From assembly GCA_023212645.1 (NCBI GenBank), contig JALBYC010000006.1:496001-560000 (forward strand): 64,000 nt of DNA, given 5' to 3'. Positions 1-64,000 of the stretch are shown piece after piece. Under the pieces are notes generated by a model. It was not told where the DNA came from. It searched no databases and worked only from the letters and a program-made list of their open reading frames with translations. The DNA is from Farysia itapuensis (lineage: Eukaryota; Basidiomycota; Ustilaginomycetes; Ustilaginales; Ustilaginaceae). The position numbers and the translations under genes are program-made. Position 1 is the stretch's first letter. Every line of letters starts with the position of its first letter.

Positions 1-1
1 T

Positions 2-2200
2 ACCGACCCTTTCAACTCCGGCTCACCTCCTGGACTCGTACATCACGTCTCTCAGATCCCACCAGCATCTCGTCAGCCAACAGCAGCTACGCACGGCGCG
101 CGAGCGGCCATCTTTCAAACCCCAGACATGGCATTAGCTCAGCAACAGCAGCTGGGCGAGTTCTCACCCGCGCTTTACCGCTTTCAGCCACAGCGTCCGG
201 ATCAGCGGCCCATATCTGGTGTAGGCGGCGTGATGCCAGCTGCTCCATCAAACGTTCAGTCAGATGCTTTCTCCAGCTCGAGTCTGCCTCGCCATGAGTC
301 GTCCACGCCGCAAGCCTCGGCATACACGGCACTGGGTGGAGCAGTCACACCCTCGAACCCGCGCCAACAGCAGCTGCACAGCCGGGAACGCCAACTGAAC
401 CCAATGCCGCCGCCCCCACCCGCTCCCACAAGACCAACCAGGCTGGCAGCAGCAGCAGCAGCGTCTGCTGCTGCTGTTGCTGTTGCTGCTACAGACGTGG
501 CTCAGCCGCAGACACACCCCGCTCCCGCACCGCCCAGTCTGTGGCGCGCAGCTCCAATCCGCTCTCGAACGTCAGACGCATTCGCCTCACCGCCATCCTC
601 GTCCTTCTCGGCTGATCTCGGCGGCGTGCACCACATCCCCGCCTTTCACCTACCCACAACCACCTCGCACCCTCCAGCAGCACATTCTGGTGCTAATTTG
701 GACTTGGCAGCTCTCGCAGCTGAACAGCGCCATACGCGCCATCCATCTGGCAATGCGTATACCACTCCAGCAGGTCAAGCGCCACCCATGCTAACCCAGC
801 TTGAACGGCATCACCACGCCGCCGCTGCCGCTGCTGCTGCTCAGCAACGGTACGAACAACAATTACGCACTTCCGCCACCGAGACAGCGCCAACACGGCG
901 GTTCATCTCGTTTGCTTCACCAGATCCAGCTTCACACGCTAGCAGATCCGCTCTTCCGCAATACGGAGCACCGGTGATGCCGGTTGACCCGCACGTTGAC
1001 CAAGATGTCAGCATCTCCGTGTCGTCACGCGGCTCACTACCAGCGCTGGACGGCAGCGGCGGCGGAGGTGGTGGTGGTGGTGGGGCGAAGACGTCGACGA
1101 CGCGAGGAGAGGGACACGACCAGTCAACCACCTCGTACGCCACTTCTACGTACGAAGATACGACGTCCGGTTCGAACGGCGATGTAGCGGGTGCACCTGC
1201 GCCGGCGCCGGCAGACACGGCGCAGTTCCAGCGGTGGGATGGGAGCGCCATGACCGTGCCGATCTGGGTCGTTTCGTCCAACGCGGCCGAGGATGAAGTG
1301 GAAGAGTGGTTCGAGCGCGATGCAGTCGACCGATTCGACGTGCGTGCCATCGCGTCTCGACGCGCCGTTGGTGGTGTGGCAACGCGCGAAGAGGGTGCGA
1401 TGAATCAAGATGTGCTGGTAGGCATTCTAGAAACGCACTTGGGACTACGCACAGGCTTGGGATGGTACGGTTACACCTACCGCAACCCAAAACCCACCAC
1501 CCGGCACGACACGAAGCCGAAACATTCACTGCCGAAAGGCGAGACTGGCAGACACGAGGAGCGGCAAGGAGAAAAAACGGATGCGGATGCGGATGACCGG
1601 GTGCAAGGATCGCGTAAACGCCGACGTACGTCGTCGTCTCTTTCGCCAATCGTCGTCGTCGTAGCCGATGATGCAACTGCGCCGTTGTCGACGACGGCGG
1701 CGGAGGAGGACGAGGAGAGCGGATCGGAAGAAGAAGAAGCGGTTAACCTGGTTTACGACGCCTTTGGACGGGTGCGTGGGACGGTTCCTCGGATGGGGTA
1801 TGCATCGAGAGGCGGTCCACGAACACCGCTCCCGCCGCCGTACGAAACAGCCGCCCTCCGCACAAGCGCTGCGCGACAAACCACCCTACGATCCTACACC
1901 CACCGCTCCCACCATGAAACCCGTCTTCTCGCCGAAATCCGCACCCTACGAGACCAGTACACCTCCCCCCACCACCACCCGGCCGCTGTCGCAAAACCCG
2001 CTCCATCCTCCACCACCACCGTTAAGAGCCAAGCCTTCTACAACCAGCTCCACGCAAAACAGCGGGTGCTTGACGACTTCCGCGCCAAGAACCGGCCGCT
2101 TCTGCTCAAAGGTCTGCAAAACGCACTCCTCTCATCCCACCCCCCCCTGCCACCACCACCGCTCCCGCTGATCGCCACAACGTCCTCATGGCACACCTAG
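2..2200 (+). CDS. Unidentified low-complexity protein, 5' end outside window
   Basis: The reading frame is open from the left edge, so the ATG at 128 is probably internal and the gene begins upstream. At least 733 codons are visible. The first two thirds are rich in Gln, Ala, Ser and Pro, with poly-Ala, poly-Gly and His-rich runs typical of disordered regulatory proteins. A more ordered segment lies around 1290-1500 (EEWFERDAVDRFDVRAIASR, then LETHLGLRTGLGWYGYTYRN). It is followed by a basic KRRRTSSS stretch, an acidic EEDEESGSEEEE stretch and a C-terminal helix-like part (AFYNQLHAKQRVLDDFRAKN). I recognise no family. A nuclear protein is possible from the basic and acidic tracts, but this is inference. 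The gene is convergent with the RRM gene downstream. Confidence 0.7.
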   Translation, partial: TDPFNSGSPPGLVHHVSQIPPASRQPTAATHGARAAIFQTPDMALAQQQQLGEFSPALYRFQPQRPDQRPISGVGGVMPAAPSNVQSDAFSSSSLPRHESSTPQASAYTALGGAVTPSNPRQQQLHSRERQLNPMPPPPPAPTRPTRLAAAAAASAAAVAVAATDVAQPQTHPAPAPPSLWRAAPIRSRTSDAFASPPSSSFSADLGGVHHIPAFHLPTTTSHPPAAHSGANLDLAALAAEQRHTRHPSGNAYTTPAGQAPPMLTQLERHHHAAAAAAAAQQRYEQQLRTSATETAPTRRFISFASPDPASHASRSALPQYGAPVMPVDPHVDQDVSISVSSRGSLPALDGSGGGGGGGGGAKTSTTRGEGHDQSTTSYATSTYEDTTSGSNGDVAGAPAPAPADTAQFQRWDGSAMTVPIWVVSSNAAEDEVEEWFERDAVDRFDVRAIASRRAVGGVATREEGAMNQDVLVGILETHLGLRTGLGWYGYTYRNPKPTTRHDTKPKHSLPKGETGRHEERQGEKTDADADDRVQGSRKRRRTSSSLSPIVVVVADDATAPLSTTAAEEDEESGSEEEEAVNLVYDAFGRVRGTVPRMGYASRGGPRTPLPPPYETAALRTSAARQTTLRSYTHRSHHETRLLAEIRTLRDQYTSPHHHPAAVAKPAPSSTTTVKSQAFYNQLHAKQRVLDDFRAKNRPLLLKGLQNALLSSHPPLPPPPLPLIATTSSWHT

Positions 2201-2611
2201 CGCGCGCGCACACACACACACACACAAAGCCCCAGAATGTCAATTTGACAAGAAACCCAGGTACAGTGGATCCAAATCTTCTAGTACTAGTGCAAGGAAA
2301 AAAGTATATGTGTGTATATGCTGTGGAGAAACAGAGAAGTCGTTGTACGAAACAGTATATGTATGCTAGTGCTGTGTCGAGGTATGCAGGGAGGGGAGGG
2401 GGAAAAAAGACGGTGCTTGCTGCTGATCTCCGTTGTTGGTTTGTGGTCTATAAAACAAAAGTGCGGCTGTGATTCCCCGAATTATGCCAAAAAAGCAGCG
2501 AACCAGGAAAAGCCGAACAGAGGTGGGGAGGGGGGCGATGGGGAGAATTACACGAAAGCAGTGGATGGGAAGCTTCCGGGGGGTGCGGGGTGGGGGAGAA
2601 AGCTCTCTCGT
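2201..2611. other. Convergent intergenic region with (CG)4(CA)9 microsatellite
   Basis: This region lies between two converging stop codons. It starts with a CG/CA dinucleotide run at 2201-2226. The rest is G-rich on the + strand with AT patches and should hold both 3' UTRs. No credible gene was seen. Confidence 0.7.
2209..2226. repeat. (CA)9 microsatellite
   Basis: Uninterrupted CA dinucleotides directly follow (CG)4, a few bases after the stop codon of the upstream gene. Confidence 0.95.
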
Positions 2612-5600
2612 TCAAGAATCGAGGGAAGTGTCGGGACTGGTTAGGCCTTGAAGGCCGAGTCGAAGACGGGTTTTGTTGGTGGTGGAGGAATCGGAGCTGT
2701 CTGATGAACCAAACGGGGCGCCAAGCGCAGTGGTACCTGCCAACTTGCCGTTGGAAGTGTGCTCGACGTTGTCGTCATCGTCGCCTGCTTCGTGCTCGCG
2801 CAGTTTGGCGAGGGAAGAAGCTGAGCCGGACGTGGAGCGCGGGAATGCGTGCTTTTTCGCGTCTGGGTCCTTGGACAGCGCCGTTCCGCGGACGCTGAGG
2901 CGGGCGATGGTCTTGGCTAGTTCCTCGGCGCTCGTTGAAGCCAGCGCCTCGTCATTAAGCAGCGAAGAAGTCTGCGAGCGGTCCGCCGTACCAGCCAGCT
3001 GCGTCTGAGATGAACCGGCCGGACCCGAAGGCATAGGACTACCTGCGGGCGAATTGGTCGACGCACGTCGAGTCAGGTGCGACAAATTGCTGGGCGCAAC
3101 TAGTGGGAAAGGATACCCCTCATCGGTGGCCGATGCCAACGGTCCCGGCGTACTATCCGAAGCACGCCTCACCATGATCGCTTTACCCATTGATGCAGCA
3201 GCAGCAGCAGCGTCCCCCTCTGCCAGCGCTGAAGAGCCCAATGCGGGCGGACGGCTTCGAGGTCCTGCTCCCGGAGTCTTGGCAATATCAGCGCGAACTA
3301 CGCCAACGCGCGCACTTGCCAGTTGTCCCTCCGACCCATCCGAGGCCTGCGAATCGCCCGACTGTCGAAGCGCACTTCCTCGAGGAGGTCCAGAGGGCTG
3401 CGACCAATGCGGTGTTGCCGGCTGCTGCTGTTGACCACGCGAGTCAAACATCGAGCTGAAACCCACGGAATGACCCTGTCCACCCATGGACGACATCTGG
3501 AACGGCGCACCCGGCGCTACGTTGGTAAAACCAGGGAACGTGTTGGAACCAGCGGCAAAAGAATCGCTGCCGTCGCCTGGGCTAAAAGTGCCGAGTCCCG
3601 GACTGAGAAAGTGCGGATGAAGCGGTGGAGTCTGGGGCATCTGCTGGAAGGTGAATCCAGGCATGCCTGGCGTCATCAGATCGCGCATTCTACCGGCCAC
3701 GGGGCTCATCTGGTCGGAAGCGGATGTTCGCTCCGTGCCTGCAAAGCCGTGCGAGGGCAGCTGGATTCGACCCGGACGCGCCGCTTCTTGCATCGGAGGC
3801 GGTGGCGGTGATACAAGTCCGGGCGACATCAGATCAGAGGGAAGATAGTTCGAAGCATCTGCAAAATCGCCGTTGGAAGGCAGGCCGATCGACATCGGCG
3901 CGTTCCTAAGCCCGGCCGAATGCATCGCCTCGGACTCTCGACTGTCTGTCGACTCGGAAAACAACCCAAACGGCCTTTGGTACGAGCCAACCGCGTTGGC
4001 TTGCGAGTCTGCCGGCAAGTGTGCCCACTGCGTCCCGTCTGCTGCAAAGGGGGACTGAGACAAAGCATTGGCAGCGGCAAACGAAGCTTGGTGTTGGTTC
4101 TGGTTCTGAAGGAAACGCTGTCGCTGTTGCTGCTGCATCTGCAAATGCTGCTGCTGCTGCTGGTGCTGCTGGTGATAAGCCCCAGCTTGCATGTAGGGCG
4201 GCTGTCCGGTTTGTGGCCCAGTACCCTGCTTGAACTGCTGTTGCTGGAAATGTGGTGGTTGCGGTAGCGAATTGGCATGCATGTGCATACCCTGCGGACC
4301 GGCGTTCTGGGGTGCAAAGGGGGGAGGACGCACATTGTTGGTCATGTGCGAAGGAAGAGCGGCGGCGGCAAAGGCACTCGTGTACTGAGCAGGATTGCCA
4401 GGAGTACCCACAGCCGGACCTTGCTGCGTGGCAAATCTGTCAAAGTGAACCTTGAGAGTGCGCCCACTGTACTCGTATCCATGGTACAGCCGCACGGCGT
4501 TCTGTGCATCTTCTTGGTTCGAAAAAAGCACGGTGCCGAAACCTCGACTTCGACCATCGGGTCCGATGGCCACGTCAGCACGCTGAATCATACCAGCCGC
4601 TCGGAACAGATCTTTAAGGTCCTGCCACTGACAGTGAAATGGTAGGTTGCCAACGAAGAGCACTCGACCCGCGTACGAGGTAGTTGGCATACCCGGGGCC
4701 ACAGACTGCGCGCCAAATGGCTGTGACTGGAGTGACGGAGCGCCGGCATTTGCGAAAGAGCCAGGTCCAGTGGGCCATGGTGCCATCGTGGTAGCTCCTG
4801 GGAAACCCGTGGGGACAGAAGAACCACCTGTGCTCTGGTGCTGGGGCAAAGACTGTTCTTGGGTGCTCGAGCCGGGCCAACTGCTTAGCTGAGACGGAGA
4901 AGGCAGAGTACCAATGTCCGAGGCTCTTCTTGCATCCTTTTGTACGGAGAGGAAAGACTGTATCGCTGAGTTGGAGGATGTGTTGGCGCCCGATACCGAC
5001 TGAGGCGATCCCGTGGCCATGTGAGACAGCAGGGAGGATGCACTGCGGGGGACCTGACTAGAGGCCGGACGAGGTGAAATTGCACCGTCGTACAGACCCG
5101 CGATTGAATTACGCGCGGCAAAGGGTCGAGCATGCATAGCTTGTGCCAAAGGAGATGCCGTTCCAGGTGAGGTTCCGAGGAGGGGAGAGGAGCTCGTAAA
5201 GTGGTTTTGAGAAGCAGTGAGAGAGGGAATGTTGAGTGAGGTTGCGCTTCCATTACTGTGTGTTTGAGCCAGCTGACTGGGCAAGAAGAGGCCTGTGGGG
5301 CCAGACAGTGAGGAGACAGTGTTGGAACCGAGACTGGGTGTGATTGCGCTGCCTGCCACCCCTCCCATGCTTCCGCTGCGGTCGATGCGGACATCGAGCG
5401 TTCTGCTCTGCCAGGTAAAACCTCCAAGCATCTCGACGGCTTTGAGGGCATCCTGCTCGTTAGCCATCAGAACTGTGCCGTAACCGCGACTGCGATTGTC
5501 GGGACTGAGAGATACATCGGTGCGAAGCACAGTGCCAGCTTTGCGAAAGAGGTCTTTGAGATCCTGCCATCGAACACGGTAGGGAAGATTTGAGACTATG

Positions 5601-6355
5601 AGTTGGGTACGAGGATCGGACGCTGACAGAGGTCCGGTACTTGGCGCGGGGGACGTTGCTGCTAGGGAATCTTGACCGGGAAGGACGTGGGAAAAGGAAG
5701 AGTGTCTGGATCCGGTGAAGGCATGAGAAGCTTGCGGATCGAGTCCAAGATTGCTGGCGGAGCTGAGACCATCGGAGAAGGACTGACGGGCAAAAGTTGG
5801 CCTACTTTCTGCCAAGGCAGGCTGGGGTGCCAATGTTGACGAGTGGGAAAGTCGTCGAAGCAAGCTTGAGTCGGGAAGCTGCGACGAGAGCAGACGCGAT
5901 GAGGCTTCAGACTCGTTTGTGCCCGACTGGGCAAGACTGTATCCTAGACTAAATGGAGACCGCGGCAGAGGAGAATGTGAGGATCGCCCGTCTACAGAAG
6001 AGATGTTGAGACTAGGCAAGGCAGAATGACTGATGTCTTGGTTGTTGCCACTTTGCAAAGCTGCATCCGCTGCACCAAAGTCACTGGTTTTGGCGCTTCC
6101 ATTTTGCTCGACTTTTGCCTTGGGAGAGTAGGCATTGGCATGAACTGACAGAGGTGATAGGACTGAGCTGGACAGCTTGGTGGCCGAAGCGGGTGGAGTA
6201 TCGTTTGAGATAGCTTTGGTCGGCGTATGTGTATGATCAGTGCCAGACAGTGTTGCGCTGGCTGCCGGTGCTGGTGCAGATGGACCAGAGATGCTTGAAC
6301 TGGCTGTTGAACCTTGTGAATCAACCGGATTGCTGGATTGATCTTCCAAACTCAT
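2612..6355 (-). CDS. RNA-binding protein with two RRM domains
   Basis: The protein has 1247 aa. The frame extends to 6493 but only from a TTG; the first good ATG is at 6355 (MSLEDQSS). Two RRMs of the same subtype are visible. RRM1 is at about residues 240-320 (LIVSNLPYRVRWQDLKDLFR ... RSRGYGTVLM) and RRM2 at about 560-640 (VLFVGNLPFHCQWQDLKDLF ... RSRGFGTVLF). Both have RNP1/RNP2 and the NLP(F/Y)xxxWQDLKDLFR signature of fungal Gbp2/Hrb1-like RRMs. The flanks are Ser/Pro/Gln-rich, with a poly-Gln block encoded at 4090-4260. A role in mRNA binding or export is inferred from the RRM subtype only. The C-terminus is uncertain: the next frame gives a Pro-rich ending with a stop at 2641-2643 (see findings). 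Confidence 0.85.
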   Translation of the reverse strand: MSLEDQSSNPVDSQGSTASSSISGPSAPAPAASATLSGTDHTHTPTKAISNDTPPASATKLSSSVLSPLSVHANAYSPKAKVEQNGSAKTSDFGAADAALQSGNNQDISHSALPSLNISSVDGRSSHSPLPRSPFSLGYSLAQSGTNESEASSRLLSSQLPDSSLLRRLSHSSTLAPQPALAESRPTFARQSFSDGLSSASNLGLDPQASHAFTGSRHSSFSHVLPGQDSLAATSPAPSTGPLSASDPRTQLIVSNLPYRVRWQDLKDLFRKAGTVLRTDVSLSPDNRSRGYGTVLMANEQDALKAVEMLGGFTWQSRTLDVRIDRSGSMGGVAGSAITPSLGSNTVSSLSGPTGLFLPSQLAQTHSNGSATSLNIPSLTASQNHFTSSSPLLGTSPGTASPLAQAMHARPFAARNSIAGLYDGAISPRPASSQVPRSASSLLSHMATGSPQSVSGANTSSNSAIQSFLSVQKDARRASDIGTLPSPSQLSSWPGSSTQEQSLPQHQSTGGSSVPTGFPGATTMAPWPTGPGSFANAGAPSLQSQPFGAQSVAPGMPTTSYAGRVLFVGNLPFHCQWQDLKDLFRAAGMIQRADVAIGPDGRSRGFGTVLFSNQEDAQNAVRLYHGYEYSGRTLKVHFDRFATQQGPAVGTPGNPAQYTSAFAAAALPSHMTNNVRPPPFAPQNAGPQGMHMHANSLPQPPHFQQQQFKQGTGPQTGQPPYMQAGAYHQQHQQQQQHLQMQQQQRQRFLQNQNQHQASFAAANALSQSPFAADGTQWAHLPADSQANAVGSYQRPFGLFSESTDSRESEAMHSAGLRNAPMSIGLPSNGDFADASNYLPSDLMSPGLVSPPPPPMQEAARPGRIQLPSHGFAGTERTSASDQMSPVAGRMRDLMTPGMPGFTFQQMPQTPPLHPHFLSPGLGTFSPGDGSDSFAAGSNTFPGFTNVAPGAPFQMSSMGGQGHSVGFSSMFDSRGQQQQPATPHWSQPSGPPRGSALRQSGDSQASDGSEGQLASARVGVVRADIAKTPGAGPRSRPPALGSSALAEGDAAAAAASMGKAIMVRRASDSTPGPLASATDEGYPFPLVAPSNLSHLTRRASTNSPAGSPMPSGPAGSSQTQLAGTADRSQTSSLLNDEALASTSAEELAKTIARLSVRGTALSKDPDAKKHAFPRSTSGSASSLAKLREHEAGDDDDNVEHTSNGKLAGTTALGAPFGSSDSSDSSTTNKTRLRLGLQGLTSPDTSLDS
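4107..4260 (-). repeat. CAG/CAA trinucleotide-rich tract (poly-Gln)
   Basis: On the minus strand, imperfect CAG/CAA runs encode Gln-rich segments of the RRM protein (HQQHQQQQQHLQMQQQQ). This is a likely length-polymorphic site. Confidence 0.75.
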
Positions 6356-6848
6356 GCTTGCGTGTATAGAGAGTTTTGGGTGGATACCAACCGTGGAATG
6401 GCGAAGTAGGTGATGTTGTTGCCGACGAAAGAAACCCAGATGGTGACCCGAAACAGAAGAACCCGTGTCTAGTGACTGACCCAAACCCCCCAAAGCGTTG
6501 CGTGTAGCTGTGCGTGTATAATCAAGCTAAGAGAGTGGCGAATGGCGGAGGAGAGGACCGAGACATGTGCAAGTGGCCTGGTGAGAAAGGGTGGAGGAGA
6601 GGCCGACCGCTCTGATATTTTTGCGTACGCATGGATTCCCGGATCTCGCGCTCGTCGTTTGGCGGCCGCTTCTGTGCATCGCGCGTGCGCGCGTGCGTCA
6701 TTGACCATTCGCGATCTTACAAGCCGCTGCTCAAATATATCGTGCGAGAAAACTCGATCGTTGTGCTTGTCTCGCGTGAGGAAGAACTGCAAAAATCTCG
6801 CCGCTCTGTGTCTCCTTCATCTTACAACCTCACTCTGGCATACATAGC
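6356..6848. promoter_or_regulatory. Divergent promoter region, RRM gene and uS5m gene
   Basis: About 490 nt separate two divergent start codons. It contains alternating GC tracts (around 6660-6700) and pyrimidine-rich sequence before the uS5m ATG. No canonical TATA box stood out. Confidence 0.5.
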
Positions 6849-7973
6849 ATGGCAACGTCAAGAGGCTCTCGAGTCGCACTCACTACGTTGCTCCAACATG
6901 GCCGGGTCTCGGCTTTGAGACGTTTGGCGACAAAGGCAGAGGCCAGTCCGGCTACTCCTGCACCCGAAAACAAGTCGTCAGCTTCTTCTGTTGCATCAAC
7001 CTCGCGATCCCCTTTGGTCTCAAAGGGCAAGGATGCGCCAACAAAACTTCCCCTCTCTTCTCCAATGCTGGACGCACCATTGCCCATCACATTTCCAAGC
7101 GACACACTTCGTTCCTTCCCCTCTCTACTACAATTCGCTGACCCCGTCCTGGATCCCCAACCAGGCAACTTCTTTGAGCTAAAGAGGTCTTCCGAATATC
7201 CCCATGGCGGCTCGCTGACTTTTTACAATGAACCGCAGCTGTTCAAGCCGAGTCCGCCCACACCTGCCGAAATGATTCTCTCCGGGGCCAGTAGCTCGGC
7301 TGCAGACGAACTCAGACCGGAAGTCCACCTCTCCAACCTCACCACACTCACCTCGAGCGAGGTGCAAAACTTGTATCGGCATGTTCTCTTCTTCAAGCGG
7401 GTCACCCACATGACTGGCAAGGGAAAAGTCCAGAGCGTGGCTGCACTCGTAGTCACCGGCAACGGCAATGGTCTTGTCGGTTACGGCGAAGGCAAGGATG
7501 CCGACAGCACCCGAAGTGCTCGTAAAGCCTTCCACCAGGCTGTCAGAGGTCTTGACAGTGTACACATCCACAAGGGCACCGATGGCTCTCGCACTATCGA
7601 GACCGTGCTCACACAGAAATGGGGAGCCACGGTCGTCACATTGCGTCCACGCCCTGCAGGGTTTGGTCTGCGTGTTCCACCAGTGATCCACTCCATCTGC
7701 CGCGCTGCTGGCATCCGAGACCTGAGCGCATCCATTGAAGGGTCCACCAACGTGATGAATGTCGTCAAAGCGACAATGCAGGCTCTCTGGGGCGGCGCAG
7801 CTCCCATTGGCCTCGGTGACGGTCTCGAAGGCGGAATGCGACGCAACGATAAGGGTAGAGGTCAACGAAACCGCGCCGACATCGAACGAACCCGTGGTCG
7901 ACGTCTCTCTGAAATTCACGTCGTCAAGAAAACTCGTCGTCTCCGCATCGACACCCCGCTTACATCCAAATAG
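6849..7973 (+). CDS. MRPS5: Mitochondrial small-subunit ribosomal protein uS5m
   Basis: The protein has 374 aa and starts at the first ATG. The N-terminal 40 residues are Ser/Arg/Ala-rich without acids early on (MATSRGSRVALTTLLQHGR), as expected for a mitochondrial targeting sequence. The ribosomal S5 N-terminal double-stranded RNA-binding domain spans about residues 175-245 (FFKRVTHMTGKGKVQSVAAL, GYGEGKDADSTRSARKAF). The S5 C-terminal domain follows (PRPAGFGLRVPPVIHSICRA, AGIRDLSASIEGSTNVMNVV). The tail is basic (RNRADIERTRGRRLSEIHVV). It belongs to the mitoribosome small subunit. The gene is convergent with SEC8; the two stop codons are about 215 nt apart. Confidence 0.93.
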   Translation: MATSRGSRVALTTLLQHGRVSALRRLATKAEASPATPAPENKSSASSVASTSRSPLVSKGKDAPTKLPLSSPMLDAPLPITFPSDTLRSFPSLLQFADPVLDPQPGNFFELKRSSEYPHGGSLTFYNEPQLFKPSPPTPAEMILSGASSSAADELRPEVHLSNLTTLTSSEVQNLYRHVLFFKRVTHMTGKGKVQSVAALVVTGNGNGLVGYGEGKDADSTRSARKAFHQAVRGLDSVHIHKGTDGSRTIETVLTQKWGATVVTLRPRPAGFGLRVPPVIHSICRAAGIRDLSASIEGSTNVMNVVKATMQALWGGAAPIGLGDGLEGGMRRNDKGRGQRNRADIERTRGRRLSEIHVVKKTRRLRIDTPLTSK

Positions 7974-8150
7974 CCCCGACACACACACGCACCCGCGCGC
8001 GCCCCCAACCGGTCACACACACACCAAAAGCAGCAAACCTGCATTTTGTACTCTAGCTTTCCCAGCGACACAACCCCCCCTTTTTTTAGCACTCACGATA
8101 TCTGGCGCGCAGGAGAACCCGGATTTTAATCGTGCTGGTGCTTTTGCATT

Positions 8151-8151
8151 G

Positions 8152-8182
<31 letters not shown>
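8151..8182. repeat. (GT)n microsatellite next to the SEC8 stop codon
   Basis: GT dinucleotides carry one C interruption, with an uninterrupted (GT)12 at 8159-8182. The run ends six bases before the SEC8 stop (8188-8190), so it is transcribed as a CA run at the start of the SEC8 3' UTR. Confidence 0.95.
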
Positions 8183-8187
8183 TGTTT

Positions 8188-11100
8188 CTAGTCGTCGTCG
8201 CTCTCGCCTCCTGCAATGTCGTGCAGTTCGATGAGGTACTCGTTGTATTTTTGACGTGAGAGGGCCGGAATGCCGGGCTGGTGGACTGTCGTACCAGCGT
8301 TGGCGACGACTTTCTCCACACCTTCCGTGCTGTTACTGCTCGACGAGCCGCCGTTGGCTATTTCAAGGGACAAATGGAGGAGCGCTTCGCACTCGGGGAA
8401 TCCAACCCCATGAGTCGTTCGCTGTTTGAACCGCTTCATATTGCCCAGCAGCTCGTCTGGCGTCTTGGAGTACAGCAGTTCATAGAATTTCTTGCACCGT
8501 TCAAACGACGTTTCCTCCGCGCTGTGCGCGCCCGCGCTGGTGGCGGAGACGGATGTGGGCAGAATGTTTTTGAGATTCTGCTGTAGGGCGAGGATATTGC
8601 GAACCATCTTGGTGACACCGTCTCGGTTGATGGCCTTGATTTTGTGTACGGATGCGATCAACAGGCTGTCCATCAGCTGAGCGATGCCGGTGAATACCAT
8701 CGCCTTGGTCTCTGGCAGCAGTGTGGCGCTGAGCATATCATCCAGACTCGCCAATTCGGCATTTAGATCGACAACGTGTGGCGCAGGTTCAATCGCAGTA
8801 TCGTTCACCACGTAGCTCACCTCCGAAACAGCCAGCTGCAGGTAGGTAATGACGCGCAAGCGGGCCTCTAAGCGCAAGGTGGCCTGGATGAGCAACGAAA
8901 GCTGCTGGTACACCTTGGGCAGAGCCTGGTACCTGGCGAACAAGTCGGGAGATAGTGGCAGTGGCAATTCAGACCCGTCTGTGCCCGTCTCAGCGGCCGC
9001 GTTTGGCTTCACCGTTGTGCTCGCCTTGGACGAAGCCGAAGCAGATCGGACAAGGTCGACGCTGCCAATCACACTCAGTCGTGCTTCGGGTCGCTTGGAT
9101 CGTTTCAGCACCTCGTCCACGGCCGAGCCGGACGAGTCCCTGTTGCCCTTGTCAGCAACAGCTACGGGGTGTAAACGTTCAATGCTGTGCAAGAACCACT
9201 CGATGCTGTGCTGAAGGCAGCCCAATGCCAAAAGCTTTTTCCGCGACGTTACCAGCTCGTGCACCGCGAAGGGAGATCTTGACGCCGCGAGGGCTAGTTC
9301 CAGTCGCGTCTCCTGTGCCTGTATCTCTTTCAGACGTTCTGGAGGCGTGTCTGCGCTAAGAATTTCGGAGAGACAGGCGTACAGCTCCGGTCTCTGTGCC
9401 CAGGAAGCTGACAGAACATAGACTCCGCCAATACCGTTGCTTGTCGTTTCCCCATTACTGTCGATTGCGCTCGCCTTACCTGAGCCATTGGCTGTTGTCA
9501 AGATGGATTCGGTAGCGGTCGCGGCGGCTGCGGTGGCGGCGTCCTTGGATACGAGATCGCGGAAGCGCTCGCCACACTTTTGGTAGTACTGCACAACAGT
9601 GGTCACGATGAGTCGCGAGTAGCTTTCGCGATGGAAAGGCGTGGTTGCCAGCATCGAGTACAGGCTGTCCAACAGCAAGATGACGTTGGACGCGCTTTTG
9701 ACAAGCGGACGGCTGACACTTCTGCCTGTCTGGGTGACAAATTGCTGTCCAGTGCGTGAGGTTGGGTCTTCGGCAAAGGCGCCTGCATGTCCGGTAGCGC
9801 TGAAGAACAGTGTCTGCACTTTCTCCTCCAACTGAGGCAGGAAAACATCCTGGACGAATTCCTCGAGGAAAGCAGAGAATCCTTTCGACGTTTCTCCTGC
9901 GGCTTCGGAAGGCATGACGGCGCTGACGCGCTCGATGAACGACAAGGCCGGCTGAAACAAGACCGACACGTTGAACGCATCTGGCTTGACCAGAAGGCGA
10001 TGCCCGGCGCCCGTGTACATGTCTTCGGGCTTGCGCGAGCCAGATAGAGGCGCGGAGACGATGACCTGATTCCTGGCATGGCTGTAGTCTGTCAGCTTGG
10101 TTTCGCGCGAGTGAACAAGGCCGGGGACAGACGCCTTCAGCGCTTCGGCAATGGCCAGCTCATGGCGTCGCAGTGATGCATGGTCCCTTCGAGTAGTGGT
10201 CAATCGTTTGGCACCTGGATCAGCCAGTTTGAACAGCTGCTTGCCTCGATCGCGTCCATATCGTTGGTCGCGAATGATGTCATTCACCGAGACAATCGCG
10301 TTTCTCGACAGGACGGACTCTTCGTCATCCATCAGGTAGTCGTGCAGGAGGGTCCGGACCTCGTGCTGAATCGGTTTCCATACTTCAATCAACGATCCGG
10401 CACCCGAGATCTTTCGCGATGCCAGCTCGTCTTTGAACCCAGCTCTGCCGGCAATCATCCCTGCCACTTCGTACACCACGCGGTGACCCTGAAGCACGGC
10501 ATCCAATTTACTGAACAGCGTCCAGAACAAGTCGCGCATCATCTCACCATCGCGCTGCAACGCCGAAGACTCCCCGGCAGAGATACGGAGCATGGTGGAA
10601 GCGGGTCGTTTGGCGGCCACCAGATTGAAAGAGGAACGTGCCGAGGACGACTGCGGCTCGATGTCGTGAAACGACTTTGCCAGAGCAGACGAAGATGCCA
10701 GTAGCATCGACTCGGGTCGCAGTGCAATGGAGAATCGACGCAGAGGTTCGTTTCGAGCGTCTACTTCGTCGATGGTCGCGTCGATCAATTGATGCACCTC
10801 GATGGCAAGTCTTTGGGAGACCGTGTCGAGCGCCACTCCCAACTTTCCCAGTCGGGATAACGACTCGAGAAGCATTTCTATGTAGAGAAAAGAGTCGCTC
10901 TCCGGATTGCGCGCAACATCGTTGTTGCCATTTGCCATTGTGCCGTCGTAACGATTGCCTGAAGCATCGTACTCTTTCAGTTCGCCGGTCAAGGCCGAGA
11001 CAGCGGGTGCGGACATGAGCTCTGTCTCGGGAATATCGCCGGCCAGGGTGGGATCAAAGGTAGGTCTCGATCGTAAGCTGTGCAGATATCGATGAAGCTG

Positions 11101-13101
11101 CAGATCTTGATCGGTGCCCTCTGAAGATTTGACGCTTGGATGCGACGACGACTGAGTATCTCCGCTTCCGGGCTGCGCATAGTCGGATCCAAATCTGACG
11201 ACCGGTAAGTCTTCCTGTTCGGCAACGTAGGTCTTCCACCTCGAGTCGCAAAAGTAGCTTTTGAGGTAGAGATGGTTGTGCAGCTCTTCGATGAGAATCT
11301 CGAGCATGGCTTGCTCTTGACCTTTGAGGTAGGCGCGCAGATCGTTGGTGGCGCCTACTTCCATGATCTCGGATTTGTCGATGGTCTTGAGTGATCGTAC
11401 TAGAAGGTTGACCGCGTGTAAGAATTGTTTTTCCGACATGAGGCTCTCCAGACGGTCAGGAATAGCCTTGAGGTGCTCAATGAGGTCGAGAAGACGGAGT
11501 GACTCTTTGACTGCTTGGCTACGTTGCCACATTTGGATGAGGTCCGCGCGCTTTGCACCCAATGCTTCCCTTGAATCCCGCAAGCGACGACGTGCACCAC
11601 TTACGCTGCCTTGCGCGGCGGTCAAAGATTGCAGCACGCTGTTATGCAGAGTGATGGCGCTGGCAAAGGACTCGTAATGATCGTTGACCGTGCCCTGCAA
11701 GGACGTCTCGATGAGCTGCTTGGTGAGCTCAAACTCAGCCCGGTTGGAGCCAAGACTGCTGTTGTCCAGCATGGAAAGGGCCAATGTGACCGAGTTGAAG
11801 TTGTCATCGGCAACAAAAGGCCATTCTGCGTTGATTTTGCGCAAGACTGCGTTGATTTCACGGAAGGTAGAAGGGTCGTTTCGGTCGATGTAATCGGTGA
11901 TGGGCCTGCGACGTTGGTCTGTGACATCTGAAATCTTTTTCTCGGTACGGCGACGTCTTGACTCTTCCTCGGCGGTGGTTCCACGCATAATTCTGGCAGC
12001 CTGACGCTTGCGCGCTGCCGATGAGAGGGCAGATAGAACCGATCCGAGAGCGGCCGGCTCTTCATCTTGGGTCAGAGAGCCGAGCGGAGCTCCAGATGCG
12101 CGTCTTGGATCGCGTTCAGGGCGTTTGGCGGGCACAGAGAGCTGATGACCGCGCGAGTTACTGTAGAAGCCAGCCTGTTCATTGGCAGGTGGATCGATTG
12201 GCGAGATCCCGCCGTAGAGGTCTTCTTCGTACTCGGACTCGAGTTGACTAGATGGTGTGCCTCCCCGAGCTACTTGATCCATCAGGCGGGCAGAGCGGGT
12301 ATGACGATCGGAAGGAGGGGTGGCAAGATGCTGTGATGCGACAGATGATTGAGACGGTTGTTTCGAGTGGTTTCCCTGTGCACGCGAGGCGGCGAGAAGA
12401 TCTCTGCTTGGCCCTCGAGCGGGAGACGATGGGTGGCTGGCTGTGCGAGACAGGGGAGGCGGCGGTATTTGCAGCTTGGGCCTTTGAGTCGAGGCGCTCG
12501 GAGATCGTTCGTGACCAAGGGCAGCCTCACCAAACGTGACAGGCGGCGCCTGTTGAGGTCTTCGACCGGATCTCACCGGACGCGTAGGGGAAGCAGGGAC
12601 TGGGCCCGAGCTATCGATGCGCGATGGACTGCCGTGATGAGCAGCGAGGGCAGAATTGGACGTGTTGAGGGCAAAACTGGCCGTGCTCTGAGCAGTCGGG
12701 CTATGAGGGCGATGTACCTGGCCATAGAAGGGTTGCCGTCGATCCTGCTGCGACTGTTGATAGTCGATCGAAGTACCTGTGTCGGTCCGGCCGTGCGTGC
12801 TTCTGCCGTGAATGTTGGAGATGGAATCCGACGGAGCAAGGCTTACATTAGACGGTCGCGGGCCTGCTTCATCCCTGGCATACTCCTGCTGAAACTGGCC
12901 TGCTTGCACCGGAGTAGGCGCAACTCCAGACAGGGTGGATATCGATGCTGAGCCGGGATGATGGCCAAAGATGTCGCCGACGTGTGGCACTTGCTGCCTG
13001 GCCGAGCTGAAGGAGGAGGAAGCGGTACCTGCGCCAAGCCTAGCATTCTCGTGCTTGATCTTGGAGCGAATGTCCTTGATGGTGTTGGACCGGCCTGCCA
13101 T
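8188..13101 (-). CDS. SEC8: Exocyst complex subunit Sec8
   Basis: The protein has 1637 aa and starts at the ATG at 13101 (MAGRSNTIKDIRSKIKHENA); the frame continues three codons further only to a TTG. About 400 disordered Ser/Pro/Gln-rich residues precede the Sec8 N-terminal helical domain at about residues 405-545 (STFREINAVLRKINAEWPFV, DHYESFASAITLHNSVLQSL). The rest is a long helical rod without transmembrane segments, as in the CATCHR tethering family. It is much longer than yeast Sec8 (about 1065 aa), mainly through the N-terminal extension and acidic or Ser-rich linkers. The role is tethering secretory vesicles at growth sites with the other exocyst subunits. No introns are needed. Confidence 0.93.
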   Translation of the reverse strand: MAGRSNTIKDIRSKIKHENARLGAGTASSSFSSARQQVPHVGDIFGHHPGSASISTLSGVAPTPVQAGQFQQEYARDEAGPRPSNVSLAPSDSISNIHGRSTHGRTDTGTSIDYQQSQQDRRQPFYGQVHRPHSPTAQSTASFALNTSNSALAAHHGSPSRIDSSGPVPASPTRPVRSGRRPQQAPPVTFGEAALGHERSPSASTQRPKLQIPPPPLSRTASHPSSPARGPSRDLLAASRAQGNHSKQPSQSSVASQHLATPPSDRHTRSARLMDQVARGGTPSSQLESEYEEDLYGGISPIDPPANEQAGFYSNSRGHQLSVPAKRPERDPRRASGAPLGSLTQDEEPAALGSVLSALSSAARKRQAARIMRGTTAEEESRRRRTEKKISDVTDQRRRPITDYIDRNDPSTFREINAVLRKINAEWPFVADDNFNSVTLALSMLDNSSLGSNRAEFELTKQLIETSLQGTVNDHYESFASAITLHNSVLQSLTAAQGSVSGARRRLRDSREALGAKRADLIQMWQRSQAVKESLRLLDLIEHLKAIPDRLESLMSEKQFLHAVNLLVRSLKTIDKSEIMEVGATNDLRAYLKGQEQAMLEILIEELHNHLYLKSYFCDSRWKTYVAEQEDLPVVRFGSDYAQPGSGDTQSSSHPSVKSSEGTDQDLQLHRYLHSLRSRPTFDPTLAGDIPETELMSAPAVSALTGELKEYDASGNRYDGTMANGNNDVARNPESDSFLYIEMLLESLSRLGKLGVALDTVSQRLAIEVHQLIDATIDEVDARNEPLRRFSIALRPESMLLASSSALAKSFHDIEPQSSSARSSFNLVAAKRPASTMLRISAGESSALQRDGEMMRDLFWTLFSKLDAVLQGHRVVYEVAGMIAGRAGFKDELASRKISGAGSLIEVWKPIQHEVRTLLHDYLMDDEESVLSRNAIVSVNDIIRDQRYGRDRGKQLFKLADPGAKRLTTTRRDHASLRRHELAIAEALKASVPGLVHSRETKLTDYSHARNQVIVSAPLSGSRKPEDMYTGAGHRLLVKPDAFNVSVLFQPALSFIERVSAVMPSEAAGETSKGFSAFLEEFVQDVFLPQLEEKVQTLFFSATGHAGAFAEDPTSRTGQQFVTQTGRSVSRPLVKSASNVILLLDSLYSMLATTPFHRESYSRLIVTTVVQYYQKCGERFRDLVSKDAATAAAATATESILTTANGSGKASAIDSNGETTSNGIGGVYVLSASWAQRPELYACLSEILSADTPPERLKEIQAQETRLELALAASRSPFAVHELVTSRKKLLALGCLQHSIEWFLHSIERLHPVAVADKGNRDSSGSAVDEVLKRSKRPEARLSVIGSVDLVRSASASSKASTTVKPNAAAETGTDGSELPLPLSPDLFARYQALPKVYQQLSLLIQATLRLEARLRVITYLQLAVSEVSYVVNDTAIEPAPHVVDLNAELASLDDMLSATLLPETKAMVFTGIAQLMDSLLIASVHKIKAINRDGVTKMVRNILALQQNLKNILPTSVSATSAGAHSAEETSFERCKKFYELLYSKTPDELLGNMKRFKQRTTHGVGFPECEALLHLSLEIANGGSSSSNSTEGVEKVVANAGTTVHQPGIPALSRQKYNEYLIELHDIAGGESDDD

Positions 13102-13328
13102 TATGGGCAATCAGCGACCCAACACGGAGTGCTGATGGGAGCTCAATGGTGTCTGACAGCCAAGCTGTCCAACACAAAATCACACTCGCGAAATATTACG
13201 ACGAACAACTCAACACTCACTCCCACTTGGTCCAAACGCGCTTCCTTTTTTCCACGCACACCATGATGCGCATTCGCAGGGTCTAAACGTGTGGCAGTAA
13301 GGCCAGACGGGGCACATTCAGAGCTGTC

Positions 13329-14333
13329 ATGTCACCAGTCCCAAACGCAGATCCCAATTTTCCGATAGGCCTTAGTATCAAACCAAGCAGTCGGGTTGTT
13401 GCAAAGGAGAGTAATTGGGAACAAGACACTCAACAGGACATTGACGACTATGGAATCGCTGGGCGCATCTGGGAAGCTGCCTATCTGCTAGCTCGCTACC
13501 TCCATCCTCAAGCTTTGCTGGACTTCGACCCTCCCTGCTCGGTGTTCGCCTCTTCTGAGCGTGTTGTAGCGATTGAGCTCGGCTCTGGCGCTGGATACGG
13601 TGGCCTGCATCTTGGACGGCAGCTCATCTCACATGCTGCACAGGTCAGAAAAGCGCAAAGAGACATCCTGGTCCTCACCGATCTGCCTAACGTGGTACCA
13701 TGGATGCAAAGAAATGTGCAGAGAGCGAGTCTTGGCTTGCGTACCGATCCGGTCGACGTACGCGTTTGTCCGCTATCGTGGGGCAATCAAGAAGAAGCCC
13801 TTTCCCTTCAGAACGGTCTGGATTCTCCCATCACGCACCTCGTTTGCTCCGACCTGGTCTACTTTCCGGAACTCTTGCCTCTTTTGTTACGCTCACTGAT
13901 TCACCTCTCGGAGCCTGCAACGGCCGGAGATTGCGGTCCCGAGCTGATCATCTCCTACAAGATCCGCTCATTGATCAAGGAACAGCCTTTCTGGTCAGCG
14001 TTGGGAGCTTGGTTTGATTACACAGCAGTGAATGCCCGCCCTCAAGCAACTTCGAACACAGAGGCCCATGACTGGCATCGTTTCGGATCCGTACCCTCCG
14101 ACTACGATGGACCTTTGGACGACGATCAAGAGTATTTCGTCTTCGTTGGGCGCAGACACAAAGACTCCTTTGGCTGCATCGCTCCTCCAAAAGATACCGA
14201 TTTGATGCAAGGCAAGCGATGTCGCCGCTCTGTGCATCCAGGCGCTCCAGAATACCGGTTGGAAGCAGTCGCAAGTGGGAATGACTACTTTGAATGGCTC
14301 TTGCTTTCCACCATGGGGACGGGCTTAGACTGA
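13329..14333 (+). CDS. Methyltransf_16 (METTL21-like) protein methyltransferase
   Basis: The protein has 334 aa. It has a seven-beta-strand SAM-dependent fold: motif I is VVAIELGSGAGYGGLHLGRQ at about residues 80-100, the acidic post-I segment is ILVLTDLPNVVPWMQRNV, and motif II/III is ITHLVCSDLVYFPELLPLLL. An upstream GRIWEAAYLLARYL element is typical of family-16 lysine methyltransferases. Members modify lysines in translation factors, chaperones and other proteins; the substrate here cannot be deduced. A disordered N-terminus is absent, so the enzyme is probably cytosolic or nuclear. The gene runs divergently from SEC8 with 227 nt between the start codons. Confidence 0.82.
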   Translation: MSPVPNADPNFPIGLSIKPSSRVVAKESNWEQDTQQDIDDYGIAGRIWEAAYLLARYLHPQALLDFDPPCSVFASSERVVAIELGSGAGYGGLHLGRQLISHAAQVRKAQRDILVLTDLPNVVPWMQRNVQRASLGLRTDPVDVRVCPLSWGNQEEALSLQNGLDSPITHLVCSDLVYFPELLPLLLRSLIHLSEPATAGDCGPELIISYKIRSLIKEQPFWSALGAWFDYTAVNARPQATSNTEAHDWHRFGSVPSDYDGPLDDDQEYFVFVGRRHKDSFGCIAPPKDTDLMQGKRCRRSVHPGAPEYRLEAVASGNDYFEWLLLSTMGTGLD

Positions 14334-14719
14334 ATGGAGCCTAACGTGCTCTGGTCAATTGTTCTGGCGCTCTGATCAAGCGACGTTCGCTGTTCATTCT
14401 TGGTCCAGTCGACGCAGTCGGTCCCCTTGGTCCCAGCCCAATCCGGCTTACTCAGAAGCCACGCATTCAGCTTCTTACCCTGCCTCGGGCCGTCCGCTTG
14501 CGCTGATGAGCTCTCATCTCGGCCGCTCTTGGAGACCGCTGGTTTGACTACGTCCGGACCCGGAGCACCAAGTGTATGCTGCTCCTGTTCCGGCAGTCGT
14601 TCGACCTGGCCGTCTCGAAACGTCCCTTGGGCAGGCGGGTAACGTCTGTGACTATAGAGCTGCTTACGACTCTTTCGACGCAGCAGATTACTTCCACTAC
14701 CGGTCCAGTTCACCGACAT
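14285..14719 (-). CDS. Doubtful small hypothetical ORF
   Basis: An uninterrupted 144-codon frame on the minus strand starts at an ATG at 14719 and ends inside the 3' end of the convergent methyltransferase gene (49-nt overlap). The product is basic and hydrophilic (NLLRRKSRKQLYSHRRYPPA, LNAWLLSKPDWAGTKGTD), with no signal peptide and no family I recognise. It fills most of an otherwise empty 700-nt gap. It could be a real short gene, possibly with an undetected intron, or a chance ORF. Transcript data would decide. Confidence 0.35.
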   Translation of the reverse strand: MSVNWTGSGSNLLRRKSRKQLYSHRRYPPAQGTFRDGQVERLPEQEQHTLGAPGPDVVKPAVSKSGRDESSSAQADGPRQGKKLNAWLLSKPDWAGTKGTDCVDWTKNEQRTSLDQSARTIDQSTLGSIQSKPVPMVESKSHSK

Positions 14720-15042
14720 GGTTGATAGAATGCATACCAATACCTCTCATTCACAATATACTCATCCCCTCTTTTAGCCAGGCGTTAAGCGTGCAAGCGC
14801 GCGAGCGCGTGAACACAATACCATGATCTGACAGGTGTCGAACCAAAAACGCGAAAATATGCGAAAATGAAAATGAAATGTGGAGTGGCCGAGTGGCCGT
14901 CGTTGCTGCTGCAATTGCTGTCGGTTATTTTGGGAAAAAGGGTTCGATCGAATGGATCGCGCAGGGGGCGTCCTCCTCCCCATCCAACCACACTCTCGCG
15001 CCTTGCACTGACCTTTCTGCTAACCAAGGTCTAGTCGGCAAG
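14334..15042. promoter_or_regulatory. Gap upstream of VPS13
   Basis: Apart from the doubtful minus-strand ORF, this holds the presumed VPS13 promoter and 5' UTR. The VPS13 frame is open from an ATG at 14878. A branch-point-like CTAAC near 15021 followed by TAG just before the chosen ATG could mark a 5' UTR intron end, but I found no convincing donor. Confidence 0.4.
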
Positions 15043-18000
15043 ATGTTGGAGGGCGTCTTGGCCTCGCTTCTCAACAGAATCCTGGCTGCCTACGTAGATG
15101 GCTTGAATACATCGCAGCTCAACGTCGGCATCTGGTCAGGAGATGTCAAGCTGCGCAACTTGCGCCTCAAGACTTCCGCCCTCGACAAGTTTCGACTGCC
15201 CATAGACGTCAAAGAGGGCTACCTGGGCGATCTCACCCTTTCTATCCCCTGGTCCAATCTCAAAGGCAAGCCTGTCCGCATCCTCGTCGAAAATGTCTAC
15301 CTCCTGGCAGCACCCAAGAGTGCCAGCGCAGAGGTGGACGAGAACGAAGAGCAAGAGCGTGCTCAGGCGGCAAAACAGGAAAAACTCGCCAACGCAGAAT
15401 TGCTTGGCAGAGATAGCGGCCAAAGCATGGGGGGCATGAGCTCAGAAGATTCGCAAAAGAACCAGTCTTTCACCAGCTCTCTCATCACAAAGATCATCGA
15501 CAATCTGCAGTTTACAGTGCGCAACATTCACATTCGCTATGAAGATAGCCTGTCCAACCCCGAACACCCTTTCTCTGCCGGTCTTACCTTGGCCGAATTC
15601 TCAGCTGTCTCTACCGATGCCGAGTGGAACCCCACATTTATTCAGAACAGCACCGATGGCATTCACAAACTCGCCCGGCTCGAATCTTTGTCCCTATACT
15701 GGGACACTGATTCCGAGTCACTCGCTGGTCATGACGTAGCGGAAGCGCAAAAGCTCTTTGGCGCGCTCATTGCCAGAGAAGGCAGTGCACCCAGCCATCA
15801 GTACATCTTGAAGCCCGTTTCTGGTGCTGGCCGACTGATCATGCGCAAGAAGATGACGCCGGAGATACCCAAGATGGACGCTCAGCTGCTGTTTGAAGAA
15901 CTCGGATTCGCCCTCGACGACGAACAATACCGAGACGTCATCTCCGTCGCTGATCTCTTCCACTTCTATACCCGCCAGGCTCAGTATCGCCGGTTCCGCC
16001 CCGCGCCTGAGGCACTTGAACAAAATCGTCCACGTGCTTTGCTCAAATTTGCTGGCAATGCTATCCTCAACGAAGTACATGAGAGGCATCGTGTCTGGAC
16101 ATGGGACTACTTCCGTCAGCGCAGAGACGACAGAAAGGAGTACGTACAGCTCTTTAAGGAGAAAGAAAGGCAGGTGCAGAAAGCAAATCAGGCCCAAGCT
16201 GGCGTAGCAGTTGCCCAAAGCGAAAGCGGCTCGCGTCTCGAGGCGCTTGAGAAGAAGCTTGATTACAAAGACATTCGTTTCTACCGTTCCATAGCTCGAC
16301 ACCAGCTGCGCAAGGAGTCTCTCGAAGCTCGCAAGGACGAAATCGCCCATGGTGGCGGACAGCAAGCTGCCTCCACCGGAGGTGGGGGCTGGCTCGGATG
16401 GATCTGGGGTGGCGGTGGACAGCAGCAGCACAAGAACGATTCCGGCGTTCTGAACGACGAGCAACGTAAAGAGCTCTACGACGCAATAGAATGGGACGAA
16501 GAGGCAAGCACAAATTCACTAGCCCAGTCCGTTGATGCTCCTCGCGATGCTATGCATCTGCGTCTCATAACAAAGCTAAAGACAGGCTCTTTAGCACTCA
16601 AAGACCACGCGCGCGGCACTGACCTCCTGTCTCTTGTCTTTGACGCATTGCAAGCCGATGTCATTCAACGGCAAGACAACCTCGAGGCTGCCTTGGCGCT
16701 TGGTGGTCTTCGCGTCAATGACGGCACTACTCCAAACACACTTTATCCCCAAGTCGTGCGAGTCAAAGATATCGAGAGCGATCTTCCCAAGCGTCAAAGA
16801 TCGAGTAGCACAGATCTCAAAGAGATTGAAGAAGAGGTGCATCGAGAAAGCGATCCCGACAATCCCTTTTTCTACGCCAAATACGAGCTCAAGCCCTTGG
16901 ACAATCGCGCAGACAATGCGCTTACGCTCAAGATGCGGTCCATGGAGATCATATACCACCGCGGACTCGTCGAGTCCATTGTGCGCTTCTTTAAGCCTCC
17001 GGAGAGCGAGCTCGAACTGATCGGTGCTTTGATTGACGTTGCGAGCGAAACCATTGAGGGAATTCGCAAGGAGACACGAGCGGGACTCGAGAGCGCCTTG
17101 CAGCACCACAAGACCATAGACATGGTCGTGGACGTAAAGGCGCCCATCATCATCGTTCCTGAGGACGTCACGACAAAGCGCTGTCAACACATGGTTCTGG
17201 ATGCTGGTCATATTGCTGTTCGCTCTGTGCTTGCAGACCAAGCGGCGCTCGACGCCGTTCGATCCAAACAGAACAGCGCATATACTGAAGAAGACTATCG
17301 TCGGCTTGAAGATCTCATGTACGATCGCTTCTTCGTCAAGTTGGAATCAGCTCAACTGGTGATGGGAAACGACCTTGAATCTTGCATCAAAGGTCTGTCC
17401 TCGGACGCGACGGATCATGGTCTGCACCTGCTCGAACGTATCAACCTCGATTTCACCCTGCACAATTCGATCTTGTCGTCTGCACCGAATCTCACCAAGT
17501 TCAAGATGACCGGGCATTTGCCGACCCTACGCGTCAACTTCTCGGACCGGAAGTACAAGACATTGATGCGAATCATAGACGTCGCCCTGCCCAACTTTGA
17601 CGATCCTGACGCTCCCTCACCAACGCAGGGTCTCGGTTCTATTGAGGAAGAATTGGAGCCCGTTGCGGTTGGTACTGAGCCGGAAGCAGACGAGGATGAC
17701 GCACGGTCGCAGCGCCGGCTGTCTAGGCAAACGGCTGCTCTCGACTTGAACAAAGCACGTCGGCGTCGCCTTGCCGGACAACTGCGCGGAGAGGACGAGT
17801 ACATTGTTGACGCAGGAGACGATGACGATGGCAAGGACGTTTTTCAAGACGCCGAAGACGCCACTGTCGATAAGGTCAATGCCCATCAGAAAACGTTCGA
17901 GCTGGAATTTGTCGTCGACACTTTGCAGGCGTCCATCTTCCGATCCTCAACAGACCCTTCACAGCCAGATCGCTTGCTGGTCGATGCTCGCTTCGAAGGA

Positions 18001-21000
18001 TTCCTCTTGCACCTCGCCGTGTACCCATATCATATGGACGTGGACGTTGGACTTCGAAGTCTGGAGCTCGAAGACAAGATTGTAGACCAAGGCGCTCAAT
18101 TCAAGCACCTCATCACGTCTAAGCACGTCAAAGACGGCACCTCTCGAAACGGTACCGCGGACTCCGCAGCCTCAGAGTCTACTTCGCCCTCTGTCGTTCG
18201 TGACCTTGTTCGAGTAAAGTACACGCGAGTCGACCCAGAGTCACCTGAATTCATGACCAAGTATGAAGGGATCGACCAAACGGTCAATGCCGAGCTTTCG
18301 ACAATCAACGTCATGCTCACGCGCGTCAGTGTCTTGGCGGTCTATGATTGGATCATGACCACATTTGTACCTCCGGAAGAAGCTGTAGATACTCAGCCAC
18401 AGTCTCAACATCAACGAAGGCCGAGCAAATCGTCTTCTGACCGTCGTGCCAGTGACGCCACCTTCAAAAAGCCAACGGTCAAGCCTGTCGATGTAGCTGC
18501 ACCTTCGCAAAATGCAGCTGACCGCTTGGAGCGCAAGGAAAAGCTACGAGTTCGAGTCAAGCTGAATTCGATCATCCTGCGTCTTAACAACGACGGTACA
18601 TTATTGGCAACATTGACGCTCTCCACTGCCGATGTAGCCGTCATGCTACGAGGCAATACCATTCGAGTCGCAGCTCGGCTCGGCTCTTTGCTGCTGTACG
18701 ACAATGCCAAGCGCAGTGTTGCGGACCCGAATTTCAAGAAGCTGCTCAGCATTCAGGGTGATGAGCTTGCCGACTTTACCTACGAGACGTTCGACGAGAC
18801 TGATGCTCCTTCGTACCCCGGCTACGACTCTTCCATTTGGCTGAGATCAGGCTCGCTTCAATTTACATTCCTCGAGGAGCCCATCCGCGATCTTCTGCAA
18901 TTCTTCAGCAAATTTGCGCAGATGAAAGCTGTGTATGATGCTGCAACCCTTGCTGCTTCGAATCAAGCGTCACAACTGCAGGAGCGCGTCGACAAAATGC
19001 ATTACGATGTAATCATCAAGACGCCGATTGTCATTCTGCCTCGGTCTGCGGATTCTCCTGATGTGCTGACCGCCAATCTGGGTGAGATCTACGCAAACAA
19101 CACCTTCTCGGTGCGCGATAACAAGGAGTCCATCATTAAGATCGAAGCCGGTTTGCAACACATTCGTCTTGCCTCTCGCATGCGTTATGGCAGCCAGGAC
19201 TATCACGTTCAGATGATTGACGACGTGAATATCTCCTTTGACTTGGTTCAGTCTGATCGTGCAGGCTCAACTGCTGCAGGTGCTACCGACAGTCCAGAGA
19301 TGCAGGTTGTCGCCAAGATGTCAGACGTACACGTCAAGCTCACAGAAGCCCAGTACTGCTTTGTCATGGAACTCACGCAATCCATCCCACGAGCTTTCTC
19401 TGCCCTTACCGAGACTGGCGATGACACCGAGGACGGTGTCAAGGACGAAGTCAATGGCAAGATTCCATCGTCTACCGACGCAGCAGCTCCTGTTACAAGT
19501 AAGGGACAATTGTCTGGGACAGACATGCCAACGACCAAGGGGCGAGGAGTTGACATGCTCCCGGAACTTGGGACTGTCGTGCATAACGAAGATGGCGACG
19601 TTCAAGTATACACAAGCTTGGACATGTTCTTCGACGTGAACTCCATCCAGCTGGAGCTATTTACCGCTGCAGCCACGGGTCAAGAGTCGCTCTACAACGC
19701 CCAGCTTGCGCGCTTCTCCATCAACGGCTCTGAAGTGAAGCTCAAGATGCTGTCCGATGGATCGCTAGAGGCCGAAGTCGCACTCAAGACCTTTACCATC
19801 ACTGACCAAAGACCCGACATGGAGACCAAGTTTAGAGAAATCATCCCGGCCGTCAAGCATGAAGGACACCAATTCATGATGAGCTACACCATGTCCGGCG
19901 GCGATGATGGCTCGGCATTAGCTCTCATCACTGTCGACAGTCCCAAGGTCATCTTTGCGCTCGATCCCGTGTTTGCCCTGCTCAACTTCTTCACCAGCGC
20001 TTTCCCTGACTCGCCAGACCAAAGCCAGACGGCGGATGAATCAATGACGATGAGCAAGGCAACTGCCCCACCAGCATCGGAAAGCAGCACGGCTGTTGAG
20101 CACAATCAAGCACAGCCCGCTCAGGGAAGCCTTGCATTCCGGGTCAACATTGTAGATCCGACCATCATCCTACTTGCCGTGCCCGAACGCCACGATACCG
20201 AAGCAATTGTCCTGTCGATCAAGCAGGTTCTCATGTCACAGCAGGGCATTCTGGCCCTCAAGGTGGACCAATTCGGCATGTTTATGTGTAGAATGCATCG
20301 ACCCAAGGACACGTTGCGCTTGCTCGACAACTTTGATCTTGCTTTGTCCATGGACAGTAGGACAAGCACGTCTCGACAGCTCACCAGCATCGAGATAGAC
20401 ATTGAGCCTCTGGTGCTTCGAGTTTCGATGCGCGACATTCTGATGATTCAGTCGGTGGTCAACAAAGCAATCGAACTTTCTGCACAGTCAAGCAGCGGTG
20501 CGGACGGTAAAGATGAACAAAAGAGTCTTTCATCGACGCAACGACGACAAGGCTCGGTTGTCAGTAGCAACAAGACCATCGACACTCTGACACAGACTGC
20601 AAAGCCAGACGCGAACAAGGACGCAGACAGCAGCACGGTCTCAGTTCGACCTTCCCAACGGCTAGAGGACGCCGAGCTCGTTGTTGCAAAGGAGTCGCTC
20701 AAAGCCGACTTTGCAGGCGTGCAGATCATCCTGATCGGTGACGCGCACTCTTTGCCCATGCTTGACATGAATTTGTCTCGATTCTCTGTCGACGTCAACG
20801 ACTGGTCTGGCGATATGCGTGCAAGTGCGTTTGTTGACATGTACATCAACTATTACAACCTGTCGCGCTCTCATTGGGAGCCTCTTATCGATCCATGGGG
20901 TGTAAGTTTCCGAGTGGAGTCGACTGCGTCTCCTGCCAGCTTCCACGCTACTGTCTCGAGTAAAAAGCGGTTGGAAGTCAATGTAACCACGACCTTGATC

Positions 21001-24000
21001 GAAACAGGTGTTGCAGCTATGTCGTTCCTCGCTGACCAAGACAATCAAGACTTGCAACAACGGAATCGAGCCCCCTTTGTCATCCAGAATCGCACAGGCT
21101 ATCGTATCTCGTTGTGGGCCGAGCACGATGATCGGGAACGCAAGAACAAAGCGCCTGCTCAGCATCTGGACGACGGTAAAGACATGCCGTGGCGATTTGA
21201 CGACTGGAAGTCGATGCGCGAACATATCAAGGAGTCCGGCGGAAACCGTCTGTCGCTGCAGATTGACGGCATGCCATGGGAACGTCTGCGTCACATTCCG
21301 GTCGACCGCGAGGGCGAAAACATGCTTACGTTGCGACCAAAGTTGGACAAAGTGGCGCACAAAGTGCAGTACGACGTCAAGCTGCTCAACAATGTCAAGT
21401 ACATCACTTTCCGATCCACATTCAAGATCGAGAACAAGACGCTAATTCCGATCGAAATGGTGATTCTGGACAGCCAGGGTAAAGTGACAGATCACGTCCG
21501 CAAGATTGGACCTGGTGACGACTGTCCGGTTCCGATCGAAGCTGCGTACCACTGTCGTGTCAAGATTCGCCCGGATCCCGGATTCGAGTATGATTGGTGC
21601 GAGGAGAGTCTGCACTGGCAAGATCTTGTCAAGAAATCGACGCGGACGCTGACGTGCAAAGCGCATGACGAGAACGAGGCGCCGTTCCGATTCCAGAGTT
21701 TCACCATCTACGATCGACAGGATCCGAACAGTCGTGCCTATCCGAGCCTGACCCTCAGGCTGCGTGCACCGGTCGAGGTGGAGAACTTGCTGCCTTACGA
21801 CATCCAGTACCGCATATTCGACAAAAATCTGAACCACAATTGGTCAAGCTATCTGCGCAAGGGAGGTATCAGTCCGATCCATGTGGTCGAGCTGTCCCAT
21901 TTGCTTTTGCTCAGTGTCGACATTCAATCGTCGTGCTTCTCGCCGAGCGAGTTTGCCATTATCGCGACGGATAATCCAGACGACTTCCCCGTGGAAAAGG
22001 TGCTGGTCTTGGCCGACGCTGAGAACCTCAAGCTCAACCTTCGTCTGCACTACTCCAAACACCAGAATTCGGGCGGCGCGTTCAAGGTACAGATCTATTC
22101 GCCCTACATTTTCATCAATCAGTCTGGACTGCCGTTTGCACTCAAGACCAAGTCTTGGCTGGGCAGTGCCAAGTTGGTGGCTGGACAGGACAACGGGCCA
22201 TCGGCGGCAATGCGCCGAGAGCCAGAGCCGTTCCTGTTTTCGCATAATACCAACGACCGACGCAATCGCATGCTGATGCGTGTGGGAGACTCGCAATGGT
22301 CGAAACCGCTGTCGTTTGAGGCGATTGGATCAGAGACGGAGGTCGTCATTCCGTCGGCGTCTAAGAACGAAGAAATCCACGTCGGTTTGACAGTGGAAGA
22401 CGGTCTGGGCAAGTTCAAGCTGTCAAAGGTCGTCAAGTTGACACCGCGGTATCTGGTGCGCAACCATCTGGGTGAGACGATCCATTTGCGCGAGGCTGGC
22501 GCTGCTGATTTTATCGCTGTCGAGTCTGGCACCCGCGTACCCTTGCACTTCCTCCGCGTCGGCGCGACCAAGCAGATGACGTTGGCCTACCCAGGCATCA
22601 ACAACAAGTGGAGTGCGCCGTTCAACATTGAAGACATTGGAAGCGTGCATGTGCGCATGTCCAAGACTGGTCACCACCAGCATCTGGTCAAAGCCGAAGT
22701 TCTGCTGGAAGGACCGACGATCTTTATCTCGCTCAGTCTGGAAAAGGGTCCATGGCCGTACATGTTGCGCAACGAGAGTGACTATACGATGCAGTTTATG
22801 CAAGCGACGGAGCGGGTGGAAGAGGGAGGGAGTGGACGCAAGATTGACGAAGCTGTGGGCAAGCGGTACGAGCTGAAGCCACGATCCAAGATGAAGTACG
22901 CCTGGGACTACCCTGCTGCCACGGACAAGATGATCAAGCTCGTGATCAATGGTCGGGAGCGCAACGTCAACATTCTGGAAATTGGCAGTCTGCTGCCGTT
23001 CAAGTTCCCGAGTCAGGATGGCCGAGGCAGTCGCGTCATTTCACTCGATGTGCGTGCCGATGGTCCGACGCAGACTCTGGTTCTGAGCAACTATGCGGAA
23101 GAGTTTAGCAACTTTAAGCTCAAACGACAGAACTCGACCTTCTCGCGCACCGACACGGCGTCGAGCAGCATGAGCAAGGACGCCGGCTTCGTCGCTGTGG
23201 ACGTAGACACGAACATCTTGACGGCGTTCAACGTCGAATTTGAAGGCGTCGGTATCTCGCTCATCAACCAAAACGTCCAAGAGCTAGCCTATGTCTCGTT
23301 CCGGGGACTCGAAATGCACTATACAGAGTCAGAGGTGACGACGGCGGTCAACGTGATTTGCAAGTGGATCCAGATCGACAATCAGCTGTTTGGCGGATTG
23401 TTCCCCATTGTACTCTACCCAACGGTGATTCCCCGAGACGGCAAGGATTTGGAGGTGCATCCCACTCTTCAAGCGTCGGTGATTATGCTCAAGGATCAGA
23501 CACATGGAGTGACGCACATCAAGTACGCCTCGGTGTTGCTGCAAGAAATCACGGCCGAGCTGGACGAGGACTTTTTGTTTGCGCTGTACGAGTTTTCGAA
23601 ATTCGAAGGCGCTGCCTGGCAACTGGAGGCGGAGAAGGAGACTGACTTTATCGAGCATCCACGCGAAGTACCTGAACCGCATGGGGCCATCAACGTATCG
23701 GACGACATCTACTTTGAGATTCTGCATCTGCAGCCCATTTCGCTCAATCTGTCGTTTATGCGTACGGAGCGGGTGAATGCGGACGAAAAGGTCAGCTCGC
23801 GCAATCCGTTGATTTTCTTATTCAACGCGCTGACCATGGCGTTGGGCAACGTCAACGAGGCGCCGGTTCGCTTGAACGCATTGGTGATTGAAAACGTGCG
23901 CCTGAGCAACGCCGTGTTGCAACAGCGAATCATCTACCACTACTCGCAAGGCTTCCTGCTGCAATTGTATCGCGTGTTGGGATCCGCCGACTTTTTGGGC

Positions 24001-24918
24001 AACCCGGTGGGATTGTTCAACAATGTCTCTTCTGGTGTTGCGGATATTTTCTACGAGCCGTATCAGGGGCTTGTTATGCATGGCAACAAGGAGCTTGGCT
24101 TGGGGATTGCACGAGGCGCCAGTTCGTTTGTCAAAAAGACCGTATTTGGCCTTACCGACTCTGTGTCCAAGGTGACCGGCTCGATTGGCAAGGGACTGGC
24201 GGCGGCGACGATGGACAAAGAGTTCCAGTCGCGTCGTCGCATGTCTCGCTTCCGCAACAAGCCGCGACATGCACTGTACGGCATTACGGCCGGTGCCAAC
24301 TCGTTCTTCACCTCGGTAGCGAGCGGGTTCGAGGGCCTGGCTCTGCGACCCTTGGAAGGTGCGGAAAAGGGCGGTGCCGGTGGCTTCCTCAAAGGAGTGG
24401 GCAAGGGCCTGGTGGGCGCGATTACCAAGCCGGCGGTGGGCGTATTTGATCTGGCAAGCAACGTGACGGAAGGCATGCGAAACACAACCATGGTATTTGA
24501 TCAGAACGACATTGACCGGGTGCGACTGCCACGCTACATTGCACACGACGGAATCGTACGACCCTACTCGGACCGGGAAGCCCTGGGACAAACGTGGCTC
24601 AAGAATGTGGACAACGGCCGACTGATGAAGGACTCGTACGTTGCGCACGTCGACGTTGGCTCACAGGAGGGGGACTCTGCCATCATGCTGACGGTATCGC
24701 GCATTCTCTATATCCGGACCATGCGACTGCGCGTCATGTGGGAAGTACCGCTCTCGGATCTGAGCAGTATCTCGCTGGAAAGCGAAGGCATTGCACTCAT
24801 CCTGCGTGGCGGTGTCAGTGGACCCTTTTTACCACTCTCCGACATGAGTACGCGCAACTGGCTCTTCAAGCAAGTCTCGAAAGTGGTGCAGAGCTACAAC
24901 GCTTCCCGTCAAATGTAA
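15043..24918 (+). CDS. VPS13: Vps13 bridge-like lipid transfer protein
   Basis: The protein has 3291 aa in one exon. The start is set at 15043 because the chorein N-terminus begins exactly there (MLEGVLASLLNRILAAYVDG, then LNVGIWSGDVKLRNLRLK). An in-frame ATG at 14878 would add 55 unconserved residues. The order is chorein domain (1-100), extended RBG-type beta-groove, VAB/SHR-BD region around residues 2015-2500 (FVIQNRTGYRISLWAEHDD; VEVENLLPYDIQYRIFDKN), ATG2_C-like part (about 2950-3150, PLEGAEKGGAGGFLKGVGKG) and a C-terminal PH-like domain (about 3170-3280). It moves phospholipids at membrane contact sites and acts in prospore, vacuole and mitochondrial membrane biology. Residues inferred disordered (about 850-960) are acidic. 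An AATAAA lies at 24946. Confidence 0.95.
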   Translation: MLEGVLASLLNRILAAYVDGLNTSQLNVGIWSGDVKLRNLRLKTSALDKFRLPIDVKEGYLGDLTLSIPWSNLKGKPVRILVENVYLLAAPKSASAEVDENEEQERAQAAKQEKLANAELLGRDSGQSMGGMSSEDSQKNQSFTSSLITKIIDNLQFTVRNIHIRYEDSLSNPEHPFSAGLTLAEFSAVSTDAEWNPTFIQNSTDGIHKLARLESLSLYWDTDSESLAGHDVAEAQKLFGALIAREGSAPSHQYILKPVSGAGRLIMRKKMTPEIPKMDAQLLFEELGFALDDEQYRDVISVADLFHFYTRQAQYRRFRPAPEALEQNRPRALLKFAGNAILNEVHERHRVWTWDYFRQRRDDRKEYVQLFKEKERQVQKANQAQAGVAVAQSESGSRLEALEKKLDYKDIRFYRSIARHQLRKESLEARKDEIAHGGGQQAASTGGGGWLGWIWGGGGQQQHKNDSGVLNDEQRKELYDAIEWDEEASTNSLAQSVDAPRDAMHLRLITKLKTGSLALKDHARGTDLLSLVFDALQADVIQRQDNLEAALALGGLRVNDGTTPNTLYPQVVRVKDIESDLPKRQRSSSTDLKEIEEEVHRESDPDNPFFYAKYELKPLDNRADNALTLKMRSMEIIYHRGLVESIVRFFKPPESELELIGALIDVASETIEGIRKETRAGLESALQHHKTIDMVVDVKAPIIIVPEDVTTKRCQHMVLDAGHIAVRSVLADQAALDAVRSKQNSAYTEEDYRRLEDLMYDRFFVKLESAQLVMGNDLESCIKGLSSDATDHGLHLLERINLDFTLHNSILSSAPNLTKFKMTGHLPTLRVNFSDRKYKTLMRIIDVALPNFDDPDAPSPTQGLGSIEEELEPVAVGTEPEADEDDARSQRRLSRQTAALDLNKARRRRLAGQLRGEDEYIVDAGDDDDGKDVFQDAEDATVDKVNAHQKTFELEFVVDTLQASIFRSSTDPSQPDRLLVDARFEGFLLHLAVYPYHMDVDVGLRSLELEDKIVDQGAQFKHLITSKHVKDGTSRNGTADSAASESTSPSVVRDLVRVKYTRVDPESPEFMTKYEGIDQTVNAELSTINVMLTRVSVLAVYDWIMTTFVPPEEAVDTQPQSQHQRRPSKSSSDRRASDATFKKPTVKPVDVAAPSQNAADRLERKEKLRVRVKLNSIILRLNNDGTLLATLTLSTADVAVMLRGNTIRVAARLGSLLLYDNAKRSVADPNFKKLLSIQGDELADFTYETFDETDAPSYPGYDSSIWLRSGSLQFTFLEEPIRDLLQFFSKFAQMKAVYDAATLAASNQASQLQERVDKMHYDVIIKTPIVILPRSADSPDVLTANLGEIYANNTFSVRDNKESIIKIEAGLQHIRLASRMRYGSQDYHVQMIDDVNISFDLVQSDRAGSTAAGATDSPEMQVVAKMSDVHVKLTEAQYCFVMELTQSIPRAFSALTETGDDTEDGVKDEVNGKIPSSTDAAAPVTSKGQLSGTDMPTTKGRGVDMLPELGTVVHNEDGDVQVYTSLDMFFDVNSIQLELFTAAATGQESLYNAQLARFSINGSEVKLKMLSDGSLEAEVALKTFTITDQRPDMETKFREIIPAVKHEGHQFMMSYTMSGGDDGSALALITVDSPKVIFALDPVFALLNFFTSAFPDSPDQSQTADESMTMSKATAPPASESSTAVEHNQAQPAQGSLAFRVNIVDPTIILLAVPERHDTEAIVLSIKQVLMSQQGILALKVDQFGMFMCRMHRPKDTLRLLDNFDLALSMDSRTSTSRQLTSIEIDIEPLVLRVSMRDILMIQSVVNKAIELSAQSSSGADGKDEQKSLSSTQRRQGSVVSSNKTIDTLTQTAKPDANKDADSSTVSVRPSQRLEDAELVVAKESLKADFAGVQIILIGDAHSLPMLDMNLSRFSVDVNDWSGDMRASAFVDMYINYYNLSRSHWEPLIDPWGVSFRVESTASPASFHATVSSKKRLEVNVTTTLIETGVAAMSFLADQDNQDLQQRNRAPFVIQNRTGYRISLWAEHDDRERKNKAPAQHLDDGKDMPWRFDDWKSMREHIKESGGNRLSLQIDGMPWERLRHIPVDREGENMLTLRPKLDKVAHKVQYDVKLLNNVKYITFRSTFKIENKTLIPIEMVILDSQGKVTDHVRKIGPGDDCPVPIEAAYHCRVKIRPDPGFEYDWCEESLHWQDLVKKSTRTLTCKAHDENEAPFRFQSFTIYDRQDPNSRAYPSLTLRLRAPVEVENLLPYDIQYRIFDKNLNHNWSSYLRKGGISPIHVVELSHLLLLSVDIQSSCFSPSEFAIIATDNPDDFPVEKVLVLADAENLKLNLRLHYSKHQNSGGAFKVQIYSPYIFINQSGLPFALKTKSWLGSAKLVAGQDNGPSAAMRREPEPFLFSHNTNDRRNRMLMRVGDSQWSKPLSFEAIGSETEVVIPSASKNEEIHVGLTVEDGLGKFKLSKVVKLTPRYLVRNHLGETIHLREAGAADFIAVESGTRVPLHFLRVGATKQMTLAYPGINNKWSAPFNIEDIGSVHVRMSKTGHHQHLVKAEVLLEGPTIFISLSLEKGPWPYMLRNESDYTMQFMQATERVEEGGSGRKIDEAVGKRYELKPRSKMKYAWDYPAATDKMIKLVINGRERNVNILEIGSLLPFKFPSQDGRGSRVISLDVRADGPTQTLVLSNYAEEFSNFKLKRQNSTFSRTDTASSSMSKDAGFVAVDVDTNILTAFNVEFEGVGISLINQNVQELAYVSFRGLEMHYTESEVTTAVNVICKWIQIDNQLFGGLFPIVLYPTVIPRDGKDLEVHPTLQASVIMLKDQTHGVTHIKYASVLLQEITAELDEDFLFALYEFSKFEGAAWQLEAEKETDFIEHPREVPEPHGAINVSDDIYFEILHLQPISLNLSFMRTERVNADEKVSSRNPLIFLFNALTMALGNVNEAPVRLNALVIENVRLSNAVLQQRIIYHYSQGFLLQLYRVLGSADFLGNPVGLFNNVSSGVADIFYEPYQGLVMHGNKELGLGIARGASSFVKKTVFGLTDSVSKVTGSIGKGLAAATMDKEFQSRRRMSRFRNKPRHALYGITAGANSFFTSVASGFEGLALRPLEGAEKGGAGGFLKGVGKGLVGAITKPAVGVFDLASNVTEGMRNTTMVFDQNDIDRVRLPRYIAHDGIVRPYSDREALGQTWLKNVDNGRLMKDSYVAHVDVGSQEGDSAIMLTVSRILYIRTMRLRVMWEVPLSDLSSISLESEGIALILRGGVSGPFLPLSDMSTRNWLFKQVSKVVQSYNASRQM

Positions 24919-25651
24919 TTGTCGCTAGCTAGTTTGAAATTTCAGAATAAAGCACCCTCGATTTTTCTATGTGAACAGCCAGCAGTCTGGGCGGAAAATG
25001 AATGCGAGCGGGAACGGGGGGGGCACGCGTCCACGCGAAAGCGAAATTTCATGCCCTCGCATTCATTGAAGAAAGACCAACACTCGGCTGCAACGCCGCC
25101 CCCAATTCCACATGCTTTTCCCGCCTTCGGCATGAACCATGTGGGCGAGAGACAGGGAATTTTGCCCCCTTCCCTTGCCCTGGTGGCTTAGAGCGTTGGG
25201 GTGCTGGCATGACACAAGCCAGGGGCAAGGAAGAGGGCGAGACAGGAGGCAGCAAGGTCCGTCAGGAGTCGAGGGGCGTGGATTTTCAATTGGGTAAATG
25301 GACTAGAGTTTCCATGTTTGTATTGTGTGCTTTCGGAATAGAGTCCGATTTTGTATTGGCGCATGCAGGCTAGAGTGCGTGACAGCTGGCGGATCTGCAT
25401 TGTGATTGTGATTGTCCATGGAAGATGGCGTCTACTCACGATCAGATCTCCTTCGCCCTCTGCTAGCCCGCTTCCCCCTCCCCCTCTTTCCTTCCCTCCC
25501 CACTCCTCGTCCGCACACTCTCTTACGCCCAGGACGTGGCTCAATCACACTCTTTCCACTTATCTCGCTCCTTCTTATTCCTTCACCCTCTCTCGCTCTT
25601 TATATATATATACACATAAGCGCACATCTTGGCCGAGGATATTGCTCAACA
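24919..25651. promoter_or_regulatory. VPS13 3' UTR and BTG-gene promoter
   Basis: An AATAAA polyadenylation-type signal lies at 24946-24951. The distal part holds a strongly pyrimidine-rich tract (about 25450-25600) ending in an alternating TA run (25601-25612) about 40 nt before the BTG-gene ATG. The upstream in-frame ATG at 25412 lies before this TATA run, so it was not used as the start. Confidence 0.6.
25601..25612 (+). promoter_or_regulatory. TATA box of BTG-domain gene
   Basis: TATATATATATA lies 40-51 nt upstream of the ATG at 25652 and downstream of a CT-rich tract, a common arrangement in fungal promoters. Confidence 0.6.
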
Positions 25652-27523
25652 ATGATTTACGAGGTCGCCGCTGCTGTCGAACACATTGTATCTCTTGTAG
25701 CAAAGACGGTCGATGCAGAGGCTCTAGCCGGGTTCGCTTCTACACTCAAGGACGAGCTGGAGACCAGGTGTCAGGCGTGCTGGCTTCCTTCAGATCCAGA
25801 GCATGGCTCGGCCAAGCGCGCTGTTCACTGGCAGCTTCACGCAGCAGGGGAAGGAGCAGACGCTGCTATTCTGACCGCCATCACTTCCGTCCTGATCGCC
25901 CGCCCCGACAATGATACCCCCACATTGCGTACCGTTCGTCGTCAGCAAGCCGTAGCGCTGGCGTTACAGTGGCTCCCTTTCTCCTTTACCCTCTGGATCG
26001 ACCCAGGCTGCGTCGCCGTTCGTCTCGGCACTGGTCCCGGCATCAGCTCAGGCTTCTTCGACGCTAACGCCAAGCCAGCTTCCTCGGCCGTCCAAGTCGT
26101 CTGGGGTTCTCATCCCTCCTTCGCACCACCCAACGCCAGCAGCGCTAAGCTTCCCACCGGCAATCTTCGCAGTAACGTCTCTCGTCCCATTCCCATCGTA
26201 CGTCCGACTGCCTCTGTCCAACCCATACCGTTCCAGCACCACCAGCGCAGTGTCTCCACCTGCTCCACTGCCAGCAGTACATCAGTCTCTGTCCAAGGCT
26301 TGACACGCAGCGTCAGTCTCTCAAGCACCAGCACCGCATCCACAGCAGCAACAAGCTATGCCTCCCTCGACGATGCCGACGATGACAGTGACGCTCGCTC
26401 TTGTCCCCACCTCACTTCGCCCTCACAGGCATCGACTGCGTCCAGCCATGTCGACGACGACGATGATGTCGATGTCGACGATACCACCGTCGGCAACGTC
26501 ACTGCGCGCTTCGCCGGAGCTAGGCTCTTTGACTCAATCGCACAGGAAGACGACGCCGGAGATGTCACCGTAGATGCCGCAGACCGCACGCTGCTCGCCG
26601 CTCTCCAACCGAGCGCCGTCCTCGCTGCTGCTGCTGCTGCTTCGTCAACGCCCAAACGCCCGCTCCTCGCCAAGGCTTTTTCCAAGCCGGTGACGGCAGC
26701 AGCAGCAACCGCCCTTCTGCCGGGGAAGAGCAACTACACCACCCACGATAACGGCAATGTCGGCGTCCTCGGTGGCGGCGTTCGTCTTGGTGGTGTATCG
26801 GCCGCAAAGTCTACCAGCACCAGCGCACAACCGCGCTACCGCCACCACTCGCACTCGCACTCGCACAGCCTCAGTCACGCCGTACAGCAACAGCAGCCGT
26901 TCTTCCCACCCCACCACCACCACCATCAGTACGCACCGCCGCAGTACTACCCCATGCATGCAGGTGGGCCGTACGCTTTGCCTGTGCGGACGACCGCGCA
27001 GCCTGTGTCTCAGCACTACCTCCCGCAACAACAACATCGCATGCCCATGCAGCTGCACCACTACGCAAGCGTGCCGCACCTGGCAATGTCGTACGCCGAG
27101 CATGGCGCTAGCCCAGCGGCGATGGGGGGGCGTCCGGCGGTGTCGTTCGCAGTACCGGCGGGCGAGGATGCAGGCGAGTTGCTGCGCAGTAGGCGTGTAC
27201 GCTCCCGTGGACGGCGCTCGCGAGGTCGAGGTGCAGGCCGCGCAGCTCGTCGTCAAGCAGCTGCCCTCCTCCACACCACCCCAGACAACGACAACGACGA
27301 TCTGGTCGTCGATATTGACGAAATCGATCTAGACTGTGACTCGGACACTCACCTCACCGACGCTGACTCAAACTACTCCCGCTGCTCCACCCCCGCCACC
27401 ACCACCACCAACAGCACCAGCGCTTCCGCGTCGGATTACTTCTCAAGTCCAGCAGCAAAGGCTAACACACTCCACTCGCAAGCTTCCCCTCTGCAGTACA
27501 ACTACCCTCGTCTGGCTGTATAA
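25652..27523 (+). CDS. BTG/Tob-family domain protein
   Basis: The protein has 623 aa with the start at MIYEVAAAVEHIV. Residues 1-130 match the BTG/Tob fold: a helical N-terminus, box A-like ELETRCQACWLPSDPEHGSA followed by RAVHW, and box B-like LPFSFTLWIDPGCVAVRLGT. In animals this domain binds the Caf1/Pop2 deadenylase of CCR4-NOT and speeds up mRNA decay; that role here is inference from the domain. The remaining 490 residues are low complexity: Ser/Thr/Asp runs, acidic VDDDDDVDVDD, His-rich HHSHSHSHS, a Tyr/Pro/Gln segment and a basic RSRRVRSRGRRSRGRGAGR patch. The gene is convergent with POL12. Confidence 0.8.
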   Translation: MIYEVAAAVEHIVSLVAKTVDAEALAGFASTLKDELETRCQACWLPSDPEHGSAKRAVHWQLHAAGEGADAAILTAITSVLIARPDNDTPTLRTVRRQQAVALALQWLPFSFTLWIDPGCVAVRLGTGPGISSGFFDANAKPASSAVQVVWGSHPSFAPPNASSAKLPTGNLRSNVSRPIPIVRPTASVQPIPFQHHQRSVSTCSTASSTSVSVQGLTRSVSLSSTSTASTAATSYASLDDADDDSDARSCPHLTSPSQASTASSHVDDDDDVDVDDTTVGNVTARFAGARLFDSIAQEDDAGDVTVDAADRTLLAALQPSAVLAAAAAASSTPKRPLLAKAFSKPVTAAAATALLPGKSNYTTHDNGNVGVLGGGVRLGGVSAAKSTSTSAQPRYRHHSHSHSHSLSHAVQQQQPFFPPHHHHHQYAPPQYYPMHAGGPYALPVRTTAQPVSQHYLPQQQHRMPMQLHHYASVPHLAMSYAEHGASPAAMGGRPAVSFAVPAGEDAGELLRSRRVRSRGRRSRGRGAGRAARRQAAALLHTTPDNDNDDLVVDIDEIDLDCDSDTHLTDADSNYSRCSTPATTTTNSTSASASDYFSSPAAKANTLHSQASPLQYNYPRLAV

Positions 27524-27735
27524 CCCTGCCCCACACCCCCTTTCCCTCTCTTTTTCCTCAAAGCATACCCTACAAAGAAAGTCACGGTCAAGTCTTGGGC
27601 CCAAACCGCATTATCTCAGCGTCACCTTTTTTCTATACGTAATCATATCGCATTTTTTATCACTAGAGGCTAACCTGCGGAGGGAAGAGCCAAGACAGGT
27701 GCGGGTACGTGTGTAAACCGAGGGGGCGGGGGAAA

Positions 27736-30051
27736 CTAGATGGAGAGGATATCGATACGTGCACGGTCCCACAATTCTGACGGGATCGATTCGGAGCTTG
27801 CGTCTTGGGCAGGGTCGTCAGACGCTGCTGCTGTCGCCGCGGCGGCTGCTTGTTCGAGGCGGTGTTTGGGAAGGGGTTGTATGTGGAAGGATACGAAGCT
27901 GGGGGATGCAGATGGATGTGTGGGTGCGAGGGAGCCAGGCTGGACAACTGTTGTCGAGTTGACGACGCGGATGAAGGGTTTTGCCAGTTTCGAGCTGGGC
28001 AGGAGGAGGAGGTCTGGACTAACTGCGGGGAAGTTGAGGAGGTGACTGTGGGAAGTATCGTACGCCAAGGCTGTCGCCACGCCCGCGCCCGAGGTTGTGG
28101 CCGACGGAGGTGCGGAAGGGGGTGGGTAGACGGGGTAGAAGGAGCGCTGACTTAGGATCGAGCGTGACCACCGCGTATTGGTCTCCTTGTTATTCGCCGC
28201 CACCGCCTCCTTGTTCAACGGTGGGGCGGACACACCTCCCTCGATCCGCATCACCATCTCTTCCGACTTCAAGTCGCCCAGACTGTCCACCGTATTGGCG
28301 CCAATCACCAGCTCATTCACGTAGAACACGCTCGGATTCGGCAAGCATCGGACTCGTTGCTTCGGCAGCCGGAGCGCTTCGTCCTTGGTATTAAACCCAG
28401 GCTGTGGGTAGGCGGCGTGGACGTTGAGAATGTCGAGCGTCGAAGGAATCAACACGACCATCGTAGCAGGGTATTTGGCCAATAGTGCCGACAGACGAGT
28501 CGAAAAGTGCTGGGCGAACAGCTCGCTCGGCATCTCGCCTGCAAATGGCAACATCGGATGGGTGGACGAGATAAACGGCCCACTGAGGATCAACGTATCG
28601 GGCACACCTCGACGCTCCTTTGAGTCAACGTCTCCGTCCCCGCCAGCTGTGGGGACGCCTCCAGCTTCTAAATGGTCCATCAGCTTGTGCCAGGGCTCGA
28701 ACTCCAAATTGTCCGGGTGCGTGTACGGCCCGGCTGCGGCGAGAATGTTTAAAGACTGACCGTTTAGTTTGTTGCGCGCGTACGAATTCTCTAGAGCATC
28801 GTGCGGGCTGTGAACGGCCTGGGGCATGGCGGGTGGGAAGCAAATCTCCGAGACAGAGAACTTGTCCGTTCCAGCATTGATGCCTTTGCACATGACCATC
28901 TGGCCTGGGAACAGACTGAGGGTCGTTGCAGCCCCTGCCGTGCCCACGTCCTGAGGCGAGTAGCGAACGACACAGCCTTTGGCGAAAGCGAGCGGTGTGC
29001 GGTTTCCAGAGCCCATGACGCGCGAGCTTTCCAGCACCACGCCGGTCTCGTTGAGCTTGGGCAATCCAGGCAGCGCATGTTCGTCGTTTCCTTGACCGTG
29101 TCTTGCGCGCAAAGTCTGGCCAGCTGAGCTCTGTGGAGCAGGAAGACCGGGACAAATTCGGCCCACTACCCAGATCGGATCCTGCGAGGACAGCGAGGGA
29201 TCCCCAAACTCTTCGGCTTCATCGCCCGACAGCAGCGATCTGTACGCTTCCCGAAAGACGTTGGCAAACTCGTCGATGCGATCGTCAAGTACCTGTGACC
29301 GCTCGCCCTTCTTCTCAAACATGTAGCGGTAGTCCCACGCCTTTGGGTTGGTAGCCATGGCGAGCGAGACTCGGCTGTTGGGTTTCTTGGCAGAAGCAGG
29401 GGTGGGTGGACACATTTGGGATCCCGACCCGCTTATTGGGATGTGTCCGTTCAGAGTTTCGATAATGCTGAACGCGGAGAGGTTAGTGGCAGCGGTGGGG
29501 CGTGTAGGCGTGTCGTTGTTGAGATCAGACATGACGACGTCCGAGTCTTCCATCTTTGGCCGTTGTGTAGGCTTGTACGCTGATGCCGTGGCAGGTGTCT
29601 GACCAGGGGTCATTGCTGCACTGAACGGAGAGTTTGACGAAGGTCGACTAGGGGTCTGAAAGGGATTCGCCTGCGAGGCAGCATTGTGTTTGAGGGGTGT
29701 ACTCTTGATTCCCAGCATGGCATTCAAATCACCCGGAAACTTGCCCCTATTGAGCGCAGAGGACGGCTTGAGTGGCGTGGCGCTGCTGTCAAAGTCGACA
29801 GACGAAGTGTTCTGGCTGTTGAAGCTGGTTGCGATAATCTTGCGTAGCTCCCTGGCATGCTCAACGGTGAAAGGCTCTGATTTGGGCAGTGCATTGTTGA
29901 GCGCGAATGCCTCCCACTTGTAGTAAAGATCCTGCGGCGATACGTTGTAGTGGGTGCAGATGGATGTGGATTCTGTCAGGAGCGAGGGATCCGAGGCTAT
30001 GTATGGACCAAAGTTCTCTGCCAGACGAGCTGTGAGCTCAGGCGCAGTCAT
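27736..30051 (-). CDS. POL12: DNA polymerase alpha-primase B subunit
   Basis: The protein has 771 aa and starts at the ATG at 30051 (MTAPELTARLAENFGPYIAS); the longer frame to 30219 opens only with TTG. The N-terminal helical domain covers residues 1-90 (SICTHYNVSPQDLYYKWEAF) and is followed by a Ser/Thr/Pro linker with many S/T-P sites. Next come an OB-like part and the inactive calcineurin-like phosphoesterase domain (DTLILSGPFISSTHPMLPFA, ATMVVLIPSTLDILNVHAAY, NPSVFYVNELVIGANTVDSL). It acts in the Pol alpha-primase complex at replication initiation. It is divergent from TFC1 with 174 nt between start codons. Confidence 0.92.
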   Translation of the reverse strand: MTAPELTARLAENFGPYIASDPSLLTESTSICTHYNVSPQDLYYKWEAFALNNALPKSEPFTVEHARELRKIIATSFNSQNTSSVDFDSSATPLKPSSALNRGKFPGDLNAMLGIKSTPLKHNAASQANPFQTPSRPSSNSPFSAAMTPGQTPATASAYKPTQRPKMEDSDVVMSDLNNDTPTRPTAATNLSAFSIIETLNGHIPISGSGSQMCPPTPASAKKPNSRVSLAMATNPKAWDYRYMFEKKGERSQVLDDRIDEFANVFREAYRSLLSGDEAEEFGDPSLSSQDPIWVVGRICPGLPAPQSSAGQTLRARHGQGNDEHALPGLPKLNETGVVLESSRVMGSGNRTPLAFAKGCVVRYSPQDVGTAGAATTLSLFPGQMVMCKGINAGTDKFSVSEICFPPAMPQAVHSPHDALENSYARNKLNGQSLNILAAAGPYTHPDNLEFEPWHKLMDHLEAGGVPTAGGDGDVDSKERRGVPDTLILSGPFISSTHPMLPFAGEMPSELFAQHFSTRLSALLAKYPATMVVLIPSTLDILNVHAAYPQPGFNTKDEALRLPKQRVRCLPNPSVFYVNELVIGANTVDSLGDLKSEEMVMRIEGGVSAPPLNKEAVAANNKETNTRWSRSILSQRSFYPVYPPPSAPPSATTSGAGVATALAYDTSHSHLLNFPAVSPDLLLLPSSKLAKPFIRVVNSTTVVQPGSLAPTHPSASPSFVSFHIQPLPKHRLEQAAAAATAAASDDPAQDASSESIPSELWDRARIDILSI

Positions 30052-30225
30052 GATGGAATAGTGGTAGAACGGTAAAGTGTTGCTGTCCTCGGACACGCCG
30101 AAGTGCGAAATTCTGGAAACTCGCGACGCGTTGATTAACGTCCGGAACTCGGCTTTGCTTTCTACCGATCTGACATGGAATTGAAGAAAACAAGCTAAAC
30201 AAGGGTCGAAAGGGTCCAAGCTCGT

Positions 30226-32232
30226 ATGCTTTCATGTCGTTCCTTGCCTGCAATCATGTCGGACAGTGGCATCGTCAAGGGCAAGGCGAGGGCCATGAAC
30301 GGCGAAAGCACATCGGGAGACAACGTCATCGGTCGTGACGTGACATCCTTGACTCATGCTGCTGCTTCTTCATCGAAAGCAAGTGACTTGGATCCCGCTC
30401 TCTTTGTCGTGCCCCAACCAATACCATCGACGACCCTCGTCAACATCGAGTATCCCGGCATCATTGACGACGATCGCGCCCAAATACCGAACGAGATCAG
30501 CTCGACAGCCGTGCACTACTCGGCCTTGGATCGCGCGCTGTCAACCTTGCATCCATCGGCACTTCCACCTTTGACCAGCAGTCCACACGAAGCACTCGAA
30601 TTCCTATCCAGCATCAACAATGATGGGATTCACGTCGTCGAGTGTCGTCTCGGCTCCTTTGCGCGCCCACCTCACCAGCAAATTGGCGAATCTAGTGCTG
30701 CTGATGCAGGCTCCATAGATGACTTCAAAGACGTCTATCGCACGCCGCTGTCGGGGGAAGCCGTTCAGACACACAACCTAGTCGTTCGGATCGTCAAGCG
30801 CACATGGAGGCAAAACAAGCGCAAGAGAACAACCAGTCTCTCCGATGGACTTCCATCTGAGGAGTCAGCAGCCACGAGGTATACGGGTCGGATCAAAAGA
30901 GAGTACAAGGTGCAGTTGCTGGGTATGGCGACCAAGACGGTACGATTTCGCAGCCCAGCCGACTTTGCCTTTCGTCCCGAGAGCGCTTCCTCCACGCATC
31001 CGGGACTGGACCCTGTAGCATCGCTACATCGAGCGCTGGCAACGATGGATCTCGAGGCACTCAAGCGTTTCCACGTCCCCGAACAATTGGAAGACTACCA
31101 GCTCCCTACAGATGGTCCATCAGGATCAGCAGTGAGCAATCTGCGTATGATCCCGCCAGCCTGCTTCAGTAGACTGGATGTGCCCTTTGGGTACAACTTC
31201 CAGCAGTCACCGTATTCAGAGCTGCGTGTAGTTCCACGACCGCCCCACATGGACAAGCTGCTGTCTCCCATCACTGAAGGCACTTTCACCACAAACCCGG
31301 GTCAAACATCTTTGGCTGATAGCCAGATGCTCAGATTCGTCAACAGAGTCAGACTGTCCAACATTGCACCGCAGCCATTCCGCATAGGTCGGGACACAGA
31401 CGTGCCGGTCAAGCCGCTACCGGACGTGTTGCGGATCGAGCGACGTTGCGATCCCAAAGTCCTACTTCGTCTACGTGACATCCTCGTCCAACGTCCCATC
31501 TGGTCCCGAGTCGCTTTCAAGAATCAATTGTCGGCGCAGGAGCTCTTTGAACTCGAGGGGACTAATGCCAAAGTGTACTTTGCACTTGTTGGGTACGCGA
31601 TGGTGGGCGGAGCATGGCGTGACACGGTTGTTCGATTCGGGTACGACCCGCGAACCGATTCGGGCAGTCGCGAGTTTCAGCGCGTCTTTCTCAGAAGCGC
31701 AGCGTCAGTGATTGGACGAACTGGTGATGTTCGTGAAGACACGCAGGGTGCCGAAGACGACGAGGAAGCGGAAGAGGAAGAGACTGCAAGTCCCGCTGCT
31801 GTCCCTCGTCGAAAGATTCCAACCCCCAGCTTCCAAAAGCGCAATGGCGAGCCAACCGAGAGTGCAGCAGACACACCAGACCCACGAAACTCACATCTGT
31901 TTGATGGGCAAACACTCAACCGCAGTATTGGCAACTTTCAGCTTTGCGACGTAACGGACCCATATCTGCAGCCCTTCATCTACGCCGACAAGGCACCGCC
32001 TGGTACAGGTGAAATCAAGTGGCTGCGCGATGCTTGCGATCCCGAGACCGGCTGGTACACTCGTCGTGCGCTTGACCTCATTCGCGCCCTTGTCAGTGCC
32101 CGGTTCAAAGCACTGCTCGAACCAAACTCCCCACCGCTGCCCAGAGCCGATTTTGACGCCATTGTCGAGAAATTCCGTCGACGTTGGGTCGAAGAAGATG
32201 CCAATCATTCTGAAGCAGCCGCAGCAAACTAA
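30226..32232 (+). CDS. TFC1: TFIIIC subunit Tfc1/Sfc1 (tau95, GTF3C5-like)
   Basis: The protein has 668 aa; a second ATG at 30256 (MSDSGIVKGK) would give 658 aa and is equally possible. The dimerisation/triple-barrel part is at about residues 70-260 (VNIEYPGIIDDDRAQIPNEI, HNLVVRIVKRTWRQNKRKR). The conserved core follows (IPPACFSRLDVPFGYNFQQS; RLRDILVQRPIWSRVAFKNQ; FGYDPRTDSGSREFQRVFLR). An acidic insertion EDDEEAEEEE (about 508-517) precedes the final conserved part (SIGNFQLCDVTDPYLQPFI). It binds the A box of tRNA-type genes and recruits TFIIIB for RNA polymerase III. The gene is convergent with YRB1, with only 75 nt between the stops. Confidence 0.9.
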   Translation: MLSCRSLPAIMSDSGIVKGKARAMNGESTSGDNVIGRDVTSLTHAAASSSKASDLDPALFVVPQPIPSTTLVNIEYPGIIDDDRAQIPNEISSTAVHYSALDRALSTLHPSALPPLTSSPHEALEFLSSINNDGIHVVECRLGSFARPPHQQIGESSAADAGSIDDFKDVYRTPLSGEAVQTHNLVVRIVKRTWRQNKRKRTTSLSDGLPSEESAATRYTGRIKREYKVQLLGMATKTVRFRSPADFAFRPESASSTHPGLDPVASLHRALATMDLEALKRFHVPEQLEDYQLPTDGPSGSAVSNLRMIPPACFSRLDVPFGYNFQQSPYSELRVVPRPPHMDKLLSPITEGTFTTNPGQTSLADSQMLRFVNRVRLSNIAPQPFRIGRDTDVPVKPLPDVLRIERRCDPKVLLRLRDILVQRPIWSRVAFKNQLSAQELFELEGTNAKVYFALVGYAMVGGAWRDTVVRFGYDPRTDSGSREFQRVFLRSAASVIGRTGDVREDTQGAEDDEEAEEEETASPAAVPRRKIPTPSFQKRNGEPTESAADTPDPRNSHLFDGQTLNRSIGNFQLCDVTDPYLQPFIYADKAPPGTGEIKWLRDACDPETGWYTRRALDLIRALVSARFKALLEPNSPPLPRADFDAIVEKFRRRWVEEDANHSEAAAAN

Positions 32233-32307
32233 CTCGCAGCAAGCAAGCGCACATGTTTGGGGCAAAATGCGATTACGCTAATTTGACAGATGTGTGTATA
32301 TATGAGT

Positions 32308-32998
32308 TTACTCGTCTTTCTTGGACTCGGATTGGGTGTCCGTCTCTGGCTTGTCTTGCGCAGTGGTGGTCGATGTGGCGGGTTCGTCGTCGGCCTTTGT
32401 CTCTGCCGCTTCGGGAGCTTTGGGTGGAACGTCGGATTTTCCGGCAGCATTGGCTTTTTGAGCGGCTTCAAAGGCGTCTTTGAACGCATTTGCATTGTCC
32501 GAGTTGGCGAATCGAATGGCAAGTGTCTCTGCTGTGGCTTCACCGTCGGCAACGTCGGCAGCGACGTTGTATACCCAGGACCGATCGCTGCCTACATTGG
32601 GCGAGAGCTTCATGTCCGACGTCACATAGTGGTTCGCACACACCTTGAGCGTCTTGTCACGTCGCATCACCAGACGCACTTTCGAGGTGGACTTGTGTGC
32701 CAACAGTCGAACGTCACCCGTGCCACGCTCTTTCCACTCCTTGGCCTCCTTGTCGAACCGGAAAAGCTTGGCTCGCATCTTGAACGTGACTTCCTCATCT
32801 TCCTCGTGTGTCTTTACCTCGACCTGTGTCTCGAGCTTGATCACTGGCTCAAAGTGAGGGTCATTCTCCTGCTCTCCCTCTCCAGCCTGCTCAGCCTACA
32901 ATGCAAACAAAGATTAGCACTGCATGCTGCGAATCGGTCAGCTACATTCTTCTACTTACGGCATCGACGGTGGGTTTCGTAGCTTCGTTGTCAGCCAT
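32308..32998 (-). CDS. YRB1: Ran-binding protein 1 homologue Yrb1
   Basis: There are two exons: 32998-32960 (13 codons, [13 protein letters not shown]) and 32895-32308. The 64-nt intron runs from GTAAGT to TTGTAG, and the spliced product is 208 aa. The RanBD1 domain spans about residues 30-165 and includes [59 protein letters not shown] and the [15 protein letters not shown] segment. The tail is Ala/Pro/Glu/Lys-rich and acidic. It stimulates RanGAP-driven GTP hydrolysis and releases export complexes in the cytoplasm. It is divergent from EMP24, sharing a 287-nt intergenic region. Confidence 0.92.
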
Positions 32999-33285
32999 AG
33001 CGAGTGGTTGTGTGGCAAGATGGATGAGGCTGTTGTGATGGTATTAGTGCGAGAACAACATCACTGACGACGACGACGGCAGAGGCGCTTTTGCAACACT
33101 CTTCTCGCTCAAATTTCCACTTATTTCGCCCTGAGAAACACGCTTGTGATCGAATACAATTTGTCACGTGCAACTACTACACTCGAATTGAATGGGAATG
33201 TGGCATGCCATTAGAGAGCAGGGGAAGCGCGCTCGCTGTGTGTCACTTTGGACGCTGTTTCACCACCATCATCCAAGGGCAGGAA

Positions 33286-33961
33286 ATGCGGGCAACTTGG
33301 TCGCTCTCGCTGGCGTTGGTGTTGGTGTTGACCATCGCGATTGCGCTACTGACGCCGTGTGCAGATGCGCACATGATCGAGTTACTGCCGAATGCAAAGG
33401 AATGCTTCTTTGAAGACTTGCACAATGGAGACCAGATGACCCTCACATACCAGGTCGGCGGCGGCGGACACCTGGACATTGACGTCGTCCTCACAGATCC
33501 AAAGCTACGTCCACTGTTCGAGCAGAAGCGCAAAGACACTGGCACTTACTCTTTCACCGCACAGGATGACGGACGGTACACTTACTGCTTCAGCAACGAG
33601 TTCAGCACGGTATCCGACAAGACAGTCAGTTTCAACGTTCACGGCATCATATACGTCCCAGACGAGGGTGAAATGCTGCCCATCGAACGTGAAATCAGAG
33701 ACCTGGCCGCCGGTCTGCAGGCCGTCAAAGACGAACAAGAGTACCTCGTCATCCGCGAACGTGTCCACCGAAACAGTAAGTCCTAGTTCCCGTGTACCAT
33801 TACAGGTTTAGCATCTGACTCCTGTCTCGCTTGTAGCTGCGGAAAGCACAAACACCCGCGTCAAATGGTGGTCCATAATCCAAGGCTTTATTCTCATCGG
33901 CGTCTGCTCATGCCAGGTCTACTTTGTCAAACGCCACTTTGAAGTCAAACGTGTCGTCTAA
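33286..33961 (+). CDS. EMP24: p24-family cargo receptor Emp24
   Basis: The exons are 33286-33775 and 33837-33961, with a 61-nt phase-1 intron (GTAAGT ... TTGTAG). The product is 204 aa. It has a signal peptide (RATWSLSLALVLVLTIAIAL ... ADA), a GOLD domain with two cysteines (KECFFEDLHNGDQM ... YTYCFSNEFS), a coiled-coil (PIEREIRDLAAGLQAVKDEQ), one transmembrane helix (WSIIQGFILIGVCSCQVYFV) and a short cytosolic tail RHFEVKRVV. The tail carries the Phe and valine signals of p24-beta/Emp24. It cycles between ER and Golgi and sorts cargo, including GPI proteins, into COPII vesicles. Further in-frame upstream sequence lacks an ATG in a better context. Confidence 0.92.
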
Positions 33962-34064
33962 AGTCACGCGCCCAATACCATACACAGCATCACACTCAAA
34001 GATATATGCCAAAAGATTGCGCGTAAAAGAGAAAGGCAAAGTATTACTACAAGAGGTGGTGTGT

Positions 34065-34083
34065 GAGAGAGAGAGAGAGAGAG
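34065..34083. repeat. (GA)n microsatellite
   Basis: GA dinucleotides lie between the converging EMP24 and NOP58 stop codons. Confidence 0.9.
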
Positions 34084-34110
34084 CGGACGATGGGCAAGAG
34101 GAAGCTCAGA

Positions 34111-35904
34111 CTATTCCTCCGACTTTTTTGACTTCTTCTTCTTGCTGGAGCCAGGTTCGGATTTGGAGGATGGGGTGCCATTGACGTCGGCGTCATCGGC
34201 AGAGCGCTTCTTCTTGTCCTTCTTGGATGGTGTCTCGCTGGTTCCATTAGTGGCAGCGCGAGCCGGGGTGGAGGGTGCCGACTCAGCCTGCTTCTTGGCC
34301 TTTTTGAGCGCCTTTCGTTCCTCTTTTGACAACTTCTCTTCGCCCGCAGCAGCAGGTGTGCTGGGCACAGAGGGGGCGGCGGCTTCGGATTTGCGTGCCT
34401 TCTTGAGCGCCTTGCGCTCTTCTTTGGACAGTTTCGACTCGTCGCCGTCACTTGTAGTGGCTGCTGCTTTGGCTGGTGTGCTTGGCAGCATGGAGGGTGC
34501 AAGGTGTGCAGCGGCTGCCACATCGCTCGGTCCGGCAGCGTCGGCAGCGGCGTTGTACGACCGTCCACCTGCTTCCATTTGGAACGGCTTCTGCTTGTAG
34601 CCCTGATCCCCAGCAGCGTTGCGCGCGGATCGCATGCCCGACATACCACTCTGCATCTCCAACGCCCGCAAGCGAGACTCAAGCTTGCTGCGAGCTTCAA
34701 TGCCGACAGTGGGAACGCCCTCCTCGCCCTTGCTTGTGTCGTCGGAAAGCGCATCGATTCGGATCGAGAGCGATGCCTTGGTTGCCACCATTCGAGCCAT
34801 TTTGCCCTTGAGCTTCTGAGGCGCCTGTCCGACAAGCGACGTGTGGTAGATTAGACCGTACTTTGGTGTGTCGTGCTTGGTCTTGAGGGCACGGAAAAGC
34901 GCTTTCTCGGCACCCAGGATCTGGACGGTAGAGGCGGGGTGCTTGGCCAAGTTCATAAGCGAACCAGCGTGACTGATCAGACGAGCACCGACCAGGTCGC
35001 CAACCAAAGCTGTGAGGTTGGGTGCAATGGCGGCCATTCGGTTCTGCAGGTATTGGTAAAGCTGTGCTCGGTACAGAGTGATGGAGATGACCTGGTCACA
35101 CAAGCTCCAGATGTGCTCCAAATCGGACTCGGAGATCTCGGTGCCCATCGAAATTTCGGCAGCGGCCTTGAGCGTCTCTTCGATCTCTTCGGGCAGAATC
35201 TCGCTAAAGTCGGTAGAGGAAGCGCTGGTACGGAAGCCCATAGCTCGAATGACCTTGGCGTAGGCGAGGTTGTCGGTGATGATTTTGCCCATCTCGGGGA
35301 AGTGCCAGCCGTACCATTCCTTGACACGCATAGCATAAATGTTGATTTCCTTGTCCAAATCGTCCAGTAATCCGATAGCTTGCACGACCATGGTGTCGAC
35401 CTTGTCAGGGCTGAACTTGAGCTTGTATCGACTCAAGGAGTGGGAAAGACCCAAGCTCATGGTGTTGAGGTCTCGAGGGTCCAACGACTCTTCGCCGGAG
35501 GATGAAGACAGCAGAGAAGCCAGGTTCTCTCGGATGCCTCGGTATAGGTCGAGAAGCTCGCTGTCGTAGGTGACTTGGATGCCGAGCTTCTTGGCAATGT
35601 TGGAAGCAAGCTTGGACTCGGCGACAATCAGACTTTCCTTTTCCTTGCCCTTGCCATCGACAATTTCCTCTGTAAGGAACTTCTTGAGGCTCTTGCTCAT
35701 CTTGCCCTCATTGATGGCAGAGATGTCCTCCACCGCCTCGGCAGTGTTGGTGAAGCGGTGAATTGCAGAGAGCTTCAGAAGATTGTTGGCGCCTTGCGGA
35801 CTGTCGAGGGACTCATGCAGGTTCTTTGTGGACTGCAGCTTGGAGCTGTCAGACACGTTGAAGAGACAGAAGCCTACGGCCGTCTCAAAGAGCACTTTAA
35901 CCAT
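34111..35904 (-). CDS. NOP58: Box C/D snoRNP core protein Nop58
   Basis: The protein has 597 aa and starts at MVKVLFETAVGFCLFNVSDS. The NOP5 N-terminal domain covers residues 1-65. The coiled-coil/NOSIC region is at about 160-220 (LDDLDKEINIYAMRVKEWYG, WHFPEMGKIITDNLAYAKV). The Nop domain is at about 250-400 (AIAPNLTALVGDLVGARLIS, HAGSLMNLAKHPASTVQILG, YGLIYHTSLVGQAPQKLKGK). The tail holds repeated KLSKEERKALKKA(R/K)K units, KKDKKKRS and KKKKSKK. The short N-terminal spacing and the KKE-type tail favour Nop58 over Nop56. It guides 2'-O-methylation of rRNA with fibrillarin in the nucleolus. The gene is divergent from RPT2 (281 nt). Confidence 0.93.
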   Translation of the reverse strand: MVKVLFETAVGFCLFNVSDSSKLQSTKNLHESLDSPQGANNLLKLSAIHRFTNTAEAVEDISAINEGKMSKSLKKFLTEEIVDGKGKEKESLIVAESKLASNIAKKLGIQVTYDSELLDLYRGIRENLASLLSSSSGEESLDPRDLNTMSLGLSHSLSRYKLKFSPDKVDTMVVQAIGLLDDLDKEINIYAMRVKEWYGWHFPEMGKIITDNLAYAKVIRAMGFRTSASSTDFSEILPEEIEETLKAAAEISMGTEISESDLEHIWSLCDQVISITLYRAQLYQYLQNRMAAIAPNLTALVGDLVGARLISHAGSLMNLAKHPASTVQILGAEKALFRALKTKHDTPKYGLIYHTSLVGQAPQKLKGKMARMVATKASLSIRIDALSDDTSKGEEGVPTVGIEARSKLESRLRALEMQSGMSGMRSARNAAGDQGYKQKPFQMEAGGRSYNAAADAAGPSDVAAAAHLAPSMLPSTPAKAAATTSDGDESKLSKEERKALKKARKSEAAAPSVPSTPAAAGEEKLSKEERKALKKAKKQAESAPSTPARAATNGTSETPSKKDKKKRSADDADVNGTPSSKSEPGSSKKKKSKKSEE

Positions 35905-36185
35905 GATGGACGACTGACTAGCCTCGTTAGCTAGGGTAGGGTGTGAGGAGGACGAGGAGAAAGACGAAATTGTGCAAAGCGAGATGGGATTTTTCCTAGC
36001 TGCAACTTTTGGCAGTTATTTTTCTTCTCTTCCGATCAAGAATCAAATTTAGCTTCTGCGTCAGCGTGACTAAGCGAGAGCCTCCTACGCCCATTCGGAC
36101 GAGTTGATCTCGAGACGCGCGTCCGATCGTCTGTCAAAAGAACTCCACACCAACTTTCTCACCCTCACACACACACCTCTCAATC

Positions 36186-37505
36186 ATGGGTCAGGCTCCA
36201 AGTGGTGGTGCTCCCGGCCGTGGTCCGCCAAAGGACAACAAGGGCGATCAGAAAAAGAAGTGGGAGCCACCGCTTCCCACACGTGTTGGCAAGAAGAAGA
36301 AGCGCGGCCCCGATTCGTCATCTAAGCTACCAGCTGTCTATCCCAACTCACGATGCAGACTGAAGCTGCTCAAGCTTGAGAGAATTAAAGACCACCTGTT
36401 GCTCGAAGAGGAGTTCGTGCAGAACCAAGAGCAGCTGAAGCCACAAGAGGATAAAGATGCCGAAGAACGTACGCGCGTAGACGATTTGCGTGGCAGTCCC
36501 ATGGCCGTCGGCACACTCGAGGAGATTATCGACGACGAGCATGCCATTGTCAGCAGCTCAACCGGCCCCGAATACTATGTCAGCATTATGAGTTTCGTCG
36601 ACAAAGACCTTCTCGAACCCGGTTGCAGTGTCCTCTTACACCACAAGGCTATGGCTATCGTCGGTGTCCTCTCAGATGATGCAGACCCAATGGTCAGCGT
36701 AATGAAGCTCGACAAAGCACCGTCCGAGAGCTACGCCGACATTGGTGGTCTCGAGACTCAAATTCAGGAAATCAAGGAATCGGTCGAGCTGCCACTCACT
36801 CATCCAGAACTGTACGAAGAGATGGGCATCCGTCCACCAAAGGGTGTCATCCTCTACGGTGTTCCCGGAACAGGCAAAACGTTGCTCGCCAAAGCTGTAG
36901 CCAATCAGACATCCGCGACGTTCCTACGCGTGGTCGGATCAGAGCTGATTCAGAAATACCTTGGTGATGGACCCAAATTGGTGCGGGAGCTGTTCCGTGT
37001 TGCCGAAGAGCATGCGCCGAGTATTGTCTTTATTGACGAGATCGACGCCATCGGTACCAAGCGTTACGACTCCAACTCCGGAGGCGAGAGAGAGATTCAG
37101 CGAACGTTGCTCGAGCTGCTCAACCAGCTCGATGGATTTGACACGCGCCACGACGTCAAGGTGATCATGGCGACAAACAAGATTGAGTCGCTCGACCCAG
37201 CGCTTATCCGACCCGGTCGAATCGATCGAAAGATTGAGTTCCCTATGCCCGATCAAAAGACCAAGATGCACATTTTCCGACTACACACGTCCCGCATGAA
37301 CTTGGATGCTGACGTCGACCTAGAAGAATTTGTGGCAATGAAGGACGACCTCTCCGGTGCCGACATCAAGTCTCTTGTGACGGAAGCTGGTTTATTGGCT
37401 CTGCGAGAGCGACGCATGCGCGTGACCAAGAAGGACTTTACCAGTGCCAGAGAGCGAGTCATTGACAGGAAGAACGAGGGGACTCCAGAGGGCTTGTATC
37501 TATAG
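36186..37505 (+). CDS. RPT2: 26S proteasome regulatory ATPase Rpt2
   Basis: The protein has 439 aa. The N-terminus [18 protein letters not shown] carries the Gly2 that is myristoylated in this subunit family. A coiled-coil and OB ring segment precede the AAA module: Walker [15 protein letters not shown] (about 225), Walker [12 protein letters not shown] (about 280) and the second region of homology [20 protein letters not shown]. The C-terminus ends EGLYL, an HbYX-like gate-opening tail. Length and sequence match Rpt2 closely. It unfolds ubiquitinated substrates and opens the 20S gate. No intron is present. Confidence 0.96.
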
Positions 37506-37717
37506 TCACTGTAGTCAATTCCTACCTGCATTCATTGTCTCGCTTGTATGTGTCAGAAGAGTTGTGAGGAAATCACTGAGTCGAGCTAGTCGAAAACTCT
37601 AAAACAATGCGAATCCTCTGTTAGGCCGAGGCTGCGTGTGATTTTTTTGATATTTCTGAGCTTTTGAGGTTTCGGATAGATGCTGCTTCCCACCGACCGC
37701 TGGCAACACCCTCAAAA

Positions 37718-38431
37718 ATGGCGACCAAGATGCCGATGGTGGCACCTGTATACCTGCCAGGCCGCGAGCCACTACCTCCGGGAATGACAGAAGACGATAG
37801 AGCCCAGATGGCCGACATTGTCAAGTGGAACAAGATTGCGAATATGGGCATGGAGTCGTGCCCCGTCAAGTGTGCGCTATCTGGCGCAGCAGGCTTTGGG
37901 TTGGGAGCCTTCTTCTCCCTCATGTCGACGTCATTTGCCGTTGATGATCCACTAAGGAGAACAACGCTGGTCGCCAATGGCTTAGATCCAGGGAAAGTTG
38001 GCGCAGATATGACAACTATGCAAAGTACAAAGGAGTTCTTCAAGCAGACGGGAAAGTCCATGTACAGATCCGGAAAGGGTTTTGGTAAAGTAGGCGCCCT
38101 CTACTCTGGTATCGAATGCTGTATCGAAGCTGTGAGTATCTCAGATCCGCGCTTATTGTATGTGACATGTCTGACTCTTTTGTGGTGCCTGTCTAGTATC
38201 GAGCAAAGAACGATATTGTCAACCCTGTAGCAGCCGGAATGGCGGCCGGAACAATCTTGGCTCGCAACGCAGGACCAAAAGCAGCCATAGGTGGTGGTGT
38301 CGCCTTCGCCGCCTTTTCAGGTGCCATTGATCTCTAGTAGGTTTCTCTCACTGTCGAAAGCACGTTGCGTTGCTGGCTGCTGACCGCCTTATCACAACAG
38401 TTTCCGAAGAGAAACTCCGGATGATGATTGA
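37718..38431 (+). CDS. TIM22: Mitochondrial import translocase Tim22
   Basis: Three exons were rebuilt: 37718-38131, 38197-38336 and 38401-38431. The introns are 65 nt (GTGAGT ... TCTAG) and 64 nt (GTAGGT ... AACAG). The product is 194 aa. Without the second splice the protein would stop after AFSGAIDL. Splicing restores [14 protein letters not shown], matching the AIDYY(M/L)R-type ending of Tim22. Features are the Tim17/Tim22/Tim23 domain with Cys-containing [20 protein letters not shown], and later helices in [20 protein letters not shown] and [19 protein letters not shown]. It forms the carrier translocase in the inner membrane. It is the last housekeeping gene before the secreted-protein cluster. 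Confidence 0.92.
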
Positions 38432-38865
38432 GCCTTTGCTCAGCCGCAGGTCCTGCTATTGCATCCCTCTACCCACTGTACTATTATCCAAGCAACGTCA
38501 CCGCAATCTATATGCCTTCTACTCGACGTCATTGAGACAACTCTGTCTGGCCTTGCTAGACATTATCTTACTGTGGCGATTCCCAACAACGATTAAGCAA
38601 GCCATGGTGCGCGACAGGACTTCACCGGGCTGTCGTTCGAAACGATCAGTGCATTGAGCTGCATCTCTTTTGTTGATGCACTTCATCGTCGGCGGTGGTG
38701 GTGGGCGCAATCCGCCCCACCCTACGCCTAGTGCCGAAGAAGGAGGTGCCTGCACCCAATTGGGCCGATGTGTTTGTAGACCCACCTGCGAAACGCATAA
38801 AGTCTCGGCTCAGCTGGCTTGTAGGCCGAGTATTCTCCCCGCATCACCTCTTCCCATCAAAGGCC
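38432..38865. promoter_or_regulatory. Gap between TIM22 and first cluster gene
   Basis: It holds the TIM22 3' UTR and the promoter of cluster gene 1. A TATA-like CATAAAG lies at about 38796, some 70 nt before the ATG. The reading frame of gene 1 is open back to about 38695 without an ATG in a sensible place; I see no homology in that extension. Confidence 0.5.
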
Positions 38866-39398
38866 ATGACTCGGATTACTTTCCTCAGTGTTGCTTTGCT
38901 CGCCAGCATCAGCTATGTAGCATCCTCCTCTTACTCTCCCTGGTCTCCGATTCGCACGGACGAGCAAGCTTGGCAAGTTGCTTGCGGACATTCAGCACAC
39001 CCTGGAGCTGTCTGTCTAAGCGCTCAGAACGGTGACCGCTCGCTGTACGGCGTGCAGAACACCGCTCGCAATGATGTCGTCTTTTCCGGTGGAGGACATT
39101 GTAAGTAGCTAAAGACTCCAAAACAGTTGAGCGACATTCCTAACACCTTATCTCCCCCCTCGCAGATCTGATGGCTTACTGTCCTAATCTCGACAAGGGT
39201 GAGCAGCCGTACGCCATTCATTACGGTTTGACCAACGACGCTGCCTTTTACCGAATCTTGGGACGCAGGTCCGACCAGCTATGCTGCAACACCCAGTACA
39301 TCGACGTTGACCGCAACCCAAGCGAGATGCAATGCGTTCAACCCGCAGTCCCTTCAAACGTGCAATTCCCGCCTACACACCTCGTCATCAGCTCTTAG
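38866..39398 (+). CDS. Small secreted six-cysteine protein, cluster gene 1
   Basis: The exons are 38866-39100 and 39166-39398, with a 65-nt phase-1 intron (GTAAGT ... CGCAG). The product is 155 aa. A signal peptide (MTRITFLSVALLASISYVAS) is followed by SSYSPWSPIRTDEQAW. The six family cysteines occur in VACGHS, AVCLSA, AYCPNLDKGE, QLCCNTQYI and MQCVQP (spacing C-x9-C, C-x33-CC-x15-C). The product has no membrane segment, GPI signal or known catalytic motif. It is the first of five tandem same-strand paralogues and has the longest upstream spacer from a housekeeping gene. The function is unknown. A secreted, possibly plant-facing effector is inferred from size, cysteines and clustering in a smut-like genome. 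Confidence 0.88.
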
Positions 39399-39957
39399 AT
39401 AACCAGTCAGTCTGGGCATTCGCAATTGAATTTGTCTCGAGCGAGCTTGTCTCAACTGAGGCTGGGGGACTTCGGTTTATGTACATATGGCGACATTTCG
39501 CTTCTTAAGTGGACGTAGACATGAAACTGCCGTAGAGAACAGCGGTGGTAGCAAGGCAATATGTGTAACCATCGTCTTGAACACGTGGGCAAGGTCGTGC
39601 TTGTTGGCGTGAGGAGGCGGAGGCTTGACCCTTCCGTACGATGTTAATATAGCTGACAGTGTGTCTCCACGGTCCCGCTGGGTGTCATTGTAGTGCGCCG
39701 AAAACCCAAACAACGATGATAAGTTCTTTCAATTTGACACTGGCGAAGGCTGCACGACGGTAAAGCTTCATATGCTTTCCCACTGCGAGCCCACCCCGGA
39801 GACATCAGCCGAACAGGTGAGTGGGTCATCGTGGTGCAGTCCCGGTCCGGAACTCCACCAGTCGCTATCCCTACACCTCAGAAGATGACTTATAAGTCAT
39901 CTGTCCTTCGCTGACGAATTGTATCCCATCTCTCAGACTCCGGCTATTGATTTCAAG
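39399..39957. promoter_or_regulatory. Spacer between cluster genes 1 and 2
   Basis: It contains the gene 1 3' region and the gene 2 promoter. A perfect 20-bp palindrome at its end (39883-39902) encloses the TATA element. No gene remnant was recognised in the remainder. Confidence 0.5.
39883..39902. promoter_or_regulatory. 20-bp perfect palindrome containing TATA box
   Basis: AGATGACTTATAAGTCATCT is identical to its reverse complement. It combines inverted TGAC/GTCA half-sites of bZIP type with a central TTATAA. It lies 56-75 nt before the gene 2 ATG at 39958. Confidence 0.7.
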
Positions 39958-40502
39958 ATGCTCTCGACTTCACACCTTGCTCTCACCCTGCTGGCCTGCC
40001 ATGGCTACACAGTCTTTGCCTCCTCTATCTGGTCCCCAATTCGCACTGACAACGCAGCTTGGCAGGCTGACTGTGGAAACGCTAAGCGTGTCGGAGCGGT
40101 CTGCATGACCGCGACTGGTGACCGTAGCAACTATCAAGTTCAATTCAACGACGTCCAGAACGTCCTGTTCTCGGGTACTGGAAAGAGTATGAAGCCGTTA
40201 AAATTCTCCGTGTTGTTTGAATGCACTGAGTGCTGACCTTCTGCATCCATTTCTGCACAGATTTTATTGCATACTGTCCCAATCGCGATAAAGGTGAATA
40301 CCCGTACCTCATCAAGTACGGGGAGTCTACCTTGCACATCATGGGACGCACTTCGAACCAGGCATGCTGCGACACTCATTACTCGCCTGCCGACGGCGAC
40401 TTTGTCCCAGCTCGCTGCATCCCGCCTGCTATCGTCTCTGCTGGAACGTTCCCAGACAGCGATGATGTTGGCCATGGGTTCGGCCGCACGATCCATGACT
40501 AG
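39958..40502 (+). CDS. Small secreted six-cysteine protein, cluster gene 2
   Basis: The exons are 39958-40186 and 40261-40502, with a 74-nt phase-1 intron (GTATGA donor, CACAG acceptor). The product is 156 aa. A signal peptide (MLSTSHLALTLLACHGYTVF) leads into ASSIWSPIRTDNAAW. Cysteines are in ADCGNAKRVGAVCMT, AYCPNRDKGE, QACCDTHY and ARCIPP. C3 to CC is 29 residues, four fewer than in the sister genes, owing to a shorter KYGESTLHIMGRTS loop. The tail after the last cysteine is about 27 residues. The frame opens upstream only with TTG, so ATG 39958 is the start. It is clearly paralogous to gene 1; the function is unknown. Confidence 0.88.
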
Positions 40503-40999
40503 GCAGTACAGTGCTCGCTTAATGAAAGCTCTATCCGTTCGTCCTAGTGATGTCGACTCTAATTTGAGAAGGCTGTGAACCTGGAAACCATCATTACCAG
40601 TAACGGAGGGAACCCTGCACCCTCATCTATTTGCCTCAAAAGCTGAAAGTACAATGTCGGAGTCTAGCCACCGGGACAGAGCGGCTGGAAATGACATTTC
40701 ATTGAAGTGAGGGTCAGACTGGGATTGATCAGTCCAGCTGGAACTACGTGTCCATCAGATCAGCCAGATTGAATATCAGAGCAAGAACAGAAGTCATTTC
40801 ACTCCTGCAATGTGAATGCTTCAACCGAGAAAGATGAGCTAGAGCATAGAACTACTGTCACGTTGATGTGCATTGTGCAGAAGCAAGCGGCCTCAGATTC
40901 GTTTTCTGCCTTGCTCAAAAAGACCTGAACAAGTTAAAAAGGCAGATCAAGTCGCGATGGAGATCATCCTCCAGCCTCAATTCGGTGTGCGGCAAGAAG
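40503..40999. promoter_or_regulatory. Spacer between cluster genes 2 and 3
   Basis: About 500 nt without a recognisable gene. A TATA-like TTAAAAAG lies at about 40934-40941, some 65 nt before the gene 3 ATG. Confidence 0.45.
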
Positions 41000-41564
41000 A
41001 TGCTTTCGAACGTGTTCCAAGCAGCCATTGCACTACTTTCTCTCAGCCAAACGGCGTTGACCGCGCACACTTGGTCCCCGATCCGCACCGATGAACAAGC
41101 ATGGCATTCTGCTTGCGGTTATGCGAAACGAGTGGGAGCTGTTTGTCTCAGTGCCCGTTACGGAGAGCGCAGCTACTACAAAGTTCAGTCTGATGCGGTT
41201 CACAACGTTGTCTTTTCCGACACCAAACGTTGTAAGTACATGAGAGCTTACCTCTGTGTTCTGTTTAGCAATTGACGAGGGATTTGAATGTTAAGATTTA
41301 ATGGCGTACTGCCCTAACCTCGACAAGGGTGAGAGGTCGTACACGATCAGCTATGGATCAGGTGCCTATGCTTCTACCTTCACAATCATGGGACGTACTT
41401 CCAACCAACAGTGTTGCGAGACTCACTACATCCCACCCGAGGGCGACATTAATATGAGTGAATGCATCAGGCCAGCTGTGATCTCTGCTGCTTTTTTCCC
41501 GGAAGGCCAAGATCTGACGCAGGATTACGACGAGCCTTCGCTTTCGCCGGACAGGACGAATTAG
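41000..41564 (+). CDS. Small secreted six-cysteine protein, cluster gene 3
   Basis: The exons are 41000-41231 and 41296-41564, with a 64-nt phase-1 intron (GTAAGT ... TTAAG). The product is 166 aa. The acceptor at 41295 is chosen because it restores RYLMAYCPNLDKGE; the TAG at 41268 would lead straight to a stop. A signal peptide (MLSNVFQAAIALLSLSQTAL) precedes HTWSPIRTDEQAW. Cysteines are in SACGYAKRVGAVCLSA, AYCPNLDKGE, QQCCETHYI and SECIRP, with family spacing. The C-terminal tail is longer and acidic (FFPEGQDLTQDYDEPSLSPD). Function unknown. Confidence 0.87.
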
Positions 41565-42175
41565 ATCGATAGATCAGTAAACACTCTTCGACCATGGTAG
41601 TAGACAACACGTGCTTCAGAAATTGCTAAAATTTGTGAGTCGCTAAGTGTGATTGAATCTCCTCGTGCTGGTCTGTTTCTCATAATCCGTACGAACTGTA
41701 CGAAGATTACGTGTGACAATGACGTGAAGAAAAGAATTGGCCGAAAGGGTGTAACGAGGAAGTCGCAACAAAAGCGATTCATCGCACTATGGGTGAACGT
41801 GTTACCGAAATGTGCACTCTACATGCTCTGCACGCGTGAGGATAGACTCACAATGCACGGATACAACGCTTGGGACAGAGTTCAGAGTCGATTCCACGTT
41901 CAAGGGCGTTGCTCTTACTAAGACTGGTGGGCTCGTGCATTCTTGTATGTACTGGGCGGGACTGTGGATTGAGTAAACAAGTGGGCAAGGATGCTGACGA
42001 AAGTGGGCCTCAATTTACACATGAGCCTCAACTTCATCCGGTACTCATTCTTGTTCTTTGTTTGCACATTCTGGAAAGGCTAGCGACTATATAAGAAGAC
42101 GAACGCGATGAGAAGTCCTGCCGATCATCACTTTCTTCCTCTCTGTCTCACCGATCTTTACTTGCTTGCTTTAAG
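41565..42175. promoter_or_regulatory. Spacer between cluster genes 3 and 4
   Basis: This is the longest spacer in the cluster (611 nt) and fairly AT-rich. A short stretch at about 41874-41918 weakly resembles the end of family exon 1 (see findings). TATATAAG at 42088-42095 lies about 80 nt before the gene 4 ATG. Confidence 0.45.
42084..42095 (+). promoter_or_regulatory. GAC-TATATAAG core promoter of cluster gene 4
   Basis: CGACTATATAAG resembles the GAC-TATAAG cores of gene 2 (39887-39896) and gene 5 (43113-43122), here with one extra base. It lies about 85 nt upstream of the ATG. Confidence 0.5.
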
Positions 42176-42668
42176 ATGATCTCGAACGCCAAGCTCTTTG
42201 TCGCTTTGCTTGCCAGCATGACCTACGTGTCTGCATGGTCGCCAATTCGCACGGACGATGCTGCCTGGGCTGCAGGCTGTGGACATTCCAAGCGTGTCGG
42301 ATCCGTCTGCCTGGATACGCATCGTGGTAAGCACTCTCTGTTCAACGTGCAGGATGCTTTCCAGCAAAACGTCGCTTTTTCTGGAGATGGCCAAAGTGAG
42401 TAGTCCCCGGGAGTCGGCTAGATACGAAGGATTAGCTGACTCGCCTGCATGTCGCTCAGAGCTGTTGGCTTACTGCCCGAGCCTCGACAAGGGCGAAAAG
42501 CCCTACAGCATCAGGTATGGCACGGGTGACTCTGTTTTCTTCTACCACATTCTTGGTCATGATTCGAGCCAAAGCTGTTGTTCTACTCAGTACATCAGCG
42601 CGGATCGTACGATGTCCTTTAGCAGATGCCTGGAGCCTGCGGTAGGCTCCAACGCAGCTTTTCCCTAG
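42176..42668 (+). CDS. Small secreted six-cysteine protein, cluster gene 4
   Basis: The exons are 42176-42395 and 42460-42668, with a 64-nt phase-1 intron (GTGAGT ... GCTCAG, with a GCTGAC branch-point-like element). The product is 142 aa, the shortest intact member. The predicted signal peptide (MISNAKLFVALLASMTYVSA) would be cut directly before WSPIRTDDAAW, leaving that motif as the mature N-terminus. Cysteines are in AGCGHSKRVGSVCLD, AYCPSLDKGE, QSCCSTQYI and SRCLEP, with standard spacing. It ends soon after the last cysteine (AVGSNAAFP), so the long tails of the other members are not part of the core. Function unknown. Confidence 0.88.
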
Positions 42669-43176
42669 CTCACTAGTCTACAAGCTAGTAGGCCTGATAT
42701 CGTCACGTGTCGTAATCTAGTTGACTGATTTTGCTCACGAATGGTGTCTGCTCAAGACGGAGTGAGCTCGTGCTAAGGTAATGAAATCTGTGTATTTGCG
42801 TTAAGTTTAGTCAACTTCTCTCTACTTCAGCGTGTCTATGTGAGCCTGAGATGTCCAGTAGCCTGTTGATGGACATCTTGTCCGCGTTTTTCGACCGCTG
42901 ACATTTCTTCGGAACTGGAACTTGAGCAGTCTACTTGGTCCCACTGACGGAGGAAAGATGGTGGGCTACAAAGCACGAACGTGTCCATATGGTGGGTCAC
43001 GTCCAACATCCCACTGTGGGATGCCGTGCGATCATGATGGAGGTCACATCTCTGCTCTCTCAGATGGTCTTTCCTGTCCAGACGAATCCACGCCACAGCG
43101 GCTACCCTCAATGACATATAAGCTGACATATGACTGCTCGTTTGAGTTCTTCTTCGACGTCATTAACAAAGGCAGT
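42669..43176. promoter_or_regulatory. Spacer between cluster genes 4 and 5
   Basis: It contains an 8-bp inverted repeat with a one-base spacer at 43007-43023 (CATCCCAC-T-GTGGGATG) and a core promoter ATGACATATAAG at 43111-43122, about 60 nt before the gene 5 ATG. No gene remnant was recognised. Confidence 0.5.
43111..43122 (+). promoter_or_regulatory. ATGACATATAAG core promoter of cluster gene 5
   Basis: It differs at one position from the gene 2 element ATGACTTATAAG and lies a similar distance from the ATG (about 60 against 67 nt from TATAAG). Confidence 0.55.
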
Positions 43177-43752
43177 ATGGTCTCGCTCTCGATTTTTAAC
43201 TTCACTTTGCTTGCCTTTGTTGGCTTGGTCGCTGCTGCTCCGACCCCGGACATGTACATTCCTCCCGCTGACCCTCCTGGTCCGTCAGGGTTTAGCCCTA
43301 TTCGCTCAGACGATGCCGCTTGGATAGCAGCTTGCGGAAAGTCCGCCCGTGTAGGCGCTGTCTGTCTCAGCGCAGAGTATGGCGACAGATCTCTGTACGA
43401 GGTTCAGACTTCTTTCCAGCAGAACGTCGTCTTCTCGGCTGGAGGAAACTGTAAGTTTCTGTCGATTTGCTGCCCAGCTTGAACTTCTGCAGATGGCTGA
43501 CTCCTTGTCCCTATTGCGCACATAGACTTGAATGCGTACTGTCCTGTCCTTGACAAAGGCGAGCGTCCGTACAAGCTAGAATACGGACAGGGAAACGCGA
43601 TTGTCTACTATCATGTCCTGGGACGACATTCGAGCCAGACTTGCTGCAACACGCAGTACATCAACGAGAACGGCGATGCCGCCTCTGTCCAGTGTGTTCA
43701 GCCAGCTATCGGCTCAGGAGCTTACTTCCCTCCCGAAGAAATAATTCAGTAG
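43177..43752 (+). CDS. Small secreted six-cysteine protein, cluster gene 5
   Basis: The exons are 43177-43450 and 43526-43752, with a 75-nt phase-1 intron (GTAAGT ... CATAG). The product is 166 aa. A signal peptide (MVSLSIFNFTLLAFVGLVAA) is followed by a Pro-rich insertion of about 18 residues unique to this copy (PTPDMYIPPADPPGPSG) before FSPIRSDDAAW. The usual Trp of WSPIRTD is Phe and Thr is Ser. Cysteines are in AACGKSARVGAVCLSA, AYCPVLDKGE, QTCCNTQYI and VQCVQP, with standard spacing. The pseudogene directly downstream is most like this copy. Function unknown. Confidence 0.88.
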
Positions 43753-43763
43753 TTTCAAGAGAG

Positions 43764-44038
43764 CAGTTCATAAGTGCAAGTTCTTCGTTGTTTCTATACG
43801 TTGGTGACTGTGTGACCTTTCGTGGTAACTTCGATGCCTACCTTTCAATACTGTACAGAACGAGAGACCACCTGATCTGCGGTATGAACAAGGAGACTTG
43901 ATCCCCCATTATCGCAATCTGTATCGCAAGTTTAACGAAGAAAGCTGCAGTCCCAACGTCGATATCGTCTCTGTTCAGTGTGTTGAGCCGATAGTGGGAG
44001 GAGCGGCTCTGTTTGTTCCGGAACATCGTCCTGTATGA
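43764..44038 (+). pseudogene. Degenerate, apparently intron-less sixth cluster copy
   Basis: It begins about a dozen bases after the gene 5 stop. One frame reads EQFISASSSLFLYVGDCVTF and then RGNFDAYLSILY, aligning with gene 5 from CLSAEYGDRSLY through the exon junction to NAYCPVLD with no intron between. After a one-base loss (between about 43842 and 43874) the next frame reads LRYEQGDLIPHYRNLYRK, then VDIVSVQCVEPIVGGAA to a TGA at 44036. This matches gene 5 LEYGQGNAIVYYHVLGR and DAASVQCVQPAIGSGA. The start, signal peptide, C1, C3 and one of CC are lost. It is a broken duplicate and presumably not expressed as protein. Confidence 0.65.
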
Positions 44039-44277
44039 GCACAGTCCCTACATCTTCAATTGAATGTCCTGTGCTGTACTGTGCTGGTATGCCATGGCAC
44101 CGCCACAGATACGGGAGAATGAAGAGGTCCAGGCTTCAAACCACTTGTAGGCAAAATTAGGTACGTGAACGTTCCTCGACTTGACAAACAAATGTGTGGG
44201 GCCCGAGCTGTTTGTGGACTTGGCACAAATCGATCAAATGAGCTGCTGAGCTGCGCGATACCACCACATCCTGCGAT

Positions 44278-44931
44278 ATGATGCTGCTGCGCTTTGCCGC
44301 ACCCGTGCTGGCGACCTCGCTGCTCCTGGTACCGTGGAGTCAGGCACAGCTGCTGAGGCGTGATTCGCTGTACCCCGTTCTGGCCTCTGACTCAAAATAC
44401 GAGAGCAACTGCCCTTCGGATGCTGACCACATGAATGGATGTATGCACTTCAACATTACAGCTGACCCGCGCAGCGATCCGCAGTTGGTCAGCGAGCTTG
44501 CCTACGACACGGGCGACACCATCCTCGTCGATCCCCTCTACATCGGCCAGACCGTGCCCACAAACACTGGCTGTGCCGTGCTGAACCACATTCATTCCCG
44601 TACGTATCTCTCGCAGCGAATTTTGCGTCCCAGTGGGTGAGATTACTGACGCGCGCTGTGCATAGATATTGCTCTTGTTGGCAACGCACGATGTCGAGAA
44701 AACCGAGTATTTGTGTATGGCTATTGGCTTTCCGTTTCGGCGTCGCAGGATCAGCCGGGCTGTCTTCAGGTCGAGCTCGTACCCCCCACGACCGCAGATG
44801 TCGGCAACGCCATCATCACTGTGTCAGAAGCCCAGTGGGACCAGTCTGCCAGTCTGAGCACAAACAGTCAGGTCTACTTCGTCTGTGGACCGGAAGAAAT
44901 TCCCCAGGTGACACTCAACATCTCGCTGTAG
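44278..44931 (+). CDS. Small secreted cysteine-containing protein, different family
   Basis: The exons are 44278-44599 and 44666-44931, with a 66-nt phase-1 intron (GTACGT ... CATAG, with a TACTGAC branch-point-like element). The product is 195 aa. The signal peptide is MMLLRFAAPVLATSLLLVPW ... AQA, followed by LLRRDS, a possible Kex2-type dibasic site. Six cysteines occur in SNCPSDADHMNGCMHF, NTGCAVL, NARCREN, PGCLQV and YFVCGPEE. Two potential N-glycosylation sites are NIT and NIS. The SPIR and LDKGE motifs are absent, so it is not an evident paralogue of the five, though it shares strand, size class and intron phase. Function unknown; possible effector. Confidence 0.8.
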
Positions 44932-44982
44932 ACCGCACAGAGACTGCACAGACTGATTTTGCACTCGAATATATTCTGTGCT

Positions 44983-46194
44983 CTAGTATGGCTTGAAGCG
45001 GCGTCCGGCTTTGAGTTTAGCGACTTTCTGCTTGTCTGCCTCGAATTTGGACCGCAAGTCGGCCAGGTTCTCACGCTTTCGTTCCCGCATCTGGAAGCGG
45101 TAGAAGTCTTCGAGTCCGGCTGATTTCTTGTTCTGGTTCTCCTGGAAGTCGCGTTTGGCAATGCCGACGGACCCGCCTCCGCTAGCGCCCGCACCGGCAC
45201 GACCGTACTTGCCCGATCTCTGCACAATGATGAATCCATCTTCGTCCAGAAGCTCGCCATTGGGGCCGACAGTGACACCACGTACGCCAATTTTGCGCGG
45301 GAGTGGGTTTGCTTTGCGGTACTGGTAGAGGGCGATGCGTGAGTCTGCCCACTCTTTCACCTCGCTCAGGTCAGGTCGGCAAGCACGGTGTTGTTCGAGC
45401 AGGTACTGCAGACCAGCAGGCGGGATCCCTGCTCCTGCCGACAGGAGAAAGGATGCAGATGTGGTCGTTTTTGGTTTGTGAGTGGCCGCGGAGTGCTGTG
45501 ACTCGATCTGCGCCTGCCGTTGAGCTTCTTTGCGTATAGACTTGAACGGATCAACCCATTTGATGCCTTTCTGGAGTACTGCAATGGCGCGCTGTAACGA
45601 TTCTGCGTCGAGGAACACAACGTGTGCTGACGAAGACGTGGTCAGGAAGGGCTGCGAGCCCATGGCTACCCTCGGATCGAAACCGGGCAACGGGACTACC
45701 TGGGGCACTCTGCTCTTGGTGAGCATGCCCGCTTTCTTCGCTGCTTTCCCGGTGAGCTGGTGATGCGTACTCCCTTCAGTATCGACTTCGCCTTCCCCCT
45801 TTTCCTCTCTCTCGTCTTCCTCCTCCGCAGCCTGCGAATATCTAAACTTAATAGAGGAAATCGTTCCAGCATTTAAGAAAATCTCTCGTAGATGCGACTC
45901 TGTTGTATCCGTCGGCAGATTTGCCAGGAACAGCGTCCGATCCGAGTCCAAAGCCGCATCGTCGCCACTTTTCGAGCTAGAAGCGGCGCTAGACGTGTGC
46001 TTGCGTGCATAGATCCAATGTTGAGCAGACTGACTCAACGTCGTACGAGGAAGCACGACGGGAACAGCTAGAAATCCATTAGCGAGCAAGACAGCCGCGC
46101 CATCTTTGCTCGTCATGTGCTTGGAGCTGGACGCTACAGCTACATTGACGTCACTCTTGGCTTCAGCGCCCGCTCTGGCACTTCTCTTGCCCAT
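44983..46194 (-). CDS. RRP7: Ribosome biogenesis protein Rrp7
   Basis: The protein has 403 aa and starts at MGKRSARAGAEAK. A divergent RRM-like N-terminal half is visible (RTLFLANLPTDTTESHLREI; AHVVFLDAESLQRAIAVLQ), with an acidic EEEDEREEKGEGEVDTEG insertion. The C-terminal Rrp7 domain is highly conserved (LDEDGFIIVQRSGKYGRAG; DFYRFQMRERKRENLADLRS; KLKAGRRFKPY). It is part of the UTP-C/CURI complex for 40S assembly in the nucleolus. It marks the return to housekeeping genes after the secreted cluster, 51 nt from the stop of the last secreted gene in convergent orientation. Confidence 0.92.
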   Translation of the reverse strand: MGKRSARAGAEAKSDVNVAVASSSKHMTSKDGAAVLLANGFLAVPVVLPRTTLSQSAQHWIYARKHTSSAASSSKSGDDAALDSDRTLFLANLPTDTTESHLREIFLNAGTISSIKFRYSQAAEEEDEREEKGEGEVDTEGSTHHQLTGKAAKKAGMLTKSRVPQVVPLPGFDPRVAMGSQPFLTTSSSAHVVFLDAESLQRAIAVLQKGIKWVDPFKSIRKEAQRQAQIESQHSAATHKPKTTTSASFLLSAGAGIPPAGLQYLLEQHRACRPDLSEVKEWADSRIALYQYRKANPLPRKIGVRGVTVGPNGELLDEDGFIIVQRSGKYGRAGAGASGGGSVGIAKRDFQENQNKKSAGLEDFYRFQMRERKRENLADLRSKFEADKQKVAKLKAGRRFKPY

Positions 46195-46477
46195 TCTGTG
46201 TATGTGGTGATGTCTGGAATGCGGGTTGTTGGGAAGAAGAAGCCAAAGGCGAGTTCCGAGATTTTTTCCTTTTTCTTTTTCTCAAATTTCATTCCCGATT
46301 TCAGGGTCGCGTGTGGAGCAGGCAGCTCAACGACAGAACAAAGATGAGAATGACGGCTAGGTTAAAGCGAGATAAGGAGACTAGAGTACAAAGAGGAATC
46401 AGCGACATGTGTTCAGAGGCAGGAGGGGGGACAAAGATGCTTTTGCTAACGGAACGTAGCAGAGTGGGTGTGGAGAA

Positions 46478-48388
46478 TTAGTTGGATGAGAAGAGACGCT
46501 TCTCGTAGCTGTGCAGGCCATGAACACCGCCTTCGACCTGGGCAGAAGCGGTACGCAGCTCGAAGCGGACTTTGCCCGTTCCAACGGCTCGACGCAGATC
46601 TTTGAGGTGCGGTACGCCCATGTCTTGAAGCGAGTGCTGCAGACCCGTGTAGAGGTAAGGCAGGAACTTCTTGACCGAGCCTTTGTCCTGGACAGCGCCA
46701 GCAACACCCTGCGCAACTTTAACGGCGTCGCTTTCGGAAAAGTATCGCTGCGTGGCTGCATTCTCGTCGTTGGCGACCTTGTCGGCCTTGGCAGCTCCCT
46801 TGCCTGTAGCACCGGCGATGGTGGGCTTCTTCTGGTGCTCCATTGCCTCGATGGATCCCATACCACGGTAGCCTTTGAGTCGCTTTCCGTCGGTGTAAAA
46901 GTAGTCGCCTGGAGATTCGGTCGTTCCAGCCAGCAGACCTCCCATCATGACAGCACTGGCTCCAAGGGCAAGCGCCTTGGCGATATGACCTACGTTGCCG
47001 ATACCACCATCAGCGATCACGGGGACGCCAAACTTGGCGGCAAACTCGGCAACAGCGTGCACAGCTGTGCCCTGAGGTCGACCGACAGCCATGACCTCCT
47101 GCGTAATGCAAATTGAGCCAGATCCCATACCGATTCGAAGAGCGTCAGCGCCAGCCGCAATCAGGCTAGCAGCCTGCTCACGTGTCACAACATTGCCGGC
47201 GACGACATCGATTCTGGGATAAGTCTGCTTGATCCACTGAACCATCTCGATCTGCCAAGTCGAGTTGCCCTGAGACGAGTCAAGGATGACTACGTCCAGA
47301 CCAGCTTCGACGAGCAGACCGAGTCGTTCGCGGTCCGAGGGTCGCGTACCGATGGCAGCGGCACAGTAGAGCTGCTTGCTGTCCGGCTGCTTGGAAGCCA
47401 AGGGGAAGTTCTGGTTTTTAAGCAGATCCGATCGTGCGAGCAGAGACACCAGACGGCCCTCGGCGTCGACAATGGGCAGCTTGCCCTTTTTGCTGTCACG
47501 AAGAATGCCGTTGGCCTGCTCAAGCGTGATACCCTGCTGGGCGGTGACCAGATCGGTGGTCATCACTTGCGACAGAGGGATACTTGTGTCGCGGAACTGA
47601 ACGTCTCGAGCTGTGACAATGCCAACCAGCTTTCCATGCATCGCACCAGTATCTGTAGAAATACGCACAGAGAGACGTCAGCATTGCAGCCTCGTGCATA
47701 GCTGTGTTGGCGTGCCACGGGTTTGTGATCAGAGAGAATATTGCATCCGCACACGCTCTCCCAAGTCTAAGGGAGAGGCTAGGAAGAACGAAGGTTATAG
47801 CAATGTGGTTGTATCATCATACAACGCAGCAGTAGCTGAGGGGAAAGACACGGAGGATCTGGGGTCAATCTACTTACCAGTGATGGGGATACCTCCGAAA
47901 CCGAGTCGCTGCTTGATCTCGAGAACGTCACCTACAGTGGCGCTGGGGTCGAGGCAGAGAGGTTCGGTGATGAAGCCGTTCTCGTACTTTTTGACTTTGC
48001 GCACGGCACTAGCTTGTTCTACGGGGCTCATGTTGTTGTGAATGACACCCATGCCTCCCATAAGGCCCATGGCGATAGCCATATCAGTCTCAGTCACCGT
48101 GTCCATGGGAGACGAGAGGAAGGGCGTGTTGAGCGTCACATTCTTGGTGACCTTGGTGCGCAGGCTCACTTGGGAGGCGGGAAAGTTGATAAAGCCTGGC
48201 AAGACGAGGAAGTCGTTGTACGTCAGACCGCCATGTTGACGCGAATCGATGAGCTCCGACATGCTAAGACCATCGCCATGCTCGTAAGTCTTGAGATGCT
48301 CGAGCGCCTGCGATGGGTCGAGCAAAGGTGCATCACTTGCAGCGTGAACGAGGCCGTTGTCGACCTTTGTACCGTTAATAGCAGACAT
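46478..48388 (-). CDS. IMD: Inosine-5'-monophosphate dehydrogenase
   Basis: The exons are 48388-47878 and 47652-46478, joined across a 225-nt phase-1 intron (GTAAGT ... TACAG). The product is 561 aa. Joining restores [16 protein letters not shown]. The order is N-terminal barrel part ([38 protein letters not shown]), CBS pair (about 125-245) and barrel remainder ([40 protein letters not shown]). The catalytic Cys loop is [13 protein letters not shown] at about residue 345, followed by [20 protein letters not shown] and the mobile flap after [11 protein letters not shown]. It converts IMP to XMP with NAD+, the committed step of GTP synthesis and the target of mycophenolic acid in this family. 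Confidence 0.95.
47653..47877 (-). other. 225-nt IMPDH intron
   Basis: It is bounded by GTAAGT and ACAG and lies between two halves of the CBS-region sequence. It is about three times longer than the other introns seen in the window (61-78 nt). No exon was missed, since the protein sequence is continuous across the join. Confidence 0.85.
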
Positions 48389-48620
48389 GATGAGGAGATC
48401 TGGACTGCGTAGCTCTGTGGGCAAGAAGCATGTAAGAACGCAAGAAGAGGCTGTCACTCGTCAGACTCAGCCAAAACCTCGCTCGCATCTTCTCAAAAAA
48501 AAACGCGAAATCAGAAAAAATTTACTTTGGCCGGACCAGTCCACAAGCTACAGCCAGAAAAGAAAGAAAAAAATGGAGAAAGCAATGTGAGATTTTCGAA
48601 GCACTAAACGCGTCGCGCTG

Positions 48621-49907
48621 TTAGGCCTTGCGTGCCAGCTTTCGCGGAGGACCTTGACCATGGCCATTTTCAGCCCGGATATCATCGCCGTCAGCTTCTC
48701 CAGCTTCAAGAATGGGGTCAATGTCGACGCCAACCATGTCAGCGTACTCTTCTACCACTCCTTCGAATGTTTCTTGCAGTTTCGCCTTCTGCTCGCCTGC
48801 TTCAAGCTGCAGCAGAATGTCTTTGTTCTGCTTGAAAATGCGTGCCTTGATCTGTAGTCTGTACTGTCGTACTTGTTCGATGTCTGTGGCGTCTAGATTC
48901 ATGAGCTGCACGATTTCCAGCATGCGCGCCCATTGGCGGGGCGCGATCTTGCGTTGTAGACGTTCTTGTTCGCACCAGATGGCGTCAACAGGCGCATGCA
49001 GTTTGTCGGCTTTTTTTGCCAACTCGACAAAGCCGCCGGGCGCTAGAAGACGGCGGAGGTCATTGCCATCGCGCAGACGGTCAAAGTCCTCGGACGGATC
49101 CTCCACCGTCATTTCTGTCACCGACGTTCGGCGAGCTACCTCGTCATAGACTGTGCCGTACAGGGCAGCGCCGTGGCCTTGCTTTTGATATGGCGGCGCA
49201 ATGACAAATTGCGACAGTCGTATGCGGGATGAGTCGGGCCAACACCAGAACTTGTACAGACTCGTGTAGCCGACAAAGTGCCATGTCGTCTCCTTGCCGT
49301 CGTTGACTCTTTCGAACAAAGTGTAAAACTCCCAGTTCGTCTCGTCTTCGTGAATGTAACTGGCTCCTTCGATAAACAGCAGAGCGAAAAGCTGCATTCG
49401 ACGGTGATATTCTCGAAACCCAGGAGTGTCCCATGTCGTATGGTAGATCTCGAATACACGGGCGTCCGGATCGTCCTCACTCAGCGCAGGTCCGCCGCCG
49501 CCTCGCGCACCAGACTTGCCCTTGCCCTTGTTGACTTTGCGCCTGGTATAGGAGTGCGTCTTGTTCCCTAATGGCTCAAACCTCGATGTCTGCGCTGCAT
49601 CAAAGTCCTTGTCCGATGCTGAAATGTAGTCTGGCGGCAGGAACTCCTTCAGCTTGGCCTCGACGTCGTCTAGAGTGGCAGTCGTTCCCTCGTTCTTAGC
49701 TTTGTAGTGCATCTGAAAGTGCGGTACGAGGCTTCCCGATGCGATGTCCAGCTGGATCTCTAAGCCCTTGTAGCCGTATATTGTCTCAGCCTCGCCAAAG
49801 ATGGGATAGGTGAAGGCGGGGTGGAACTTTGCGTCGGCGCCAAAGGGCGCCCCCACCAAGCGCAATGTTGTGCATGTAGAGCTATTGGAAGCCCAAGTGT
49901 CACCCAT
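48621..49907 (-). CDS. HAT1: Type B histone acetyltransferase Hat1
   Basis: The protein has 428 aa and starts at MGDTWASNSSTCTTLRLVGA. The Hat1 N-terminal domain has FHPAFTYPIFGEAETIYGYK. The GNAT core has TSLYKFWCWPDSSRIRLSQF and the acetyl-CoA loop QFVIAPPYQKQGHGAALYGT at about residue 240, followed by VEDPSEDFDRLRDGNDLRRL. The C-terminal helical region is Lys/Glu-rich. A Gly/Lys-rich insertion (KVNKGKGKSGARGGGG) sits before the catalytic domain. It acetylates free histone H4 at K5/K12 with the Hat2 chaperone before chromatin assembly. Confidence 0.93.
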   Translation of the reverse strand: MGDTWASNSSTCTTLRLVGAPFGADAKFHPAFTYPIFGEAETIYGYKGLEIQLDIASGSLVPHFQMHYKAKNEGTTATLDDVEAKLKEFLPPDYISASDKDFDAAQTSRFEPLGNKTHSYTRRKVNKGKGKSGARGGGGPALSEDDPDARVFEIYHTTWDTPGFREYHRRMQLFALLFIEGASYIHEDETNWEFYTLFERVNDGKETTWHFVGYTSLYKFWCWPDSSRIRLSQFVIAPPYQKQGHGAALYGTVYDEVARRTSVTEMTVEDPSEDFDRLRDGNDLRRLLAPGGFVELAKKADKLHAPVDAIWCEQERLQRKIAPRQWARMLEIVQLMNLDATDIEQVRQYRLQIKARIFKQNKDILLQLEAGEQKAKLQETFEGVVEEYADMVGVDIDPILEAGEADGDDIRAENGHGQGPPRKLARKA

Positions 49908-50087
49908 ACTTGTTGCTGCACGGACGGAGAGGATGAAAAGAAGGAGGAGAAGTGTTGTTCTGCCTCTTTACGCGCTTGGTCTTTTGCTCTCCGCATACAA
50001 AAATCGCGATCTCCGTACTTGAAATTTCTACATTTCTTATTCACAGTATAAATTGGTCAACTAGGATGAGCTTAGTCGTGGCTAGAC

Positions 50088-53000
50088 CTACGACTCGAGC
50101 TTGGTGAGTCCGGCTTCGAGAGCCATGGAGAAGAAGATACTCTGCTTGTTGTCCAGCAGAGCCTGTGGTGTGTCGAATTCAGCGATGGAGCCGTCCTTGA
50201 GCACCAAGACGCGTGTTGAGTCGATGACCGTGTTGAGTCGGTGCGCGACCGTGATGGTCGTGCCCGTGAACTCGCTTCGAACAATGGCCTGCACTTGCGC
50301 ATCCGTCTCGAGGTCAATCGCACTCGTCGCTTCGTCCAGTACCAACACCTTGGCTTTCCGCAGCAGAGCGCGCGCAATGCAGATCAACTGACGCTGCCCC
50401 GCGGAGAAGTTGGTGCCACCCTCGGTCAAAGTGGCGTCCAGACCACCTTCCAGGCTCTGGACATGGTCCTTCATCCTAGCCTGTTCCAGCGCTTTCCACA
50501 AAGCCGCGTCGTCCGAATCGCACGTCGGGTCCAGATTCTCCCGAAGAGAGCCTTCCCAGAGCTGTGGGTCTTGGGGAATGATGGCAATCGCCGAACGGAG
50601 GTCCTTGAGGCCGATCTTGGACACGTCGATCCCGTCAATAATGATGCTACCCTCTGCAGCTTCAATAATCCGGAAGAGCGCCAGAGTCAGACTTGACTTT
50701 CCGGCACCCGTTCGGCCAACAACACCGATCCGCTCTCCAGACTTGATGCTCAGATCGAGCTTCTTGAGGACAAGTCCAAGCTCTCTACGGTAGCGTGTCG
50801 AATACGACTTGAACGTGACCTCTCCTTTGCTCGGCCAGCCTGCGGGAGGTGCTTGATCTTCAATCTTGTAAGGCGCCTCCGACGTCAGATCAGTGTACGA
50901 CATGACTCGCTCCACGCTGACAATGTTCTGTTCGACTTCCGAAGCGGATCGCACGACCCAGTTGAGCGTCTGAGTAGTGTTGAGCGCCTGTGACATCATC
51001 AGACCCAGCAGTCCTGCGTCCATTTTACCATTCTTGGTGCGGATGAAAACGGCGAGTGTGGATGCGACAAAGATGATGACGGACCCCATCATTTCGATTC
51101 GTACCGCGAGCCAGCGGTTGCACGACACGGCGGGGAAGTAGCACTGCTGATTGCGGTCCACCCGAGCCTCTGACGTCGCAATAAAGCGCGATTCTTGACC
51201 AAAGGCGCGAATAGAGCTCAGACCGCCCAGCGACTCTTGGAACCACGTAAAGATGGGCGTTTTCGAGACCGAATCGAGACGTTTAAGCTCTCGACTCGTG
51301 GCGAGATAGTACCGCAGAACAGCACGGTATGCGAAGGCGAGTGGAACAATGGCGATCAGGAAAGGCGGTACAGAGTAGCCGACAACACACAAGACACCAA
51401 GCACTACCGTCATTGTTCGGATCAGACCGTGAATGACACGCGGCAGCACTTCGTCAATCACGTTGACGTCGCGCGAAAACAGGTTGAGTAGGCGGCCGGT
51501 GGGCGTAGTCTCGAACCATTGCAGCGGACTGCGCAGCACGGCGTCAAACATGTTGTCGTGGAATCGGCGCGCACTCGAAATCACCAACCACGTCCAGAGG
51601 ATGAAGGGCGCAATGCAGATACAGATCGATGCGAGGATGCCGACGATACCGTAGACAGTCAGGTAGAAGCGCGTGGTTTCTCGGGAGCCACCATTGGCCT
51701 GGTTGGCAGCGCCCCACTGTTTCAACACGACATCGCGGGACACAGTCATGACCTGAGACAAGACTTGCGCAATAAGGTAAAGAGTGACACCAAGCACGCT
51801 GCAGCTCTTGATGTACTGCTTGTACACCTCGGGCTTAACGCTTCCTTGTTCTGACTTTTCCTTGGGTGCCGTGGTCTCGCGGAGCTGTCGAAGCGTGTCC
51901 TGCTTGATTTGCCTCTTGGTCATCGTCTTGGGCCGGGCCATAGAGGCAGTGCTGATACGTCGGTGCAACTTAAAGTCCTTGAGTGACTCTTCACCTCCTT
52001 GTCCATGCATGTCGAGCTCCTTGTCCATGTCGACCACCTCTAGCTCCTGGGCTGAGTCCTCGCTCTCGGTTGCCTGTTCTCGCGCTGACTGTTTGCCAAG
52101 CCCTGTGATCAGATTGTACAGTTCGCCTTTGCGGGCCATGACTTGGTCGTAGGTGCCGCGCTCGTCCAGAATAATACCCCTTCGAACCGAGATGATCTGA
52201 TCGCACTCGGGCAGACACGCGACCGAGTTGAGCGTCAAGATTCTCGCTTTGCTTCGAAGCAGACCTTCGGGACCGATGACGTTCTTGAATATGTGCGCGC
52301 CCACATGAGCGTCCACAGCAGCGAGAGGGTCGTCGAGCAAGTACAAATCTGCACGGGCATAGCATGCGCGAGCCAGCGCGATTCGAGCCTTTTGTCCGCC
52401 AGACAGACTGACACCACGCTCGCCAACCTCGGTCCGGTCGCCATCGGGAAGCACATTCAGGTCAGGCGTAAGCGCACATGCGTCAATCACGCGCTGGTAA
52501 AATTCGGGCTCGTAGTTGAGGCCGAACAAGATATTGTCCCGCACCGAGGCTCCCATACACCAACCGCCTTGGCTGAAGTACGCCGTTCGACCTCGAACCA
52601 CAACCTCGCCATCCGTGCGAACCATCTCGCCCAAGATACCAGAGAGTAAGGAACTCTTTCCGTCTCCAACCTTGCCGAGGACTGCCAGAAGCTCACCCTT
52701 CTTCACGGTCAGGTTGATGTCCTGCAAAGTGGGCACAGGCTGCGAGCGCGACCACTTGAACTCTCCATCGCGGATGCTGACCACCTCTTCGTTCTGGGCA
52801 GGCTCGTGCGCCGGGTTGTTCTCTTCATTGAGTGTGTCAAGCACGTTTTTGGGTCTGGCAGGCGTGTCCGGGTCGGGACGGGACTGACCCGGCAGGATGA
52901 CTTTTCGAGAATTGGCATCAAGCTCGTCGGCGTCGAAGAAATCCGAGAGACGCTTGGCCGACACCTGCGCCTGTAGCAGAGCAGAGATAATGCCGGCAAA

Positions 53001-54974
53001 CATCGCAATCGGGAATGATAGAAGTTGGTACAGAGCTAGCGCTGGGAAGATGATATCGGCAGTCAGGGGCTCCGGATTCGTGTAGGCGTAGGTGACAAAA
53101 GTGCCCAGCGAGACAAAGAACGGAACTGCCGTCCAGAAAAAGTTGAAAAAGGCAGAGACGATCCCCACGGTTCGCAGCAGCTTGAGTTCTTCATCGTTTC
53201 GTACCTTGAACAGCTTGCGCGTGAATGCCTCTTCCCAAGCGAAGAGCTTGATCGATTTGATGTTGGTGAGGATCTCGTTCATGAGTCGAGTGCGTTTGTC
53301 TTTGACCTTCATCTGTTTCTCGCTGAGTCGACGGAGATATCGCGCCAAAGCGGTGTTGAGCGGTACGCTGACGACCATGACACCGACGCCGACAAAGGAC
53401 GGCCAACCAAGCAGATTGTACAGGGAGACGAATGCCAATGTCATCTGGAACAGGGCACTCCAAGCGACGTGCGCATACGTGCACAAGTCCTGTAGTCGAG
53501 TTGCGTCGACTGACATGAGATTGACAATGTCGCCGGTGGCTCGACCGCCACGGTCCTCATTGGAAAGACGTAAGCTCTTCTTAAAGATAGCGCTGACAAG
53601 ACCAGCGCGAACGCGCATACCGGTGGCGAACACGAGCTGAAAGTACTGGTGCAGGAACGAAGTCTGCGTCACGGCGACACAGAAGAGTGCACCCGACAGC
53701 AGATAGCCCTGCATGGCGCTCTGGTTTGGGTCATTGTCGTCGTAGCTTTGAACGAATTGCAGCAATTTGCGTAGAATCTGGGGCTGAACAAAAGCAAGTG
53801 CATCCTGAGCAGACTTGAGCACGGCAGCGAACAGGAAAGGTCCACCGTAGGCATATGCGAGCGAGGTCCAAAAGGCAGGCTTGCCAGTGACTTTGTTTTT
53901 GGTCTGCTTCCAAAAGTGGTCAAAGCGTCGGCCGAGATTCTCAGCATCCTCCTTGGGTGGCAGAGACCACATGTCTTCTTCTGTCACGAAGCGGTTGGCG
54001 CCAAGGGACATCAATGGCTGCATCCAGTGGAAGGTGATACGGCTGAAGATATTAGCTGTGACGATGGGACACTCTTTGCCATAGTCTACGGCGTCGTACG
54101 TGCCGACGTTTGTTTCGCTGTCAGCATCGCTGAACACGCTAACGGAGCTGGCATTGGGAGCTGCGCCGTTGGTTTGTGACTCGGAGTGCGAGGTTCCGTT
54201 CTGCTGGCCGCCGTCGGCGAGAAGTGTGTATCGTTTGTTGTTCGGTTCTGCCGTGCCAATTTCAACACCTGCGCATTCGAGTACAAAGACGACGAATCCT
54301 AGAACAAAACGAATGAGAAAGGGGATCAGGGTGACCAGCTGGTCAGAGATGGGCAGCGATGGGGCTGTCAATGCGGTTCTGAGCTTGACAACACCGGCGA
54401 GCGTGTGTGCGAACCAGAAGAAGAGGAGGACATCCGAACTGCGTCTACAGCGCGTGTGATTCACTTGCTGAACGAGGAGAGCAATGGCGTAGGCAGCTGT
54501 GGCAGCAAGCGACGACCAGAACATGATGGAGTCTCCTGGCTTCGCAAATAGACCGTACAGGATCGAGGTCTGGAACGCAGCTGTAGCGATCATTACGCCG
54601 ACGACCACATGCTTAGCCCATAGCAGCGAGCGAGATAGCCTCGACAAGACCTTTTGCTCTCGCTTTGACAGTGTGTATAGCAAGAATGCTCCACAAAGTG
54701 CCAACACTATGGCTGGAACTACCCCAAAGGCCGCCTCTTGAAAGCAAGGAGTGAAATCCAGGTCGCGCTCTTGCGAGACAGGACCCCATCCTTCGCGATT
54801 ATCGCATGCTCTAGCGATGAACCCGGGTGTCTTGAGAGCAGTGAAAGACGAATCAAAGATACGCAGAGGAAGACTCAGCAACGGAGATGTTGCAACTACA
54901 TCTTGTGCCTGATAGGTGCCGTACAGACCTATTGCTCCTTGGCCAAGCTCCTCGCTTGGTACTGCGCCGTCCAT
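50088..54974 (-). CDS. ABC transporter, ABCC/MRP subfamily (Ycf1/Bpt1-like)
   Basis: The protein has 1628 aa and starts at the ATG at 54974 (MDGAVPSEELGQG); six further upstream codons begin with TTG. Order: TMD0 of about five helices (GVVPAIVLALCGAFLLYTLS), an L0 linker, TMD1, NBD1 (Walker A GKVGDGKSSLLSGILG at about 765; signature LSGGQKARIALARACYARAD), an acidic/Ser linker, TMD2, then NBD2 (Walker A GRTGAGKSSLTLALFRI at about 1420; signature FSAGQRQLICIARALLRKAK; Walker B VLVLDEATSAID). NBD1 has LLDDPLAAVD, with Asp replacing the catalytic Glu, as usual in ABCC proteins, so NBD1 is the degenerate site. It is a full-length ABCC pump, probably vacuolar or plasma membrane, exporting conjugates or metal-thiol complexes; the substrate cannot be read from sequence. 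Confidence 0.93.
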   Translation of the reverse strand: MDGAVPSEELGQGAIGLYGTYQAQDVVATSPLLSLPLRIFDSSFTALKTPGFIARACDNREGWGPVSQERDLDFTPCFQEAAFGVVPAIVLALCGAFLLYTLSKREQKVLSRLSRSLLWAKHVVVGVMIATAAFQTSILYGLFAKPGDSIMFWSSLAATAAYAIALLVQQVNHTRCRRSSDVLLFFWFAHTLAGVVKLRTALTAPSLPISDQLVTLIPFLIRFVLGFVVFVLECAGVEIGTAEPNNKRYTLLADGGQQNGTSHSESQTNGAAPNASSVSVFSDADSETNVGTYDAVDYGKECPIVTANIFSRITFHWMQPLMSLGANRFVTEEDMWSLPPKEDAENLGRRFDHFWKQTKNKVTGKPAFWTSLAYAYGGPFLFAAVLKSAQDALAFVQPQILRKLLQFVQSYDDNDPNQSAMQGYLLSGALFCVAVTQTSFLHQYFQLVFATGMRVRAGLVSAIFKKSLRLSNEDRGGRATGDIVNLMSVDATRLQDLCTYAHVAWSALFQMTLAFVSLYNLLGWPSFVGVGVMVVSVPLNTALARYLRRLSEKQMKVKDKRTRLMNEILTNIKSIKLFAWEEAFTRKLFKVRNDEELKLLRTVGIVSAFFNFFWTAVPFFVSLGTFVTYAYTNPEPLTADIIFPALALYQLLSFPIAMFAGIISALLQAQVSAKRLSDFFDADELDANSRKVILPGQSRPDPDTPARPKNVLDTLNEENNPAHEPAQNEEVVSIRDGEFKWSRSQPVPTLQDINLTVKKGELLAVLGKVGDGKSSLLSGILGEMVRTDGEVVVRGRTAYFSQGGWCMGASVRDNILFGLNYEPEFYQRVIDACALTPDLNVLPDGDRTEVGERGVSLSGGQKARIALARACYARADLYLLDDPLAAVDAHVGAHIFKNVIGPEGLLRSKARILTLNSVACLPECDQIISVRRGIILDERGTYDQVMARKGELYNLITGLGKQSAREQATESEDSAQELEVVDMDKELDMHGQGGEESLKDFKLHRRISTASMARPKTMTKRQIKQDTLRQLRETTAPKEKSEQGSVKPEVYKQYIKSCSVLGVTLYLIAQVLSQVMTVSRDVVLKQWGAANQANGGSRETTRFYLTVYGIVGILASICICIAPFILWTWLVISSARRFHDNMFDAVLRSPLQWFETTPTGRLLNLFSRDVNVIDEVLPRVIHGLIRTMTVVLGVLCVVGYSVPPFLIAIVPLAFAYRAVLRYYLATSRELKRLDSVSKTPIFTWFQESLGGLSSIRAFGQESRFIATSEARVDRNQQCYFPAVSCNRWLAVRIEMMGSVIIFVASTLAVFIRTKNGKMDAGLLGLMMSQALNTTQTLNWVVRSASEVEQNIVSVERVMSYTDLTSEAPYKIEDQAPPAGWPSKGEVTFKSYSTRYRRELGLVLKKLDLSIKSGERIGVVGRTGAGKSSLTLALFRIIEAAEGSIIIDGIDVSKIGLKDLRSAIAIIPQDPQLWEGSLRENLDPTCDSDDAALWKALEQARMKDHVQSLEGGLDATLTEGGTNFSAGQRQLICIARALLRKAKVLVLDEATSAIDLETDAQVQAIVRSEFTGTTITVAHRLNTVIDSTRVLVLKDGSIAEFDTPQALLDNKQSIFFSMALEAGLTKLES

Positions 54975-55519
54975 GTTCCACAACGCGAGCAATACCCGCT
55001 GCTGCTTGAACGGTGAAAAGAGCGGTGCGGGGAATAGGGCGATGGCGGGATCGCGCGCAGAGATGATGTGCGAGAAGAGGATGGATGCAGCTGAGTCGAT
55101 AGACGATCGTCAGCAGGAATTCAAAAAGTCAAAAAGTGGTTATCATCGTCTAATCCGTCATGCGGCAGGAAAATGGATGCCGCATGTGCCGCTCAGCGCT
55201 CACCGCTCAGGTCACATGACCCCACTCCCACTCACGGCAATCTAAACTTATTTCCGTTCAGTCAAGTTAAAAGTCCGTTGATTGAAATGATGAAGCTATG
55301 AAGCAGATCCTTGACGACATAGAGTGATGGTCAAAGGATGCGTAAAACGAAGTGACTAGATCCTAATAATCAAGTCGAGCGCAACGTAGTCAAATGTGGG
55401 GTAGAAAGAACAGAGAGGGGAGAATGAGGGAAAAAGTATTGTTCGTGTGTGGTTTTGAGTGGAAGGGTAGCCAGCTGGTCAAAGTTGGGTGGTCCGGGCA
55501 GGTTGTTGATCCGACCCGA
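54975..55519. promoter_or_regulatory. ABCC promoter and chitin synthase 3' region
   Basis: About 545 nt. The part next to the ABCC start should hold its promoter; the part next to 55520 is the chitin synthase 3' UTR. No gene-like ORF or strong motif was recognised. Confidence 0.5.
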
Positions 55520-58500
55520 CTATGCCGTTGGCGATGAGGGCGACGTAGGCATCTGTGAGCGCCGAGCTCCTCGCGTTACTTGGCGGACGCCTTCTGCGCT
55601 CGCTACAGGGCCGTCGTCGACCAAGCTAAAGCCTCGCATCAATGGTCGGCTGGACGGAGCGCTCGCAATCGACTGTTGATCTTGGCCGTGAGAGAGAGTG
55701 GACTCCGTCTCCGGCTCCACCGTGTAAGCCTGGATTGGGTAGCTGGCCTGGTTCACCGCAGGGTACTGTTGCTCATTAGACACGTTGCCGTGGCGGACTG
55801 CCGACTCGGCGCCCATGATGCGACGCGGCTCTGGGTCTGGCGAGCTGGATGCTGAACTGATCATCGGCCGCTTTTCGTCGTCAGCGGCGTCCGACTGTGG
55901 ATAGGCGTCGTATGCGCGCGGTTGCGAAAGCTGTCTCATCGAGGTCGTTTGGGGTCCCAGCGTGGCGGAAATGCCGCCCAGGGCCGGATGCGTCGAATTG
56001 TGCGGCAGCGCAGATGGAGACGTGTTGCGCGGGCGAGGCACAACAACAGTACCCGGAGGCGAGCCACCTGAACGCTGCTTGGCGTCCGTAGCGAGCGGTG
56101 CGGGAAGTTCCAGCAGAGGCACGGCATCAAGACGAGCACGTGCGCCTGCATTCTTCGAGTGGCCATTCTCTGAAGGGTCAGGGCCAATGTGGGACGTGGA
56201 CGACGACATCAAGTTCGGCAGAGCTCGGCCAAACTGGTCGTGTTGACCAGGGGTCGACTGGAAAGTGTCGGACGAAATGACCGAGTAGCGCGTGCTGCCG
56301 GCTCTCTCTGGCGAACCCGAGCGTTGAACAATGTCGTACGTCGAGTCGCGAGAGTGTGTTCCCGACTTCCATCGTCGCTCGCGTTCAAACTCGGCCCAGC
56401 GCTTCATGACAATGTTGGATGGGTCGAACTTGCCGTTGGCATCGCCGTGATTCTCCTTCTTGTTTTCGCCTTGGACAACACGCGTGGCTCCCCAAGAGAA
56501 GTCGTCCATGTGCCAGTAGGCATAGAGGGGCAAGACAAAGTTCCAAATCGGAAGCGAGAGCAGATAGATCAGCATCCAACCAACGTACGCAATCTTGCGC
56601 GATGTGACAACAATGAGAATACCGGGAAGACCCAAGATCAAAGCCAGCAAGATCAAAGGAATCGTCGGTGTGGGTACGTTGGGCAGGAATGCCTGGACAA
56701 CAACGTAAAGCGTGAATGCGATGGCAGCGGGTAAAACCAAGGTACCGGTGAGTTCCATGAATACGACGAAACGCATCGAGAAGCAGAAGGTTCCGCAGAG
56801 ATCGTTGACAAGTACAAGCTCAAACAGGTTATGCACCGTCGAGTTGATCCATCGTCGACGTTGCGATAGCAGGATTCGGAAAGTGTCGGGCACTATGGTC
56901 TTGCAAACTGCCTGGGGAACGAACATCATCTTTCGCTTGGGGAAAGTCTTGAGCATCAGCGTAGTCAAATAGCGATCTTCTCCAAGCAGCAAAAGATTCT
57001 TCTTGTGCAGAGTGTCGACTACGTTCTCAGAGTAATGCTCCACGATGTCAGGGTTGGCCAAGATAGGTACCCAGTAGCCGTGAGGTCCCTTAGGTGCTTT
57101 AATGCGGTAAGCACTGAAGCATCCGGGCAGACAAGTGACACCTCCGAAGCAGGCCTCGAAAGCCTTGGTCTGATGATGCGAGATGTAGTACTCAAAGACC
57201 TGAATCATTGTGACCCAGGTCTCGGCCTTGTTGGCGATTTTGGTCTCGCCGCAAAGTCCCATGATCTCGGGATCTTCAACCATGCATGCCACCATTCTCG
57301 ACAACGAATCTGGGAAGACCTTCGTATCGGCGTCGACGCAGAGTACAATCTCGTATTGATCCGGGGAGACACCAGTGACACGCCAAATGCTGTTGAAGAA
57401 CTCGTACTCGAACGCTGTCATGCGCTCGTCAAACATGACCTTCTGCATGAAAGCCATGAGCAGCACTTGTGAATCACGCTTGCCTCGGTTGCCTGGCTTA
57501 GCGCTGTCGGCCTCCAAGGGCGTACCACACTTGGCAACCAAGATCATAGGCACTCGCTGCTGTTTCGATCGCTCCACCGTCTCGTCATCGTAATCGTAGA
57601 AGCCAGCATAGATCTTGCACATGTTGTGTCGTTTGAAGCCATCGGCAATGGCAACGTAGGAATTGCCTTCTACCTCTTCCGCGGGAATGACGAGTTCCTT
57701 CATCATCGAGAGACAAATGTCGGGTGTCGAGATGTCGGATCCAGCACCCTTGACAATGCCGTCGGCGATGACCAGAATCAATTTGTGGCTGTTTGGGTAG
57801 TCGGTCGTTGCAAGACTGTCGAGCGTGGTTCGAAGACCCTCAAATGACTCTGAATAGGCAGTCACGAGGCAAATAGCGTGAGCCAGCTGGAAGCCGAATG
57901 GTCGGTAGTCAGGTCCAGGCTGTGGAACAATGTGATTGAGCGGGAAAGGACACTGGCCCATGGCGCCCTCGCCGGGACTGCCCGAGAAGGACGAGCGTCG
58001 GGATTGGTCCTTGGGAGCCAAAGAGACCGAGCTTCGTGCACCCGTGATTGACGGTGATCCGGGTGGAGAGCCACCAAGGGGCGATGCGACGCCGAGTCGG
58101 CTACTGCGTGTCATTCGCTTTTCGTTGGTAGGCATCTGACGGGTCTTGCTCTTCATGCTGAGCGGATCAGCGACAGAGAATCGACTCTGCGTGGGAAGGA
58201 AGGACTTGTGCTTGCGTGCATTGGGCCTGTAGCCAGACGGAGCAGGACGGAAGATGTCGTCGGACCACTGTTCAATCTCTGCGGCTCGTTTCATTCGCTG
58301 CTCATACGTCTCGTTGGCATAGTTGCCGAGTCGCCATGAAAGGAACCAGCCGAAGATGACGGCCATGAAGAACTTGATCGCAACGACACCAATGATGAAG
58401 ACAAGGGAAACGTACAGCTCGACTTTGGATGCGACGCAGCCAATGGTCTCCGAGTCAATGAAGCCGATACGGACAATTTGCTCTAGACAAGCGAATTCAT

Positions 58501-60163
58501 TGTCCAGACGCTGTCGCATGACCGCTGAGGTGACGTCACGTCCAGCCCAAGTGTCATCACGTCTCTTGAGCGTGTTGTACAGAGCTGGGTAGTTGAGCGT
58601 TGCAGTCAGGTTGTTGAGTCGGTTGAGGTCGAGTACCGAGCCTCGGTAAACAGCCAGGTTGCGTGAAGTATCAGTGACATTCTGCCAGGAGAGTGAGACC
58701 TGGCCCCGCTTGCGCAAGACCTTGTTGGCAGGAATGCCACCGTTGTTGAATTGGTCGACGAGATTGGAATTGGTGTGACACATGCTTGTGTTTGTATAGG
58801 CTGGCGTGCCATTTTGACGCACCAAGGTGCAGTCAAAGTACTGCGCAGGCTGTCCTCCGCCGTTGCGGTTGGTAATGATGTTGGTACATGTGCCTCCGGT
58901 CTTCTGGAACAAAAGACTGCCATCTTGTCCGCCAGATGACCAGGGTTCCGAGTAAATTGGGTTGGTGTGGTTGTAAATCGTATTTGCGCCAAAAGGACCG
59001 ACCTGAGGATGGACGAAGCCATCAAAGCTGTAATCGTAGCCATTGAAGGTCATGGAACCGACATCGATTGTACCAAGGTTGTAACGGTCTGGAGGGGTGC
59101 CACACACGGCTTGTGTGAATCCGAATGTGAGGAAACCGACGGCAGCCATGCATGTGAAGACAATGGAGATGAGTCCGATCTTTTCGCGCCAGGCTCGCTG
59201 CTGCTCTGGAGTCCGAATGCCGAACAGTCTGAGCAATGGACCGGGACAGCAGATGGTGAGAACGTAGCAATAGATCATCCATGCGCCGACCGGGCCAGGT
59301 GCGATTCGAGAAGTTCTGCTTTCGCCGAGATCACGAGGCACTTCCTTGGAGCCTTTGGCAGACTGTTTGCGTCGGAGTGAGACTCCACGCTTGAGGACAT
59401 TGATGCCAGTTTCAACCTGATCCTCGTCTCGTCCAAGGATAGACTTGCCGCGTCGCAGCGGCGGTGCCCGTCCAAGACCACCCGGAGGCATGTTGCCAGC
59501 AACACCTAGACCGCTAAGTCCACCTCCCGGTCCAACGATTCCGTTCATGCCAGACCCTTGTGGCGCGGCACCATGCTGGGGCAAGTGGCCGGTTGTAGAG
59601 GGCATGTACCCGACGCGGCCGCCAGAAGCGTTGAGAACGTCCATGTGTGCAGCATGATTTCTGTAGTACCATTGTCGATGGTTGGGATCCATGCGCTCAC
59701 GATCAGGTCGTACCAGGGACTTCTTGCGGCGAAAATTGCTAGCAGAGAATCCAGACTCTGGGTCGAGTGTGTTCATCTGATTAAGAGCGGTGGTACTGTT
59801 GCTCAAGTCGTTGAGAGGACGTTTGTCTTCTCCATACGACTTGACCGAGTCGCGAGATGGGCCGGAACGTTGATTCGGCAGGCGTTGGGGCTCTTGGAAC
59901 GAGACACCCATAGGCCGCGATGGCTCGGGCGGAGGCTGGCTCAGGTAGGCCTGATGGCTCCCACCAGGACCAGCAAAGTCTGAAGAGCCATAGTGGAGCT
60001 CGGGTGTCTGGCTCAAGGTAGTGGCGTATTGCTGCTGCAAGTGGGGTGGCTGTTGCGGCAATGGCCGAGGGTTGCCGCCAGAGGTATGTGCGAGTCCAGG
60101 CGGACCATTGTGTCTCGTCTGACTTGGATCATCCGCTCCATACGGAGGGTCGAATGGGTTCAT
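55520..60163 (-). CDS. Chitin synthase, class IV
   Basis: The protein has 1547 aa and starts at [12 protein letters not shown]. About 290 disordered Pro/Gln/Ser residues precede the first membrane helices ([40 protein letters not shown]). A large lumenal or extracellular loop (about residues 355-570) follows, then another helix pair ([20 protein letters not shown]). The catalytic GT2 domain runs about 790-1130, with [50 protein letters not shown] and [19 protein letters not shown]. Helices follow to about 1245 and a disordered tail to the end. No myosin head is present (not class V/VII). The architecture fits class IV (yeast Chs3-like). It uses UDP-GlcNAc to build wall chitin. Loop topology is inferred from hydrophobicity by eye. 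Confidence 0.93.
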
Positions 60164-61264
60164 AACGATAGGCGACGACGACCTTTAGCAAGGTGAGAAG
60201 CGCCGATGTGAGATACGCCGCGAAATTGATGAACGAAACCAACGTCAACAAGCTTGGGGAATGAAGTGGTGTGGAGAGAAAGGAATGTCTCAACACTTGT
60301 GGTCGCGATCAGAAGCGACGGGTGCTGAAAGGAGCGTGGGAGAGGAGGAAGATGGTGGTGAAGCCTGGTGGTTGAAATTCGCAGAGCAATTCGCCTTGGA
60401 CAGGGGGAATGGCCGTTCACAGTCCGCACTGTCTAGCCAACCAAAACAACCCACCCGCTAAATCGACCCTTTTTTTCAGCCTCGTTAGTCATCGCGGCCC
60501 TTGTTTCTTTTCCACTCCTCTTTCTCTTCTCGCTAAACTGTATTCATGGGCATAGCTACTCCACAGCCCCGCTTGTACGAACGAAAATCGGCTAAGATGG
60601 CACTCTCTTCGAGGGCGGATGATCGATCCTAGATACCGTCTCACCTACGAACACCGGCGTCACCGTTGCTAGCGAGATTCTGCAAAAAAAAAACCGAGAA
60701 ACTAACAAAAAATTCGGCGCGACTAGTGAATTTCGAGCAAGTTGTATTGTCGAGGAGTCGGAATTTGAAGCTTTTGTGTTGCGAGGTTGGTCTGGCTGTG
60801 CTCGCTTGTAATGAAAGACCGTATTTACCCATATGCAGGTCAAGGCGTTGCTGCAGCTTCCGATATCGAATGGCCTATTTCCTAGTCCGAGCCCACCATG
60901 CTTTCGCCTGCATAACCTCAATCCCCGAGCCGTGACGCGCGTGACGTTCGACCCTTTGGCAGGGACCGAGATCGGAAGCTTCCGATGGCATCGGTCCACA
61001 GTCCATAGTCAACAAGCACCACATCCGCCTGCATGCTGCAAGGAAGAGCTGCCATCTGACTGATTGTGAAGGCGTGGCATCCCAATTGAAGCCACGTTTC
61101 GTCACCCCACTCAAACGCAGATCACCTGTAGTCTGTAGATCATACTCCATGCCACAAAAAAGCAGTACGCGCCGACACGAAATCTTGTTTTGAAAAACTC
61201 ACGGAAAGGAAATCGTCACGATAAATGTGGTACTTTAAATTGGGTTGAAAAAAGATGGTGTTTT
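60164..61264. promoter_or_regulatory. 1.1-kb gap: chitin synthase promoter and CCT4 3' region
   Basis: This is the largest gene-free stretch in the window. It contains T- and A-rich runs (around 60470 and 60685-60712). The only long ORF, on the minus strand at 60592-60999, shows no domain or coding character I trust. It presumably serves as an extended chitin synthase promoter; an undetected RNA gene cannot be excluded. Confidence 0.5.
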
Positions 61265-62950
61265 TTAGCGCGAAAGGTGGTAGTCGTCAATACGGAGCAA
61301 TAGCGAGACTGTTTCAGTGGCCAACTCGATAGCGCTTGTGTTGACGAGCAAAGGCTGCAATACGTTTTCCTCCAAAATGTTGGTGATCTGGCCCTTTCGC
61401 ACATTGATACCGGCTGTACGCTCGCCCAGCGCGTGTCTGTTGCGCAGTTCCGTGACAATGCTGATTGGGTTAAGACCAGCATTTTCTGCCAGCGTGGTGG
61501 GGATAACCTCGAGTGCTTCGGCGTATGCTTGGAAGCAGTAAGCCTCCATACCTTTGAGAGTCTGAGAATGCTGCGACAGCAATCGGGAGACGTGAACCTC
61601 TGGCGCGCCTCCTCCCGCAATCAGCGCCTTTTTCTTGACTAGGCAGCGCACGACGCAAAGCGCATCGTGCAAACTTCGCTCGCTCTCTTCCAAAACGAGC
61701 GAGTTGGCTCCCGTGCACAGAATGCTGACCGTCTTGCCCATGTTGCGAATACCGGTAATCTTGACCACGCGAGCTCCACTCTGCTGAACCTCGTCCACAA
61801 GGTCCGCAGAAGCCAACTTGTCCTCGCTGAAAGCTTCAATATCGGCAATCGGTTTGGCTCCAAGTGTCTTGCAGACAAACTCAATCTCGTCGCGTTCGAC
61901 ATCCTTGACGACCAAAATCTTCAGCTTCGCCAGGAAGTGAAGCGCAAGCTCGTTGACTGCATCACGTAGAATCGACTTTTGAATCAAAAGTACGTTGCAG
62001 CCAGACTTTTTGATCTTCTTGCACATGTTGAGCAAGTACTGGCGCTCTTCCTTTAGAATCTTGTCCATCTGACGATAGTCGTTGACTACAATTTGGTTAT
62101 CCATGTCTGGCTTTGGACTGCTGAGCTGGAACTGGCACACGGCAATCTTGGCCTTTTCCATGCGCGTCGGTCCTCCGCTACCAGAAATGACGTTCTGTCC
62201 CAGCACCAGTCCTTCGACGAGCTCTGTGTCGTCAATCGTGCCGCCCACCTTCTTGACGATGCGAATGTCGCGGAGATCGACATTGTCGCCCTCAACACGC
62301 GGAGGTCGGACACCCGGTGCCAACTTTTCTGTCGAAACGGCCTCGGCCTTGGCCACTACCGAGCCTGTGTTGACCAGGCGTGTGACGGCGTCCACAGCGA
62401 TGGGAGCAAGCACCGAAGAATACTGAGAGACAATTTTTGAGTTCAGACTCGTGCTGGCCGCTCGAAGCAGTGACTCGCGATCGCTCAGCTCGACAGGCGT
62501 GGAGATGTCGGTGAGGTATTCGACGGCCTTGATGGCCGCTTTCTGGAAAGATTCAGCAATAATGGTCGGGTGAATGCCCTTGTTGAGCATCTTTTCCGCA
62601 GCACCAAGCAAGCTTCCGGCTACGACCACCACCGAGGTGGTGCCGTCTCCAGCTTCCACATCTTGCGCCTGTGAGAGCTCGACTAACATGCGAGCGGCAG
62701 GATGCATGACTGCCATGTGCTTGAGAATATTTGCGCCGTCGTTGGTGATGACCACCTCGCCGTTCGAAGTCTGGATCATCTTGTCCATACCCTTGGGACC
62801 GAGCGAGGTTCTTACCGCATCGCTCACAGCCTTGGCGGCCGACAAATTTGATCTGCGAACCTCATCTGGCTTGTCGGCGTTCTTGAAGGCATTCTGCGTT
62901 GGCAGTGTACGGCCTGCAGATGCAGACACTGGTCCAGCGGCTGACGACAT
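61265..62950 (-). CDS. CCT4: Chaperonin CCT/TRiC subunit delta
   Basis: The protein has 561 aa and starts at the ATG at 62950 ([13 protein letters not shown]); the frame extends upstream only to a TTG. Group II chaperonin motifs are present: [11 protein letters not shown] near the N-terminus, [40 protein letters not shown] (nucleotide binding), and the C-terminal equatorial part [19 protein letters not shown] and [20 protein letters not shown]. The GNVLILIQKS-like apical element reads [20 protein letters not shown], typical of CCT4. It folds actin, tubulin and WD-repeat proteins as part of the hetero-oligomeric ring. It is divergent from UFD1. Confidence 0.95.
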
Positions 62951-63188
62951 CTTGCAAGACCGGCTTGATTTTGAGGTGAATCGAGTTGGTGTTCTGCTTG
63001 CCAAAACGCGCTCTACAAGAAGGAATCCAGCAGAAGAAAAGCAAGTGAGGCTCGTGAATTAGTCATGATTTTGTCAGCGGGCCGCGTTAGCCTACTCCAC
63101 CTCAGCTGCACCCTCAGCCTTGTTGCCAACTCTAGCCTTTCAGCTTTTGAACCCTCATCTCACGTAGCATCAAGAGGCAGTCGCAAGC
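62951..63188. promoter_or_regulatory. Divergent promoter region, CCT4 and UFD1
   Basis: 238 nt separate the two start codons, so both promoters must lie here. No clear TATA box was seen. Confidence 0.5.
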
Positions 63189-64000
63189 ATGGCGATGGTA
63201 TGTTTCAGCCTGGTAGGCGATAGCTGGTGCACGATCCGTTCGTCTTACTGATACTGTTTCTTTGCATCTGCTCAGTTTGGAGGCCTCGATGGCGGAGGCG
63301 ATGCCGGCTTCGCCGGCAACTTTGCCCGCTTCATGCAGGGAGGCATGGACGCCAGATTTCCACGCCCACCGCGGGCTTATGACGAATACTTCAAGGCCTA
63401 CAGCATGGCCATGTTGCCAGGCAAGGAACGTCTGAATGTCAGCTATGGTGGCAAAATCATCATGCCGCCTTCGGCACTTGCACAGCTGACAAACCTTGAC
63501 ATTGAATCACCCTGGTACTTCCAGCTGCGCAATACTGGGGCCGCAGAGGCCAAAAGTACTCACGCTGGTGTCTTGGAATTCATTGCTGACGAGGGCAACG
63601 TGCATTTGCCAGCTTGGATGATGCGTACGTTAGGGCTTTCTGAAGGTGATCCAGTCCGGTTGAATGGCACTACGCTGCCCAAGGGCAAAATGGTCAAGAT
63701 CCAACCGCAGACAGTCGACTTTCTCGAGATTAGCGATCCGAAAGCCGTCCTCGAGCAGGCGTTCCGCAACTTCAGCGCACTGTCGCCGGGCGACATCATC
63801 GAGATCAGTTATAATTGCTTGACGTTCGAGATTCTGATCATGGAGATCACACCCAACGCAGAAGGCATCTCGATCATCGAGACAGATCTGGAAGTCGACT
63901 TTGCGCCGCCAAAGGGCTACGTCGAGCCAGCTCCCGTTCCTAGACCACCGCCACCGACTATGGCGTCCAAGCTGAACATTGACAGCAGTCGTGTAGACTC
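63189..64000 (+). CDS. UFD1: Ubiquitin-fusion degradation protein Ufd1, 3' end outside window
   Basis: Exon 1 is only nine bases (63189-63197, MAM). A 78-nt phase-0 intron (GTATGT ... CTCAG) leads to exon 2 from 63276, which is still open at the right edge. The visible 244 residues include YDEYFKAYSMAMLPGKERLN, YGGKIIMPPSALAQLTNLDI, GVLEFIADEGNVHLPAWMMR and PKGKMVKIQPQTVDFLEISD, the double-psi barrel UT3 domain of Ufd1. The C-terminal Npl4/Cdc48-binding part begins at PPKGYVEPAPVPRPPPPT and is cut off. It works with Npl4 and Cdc48 to extract ubiquitinated proteins, including in ER-associated degradation. Confidence 0.93.

What the first reader, a model, noticed from the sequence alone, without database searches (positions are those of the whole stretch)
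38866..44038. Tandem cluster of five paralogous secreted six-cysteine proteins between TIM22 and RRP7
Five intact same-strand genes and one broken copy encode proteins of 142-166 aa with a signal peptide. They share the motif (W/F)SPIR(T/S)Dxx(A)AW at the mature N-terminus, CGxxxxxGxVC, AYCPxxDKGE, and the cysteine pattern C-x9-C ... C-x29/33-CC-x15-C. All flanking genes are conserved housekeeping genes, so this is a lineage-specific island. In smuts such clusters often encode plant-induced effectors (the five-gene mig2 locus of Ustilago maydis is a known case of similar layout). I cannot place this family in a named one from sequence alone. A role in host interaction is inference.
Basis: partly seen in the sequence, partly recalled or inferred. 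Interest (0 to 1): 0.85.

Follow-up and report, generated by a model that had tools for sequence, protein, structure and literature searches.

The report
Five-gene secreted protein cluster in smut
A smut-type fungus carries five old duplicated genes, side by side, for small secreted proteins of a family without a name; they look like tools for dealing with a plant or with neighbouring microbes, but nothing yet shows what they do.

Summary
Five intact same-strand genes (155, 156, 166, 142, 166 aa) and one decayed exon-2 copy lie at 38866-44038. Each intact gene has one phase-1 intron at the same place, a hydrophobic leader and six mature cysteines in one pattern. Leave-one-out profiles find every left-out exon at E 2.7e-26 or better. 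Genome searches with g5 and g3 hit only this locus.

No Pfam match reached its cut-off. A profile search found 7 relatives, all without organism names, while the RRP7 control reached named smuts. AlphaFold is confident for one relative (pTM 0.79) and moderate for another (0.69); no PDB match at E<=0.001. Synonymous differences are near saturation, protein changes fewer, and the g1 and g5 lines have counterparts in relatives: old, maintained genes.

One correction: another orphan secreted gene lies at 44278-44931, so the neighbours are not all housekeeping.

Effector-type action is the best reading but unproven. New member of a known kind.

The parts
38866..39398 (+). g1: exons 38866-39100 and 39166-39398, 155 aa secreted six-Cys protein
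   Evidence: splice model and stop; counterpart P0001 67% identical over 97%
39958..40502 (+). g2: exons 39958-40186 and 40261-40502, 156 aa
   Evidence: exon-2 profile leave-one-out E 2.7e-26
41000..41564 (+). g3: exons 41000-41231 and 41296-41564, 166 aa, long C-terminal tail
   Evidence: tail letters EPSLSP shared with P0006, although by identity P0006 is no closer to g3 (44%) than to g2 (46%)
42176..42668 (+). g4: exons 42176-42395 and 42460-42668, 142 aa
43177..43752 (+). g5: exons 43177-43450 and 43526-43752, 166 aa, proline-rich stretch after the leader
   Evidence: exon-1 counterpart P0007, 95/95 in the exon-1 tree, with a similar proline-rich stretch
43829..44038 (+). relic: decayed exon-2-like copy, exon 1 and start of exon 2 not found, most like g5
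   Evidence: hmmsearch E 5.5e-7; 25 identities in 61 columns with g5
44278..44931 (+). neighbouring orphan secreted gene, exons 44278-44599 and 44666-44931, 195 aa, six mature Cys; not hit by the family profiles
   Evidence: splice model; no Pfam and only itself in the genome, both with a 196-aa version that differs at the splice site; family profiles
37718..38338 (+). left flank: Tim17/Tim22/Tim23-family gene (end approximate, read by eye)
   Evidence: Pfam PF02466 E 5.7e-13 for 37718-38230
44983..46194 (-). right flank: RRP7
   Evidence: Pfam PF12923 E 1.5e-23; 91 database relatives at E<=0.001

Best explanation
An old tandem family of small secreted disulfide-stabilised proteins that act outside the cell as effector-type proteins in the fungus's contact with its plant surface or host. 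Shown here: gene anatomy, shared intron, leader and six cysteines, near-saturated divergence with restrained protein change, two subfamilies, counterparts of the g1 and g5 lines in unnamed relatives, a confident predicted fold for one relative and a moderate one with the same element order for another. Inferred: the leader is cleaved shortly before the (W/F)SPIR(T/S)D start; the six cysteines pair as three bonds in the secretory pathway; the compact beta-rich domain keeps a conserved face (IRxDxxAW and AYCPxxDKGE; not mapped on the model) and varies its loops and tails, so that the copies bind different extracellular partners (host proteins or glycans). Duplication supplied the copies; a sixth has decayed.
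For: Five genes with the same phase-1 intron and cysteine spacing. No Pfam match at cut-off and only chance-level PDB sequence rows. Hits only at this locus in the held 13.7 Mb assembly. pN 0.31-0.42 against pS 0.69-0.77 in 10 of 10 pairs. Relatives group with particular copies: g1 with P0001 and P0003 at 87/95, g5 with P0007 at 95/95. Same order of helices and strands over the core in models of two subfamilies. The island is less GC-rich than its flanks, 0.509 against 0.558 and 0.548. Another orphan secreted gene lies next door. Published context, passages only: smut effector genes often lie in clusters (PMC8120014; PMC9816061).
Against: No expression, localisation or phenotype data. Secretion judged by a hydrophobicity scan only. 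The likely species may have no parasitic stage. Protein change is restrained on average, which is not typical of arms-race effectors; saturated pS leaves no power to see selection at single sites. No structural match points to a target.
Confidence: 0.52

Rival explanations
1. Antimicrobial or competition proteins: the cluster arms an epiphytic yeast against other microbes on leaves; the paralogues differ in target spectrum.
For: Weak structural rows to actinoporin-like proteins recur in both models.
Confidence: 0.22
2. Cell-surface or wall proteins (lectin-like) with a role in the fungus's own biology such as mating, adhesion or wall building.
For: Conservation of the g1 and g5 lines across relatives; U. 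maydis has secreted lectin-like wall-decorating proteins (PMC11857070, passages); fungal fruit-body lectins appear among weak structural rows.
Against: No FB_lectin match among Pfam rows at E<=1; none in the genome either, but the control of that search did not ring. Five lineage-specific paralogues are more than such a role usually needs (inference).
Confidence: 0.18
3. A largely neutral lineage-specific family with little present function.
For: One copy has decayed.
Against: Five intact frames and pN well below pS in 10 of 10 pairs; counterparts kept in relatives.
Confidence: 0.04

Closest known systems
Mig2 gene cluster of Ustilago maydis
   Same: Tandem same-strand genes for small secreted cysteine-containing proteins in a smut (layout recalled; seen here only as passages on mig2 promoters and genes, and as a reference title)
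   Different: No named smut protein came up in the profile search; mig2-6 is induced after penetration (passage), while induction is unknown here
Mig1-like structural family of U. maydis (PMC12503489; passages, and one section)
   Same: Secreted, includes tandem duplicates, fold held by conserved cysteines
   Different: There four strongly conserved Cys in two bonds, here six conserved; the folds could not be compared, as no such model is on hand
Tin2-like effectors, U. maydis chromosome 19 cluster (PMC9816061, passages)
   Same: Local array of secreted paralogues
   Different: That segment holds 24 secreted effectors of five gene families and singletons; this one is a single family plus one orphan gene. 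Fold not compared
Actinoporin-like fungal lectins (XCL and SSR2 in both lists; BEL only; ABL, SSR1 and SRL only)
   Same: Recur among structural rows of both models, 85-89 aligned residues

Membership tests
Clusters of orphan secreted effector candidates in smuts | adjacent genes for small secreted proteins without known domain | tested here: met
   secretion by hydrophobicity scan only
Clusters of orphan secreted effector candidates in smuts | induction during plant colonisation or effect on virulence | not testable with these tools
   no expression or phenotype data
Mig2 | sequence relationship to the Mig2 proteins | tested here: inconclusive
   no named smut protein among the 7 hits; U. maydis proteins are in the database (UMAG_02564), but that Mig2 is held, and that the word filter would reach it, was not checked
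Mig1-like structural family | four conserved Cys in two disulfides | tested here: inconclusive
   six conserved Cys here; pairing was not read from the model
Mig1-like structural family | TM-score above 0.5 to Mig1 models | not testable with these tools
   no library of predicted cellular proteins on hand
Tin2-like effectors | shared Tin2 fold | not testable with these tools
   no Tin2 model on hand
Fungal fruit-body (actinoporin-like) lectins | match to the FB_lectin profile PF07367 | tested here: not met
   not among Pfam rows at E<=1 for 5 of 5 proteins
Fungal fruit-body (actinoporin-like) lectins | same fold | tested here: inconclusive

The most novel reading that the evidence does not exclude
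The family defines an undescribed six-cysteine beta-rich secreted fold, kept as at least three separate lines of descent (g1, g5, and the g2/g3 group) across a smut lineage and still maintained in a small-genome leaf yeast with no known parasitic stage, where it works in leaf-surface life (against microbes or for hidden plant colonisation) and not in smut disease.
Probability: 0.25. Interest if true: 0.62.

Novelty: new member of a known kind. Interest (0 to 1): 0.42.

Why it matters
It adds an unnamed secreted family with a predicted fold that found no significant match among solved structures. If the organism is Farysia itapuensis, it gives a compact test of whether yeasts of smut descent without a known parasitic stage keep effector-like genes because they still colonise plants or because they use them against microbes.

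Full report
Anatomy. Five genes on + share one plan: a hydrophobic leader, a mature start with (W/F)SPIR(T/S)D, one intron of 64-75 nt in phase 1 just before the (L/F)xAYCP stretch, and a second exon with four of the six cysteines. Spliced lengths are 155, 156, 166, 142 and 166 aa. The pattern C-x9-C...C-x29/33-CC-x15-C is exact in 5 of 5. Starts are 1092, 1042, 1176 and 1001 nt apart. TATA-like words lie 62-88 nt upstream of 3 of 5 starts: g2, g4, g5.

Not chance. Profiles built from four genes find the fifth in the six-frame set of the window at E 1.1e-26 or better for exon 1 and 2.7e-26 or better for exon 2, in 10 of 10 tests. With all five rows the only further match in the window at E below 0.1 is the decayed copy (exon-2 profile, E 5.5e-7); the next best are 0.23 for exon 2 and 0.28 for exon 1.

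Extent. Protein searches of the window's own assembly as held (G000, 13,704,813 bases, 53 contigs, perhaps incomplete) with g5 and g3 at E up to 10 gave 11 and 10 matches, all inside this locus; g1, g2 and g4 were not used as queries. The decayed copy lies directly after g5 and is most like g5. Two of the spacers were searched and matched only themselves. Between the decayed copy and RRP7 lies another two-exon gene for a 195-aa protein with a leader (by eye) and six mature cysteines; a 196-aa version of it had no Pfam match and found only itself in the genome. So the interval between the TIM22-like gene and RRP7 is a secreted-protein island of six intact genes, not five genes among housekeeping ones.

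Relatives. The five-row profile found 7 proteins at E<=1 among 2768 candidates in 5.8 billion. RRP7 of the same window found 91 at E<=0.001 among the 7993 candidates scored (a capped list), including Ustilago loliicola (61%), Testicularia cyperi (62%), Mycosarcoma maydis UMAG_02564, Sporisorium, Pseudozyma, Kalmanozyma and a name cut at 'Melano'; its best match is again 'lgn' (P0008, 75%). The database therefore holds smut proteomes, and the family was not seen in them; fast-changing relatives can still escape a word filter, and the g5 query alone missed all 7. Two of the 7 (P0001, P0002) run without a break across the intron site exactly as the splice model predicts; the other 5 hold one exon only. 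I infer that the two come from spliced transcripts or intronless copies; either way they support the intron model.

Evolution. In 10 of 10 pairs of the five genes pS is 0.69-0.77 (near saturation) and pN 0.31-0.42. These are averages over the gene; single-site selection was not tested. The exon-2 tree (11 rows) splits g2, g3, P0002, P0004, P0006 from g1, g4, g5, P0001, P0003, P0005 (95/98); g1, P0001 and P0003 group at 87/95. The exon-1 tree (8 rows) joins g5 with P0007 (95/95). Most forks are open (6 of 8 and 3 of 5). g3 and P0006 share an EPSLSP tail, but by identity P0006 is no closer to g3 (44%) than to g2 (46%), so I do not count a g3 line. At least the g1 line, the g5 line and the g2/g3 group therefore parted before these relatives did, and have been kept.

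Organism. The nearest named relatives of RRP7 are Ustilaginales. Of the genomes in Table 1 of PMC10262431 (section read), Farysia itapuensis CBS 10428 is the only Ustilaginales one that fits in size: 13.8 Mb, 71 scaffolds, GC 54.4%; the next smallest is 17.3 Mb. Urocystis primulicola also has 13.8 Mb but belongs to Urocystidales. This naming is inference: the contig number differs (53 against 71), the held assembly may be incomplete, the table is not all Ustilaginales, and that F. itapuensis is an epiphytic yeast is recalled. The same paper refers to conserved effectors found in non-parasitic relatives (passages).

Reading. Secreted effector-type proteins acting in the plant or leaf-surface setting are the best explanation (0.52), with antimicrobial (0.22) and surface or lectin-like roles (0.18) as serious rivals. 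Host induction, location and target remain untested. Species-specific predicted effectors are common in smuts (7 to 32 per genome in PMC5897528, passages), which is why novelty is set at new member of a known kind.

Noticed in passing
44278-44931: Orphan secreted-protein gene, 195 aa, six mature cysteines, next to RRP7; no Pfam match and only itself found in the genome.
   Followed up: partly
   Followed up: partly
P0001 and P0002 against P0003-P0007: Two of seven database relatives cross the intron site without a break and five hold one exon only, which suggests that some come from transcripts.
   Followed up: partly
upstream of g2, g4, g5: TATA-like words 62-88 nt before the start codon in 3 of 5 genes.
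   Followed up: no
G000: No STE3 pheromone-receptor match in the assembly at E 0.001; the tool's controls did not ring, and PMC10262431 reports a badly assembled receptor locus in F. itapuensis (passage).
   Followed up: no
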